Positions 1 to 11,893 of a stretch of 11,893 nucleotides of DNA are shown one piece after another. The stretch is from JBDRCC01 sp043822065 [NCBI: archaeon] (lineage in GTDB: Archaea; Undinarchaeota; CAZHTU01). The DNA lies in contig JBDRCC010000018.1 in NCBI GenBank assembly GCA_043822065.1, forward strand, positions 1 through 11,893, given 5' to 3'. Numbering within the stretch: the stretch's first letter is position 1; each line of letters opens with the position of its first letter. The notes below the pieces were generated by a model. That model was given only the letters and a program-made list of their open reading frames with translations. It was not told the DNA's origin and made no database searches. The position numbers were made by a program, and so were the translations under genes.

Positions 1-537
1 CACCTTTATGCCAAACTGCTGGAGTGCGAGCGCGATTTCCTGCCGGATCGCGGATGCCAGGTCCCGCGGGGCGTAGTCGAAGTATCCAGCAACGTCCTGC
101 GGAAGCGGCTTCGGGACGCCGCCGTCAAGCTTGAAGAGGAAAAACTCAAGCTCGGGGCCGGTGTTGAATGTGTAGCCCATTTTTTCGGCTTCCGCCATTG
201 TGCGCTTCAGAATGTGCCTGGGGTCGCCTTCGAATGGCTTCCGGTCAGGCATGTAGACATCGCAGATGACCCGCGCAGTCTTTGGATGGTTAATCCAGGG
301 TATGACTGCATAGGTCTCAGGGTCGGGCATGAGATACATGTCGCTCTCGTGTATTCTAGCAAACCCCTCTATCGAGGAGCCGTCGAACCAGGTCCCGTCC
401 TTGAGCGAGCCCTCGAGCTGGTCCGCAGGGATTGTGAGGTTTTTTATCGTCCCATAGATGTCGATAAACTGCAGGTTGACAAATTGCACACCGGAAGAAC
501 TCACAGACTGTATGGCCTTCTCTTTCGCACTAACCAT
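1..537 (-). CDS. glnA: Glutamine synthetase type I, N-terminal part (cut by window edge)
   Basis: Catalyses ATP-dependent formation of glutamine from glutamate and ammonia in the cytosol. Only the first 179 codons are in the window; the frame is open to position 1. The N-terminal beta-grasp part contains FVNLQFIDIYGTIKNL and the hallmark DGTWFDGSSIEGFARIHESD. It is followed by the start of the catalytic domain with GPELEFFLF, whose E-x-E contributes metal ligands in this family. The ATG is chosen because a strong Shine-Dalgarno (GGAGGTC) lies just ahead of it and the protein begins where GS-I proteins begin. It follows gatE by 65 bp on the same strand. A link is plausible because GatDE consumes glutamine, but the gene has its own TATA-like element. 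The C-terminal half, including the adenylylation-loop region, is outside the window, so the GS-I subtype cannot be set. Confidence 0.96.
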   Translation of the reverse strand, partial: MVSAKEKAIQSVSSSGVQFVNLQFIDIYGTIKNLTIPADQLEGSLKDGTWFDGSSIEGFARIHESDMYLMPDPETYAVIPWINHPKTARVICDVYMPDRKPFEGDPRHILKRTMAEAEKMGYTFNTGPELEFFLFKLDGGVPKPLPQDVAGYFDYAPRDLASAIRQEIALALQQFGIKV

Positions 538-540
538 TTT

Positions 541-547
541 GACCTCC
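541..547 (-). promoter_or_regulatory. Shine-Dalgarno site of glnA
   Basis: On the minus strand the sequence GGAGGTC lies 3 nt before the glnA ATG. It matches the archaeal anti-SD core (CCUCC) well, although the spacing is short. This is the clearest SD in the window and contrasts with the mostly leaderless-looking neighbours. Confidence 0.7.
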
Positions 548-587
548 AACTGGTAACTTAAGGGTAACAGAAGAAGAATGGTTGAGC

Positions 588-599
588 GGTATTAATACC
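588..599 (-). promoter_or_regulatory. Candidate TATA element of glnA within a 12-bp palindrome
   Basis: GGTATTAATACC is a perfect palindrome lying between the gatE stop and the glnA ATG. Its AT core (TATTAATA) is centred about 56 bp before the ATG. That would give a leader of about 30 nt, consistent with glnA using an SD site. A 12-bp palindrome is expected a few times per window by chance, so an operator role is not claimed. The TATA role is inferred from position only. Confidence 0.35.
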
Positions 600-602
600 T
601 TT

Positions 603-2450
603 CTATCCGAGCTGCTTCTTGAGCTCTTCCGCGATTAGCTTGCCGTCGATTCTGCCGCGGACTTCCTTCATGACGAGGCCCATCAGCGGCTGGAAGGCGC
701 GGCTGCCCTGGGACTTAACAAAGCCTGACTTTTCTTTCAGGACCTTTGAGACGACCTTGCTGAGCTCTTCCCTGGTCATGCCCCCGCCAAGCGAGGGAAG
801 GACCTGCTCTAGGGTTTTCCCTGAAGCAAGGGCGGACAGGACAGTTTTTACGCCTTCTTTTGAGATTATGCCTTTGGCAAGCACATCAAAAACCGAAAAA
901 AGGTCCTCGTCGGGAAGGGAATCGACGTTGAACCCTTCGCGCCGCAGGGCAGGCAGCTCTGAGACCAGTGTGTTGGCTACGACAGTTGGCTGGAGCTTTA
1001 GCTCGCCGACCACTTTCTCAAACAGTATTGAGTAGCCCTCGCCTATAACCTCCATTGCCATCTGCTTCGGAAGCTTGTACTGGCTTTGGAACCTTACGAG
1101 CTTCTTGTCGATTACCTCTGGCAGGCTGGCTTTTATGTCAGTTAGCATGTGGTCGGTCACCTGAACAGGAGGGACGTCTGTTTCAGGGTACATCCTTGAC
1201 GCACCTGGCAGGGGGCGCAGATAAGTGGTTGTGCCATCATCCTTCGCCTGGCGGGTCTCTTCCGGCACGCCCTCGATTGCGAGCTCAGCACGCCGTGATG
1301 CCTCGAGGAGCCCGTTGCGGACCTTGCTTACAGGACCGGCGGCGATTGCAAATGACTCGCCAAGCTCTTTTTTTATGCCGGCGACTTCAGAATCAGTGAT
1401 GCCGTAACCAGGAAGCTCGTCTGAGTGGAATATCCCTGCGAGGTATGGCTTTGCATAGTCTGCGAGCTCGGTGCCAAGCCTGCGGTTTGGCTGGACCTCC
1501 TTCCCAAGAAGGCCTGCGAAGCCGGGAAGCGGGACGCCCATGACTATTCCGCCTTTTTCCAGCGCGCCCTTGATTACCTTTGACTCTGATTTTTTGAGTG
1601 TGTCTGAGACGTCCTTGAGCTCGCCGACCTTAGCTTTTTTCTTCTTGAGCTCCTTGGAAATCTCAACGAGCGCAATCTGCCTTTGCGCTTCGAGCTCCAC
1701 AAGCAGGGGTATTGAATCCAGCTCCTGGACACCCTTTATCTCAACCCGTGCACCGTCGCGGGTCGAGATGTTCACGTCCTGGCGGATTGTGCCAAGCCCG
1801 CGCCGTACTTTCAGGCTCCTGAGGAAAGAGCCTATCTTGTAAGCCGCCTCGCGCACCTGGTTCGGGGTCTTCATCTGGGGCGCGGTGGCGAGCTCTATGA
1901 GCGGGATGCCGAGGCGGTCAAGGTTGAAGGTGTTCTTTCCCTCCTCCTTGGAGATTATTCTTGCCGAGTCCTCCTCAAGGCAGATAGCGGGTATCAGCAC
2001 GGGGCCCTCCGGCGTTTCAACCACGCCGTCAGTGGACACGAGGCAGGTGCGCTGGAAGCCGCTGGTGTTTGAGCCGTCGATGACAGTCTTCCGCATGATA
2101 TGAACTTCGTTGACAAGCTTCGCCTTGAGAAGCAGGGAGAGCTGGAGGGAAATCTTCAACGCCTCGGAATTGAGCGGGTGGGGCGGTTCCTCGTCAAGCT
2201 CGACTAGGCAGGCGGTGTCCGGCTCGAAGAGGTATTCGAATACCATCTCTTTTTTTGTCTCGTGGAGTGCAGCCTGGTCGTACTCGCCCATCTCAGAGGC
2301 TGCGACGCGCATCTTTCTTATTACTGAGAACTGCGGCTCTGAGTTCAATATCTTTGAGTGGCAGTCGCAGAACAGCTTTCTGGTATCGAGCTGCTGGTGT
2401 ATCTCTATTCCTGCCTTCAGCCCGATTTTGACGTAATCCATCTGTGCCAT
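603..2450 (-). CDS. gatE: Glutamyl-tRNA(Gln) amidotransferase subunit E
   Basis: GatE is the tRNA-binding kinase/transamidase subunit of the archaeal GatDE complex. It activates the gamma-carboxyl of Glu-tRNA(Gln) with ATP and amidates it to Gln-tRNA(Gln). The 615 residues fit the family length. Visible in order: the GatB/E cradle with GIEIHQQLDTRKLFCDCHSK (about residues 14-33), DEEPPHPLN, RKTVIDGSNTSGFQRT, ICLEEDSAR, LDRLGIPLIELAT, and RRGLGTIRQDVNIS with VEIKGVQELD (about 200-245). Next is the GatE-specific GAD/AspRS-like insertion (about 300-390; PLPGFAGLLG, GIFHSDELPGYGIT). Last is the helical YqeY-like tail (about 450-615) ending near PLMGLVMKEVRGRIDGKLI. The ATG overlaps the gatD stop as TAATG, so translation is probably coupled. 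No odd residues were noticed. Confidence 0.97.
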   Translation of the reverse strand: MAQMDYVKIGLKAGIEIHQQLDTRKLFCDCHSKILNSEPQFSVIRKMRVAASEMGEYDQAALHETKKEMVFEYLFEPDTACLVELDEEPPHPLNSEALKISLQLSLLLKAKLVNEVHIMRKTVIDGSNTSGFQRTCLVSTDGVVETPEGPVLIPAICLEEDSARIISKEEGKNTFNLDRLGIPLIELATAPQMKTPNQVREAAYKIGSFLRSLKVRRGLGTIRQDVNISTRDGARVEIKGVQELDSIPLLVELEAQRQIALVEISKELKKKKAKVGELKDVSDTLKKSESKVIKGALEKGGIVMGVPLPGFAGLLGKEVQPNRRLGTELADYAKPYLAGIFHSDELPGYGITDSEVAGIKKELGESFAIAAGPVSKVRNGLLEASRRAELAIEGVPEETRQAKDDGTTTYLRPLPGASRMYPETDVPPVQVTDHMLTDIKASLPEVIDKKLVRFQSQYKLPKQMAMEVIGEGYSILFEKVVGELKLQPTVVANTLVSELPALRREGFNVDSLPDEDLFSVFDVLAKGIISKEGVKTVLSALASGKTLEQVLPSLGGGMTREELSKVVSKVLKEKSGFVKSQGSRAFQPLMGLVMKEVRGRIDGKLIAEELKKQLG

Positions 2451-3799
2451 TATAACAGAAATGTCCTGTTGTCTGTCTTTTCAGTCAGTTCACCTGAATA
2501 GTTGGTAAGCATTATTTTCTTGGCCTCTTCCTGCGTTTTTGCCTGGGGCAGCGCCCATCCTAGCTTTACATAGGCAGTTTCAGGGAGCATGTCACCAAGC
2601 GGCACGACCCCTATAGACTGCAGGTCCCTTGCAGGCGAATATACATTCATCTGGACCCTGCCGTAGATGCACTGCGAAGCCATCCCAACAAAGCCCCCTG
2701 AGTCGATGAATTCTCGTATATTCTCGAAAAGCTCGGCGTTCTTTGTCGTATGCTCGTCTATCTTTGTGATGGGCAGCTGCCCTAAGCCGGTCCCTTCAAA
2801 GATTATACCCTTGTAGCCAAGTTTTGACAAATTGGAGATGCACGCCGGGTCAAAGCCAGGGTAGGATTTTATGAGGGCGACTTTCTCCTCGAATTTGTCC
2901 TTTGTGTCCACTTTTCGATTTTTGTCCCTTTTCTGGTAGTCGCTGCGGAGGAACTCTATCTTTCCGTCAGGCCAGACCTTTGCGAAAGGCCTCTGGTTCA
3001 CTGAGCGGAACGCATCCCGCCTTGAGGTGTGGAGCTTGCGGACTTTAGTCCCTTCGTGGATGTAGCAGTACTCGTCTGACTCGTTGGCGTGCATGCAAAC
3101 GACGACCCCTGCAAAGTCGGCTTTTGCTGCGAAATGCGCCGCGCAGATGAGATTTTGGGCGGCATCGGACGAGCCGCGGTCAGATGATCTTTGGGACCCG
3201 ACGAGGACGACAGGGACGGGCAGGAAACGCAGGGCGAATGCGAGGGCGGCGGAGGTGAAGTGAAGTGTGTCAGTGCCATGAGGCACGACTACTCCGTCGA
3301 CGTTTTTTGAGAGCTCCTTGCAGATCTCCTTAGCCATTAAGGTATAGTGGATTGGCCGGATATTCTCTGAAAACACGTTTAGGGGGGCCCGAGCATCTAT
3401 ATTGGCGATTTCATTAAGCTCGGGGACCATGCTGACCAAGTCCTCCGGCGTGAATTGGGGGAGTACGCCGCCAGTCCTGTAATCTACCTTTGAGGCAATT
3501 GTTCCCCCCATGTGGAGGATGCTGATGGTTGGCTTTTTAGGGTCTTTCTGGAGCTCTATCCGGGAGGATTTCTTCAAGAGCTTAGACTCCAGCTTTTCAA
3601 TCTTTTCGTTTCCGCTTATCTCGATGCCCCGGTTATACCCGCTTTTGAGCTTTAGGACTATGTGGGCGTCGTCGCTGAGCTCTGTCCGCGGCATTATGAT
3701 GCCTTCGTAGGCGTCCTTCCCGGACTTTAGGAGTATTTTGTCCCCCACTGAAACCTTGTATTTTTCAAGAATTTTCTTTGACAAGCCAGCGTAAGCCAT
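2450..3799 (-). CDS. gatD: Glutamyl-tRNA(Gln) amidotransferase subunit D (asparaginase-like)
   Basis: GatD is the glutaminase subunit of GatDE. It hydrolyses glutamine and channels ammonia to GatE. With the ATG at 3799 it has 449 residues. An N-terminal beta-barrel GatD domain (VGDKILLKSGKDAYEGIIMP) precedes a type-I asparaginase fold. Visible motifs are ILHMGGTIASKVDYRTGG (catalytic Thr about residue 100), VVVPHGTDTLHFTSAALAF (second Thr-Asp about 176-177), LVGSQRSSDRGSSDA, and GTKVRKLHTSRRDAF. The frame stays open to an upstream ATG at 3853. I reject that start because the 18 extra residues are encoded by an operator-like palindrome and lack family likeness, and because a weak TATA lies 27 bp before 3799, the spacing seen at neighbouring genes. 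It forms an operon with gatE. Confidence 0.96.
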   Translation of the reverse strand: MAYAGLSKKILEKYKVSVGDKILLKSGKDAYEGIIMPRTELSDDAHIVLKLKSGYNRGIEISGNEKIEKLESKLLKKSSRIELQKDPKKPTISILHMGGTIASKVDYRTGGVLPQFTPEDLVSMVPELNEIANIDARAPLNVFSENIRPIHYTLMAKEICKELSKNVDGVVVPHGTDTLHFTSAALAFALRFLPVPVVLVGSQRSSDRGSSDAAQNLICAAHFAAKADFAGVVVCMHANESDEYCYIHEGTKVRKLHTSRRDAFRSVNQRPFAKVWPDGKIEFLRSDYQKRDKNRKVDTKDKFEEKVALIKSYPGFDPACISNLSKLGYKGIIFEGTGLGQLPITKIDEHTTKNAELFENIREFIDSGGFVGMASQCIYGRVQMNVYSPARDLQSIGVVPLGDMLPETAYVKLGWALPQAKTQEEAKKIMLTNYSGELTEKTDNRTFLL

Positions 3800-3822
3800 G
3801 GTGAAACCAAAGCTCAGGTGAG

Positions 3823-3829
3823 TAATAAA
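3823..3829 (-). promoter_or_regulatory. Candidate proximal TATA element of gatD
   Basis: On the minus strand TTTATTA is centred about 27 bp before the chosen gatD ATG, matching the leaderless spacing of other genes here. The match to the archaeal TATA consensus is weak. The inverted repeat at 3831-3854 would sit directly on its BRE and upstream side. The distal element at 3863-3876 is the alternative. Confidence 0.35.
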
Positions 3830-3830
3830 G

Positions 3831-3854
3831 CTTGTGGAAAAAGTTTTCCACAAG
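3831..3854. promoter_or_regulatory. Perfect 11-bp inverted repeat, operator-like, upstream of gatD
   Basis: Arms CTTGTGGAAAA and TTTTCCACAAG are separated by AG, giving 22 of 24 bases in perfect dyad symmetry. It lies 32-55 bp before the gatD ATG. It is abutted by one candidate gatD TATA (3823-3829) and lies just downstream of a better one (3863-3876), whose predicted start point would fall near the dyad centre. A chance occurrence of an 11-bp arm pair with so short a spacer is unlikely in 12 kb. A dimeric regulator site is the simplest reading; the regulator is unknown. A hairpin in RNA is possible only if transcription starts at or upstream of 3854. Confidence 0.6.
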
Positions 3855-3862
3855 AAATATAG

Positions 3863-3876
3863 GTTATATATTTTCT
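3863..3876 (-). promoter_or_regulatory. Candidate distal TATA element of gatD
   Basis: On the minus strand the run AGAAAATATATAAC contains a good TATA element centred near 3869. A start about 26 bp downstream falls near 3843, inside the inverted repeat at 3831-3854, and would give a leader of about 44 nt. The TATA match is better than the proximal element's, but the spacing does not fit the leaderless pattern of the neighbours. Confidence 0.4.
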
Positions 3877-3914
3877 GGAAAAATTACGAAAAAAGGCGCA
3901 AAATGTGAGAAATG

Positions 3915-3922
3915 TTTAAATA
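3915..3922 (+). promoter_or_regulatory. Candidate distal TATA element of ftsZ
   Basis: TTTAAATA matches the archaeal TATA consensus well and lies in an AT-rich stretch. A start about 26 bp downstream, near 3945, would give a leader of about 175 nt carrying the 3953-3985 hairpin and the TGCCCAA heptamers. No other plus-strand gene explains this element. Confidence 0.5.
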
Positions 3923-3944
3923 GTACTTCCCGTATTGAGATAAG

Positions 3945-4067
3945 TGCCCAAGAATAATCCGAACTTTGCCCAAAGTTTGGTTATTTCGAACGTGTATTGA
4001 AACATCATAGCCCTTGAAGATTTTTGCCCAATCCAATCAAAGGACTAATCAATTTCTATTTGCCCAA
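3945..4067 (+). repeat. Four TGCCCAA heptamers in the ftsZ leader
   Basis: TGCCCAA occurs at 3945-3951, 3967-3973, 4025-4031 and 4061-4067, with spacings of 22, 58 and 36 bp. The first and last copies extend to TGCCCAAGAA. The second forms the loop of the hairpin at 3953-3985. Four exact copies of a heptamer in about 120 bp is far above chance. They could be binding sites for a DNA- or RNA-binding regulator of ftsZ; the sequence does not say which. Confidence 0.6.
3953..3985 (+). other. Stem-loop in the ftsZ upstream leader
   Basis: CCGAACTTTG (3959-3968) pairs with CAAAGTTTGG (3971-3980) through ten positions with one G-T wobble. The closing G-C would leave only a 2-nt loop, so a GCCC tetraloop with nine pairs is more realistic. 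The stem extends outward by AATAA (3953-3957) with TTATT (3981-3985), leaving T3958 bulged. There is no T-run after it, so it is not an intrinsic-type terminator. It may act as an RNA element if the distal promoter is used, or as a DNA dyad. Confidence 0.55.
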
Positions 4068-4086
4068 GAAAGAAATGACACACCAG

Positions 4087-4094
4087 TATATAAA
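4087..4094 (+). promoter_or_regulatory. Candidate proximal TATA element of ftsZ
   Basis: TATATAAA is centred about 30 bp before the ftsZ ATG and predicts a start around 4116, leaving a leader of only about 5 nt. This agrees with the leaderless pattern of neighbouring genes. If used, the SD-like sequence at 4101-4113 would lie outside the mRNA. Confidence 0.55.
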
Positions 4095-4100
4095 TCTAAC

Positions 4101-4113
4101 GGTGGGGGAGTGA
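4101..4113 (+). promoter_or_regulatory. SD-like sequence before ftsZ
   Basis: GGTGGGGGAGTGA lies 7 nt before the ATG and resembles the archaeal SD (GGAGGTGA) in purine content and in its GGAG/GTGA parts. It can serve only transcripts starting upstream, such as from the distal TATA at 3915-3922. It therefore argues that the long leader exists. Confidence 0.45.
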
Positions 4114-4120
4114 AGAAAAA

Positions 4121-5356
4121 ATGAGCTTTGCATCGTTCCTAGAAAGGGTATCGGATGAAGTTGAGGCACCGCCTCATCTTAGTCCGCAACAGCCTGTTTC
4201 TGAGCCGTCGCACGAGACGGCTGAGAGGAGGCCAGAATCCACGCAGCCGAAACCGCATGTCGAATTTAAATCTGAGGACAATTTTGACGGTTTTGAAACG
4301 CCCGACGCAAGGATAGTAATAGTCGGGGTTGGCGGCGCTGGAAACAACACCGTGACGCGGCTCGTCAATATGGGCGGGGCTCACGGCGCAGAAACTGCCA
4401 TACTCAACACTGACAAGCAGCACCTTAAGGTCTCAAAGGCTGACAAAAAGCTCCTTATCGGCTACGAGCTGACAAAGGGCCTTGGCGCCGGCGGATTCCC
4501 GAAAATAGGCAGGGAAGCTGCCCTTGAGAGCAAGGATGAAATACGGGACCTAGTAAGGAACGCAAACCTCTGCTTCCTGTCAACCGGACTTGGCGGGGGC
4601 ACGGGCACGGGAGCCGTGTCAGTCGTCGCGGAGCTTGCCAAGAAAGAGGGTGCGATAGTAATTGCAGTCTGCACCATGCCTTTCAACATGGAAAAAGCCA
4701 GAATCGAGAAAGCTGAGGAAGGCCTTATCCAGCTGAGGGAGCTGGCAGACACAGTAATAGTCATAGACAACAACAAGCTGGTCGAATACGTCCCGGACCT
4801 GCCCCTGAACAAGGCATTCGCCGTGGCGGACGAGCTGATTGCAACTATGATTCGGGGGATATCTGAGACGATAACCAAACCGTCTCTCGTAAACCTCGAT
4901 TTCGCCGACATAAAGGCGACCATGAGCAACGGCGGCGTTGCCATGATTGGAGTAGGAGAATCAAACACCAAAAACAGAGCTGAAGAAGCTGTGCAGGACG
5001 CATTGCGCCACCCGCTCCTGGACGTGGACTTTAAGGGCGCCACTGGCGCGCTTATCCACATAACGGGTGGAGAAGACCTAAGCCTGTCGGAGGCCACAAA
5101 AGTAGGTGAGATGGTTTCCAACCACTTAGACCCGCATGCGCAAGTAATATGGGGAGCAAGGATTGACCCAGGCTATACCGGGAAACTGCAAGTGATGTGC
5201 ATCCTGACCGGAGTAAAATCCCCGCAGATACTGGGCAGGCTGCCAATGGGCACGGCACGCAGCGTAGCGATGCGCAGTGAAGAGCTGCCGCTGACGCCGT
5301 ATGTCCCGCGGAAACCGCCACTGCTCAGGGAGATGAACATAGACTACATCTACTAA
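4121..5356 (+). CDS. ftsZ: Cell division GTPase FtsZ
   Basis: A tubulin homologue that polymerises with GTP into the mid-cell division ring; 411 residues. After an acidic, Pro/Glu-rich, probably disordered N-terminal extension (about 1-62) comes the GTPase domain. It shows IVIVGVGGAGNNTVTRL (65-81), NTDKQHL (96-102), the tubulin signature GLGGGTGTGA (156-165), and the T7 catalytic loop with NLDFAD (258-263; D260 and D263 complete the GTP site of the next subunit). The C-terminal domain includes GATGALIHITGGEDLSL and ARIDPGYTGKLQVMCILTG. The tail ends LREMNIDYIY, a candidate C-terminal peptide for a membrane anchor such as SepF (inference). The start fits the SD-like site and the TATA. It is the only gene on the plus strand for about 6 kb and is divergent from gatD. 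FtsZ1 versus FtsZ2 is not resolved. Confidence 0.97.
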   Translation: MSFASFLERVSDEVEAPPHLSPQQPVSEPSHETAERRPESTQPKPHVEFKSEDNFDGFETPDARIVIVGVGGAGNNTVTRLVNMGGAHGAETAILNTDKQHLKVSKADKKLLIGYELTKGLGAGGFPKIGREAALESKDEIRDLVRNANLCFLSTGLGGGTGTGAVSVVAELAKKEGAIVIAVCTMPFNMEKARIEKAEEGLIQLRELADTVIVIDNNKLVEYVPDLPLNKAFAVADELIATMIRGISETITKPSLVNLDFADIKATMSNGGVAMIGVGESNTKNRAEEAVQDALRHPLLDVDFKGATGALIHITGGEDLSLSEATKVGEMVSNHLDPHAQVIWGARIDPGYTGKLQVMCILTGVKSPQILGRLPMGTARSVAMRSEELPLTPYVPRKPPLLREMNIDYIY

Positions 5357-5379
5357 ACCAACACCAACAAACCCGAACT

Positions 5380-5401
5380 GGGCCGTCCGGAAGGGCGGCC
5401 C
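5380..5401. terminator. Hairpin 1 after ftsZ (9-bp stem, GGAA loop)
   Basis: GGGCCGTCC (5380-5388) pairs with GGGCGGCCC (5393-5401), including one T-G wobble, around a GGAA loop. As plus-strand RNA the loop is a GNRA tetraloop. It lies 23 bp after the ftsZ stop, without a following T-run on the plus strand. It may protect or process the 3' end rather than terminate. Confidence 0.6.
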
Positions 5402-5472
5402 TCACACTCCCCGAGAGGAAATAACGCTATAACAACAAACCAACAAACCCCAAAAAACAAAACCAACCCCCT

Positions 5473-5494
5473 GGGCTGCCTTAACTGGCAGCCC
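5473..5494. terminator. Hairpin 2 after ftsZ (8-bp stem)
   Basis: GGGCTGCC (5473-5480) and GGCAGCCC (5487-5494) form a perfect 8-bp stem around TTAACT. It is followed after six bases by hairpin 3. On the minus strand it is followed by the T-rich complement of 5450-5463, so as a terminator it fits minus-strand transcription better. Confidence 0.55.
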
Positions 5495-5500
5495 TTCATA

Positions 5501-5519
5501 GTCCTTATTTCATAAGGAC
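5501..5519. other. Hairpin 3 after ftsZ (8-bp stem, 3-nt loop)
   Basis: GTCCTTAT (5501-5508) and ATAAGGAC (5512-5519) are perfectly complementary around TTC. It is AT-richer than hairpins 1, 2 and 4. No T-run follows on either strand. Confidence 0.5.
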
Positions 5520-5575
5520 GCGCACCAACCAACCCCAATATATAACCCCTAAAAACCTCCTGCCTTCTGATTTTC

Positions 5576-5593
5576 GGGGGGCTTCGGCCCCCT
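5576..5593. terminator. Hairpin 4 after ftsZ (C-UUCG-G tetraloop)
   Basis: GGGGGGC pairs with GCCCCCT (six Watson-Crick pairs and an outer G-T) around TTCG. In plus-strand RNA this is the exceptionally stable cUUCGg tetraloop. In minus-strand RNA the loop reads CGAA. The minus strand has a T5 run opposite 5601-5605, just before the hairpin in the direction of the 155-residue gene's transcript. Confidence 0.6.
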
Positions 5594-5646
5594 GGAATCC
5601 AAAAAGCCCACGGCTAAGTCTGCTTGTCTAATTCGCTAAGTAAAGT

Positions 5647-6114
5647 CTATCTTTCGCGCTTTTCCCACTCGATAACTTCGCCCTTCTCGTCAAGGGTTAC
5701 TGAGTGGATGACGCCTCTGTCCTTGAACTCGAAATAGTAGCCGCCGGCATCGCGCTTCATGGCTTTTATCGGCTCGATGTTGTTCGGAAGCAGCGCGTGG
5801 GTGATTAGGTACTTCTTTGCGATTGAGGTTGCATGCGGAAGGTTTAGTGTGACGGATTTCGCGGAGAACTGGTAGTCCTCATCTTCCTTTTCCGCCTGCG
5901 CGCCAAAGCCGGAGAGCGCAGAGAATGACGTTGCAGCTACCTCTTTTTGCGCTTCGACTGATGAGTAGTCAAGCTCGTGGATGTCCTCCTTGCGGAGCTT
6001 GGCGCCCTTTTGAGGGGCTGGCGGCTTTTTTCCTGACGTAGCGTATGGGTCGCGGAACGGCCCTTCGGTCAGCTCCTCTTTTTTCTTGAAGTGCTTTAAG
6101 ATGTCAAATTTCAT
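5647..6114 (-). CDS. Conserved-looking small protein of unknown function (155 residues)
   Basis: I do not recognise a family. The first 60 or so residues are charged and low in hydrophobics (FKKKEELTEGPF, GKKPPAPQKGAK), probably disordered. The C-terminal half (about 85-155) looks folded: a helix around HATSIAKKYLITHALLP, then beta-strand-like GGYYFEFKDRG, VIHSVTLDEKG and EVIEWEKRER. The last part recalls small PepSY- or GvpO-like alpha/beta modules in pattern only; this is not an assignment. There is no signal peptide or membrane segment. The frame continues upstream through the permease gene, but the ATG at 6114 is preferred: a TATA lies 28 bp before it and the upstream part only shadows the permease. 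It follows the ABC operon on the same strand but has its own promoter. Confidence 0.75.
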   Translation of the reverse strand: MKFDILKHFKKKEELTEGPFRDPYATSGKKPPAPQKGAKLRKEDIHELDYSSVEAQKEVAATSFSALSGFGAQAEKEDEDYQFSAKSVTLNLPHATSIAKKYLITHALLPNNIEPIKAMKRDAGGYYFEFKDRGVIHSVTLDEKGEVIEWEKRER

Positions 6115-6137
6115 GCCTGTAGTAAATGGGGGACGGG

Positions 6138-6147
6138 TATATATTTC
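6138..6147 (-). promoter_or_regulatory. TATA element of the 155-residue gene
   Basis: On the minus strand AAATATATAC is centred about 28 bp before the ATG at 6114, in the gap after the permease stop. This fits a leaderless transcript and supports the short form of the downstream gene. Confidence 0.6.
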
Positions 6148-6164
6148 TTTCCAAGGCGGCTGAG

Positions 6165-6914
6165 TTATACCTCTATTTTCGAGAATGCGACGGCGCTGAG
6201 TGTGAAAATGATGATTATGGCGCCTACCAAGACGGCCAAATCTGTGCCGAGACCGAAGAGGGTGGACGATGCAAGGGTGCCGCGCAAGCCGTCGACGCCG
6301 TAGGACAACGGGTCGATGCGCGCGATAAATCCAATTGACGGCGGCAGGTTTTCGATGGGAAACAGCGCACCTGAGAGGAAAAACATGGGCATCAGGAGGA
6401 AGTTCATTATCAGCGGAAACGCGTGCATGTCCTCCATTACTGAAGCAATAGCAGTCCCCATCGCAGTGAAGAGCATGCCGACGAGGAACATAAAAAGCAG
6501 GGCAAGCGGAATCATTGAAGGATTCAGCGGCCTGAAGCCTACGACAAGGGTTATCAAAAGGACGACAATGCCCTGCGCAAAGGCAACGGTCGCGCCGCCG
6601 AGGGTCCTGCCAACGACAATTGTGAGCCTTGAAACCGGTGCCACAAGGGTCTCTTTGAGGAAGCCAAATTGCCGGTCCCATATGACCTCTATCCCCATGA
6701 ACATCGCTGTGAAGAGGATGCCCATCGCGATTATGCCCGGCGCGAGAAAGTCCAGGTAGTTTCCGCCCCCTGCTTTCTGGAATATCGGGCCGAATCCAAA
6801 CCACAGGGCAACAAGGAAAAGCAGAGGCTGGCCGAGCGAGCCAATCATGCGCGAACGCGACCGCACGTACCTCTTCAGCTGGCGTATCCAAAGGATGTAT
6901 ATCTCTTCGAGCAT
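6165..6914 (-). CDS. ABC-2 type exporter permease (DrrB/NodJ-like)
   Basis: Membrane subunit of an ABC-2 exporter; 249 residues is usual for this family. A short cytosolic N-terminus (IRQLKRYVRSRSRMIGSLGQP) is followed by about six hydrophobic segments (roughly 29-45, 56-76, 108-127, 134-156, 165-186, 226-245). Between the second and third segments lies WDRQFGFLKETLVAPVSR, the conserved cytosolic motif of ABC-2 permeases that contacts the ATPase. The region FFLSGALFPIENLPPSIGFIARIDPLSY is typical of DrrB-like proteins. The ATG directly abuts the stop of the ATPase gene (TAAATG), so the two are co-translated and surely partners. The substrate (drug, lipid or polysaccharide) cannot be told from sequence. 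Confidence 0.94.
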   Translation of the reverse strand: MLEEIYILWIRQLKRYVRSRSRMIGSLGQPLLFLVALWFGFGPIFQKAGGGNYLDFLAPGIIAMGILFTAMFMGIEVIWDRQFGFLKETLVAPVSRLTIVVGRTLGGATVAFAQGIVVLLITLVVGFRPLNPSMIPLALLFMFLVGMLFTAMGTAIASVMEDMHAFPLIMNFLLMPMFFLSGALFPIENLPPSIGFIARIDPLSYGVDGLRGTLASSTLFGLGTDLAVLVGAIIIIFTLSAVAFSKIEV

Positions 6915-7718
6915 TTAGTGCCTCCGCATCGCCCTGTGCACCTGCATTGACATGCCGGGTGAAACTAGCTCGTCCCGGAGTGACCTTCCAGTCAGTTTGA
7001 GGAAGGCATCCTCCAGCGAGGTGGATTTTGTCGATTTCTTCAGCTTGGCAGGGGTGCCCTGGGCCACTATTTTTCCGCCGTCGATTATCGCCACCGCATC
7101 GGCAATCTTCTCAGCCTCTTCGATATGGTGGGTAGTCAGGAAGATTGTGGTGCCCTCCTGCCGCTTCATTTCCAGCAGGTAGTCCCATATCTTGTTCCGC
7201 GTCTGCGGATCAAGCCCGAGAGTCGGCTCGTCAAGGAACAGTATCTTCGGGTGATGGACGAGCGCCCTCGCAATCTCAAGGCGCCGCTTCATGCCGCCTG
7301 AAAAGTGCTTGACCAAGTCGTCCCTTCGGTCCCACAACCCTACAAATTTGAGCAGATGCTCCGCCCGCTCCCTCCGAAGCGCCTTTGGGACTTTATAGAG
7401 TGCACCGTGGAATTCGAGGTTTTCATCGGCAGTCAGGTCCTCGTCCAGGCTGGGGTCCTGAAAGACTATGCCAAATGATTTCCGGACTGCGTCTTTCTGC
7501 GTTAGGACGTCGAAGCCGTTCAGCCTGACCTCGCCAGAGGTTGGCTTGAGCATGGTTGTGAGCATGCGTATGGTGGTTGTCTTGCCTGCGCCGTTCGGGC
7601 CGAGAAACGCAAAGACTGAGCCGTGGAGGACCGAAAGGGAGATTTTGTCAACGGCAGTAAGCCCATTGAATTTTTTTGTCAGGTTCCTTACCTTAATAAT
7701 CTCGGTCTGATTTGCCAT
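6915..7718 (-). CDS. ABC exporter ATP-binding protein (DrrA/NatA-like)
   Basis: Cytosolic ATPase powering the ABC-2 permease encoded immediately downstream. The 267 residues contain Walker A GPNGAGKT (40-47), Q-loop FQDPSLDEDLT (Gln87), signature HFSGGMKRR (138-146, FSGGM in place of the commoner LSGGQ), Walker B ILFLDEP (159-165), D-loop GLD, and H-loop TTHH (His197). The C-terminal stretch SLEDAFLKLTGRSLRDE is characteristic of the DrrA subfamily. The ATG at 7718 is supported by a BRE (ACCGAAAG) plus TATA-like TAATAAA about 26 bp upstream. This promoter lies in the 42-bp gap after rfcL, so the operon is separate from the replication genes. Confidence 0.96.
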   Translation of the reverse strand: MANQTEIIKVRNLTKKFNGLTAVDKISLSVLHGSVFAFLGPNGAGKTTTIRMLTTMLKPTSGEVRLNGFDVLTQKDAVRKSFGIVFQDPSLDEDLTADENLEFHGALYKVPKALRRERAEHLLKFVGLWDRRDDLVKHFSGGMKRRLEIARALVHHPKILFLDEPTLGLDPQTRNKIWDYLLEMKRQEGTTIFLTTHHIEEAEKIADAVAIIDGGKIVAQGTPAKLKKSTKSTSLEDAFLKLTGRSLRDELVSPGMSMQVHRAMRRH

Positions 7719-7740
7719 TGCGAAACACTAGTCAGGGCGG

Positions 7741-7757
7741 TTTATTAGCTTTCGGTT
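7741..7757 (-). promoter_or_regulatory. BRE/TATA of the ABC operon
   Basis: On the minus strand ACCGAAAGC, a good BRE, is followed by TAATAAA centred about 26 bp before the ATPase ATG. The element sits between the rfcL stop and the ABC operon and predicts a leaderless mRNA. Confidence 0.55.
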
Positions 7758-7760
7758 AAT

Positions 7761-8957
7761 TCAGCCCGCAATGTACTTAACCTCGCTTTCGTCGAGCTTC
7801 AGCTCAGCTGAGATTTTCTCGGCAAAGCCTTTGTCCCTTGCGAGAATGCGGTAGTAGGGGAGGGCGCGTATCACGTCCTGGGACGACGAATGGGTTGCGG
7901 CTGCAATTTTCCTGGCAAGGCCGTCCCTGGCAGCCCTCGTGAAACGGTATCTGCCGTACTTCAGGAGAAGGGTTGGAGGCTTGTATTTGATGTAGTTTGG
8001 ATTCTTCTGCGACTTTGATACGCTGACGCCTGCGGAGATGAGCTCAAGGGTGTACCTCAGGTAGCCCCAGTACTGCTGGCGCATAATCCGCGAGCGGAAC
8101 ATGTCGGCGCGCGAAAGGACGGCATATGCCCTTGCAAGGTCCACACCGGAGTACTCAAGTGGCAGGTTTTCTCTCACCCAAAGGAATAGGTCATCGGGGG
8201 ACTTGTCGCTCTCGTTCATTGCCTGGATTGCAGTCTCGATTGTGGATGACTTGAATATCAGCTTCAGCGTCTCGAATATGTCGCGGACCTGGTCGCGAGA
8301 GGAGAGGAGGTCGACGTCTTTTTGCGAGACCTCTTTTTTGCCTGCGGCAATCGACTGGAGGTCGAGTATTGCGGAGCGCATGTCCCCGCCGGAGCGCTGG
8401 GCTACGGACTGGAGCACCTCTTTGGATGCGGAAATGCTTTCAGCCTTGCATATTTCGGCAAGGCGGCTGGCGATTGAGCGCGAGTCTAATTTCTGGAAGT
8501 GGACTGTGACGCATTTGTCCCGGAGGCTTCGGATGTTCTGCCGGTAGGGGTCGTTTGCAGTAAGAATTATTGGGTATCTCGCCTTTTCTATAAGCTCGAC
8601 TATTGTCGGGATTGCGCCCCGGTCCTTGGTACCGTAAAGCCCGTCGATTTCGTCTAGAAGGATTATTTTCTTGTTTCCGAAGAGGCTGGCCTGGGTTGCG
8701 GCTGAGACTGCTTTGGAAGAAATGGCTGCGGCGTTCCGCTCGTCTGAGGCGTTAAGCTCTACGAGCTCGTACCCGCCCTCCTTGGCGGCTGCCTCAACAA
8801 CCGCAGTCTTGCCTGTGCCGGGGCTCCCATAGAGCAGGACTGGCTTCATGCGCGGGCGCCAGTTCTTGAGGTAGCTAATGACGGACTGGACTGCCTTGTC
8901 CTGGCCGTATATCTCCTTAATAGAAGGCTTGTACTTCTTAGTCCATGGCTCGGACAT
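7761..8957 (-). CDS. rfcL: Replication factor C large subunit
   Basis: The large subunit of the archaeal clamp loader, which loads PCNA on primed DNA together with RfcS. The 398 residues begin with MSEPWTKKYKPSIKEIYGQ, typical of RfcL. Then come Walker A GSPGTGKT (44-51), LNASDERN, Walker B ILLDEID (99-105), sensor 1 TAND (133-136), and sensor 2 GGDMRSAILDLQ (190-201). The helical collar domain runs through LPLEYSGVDLARAYAVLSRAD and YWGYLRYTLELISAG. The protein ends at ELKLDESEVKYIAG. The charged C-terminal tail with a PCNA-binding PIP box found in many RfcL proteins is not visible. A TATA 27 bp before the ATG predicts a leaderless transcript. The clustering with rfcS on the same strand supports the call. 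Confidence 0.97.
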   Translation of the reverse strand: MSEPWTKKYKPSIKEIYGQDKAVQSVISYLKNWRPRMKPVLLYGSPGTGKTAVVEAAAKEGGYELVELNASDERNAAAISSKAVSAATQASLFGNKKIILLDEIDGLYGTKDRGAIPTIVELIEKARYPIILTANDPYRQNIRSLRDKCVTVHFQKLDSRSIASRLAEICKAESISASKEVLQSVAQRSGGDMRSAILDLQSIAAGKKEVSQKDVDLLSSRDQVRDIFETLKLIFKSSTIETAIQAMNESDKSPDDLFLWVRENLPLEYSGVDLARAYAVLSRADMFRSRIMRQQYWGYLRYTLELISAGVSVSKSQKNPNYIKYKPPTLLLKYGRYRFTRAARDGLARKIAAATHSSSQDVIRALPYYRILARDKGFAEKISAELKLDESEVKYIAG

Positions 8958-8980
8958 AATTAGGGTAAGGAAAAGTGGGC

Positions 8981-8987
8981 TTTATAG
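8981..8987 (-). promoter_or_regulatory. TATA element of rfcL
   Basis: On the minus strand CTATAAA is centred about 27 bp before the rfcL ATG. It overlaps nothing but the short gap and lies next to the stop of the upstream 143-residue gene, so rfcL can be transcribed independently. Confidence 0.6.
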
Positions 8988-8993
8988 TTATCT

Positions 8994-9425
8994 TCACGTC
9001 GTATCCCTCTTCGCGAGTTTTTTGCATATTTCCTCGATAGAGAGCCATGCTTCTGAAAACTTGTCTTTTTTCGCCCCGCCCTTGTGTTCTCCAATCTCGT
9101 GCTGGATGAATGCTAAAAGGTAGTCATTAAGCTCGAACGCAGGAGTTCTACAGGCAACTGCCACGGAATAAAGAACAGTATAAAGCTGGTCTGCGTCCTT
9201 GAGCTGGACGGACCCCATCGCAACAGGATACAGGAGAGGCATCCAGACTATACAGGAGCTGAAGGGGTATACCTTGCCCTGCCTGAGGCAGGAGCATCCG
9301 CTCGTGCTGCCATCCTCGCCGAAGTCGGCACAGACCTTTTCTATGCCTTTGGCAACCTGGCGCCCTATGTCTGCAAGAAGCTCGTCGTTGGATTTCTTTA
9401 CGCCTATTTTTGGTATTAGTTCCAT
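8994..9425 (-). CDS. Unrecognised Cys-containing protein between rfcS and rfcL (143 residues)
   Basis: I do not recognise this protein. It has six cysteines (32, 44, 46, 58, 92, 134), among them a CxC (GCSCLRQGK), and His109 and His114 in FIQHEIGEHKGG. The spacing C32-x11-C44-x-C46-x11-C58 could bind a metal or form disulfides, but it matches no zinc-finger class I know. The N-terminus (about 13-34) and the middle (about 77-112) look helical. The stretch VWMPLLYPVAMGSV is hydrophobic but too short and mixed for a sure membrane segment. The start is supported by TTAAATATT centred 26 bp upstream. It lies in the same direction between the two clamp-loader genes, so a replication link is possible but unproven. 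Confidence 0.8.
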   Translation of the reverse strand: MELIPKIGVKKSNDELLADIGRQVAKGIEKVCADFGEDGSTSGCSCLRQGKVYPFSSCIVWMPLLYPVAMGSVQLKDADQLYTVLYSVAVACRTPAFELNDYLLAFIQHEIGEHKGGAKKDKFSEAWLSIEEICKKLAKRDTT

Positions 9426-9446
9426 GTGTAGATAGTGTATGCGTCA

Positions 9447-9455
9447 ATATTTAAT
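9447..9455 (-). promoter_or_regulatory. TATA element of the 143-residue gene
   Basis: On the minus strand TTAAATATT is centred about 26 bp before the ATG at 9425 and lies in the 35-bp gap after rfcS. It predicts a leaderless mRNA and supports this start. Confidence 0.6.
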
Positions 9456-9460
9456 GTTTT

Positions 9461-10405
9461 TTATGCTGCAAACTGCGCGAGAAGTGCGTCAAGCTGTATC
9501 TGCGGGTTTCCGCCCTCGGCTATCCGGAATTCGTACTCGCCGAGCCTGTCGAGGAGGTGGATTTTCCGCTGGTCAGGGATGTCGAGCTTCAGTATCTGGG
9601 AGTGCATCGACTTGAGTATGTCAATCGGAGGTATGCCGTCGCGGATTAGGAGGGTCTCGAGCTTGTCGCGGGCGTCAAGGAACTTCTTTGCGAGCGCGAG
9701 CTTGAGGATTTCGTCGACCTCCTTCGGCTTTGCCTTCGCCGCGACATCATAGATTGTCTCCTCAGTTATTTTTTTCTTGAGTGATGCTGCAGACTGGAAA
9801 ATATTTACGGAGTTCCGCATGTCGCCATTTGCTATTTTGGTTATGGCGTCAATTGCCTTGGCGTCGACTGTGAGCTTTTCAGATTTTGCGATTTTCTGGA
9901 GGAACTCCTTGATTTCAGACTCCTTTAAGGGCCTGAAGCGGAAGACGGAGCACCGCGACTGTATGGGCTCGATGATTTTTGAGGAGTAGTTGCAGGCAAG
10001 AATGAACCGGCAGGTAGCGGAGTAGTTCTCCATTGTCCGCCTGAGGGCTTGCTGCGCCTCCTGGGTCAGCGCATCGGACTCGTCCAGATAAATGAGCTTG
10101 AATGGCGCGCCGCCGATTGACATTGTGCGGGCGAAGTTCTTGACCTTGACGCGGACTACGTCTATCCCGCGCTCGTCCGATGCGTTGAGCTCGAGGATGT
10201 TCTGGCGCCAGCTGTCGCCGTAAAGCTCGTATGCAATGCAGAGGGCGGCTGTGGTCTTGCCAGTGCCGGCTGGGCCTGAAAAAAGGAGGTGGGGAAGCGA
10301 CTTGTCCTTGACAAACGCCCTGAGCCTTGCGATAACTGCCTCCTGCCCCGCTATGTCGGACAGCTTTTTAGGGCGGTATTTCTCAGTCCAAACAAGCTCG
10401 GTCAT
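9461..10405 (-). CDS. rfcS: Replication factor C small subunit
   Basis: The AAA+ small subunit of the clamp loader, forming the RfcS4-RfcL pentamer that opens PCNA. The 314 residues fit the family. The start TELVWTEKYRPKKLSDIAGQE is the classic RFC box. Walker A GPAGTGKT (44-51), NASDERGIDVVR, Walker B IYLDESD (105-111, DESD where DEAD/DEAD-like forms are commoner), ALRRTME, sensor 1 ACNYSSKI (Asn139), the arginine-finger SRC motif (150-152) and sensor 2 NGDMRNSVN follow. The C-terminal collar ends in QIQLDALLAQFAA. A TATA-like TTAAGTATTAA about 24 bp before the ATG suggests a leaderless mRNA. No intein is present, which matters because archaeal rfcS genes often carry one at Walker A. Confidence 0.98.
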   Translation of the reverse strand: MTELVWTEKYRPKKLSDIAGQEAVIARLRAFVKDKSLPHLLFSGPAGTGKTTAALCIAYELYGDSWRQNILELNASDERGIDVVRVKVKNFARTMSIGGAPFKLIYLDESDALTQEAQQALRRTMENYSATCRFILACNYSSKIIEPIQSRCSVFRFRPLKESEIKEFLQKIAKSEKLTVDAKAIDAITKIANGDMRNSVNIFQSAASLKKKITEETIYDVAAKAKPKEVDEILKLALAKKFLDARDKLETLLIRDGIPPIDILKSMHSQILKLDIPDQRKIHLLDRLGEYEFRIAEGGNPQIQLDALLAQFAA

Positions 10406-10419
10406 AGGCGTGGATAAGG

Positions 10420-10432
10420 CGGATTAATACTT
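10420..10432 (-). promoter_or_regulatory. TATA element of rfcS
   Basis: On the minus strand CTTAAGTATTAAT lies about 24 bp before the rfcS ATG, in the 78-bp divergent gap shared with the prenyltransferase gene. Confidence 0.5.
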
Positions 10433-10453
10433 AAGCTTAGTGGGGAAAATATA

Positions 10454-10461
10454 TTTAAATA
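10454..10461 (+). promoter_or_regulatory. TATA element of the cis-prenyltransferase gene
   Basis: TTTAAATA is centred about 27 bp before the ATG at 10484. It lies back to back with the rfcS element at 10420-10432 in a 78-bp divergent region, so transcription of the two genes could interfere. A leaderless start is predicted. Confidence 0.6.
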
Positions 10462-10483
10462 GCGCGGGGGTTAAAGTGAATCC

Positions 10484-11194
10484 ATGAAGCTGGAGATATA
10501 TCCCCGACATGTGGGCATAATACCTGACGGCAACCGCAGGTGGGCCCAGCGGGAGGGCGTCCCAGTCGACGTAGCCTACGCCAAGGGGATACAGGTGATG
10601 GAGGACATCGCAGAGTGGGCGCTTAAAGACACTCCAATTGAATACCTCACGCTTTATGGATTCTCTACCGAGAATGTCACTAGAGGGAAACGGGAGCTGA
10701 AGGCACTTTTTGACCTCTACCAAAAGGAGTTCTACCGGGTCGCAGACAGTGCAAAGGTCCAGGGGAACAAGATAAGGATAAGGGCAATAGGCAACCTTGA
10801 CCTCCTTCCGCAGAAGGTGCAGGAGGCGGTCAGGTATGCGGAAGAAAGCACAAAAAAGTTTGGTAAGAAGACGCTCTGCGTCGCAATCGGGTACGGCGGG
10901 CGCGAGGAGCTCCTGCACGCGATAAAGGAAATTGCAGGCGAAGTCAAGAGAGGCAAGATAGACCTTTCAAAGATAGATGAGAACCTCGTAAAGGAGCACC
11001 TGTACACAAACGGGATACCCTACCCGGAACTCATAATACGGACGAAAGAGCAGAGGCTGAGCAATTTCCTGACCTGGCAGAGCGCATATTCTGAGTTCAT
11101 CTGCATAGACAAGTACTTCCCGGAGATGACGATTCGGGATTTCAAGGGGGCGTTGCTCGAGTACCAGAATAGAGACCGGAGATTCGGAAAGTAG
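10484..11194 (+). CDS. uppS: cis-Prenyltransferase (undecaprenyl/dolichyl diphosphate synthase family)
   Basis: Adds isopentenyl units in cis to an allylic diphosphate, making the polyprenyl carrier lipid used in archaeal protein glycosylation and envelope assembly. The 236 residues match the family length. Motifs: HVGIIPDGNRRWA (9-21; the Asp15 of DGNRR binds Mg-diphosphate), the family LTLYGFSTENVTR (56-67), and RLSNFLTWQSAYSEF (191-205). The conserved IRTGGEQRxSNF loop reads IIRTKEQRLSNF here, one residue shorter. The usual D-L-x-I-R-T start of this segment reads PELIIRT. The C-terminal end is EYQNRDRRFGK. A TATA element lies 27 bp before the ATG. It converges on the reductase gene with a 6-bp gap. 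Product chain length cannot be told. Confidence 0.96.
   Translation: MKLEIYPRHVGIIPDGNRRWAQREGVPVDVAYAKGIQVMEDIAEWALKDTPIEYLTLYGFSTENVTRGKRELKALFDLYQKEFYRVADSAKVQGNKIRIRAIGNLDLLPQKVQEAVRYAEESTKKFGKKTLCVAIGYGGREELLHAIKEIAGEVKRGKIDLSKIDENLVKEHLYTNGIPYPELIIRTKEQRLSNFLTWQSAYSEFICIDKYFPEMTIRDFKGALLEYQNRDRRFGK
11159..11194 (+). repeat. Direct repeat copy 1 (end of uppS)
   Basis: 36 bp encoding EYQNRDRRFGK and the TAG stop of uppS. It recurs at 11248-11283 with 32 of 36 identical bases. The similarity extends outward: CGTTG precedes both copies (with a 3-bp difference in spacing), and a TTATTTT tract follows both. Confidence 0.85.
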
Positions 11195-11200
11195 GAGCAG

Positions 11201-11212
11201 TTATTTTCTTTT
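11201..11212 (+). terminator. T-rich terminator tract of uppS
   Basis: TTATTTTCTTTT lies 6 bp after the uppS stop, fitting archaeal U-tract termination without a hairpin. It doubles as the last codons and stop of the convergent reductase gene. A similar tract, TTATTTTTTCT, follows the second repeat copy at 11290-11300. Confidence 0.5.
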
Positions 11213-11893
11213 GGTCGAGCTTTTCTTTCCCACGGAAAAGGTCGTTGGAGTACCAGAATAGAGGCCGGAGATTCGGGAAATAAGCCGGATTATTTTTTCT
11301 GACTTGAGAAGGGTCGTAGGCTTGTCCATGTTTCCGTATTGCTCAAGCAGTTTTGGCACATCCTCCTGTACCGCGACGTCAAAGAGCAGGTCAAGCTGGG
11401 CGTCAGAAAGCTTTGACGCAAATTCACGTATCATAAGCCCCATCTGCAAGTCTTTCTCAAGCTCCGCCCTCCAGCGGGTTTCATAAGAAACGCCGTTCTT
11501 TAGGCAGTCGGCAAGGATTTTTGCAGACTTCATGCCAGTAATGACGCCTCCGCCAGTAGTTGGCTTGACCTGCCCTGCGGCGTCCCCGACGAGATATGCG
11601 TTACTGGATTGGGTCCTTTTGAGGGCTCCTTTTATCGGTATCACGCCTGCAAACTTGGACTCCGGCTTTGCACCAAGCTTTTTCAGGAATGCATCAAATT
11701 TCTGGGGCGCATCGGAGAATGAGCCGACTCCAACCCGGACAAAATCACCAGCAGGTATTGTCCATGCGAAAAAGCCGTCAGTATACTCCCTTGAGAAGTA
11801 AAGTGCGACCTTGTCTCGTTCAGAAGGCATTCTGCAGTCTGCCTGGATTGTCTTTAGCAGGTTTTGCGGCTTGTAAGGCTCAAACCCGGCTTG
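11201..11893 (-). CDS. Geranylgeranyl reductase family flavoprotein, C-terminal part (cut by window edge)
   Basis: An FAD-dependent reductase of the family that saturates the geranylgeranyl chains of archaeal membrane lipids; the exact substrate is not certain. The frame is open through 11893, so the N-terminal Rossmann FAD-binding part is missing. Visible are DGFFAWTIPAGDFVRVGVG (the family's catalytic-domain sheet) and the FAD-contacting motif YLVGDAAGQVKPTTGGGVITGMKSAKILA. A helical tail follows. An ATG at 11830 is internal and not the start. The last 40 or so residues are built from a duplicated DNA segment: KPTTLLKSEKIIR and TPTTFSVGKKSSTKRK begin the two units. The first unit contains SRISGLYSG, antisense to the extra copy of the uppS end. 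Lipid-synthesis context with the convergent prenyltransferase is coherent. Confidence 0.92.
   Translation of the reverse strand, partial: QAGFEPYKPQNLLKTIQADCRMPSERDKVALYFSREYTDGFFAWTIPAGDFVRVGVGSFSDAPQKFDAFLKKLGAKPESKFAGVIPIKGALKRTQSSNAYLVGDAAGQVKPTTGGGVITGMKSAKILADCLKNGVSYETRWRAELEKDLQMGLMIREFASKLSDAQLDLLFDVAVQEDVPKLLEQYGNMDKPTTLLKSEKIIRLISRISGLYSGTPTTFSVGKKSSTKRK
11248..11283 (+). repeat. Direct repeat copy 2 (inside the reductase gene)
   Basis: This copy, read on the plus strand, encodes EYQNRGRRFGK and a TAA stop, like the uppS end, but lies antisense within the reductase coding sequence. The four differences from copy 1 are one Asp/Gly change and three changes that are silent in the uppS frame (GGA/GGG, AAG/AAA, TAG/TAA). 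The offset is 89 bp. Confidence 0.85.

What the first reader, a model, noticed from the sequence alone, without database searches (positions are those of the whole stretch)
5357..5646. Four hairpins joined by A/C-only linkers after ftsZ: possible structured RNA
The stems at 5380-5401 (GNRA loop), 5473-5494, 5501-5519 and 5576-5593 (cUUCGg loop) are strong. The linkers avoid G and T on the plus strand, so they would stay unpaired in plus-strand RNA. They reuse CCAACAAACCC-type units. Two of the four loops are of very stable classes. This pattern of rigid stems and open linkers suggests a functional plus-strand RNA, either an ftsZ 3' UTR or a processed ncRNA. The dull alternative is a bidirectional termination region whose minus strand supplies the T-rich tracts.
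Basis: partly seen in the sequence, partly recalled or inferred. Interest (0 to 1): 0.6.

Follow-up and report, generated by a model that had tools for sequence, protein, structure and literature searches.

The report
Hairpin-and-spacer tail behind archaeal ftsZ
Behind the cell-division gene ftsZ of an uncultured archaeon lies an unusual stretch of very stable predicted RNA hairpins with long runs made only of A and C; it is most likely the end region of the ftsZ message, an extreme form of a hairpin-plus-spacer arrangement that recurs behind the same gene in related archaea.

Summary
The gap between convergent ftsZ (+) and a 156-codon ORF (-) contains the three most stable simple hairpins of the window's plus strand and its three longest A/C-only runs (41, 20, 16 nt); other linker parts are mixed. 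H1 and H4 are stronger on plus through G.U pairs, and the plus strand folds better than shuffles (z -4.2; minus -0.2).

No close relative was found, so this sequence has no covariation test. In related archaea 33 of 108 sampled flanks behind the best-matching ftsZ carry a strong sense hairpin, against 22 of 395 for other genes, 1 of 20 second ftsZ paralogues and 0 of 20 rfcS. An A/C-rich spacer precedes it in 16 of 108 against 0 of 395 (post hoc rule). H1 and H2 fit this module but lack its usual U-tract; U-tracts lie mainly on minus (four against one).

Best reading: a convergent 3'-end region, with ftsZ 3' UTR hairpins on plus and the opposing transcript's terminator on minus. A promoter-like AATATATAACC (5537-5547) leaves open a separate small plus RNA starting at H4. 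No transcript was observed.

The parts
4121..5356 (+). ftsZ
   Evidence: NCBIfam TIGR00065 396 bits, cut-off 295
5355..5374 (+). A/C-only spacer 1 (20 nt, starts in the ftsZ stop codon)
   Evidence: 95% unpaired on plus
5380..5401 (+). hairpin H1, 9 bp, GGAA loop, one U.G pair; first strong hairpin behind ftsZ
   Evidence: -19.7 kcal/mol; fits the spacer-hairpin rule
5431..5471 (+). A/C-only spacer 2 (41 nt); on minus a G/U tract with U4 (5462-5459) and U6 (5457-5452) behind antisense H2
   Evidence: 99% unpaired on plus
5473..5494 (+). hairpin H2, 8 bp, perfect, forms on either strand
   Evidence: -17.6 plus, -17.0 minus
5452..5494 (-). candidate terminator of the minus-strand transcript: antisense H2 followed by a G/T stretch with T4 and T6
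   Evidence: the consensus scan flags four minus-strand sites in 5391-5370 and 5478-5449
5501..5519 (+). hairpin H3, 8 bp, weak
   Evidence: -8.8 kcal/mol on either strand
5523..5538 (+). A/C-only spacer 3 (16 nt)
   Evidence: 96% unpaired on plus
5537..5547 (+). TATA-like 11-mer AATATATAACC, identical to the one before gatD and one base off the one before the 156-codon ORF
   Evidence: 3 matches with up to one mismatch, 0.03 expected; TATATA 4 against 0.47 expected
5571..5574 (+). only T4 tract of the gap on plus, overlapping the foot of H4
5572..5597 (+). hairpin H4, 11 bp, UUCG loop, two G.U pairs; lies where a transcript from the TATA-like box would begin
   Evidence: -19.6 kcal/mol
5647..6117 (-). 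convergent 156-codon ORF of unknown family
   Evidence: no Pfam or NCBIfam match; no match in 394 genomes at E 0.001

Best explanation
The interval is a convergent 3'-end region. On the plus strand it is the 3' UTR and termination zone of ftsZ, built from two tandem copies of a module, A/C spacer plus GC hairpin (5355-5401 and 5431-5494), with H3 and possibly H4 behind. Because A and C cannot pair with each other, the spacers stay open and let each hairpin fold as soon as it is transcribed; the hairpins would slow the polymerase and guard the message against 3'-to-5' decay (both inferred). On the minus strand the same spacers read as U/G tracts, and antisense H2 followed by U4 and U6 would end the transcript that comes from the 156-codon ORF. 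Shown: sequence, predicted structure, strand asymmetry of pairing and of U-tracts, and the recurrence of spacer-hairpin modules behind this ftsZ in relatives. Inferred: transcription, termination points and the protective role.
For: Plus-strand fold z -4.18, minus -0.22. G.U pairs only on plus. Sense hairpins of -12 or better in 33 of 108 ftsZ flanks, antisense ones in 16 of 108, 2.6 of 108 in shuffles; 22 of 395 flanks of other genes, 10 of 235 convergent flanks (the ftsZ flanks of G004 and G010 are still among them), 1 of 20 second ftsZ paralogues, 0 of 20 rfcS. One flank per similarity cluster: mean 25.2 of 78. 5' 12-nt spacer with A/C at least 75%: 16 of 108 against 0 of 395. T4 within 20 nt 3' of 21 of 34 strong ftsZ hairpins, antisense T4 for 5 of 34. 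H1 and H2 both satisfy the spacer rule. Minus strand: T4+ tracts 4 against 1; two U4 tracts are the minimum for efficient aCPSF1 binding (PMC8716108, passages).
Against: None of the four window hairpins has a plus-strand T4 within 20 nt, so the usual ftsZ terminator is incomplete here and the plus 3' end is unplaced; a consensus scan finds terminator-like sites on minus only. At this threshold 75 of 108 ftsZ flanks have no strong hairpin, and 38 of 39 flanks of a mainly haloarchaeal set have none. The 395 controls come from 14 genomes, the 108 flanks from 104. The spacer rule was set after seeing the data, and against one of two control sets the A/C difference is only p 0.055. Long pure A/C runs are not general. 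Only 1 of 108 flanks has two strong hairpins within 150 nt, so a doubled module is rare. No RNA data.
Confidence: 0.6

Rival explanations
1. Mainly a minus-strand terminator: the A/C runs exist only because the transcript of the 156-codon ORF needs U-rich tails behind hairpins, and the plus strand is a passive complement.
For: T4+ tracts 4 on minus, 1 on plus; antisense H2 with U4 and U6 directly behind it, and T4 in the 20 nt behind antisense H4 too; all four sites of the terminator scan are on minus; U-tracts are the archaeal signal in the passages read of PMC8716108, PMC7515710 and PMC7237163.
Against: H1 and H4 lose pairs and 5-7 kcal/mol on minus; in relatives spacers precede sense hairpins and antisense T4 is found for 5 of 34 only; in G010 the 29-nt A/C run has no T4 on its complement.
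Confidence: 0.2
2. A separate small plus-strand RNA starts near 5569 from the TATA-like box at 5537-5547, begins with the UUCG hairpin H4 and runs antisense to the end of the 156-codon ORF; H4 is then not part of the ftsZ UTR. This does not exclude the best explanation for H1-H3.
For: AATATATAACC matches the box before gatD exactly and the one before the 156-codon ORF with one change; the other three TATATA sites of the window lie before gene starts; the expected start, 24-28 nt on, falls at the foot of H4; 5569-5664 folds at z -2.09, 4 of 200 shuffles as good.
Against: No purine-rich BRE-like sequence before the box (by eye); no T4 tract behind it on plus before 5660 other than the one at the start; no transcript data; TATATA is self-complementary, so the direction rests on the flanks.
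Confidence: 0.2
3. A dedicated trans-acting or processed ncRNA made of all four hairpins.
For: Strong fold on plus, GGAA and UUCG loops (stable classes, recalled), open linkers.
Against: No Rfam family at cut-off, no match beyond 25-34 nt in 394 genomes, so no conservation could be shown.
Confidence: 0.08
4. Chance: a low-complexity spacer that drifted or slipped into A/C repeats between ordinary hairpins.
For: Spacer units are loose CCAAC/AAACC repeats; long pure A/C runs are no commoner than G/T runs in ftsZ flanks.
Against: Top three hairpins and top three A/C runs of the window coincide in one 290-nt gap; 0 of 283 gaps in three other genomes hold three sense hairpins of -12 or better.
Confidence: 0.08

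Closest known systems
Archaeal U-tract (aCPSF1/FttA) terminators
   Same: Lies at a transcript end; the minus strand has U4 and U6 behind a hairpin.
   Different: U-tracts without a strictly required hairpin are described (PMC8716108, PMC7515710, passages), though hairpins lie upstream of 503 termination sites in Haloferax, where 1,543 were found in all (PMC7237163, passages); the plus strand here lacks the U-tract.
Bacterial intrinsic terminators (hairpin plus U-run)
   Same: 8-11 bp stems; relatives' ftsZ flanks often show hairpin plus U-run.
   Different: No U-run behind any plus-strand hairpin here; long A/C spacers in front.
ftsZ 3' flanks of Undinarchaeota (G001-G006)
   Same: One strong hairpin starting 8-79 nt behind the stop, A/C-leaning spacer before it in L084-L087 (four of six), C/U tail after it.
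   Different: There a run of 4-8 U follows; here several hairpins and no sense U-tract.
ftsZ 3' flank of genome G010
   Same: 29-nt A/C-only run followed by a -22.8 kcal/mol hairpin with the same GGAA loop.
   Different: One hairpin; FtsZ 58% identical.
Haloferax volcanii ftsZ2 downstream T5C terminator
   Same: A termination signal behind an ftsZ gene (PMC7237163, passage).
   Different: A plain T-stretch motif in that passage; no hairpin or A/C spacer mentioned there.

Membership tests
Archaeal U-tract terminator, plus strand | U4+ tract close behind the stem or at the 3' end | tested here: not met
   no T4 within 20 nt of H1-H4 on plus; one T4 in the gap
Archaeal U-tract terminator, minus strand | U4+ tracts behind the ORF end | tested here: met
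   four T4+ tracts, two of them 11-21 nt behind antisense H2
Archaeal U-tract terminator, minus strand | transcript 3' end at the tract, dependence on aCPSF1 | not testable with these tools
   needs RNA and a strain
ftsZ spacer-hairpin module of relatives | strong sense hairpin within 150 nt of the ftsZ stop | tested here: met
   H1, H2
ftsZ spacer-hairpin module of relatives | A/C-rich, G-poor 12 nt before the hairpin | tested here: met
   H1 and H2 yes, H4 no
ftsZ spacer-hairpin module of relatives | sense U-tract behind the hairpin (21 of 34 in relatives) | tested here: not met
Known RNA family (Rfam 15) | score above the family cut-off | tested here: not met
   0 matches; only sub-threshold match CrcZ, 12.1 of 95 bits
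Conserved structured ncRNA | compensatory changes in homologues | tested here: inconclusive
   no homologue of this sequence; in relatives' own ftsZ hairpins one two-sided change in each of two three-sequence sets, not beyond shuffles

The most novel reading that the evidence does not exclude
The 3' flank of one ftsZ paralogue is a conserved site of structured RNA across distant uncultured archaeal lineages: an A/C spacer that cannot pair with itself, then a GC hairpin, kept there to set or tune FtsZ output. In the window's organism the module is duplicated and combined with an antisense terminator and an embedded promoter for a small RNA.
Probability: 0.15. Interest if true: 0.7.

Novelty: new variant of a known kind. 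Interest (0 to 1): 0.42.

Why it matters
Passages read of two aCPSF1 papers describe archaeal termination as driven by U-tracts without a strictly required hairpin (PMC8716108, PMC7515710). A hairpin module that recurs behind one cell-division gene in about a third of sampled relatives (33 of 108 flanks), and hardly behind its paralogue (1 of 20) or rfcS (0 of 20), points to a gene-specific need for a defined 3' end or message stability, which can be tested in genomes already sequenced. The window shows the most elaborate form seen here and how one stretch of DNA could serve two opposing transcripts.

Tried and rejected
Coding continuation of ftsZ: the frame stays open for 52 codons behind the TAA, but A/C runs cannot contain stops, and in the one relative read (L001) the protein also ends just behind NIDY; rejected. 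tRNA: none. Rfam and CrcZ: below cut-off. Phage origin: four phage records with matches of 27-44 nt; FtsZ has no relative in the viral contigs scanned. DNA homologues of the gap: five matches of 25-34 nt in 394 genomes; the best (L174) lies in what looks like coding sequence (by eye). A general excess of A/C runs behind ftsZ: tested on 31 (p 0.47) and 108 flanks (p 0.78), not found. C over G is mildly enriched (65 flanks against 36, p 0.0016 at 150 nt; skew against 325 control flanks p 1e-5 at 60 nt). Covariation in relatives' ftsZ hairpins: 27 of 27 cells pair in each of two sets, slid versions 22-67%, but shuffles reach the two-sided count in 333 and 167 of 500, so suggestive only. Literature: one search for ftsZ, archaea, 3 UTR, hairpin, transcript found 0 papers; in the listings I saw no title or abstract opening on ftsZ 3' ends, though one listed paper mentions a T5C terminator behind Haloferax ftsZ2 (PMC7237163, passage). 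The FttA structure paper (term search and passages) has no 'C-rich' or 'rut', so an FttA loading role of the A/C spacers stays a guess.

Sampling and dropped rows: the 108 flanks come from 104 genomes (four give two): 30 loci, 19 and 59 of 60 stretches that I picked from the rows without a locus. That table was cut off, and I passed over some of its rows (a contig end, in-frame stops, others for no stated reason). L220 was dropped (contig end). L101, L230 and L232 have a stop inside the matched region and were kept from that stop on; without L230 and L232, which both count as hairpin flanks, it would be 31 of 106. Of the 80 loci (L002-L040) were used. One search read L087 and L082 on the wrong strand; one search reads L087 rightly. 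One search included one second paralogue (L082) and one wrong frame (L096); one search replaces it.

Full report
What the window is. The genes are archaeal: gatE, gatD, ftsZ, an ABC exporter pair (ATPase above the drrA cut-off, permease drrB-like but below it), rfcL, rfcS and a uppS-type synthase. FtsZ is closest to Candidatus Naiadarchaeum, 64% identity, of the phylum Undinarchaeota, and 60-65% to the six genomes held of that phylum. RfcS is closest to another genome, G041, 62%, among 149 searched, and the best GatE matches among 247 are about 48-50%. So the organism probably belongs to a lineage not held here; no whole genome of it is held. The interval is the gap between ftsZ (+, stop 5354-5356) and a 156-codon ORF (-, 5647-6117) that matches no Pfam or NCBIfam family and nothing in 394 genomes.

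The observation. The four stems are there. H1, H4 and H2 are the three most stable simple hairpins of the plus strand of the window, and the three longest A/C-only runs lie in the same gap. A 41-nt A/C run was reached in 0 of 2000 gap shuffles. In 722 kb of three other genomes the longest A/C or G/T run is 19 nt, in 286 kb of G010 29 nt and in 385 kb of ten further genomes 24 nt. The A+C share of the first 150 nt behind ftsZ, 0.71, is reached by 0 of 108 ftsZ flanks and 0 of 325 controls. None of 283 intergenic gaps in three genomes has three sense hairpins of -12 kcal/mol or better. The other linker parts are mixed in composition.

Which strand. H1 has one and H4 two G.U pairs that become A.C on minus; folding energies are -20.9 and -21.1 on plus against -15.8 and -14.4 on minus. 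The A/C runs are 95-99% unpaired on plus and 28-61% on minus. GGAA and UUCG are stable loop classes, present on plus only (class recalled). This favours a folded plus-strand RNA. U-tracts favour minus: four T4+ tracts against one, two of them directly behind antisense H2, and the consensus scan of 5200-6300 finds four terminator-like sites, all on minus, against 1.4 expected.

Comparison with relatives. I took 150 nt behind the best-matching ftsZ from 108 loci (104 genomes) of related archaea. 33 of 108 carry a sense hairpin of at least 7 bp and -12 kcal/mol or better, 16 an antisense one, and shuffles give 2.6. Only 1 of 108 has two. Controls: 22 of 395 flanks of other genes from fourteen genomes, with matching ftsZ flanks removed; 10 of 235 convergent flanks, in which the ftsZ flanks of G004 and G010 are still counted; 1 of 20 second ftsZ paralogues and 0 of 20 rfcS. 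The difference is seen in all three G+C classes (8 of 42 against 3 of 80, 13 of 29 against 7 of 133, 12 of 37 against 7 of 112), with one flank per similarity cluster (mean 25.2 of 78) and without the Undinarchaeota (27 of 102). In a mainly haloarchaeal set it is 1 of 39, so the trait is not pan-archaeal.

The module. The 15 nt before these hairpins (-10 or better, n 42) are 61% A/C against 50% at random places (p 0.0003), and the 15 nt after them are 43% T and 10% G. Control hairpins have 40% (n 8) and 52% (n 26) A/C; p is 0.004 against the first set, 0.055 against the second and 0.006 against both. By a rule set after seeing the data, an A/C-rich (75% or more) 12-nt spacer precedes the hairpin in 16 of 108 ftsZ flanks and 0 of 395 control flanks. 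The nearest look-alike is G010: a 29-nt A/C-only run, then a hairpin with the same GGAA loop. The window's H1 and H2 fit the rule, H4 does not, and none has the sense U-tract that follows 21 of 34 strong hairpins in relatives. Very long pure A/C runs are not general, so the window is an extreme.

A promoter-like box. TATATA occurs four times in the window against 0.47 expected; three sites lie before gatD, ftsZ and the 156-codon ORF, and the fourth is at 5539-5544. The 11-mer AATATATAACC is identical at gatD and here, in plus orientation here, and one base off before the 156-codon ORF. A start 24-28 nt on falls at the foot of H4. This suggests, without showing, that H4 opens a separate small RNA.

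Mechanism and verdict. Most likely (0.6) this is a shared 3'-end region: ftsZ UTR hairpins on plus, kept independent by spacers that cannot pair, and a U/G tail behind antisense H2 that ends the opposing transcript. Two U4 tracts are the minimum for efficient aCPSF1 binding (PMC8716108, passages), which the minus strand offers. In Haloferax hairpins were found upstream of 503 termination sites (1,543 sites in all), and one hairpin from a coding region ended 59% of transcripts, so structure can act (PMC7237163, passages). No transcript was observed and no covariation could be measured on this sequence.

Noticed in passing
window 5537-5547: TATA-like 11-mer AATATATAACC in the linker, identical to the box before gatD; possible promoter of a small plus RNA.
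   Followed up: partly
window 6135-6145: Same box type 23.5 nt (box centre to ATG) before the 156-codon ORF, which suggests a leaderless transcript of its own.
   Followed up: partly
window 5647-6117: 156-codon ORF without family and without a match in 394 genomes.
   Followed up: partly
L089 (G010) behind ftsZ: 29-nt A/C-only run and GGAA hairpin; the longest A/C or G/T run in 286 kb of that genome.
   Followed up: yes
L230, L232 (G248, G315): ftsZ matches with an in-frame TAA near the end and C-rich runs plus three hairpins behind it.
   Followed up: no
L217, L236 (G085, G065): Two hairpins joined by a C-rich linker (..CCCGACCCACCCCC) and a U-tract behind ftsZ, the nearest analogue of a hairpin-spacer-hairpin layout.
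   Followed up: partly
window 5613-5619 and 5635-5641: GCTAAGT occurs twice, 22 nt apart, behind H4.
   Followed up: no
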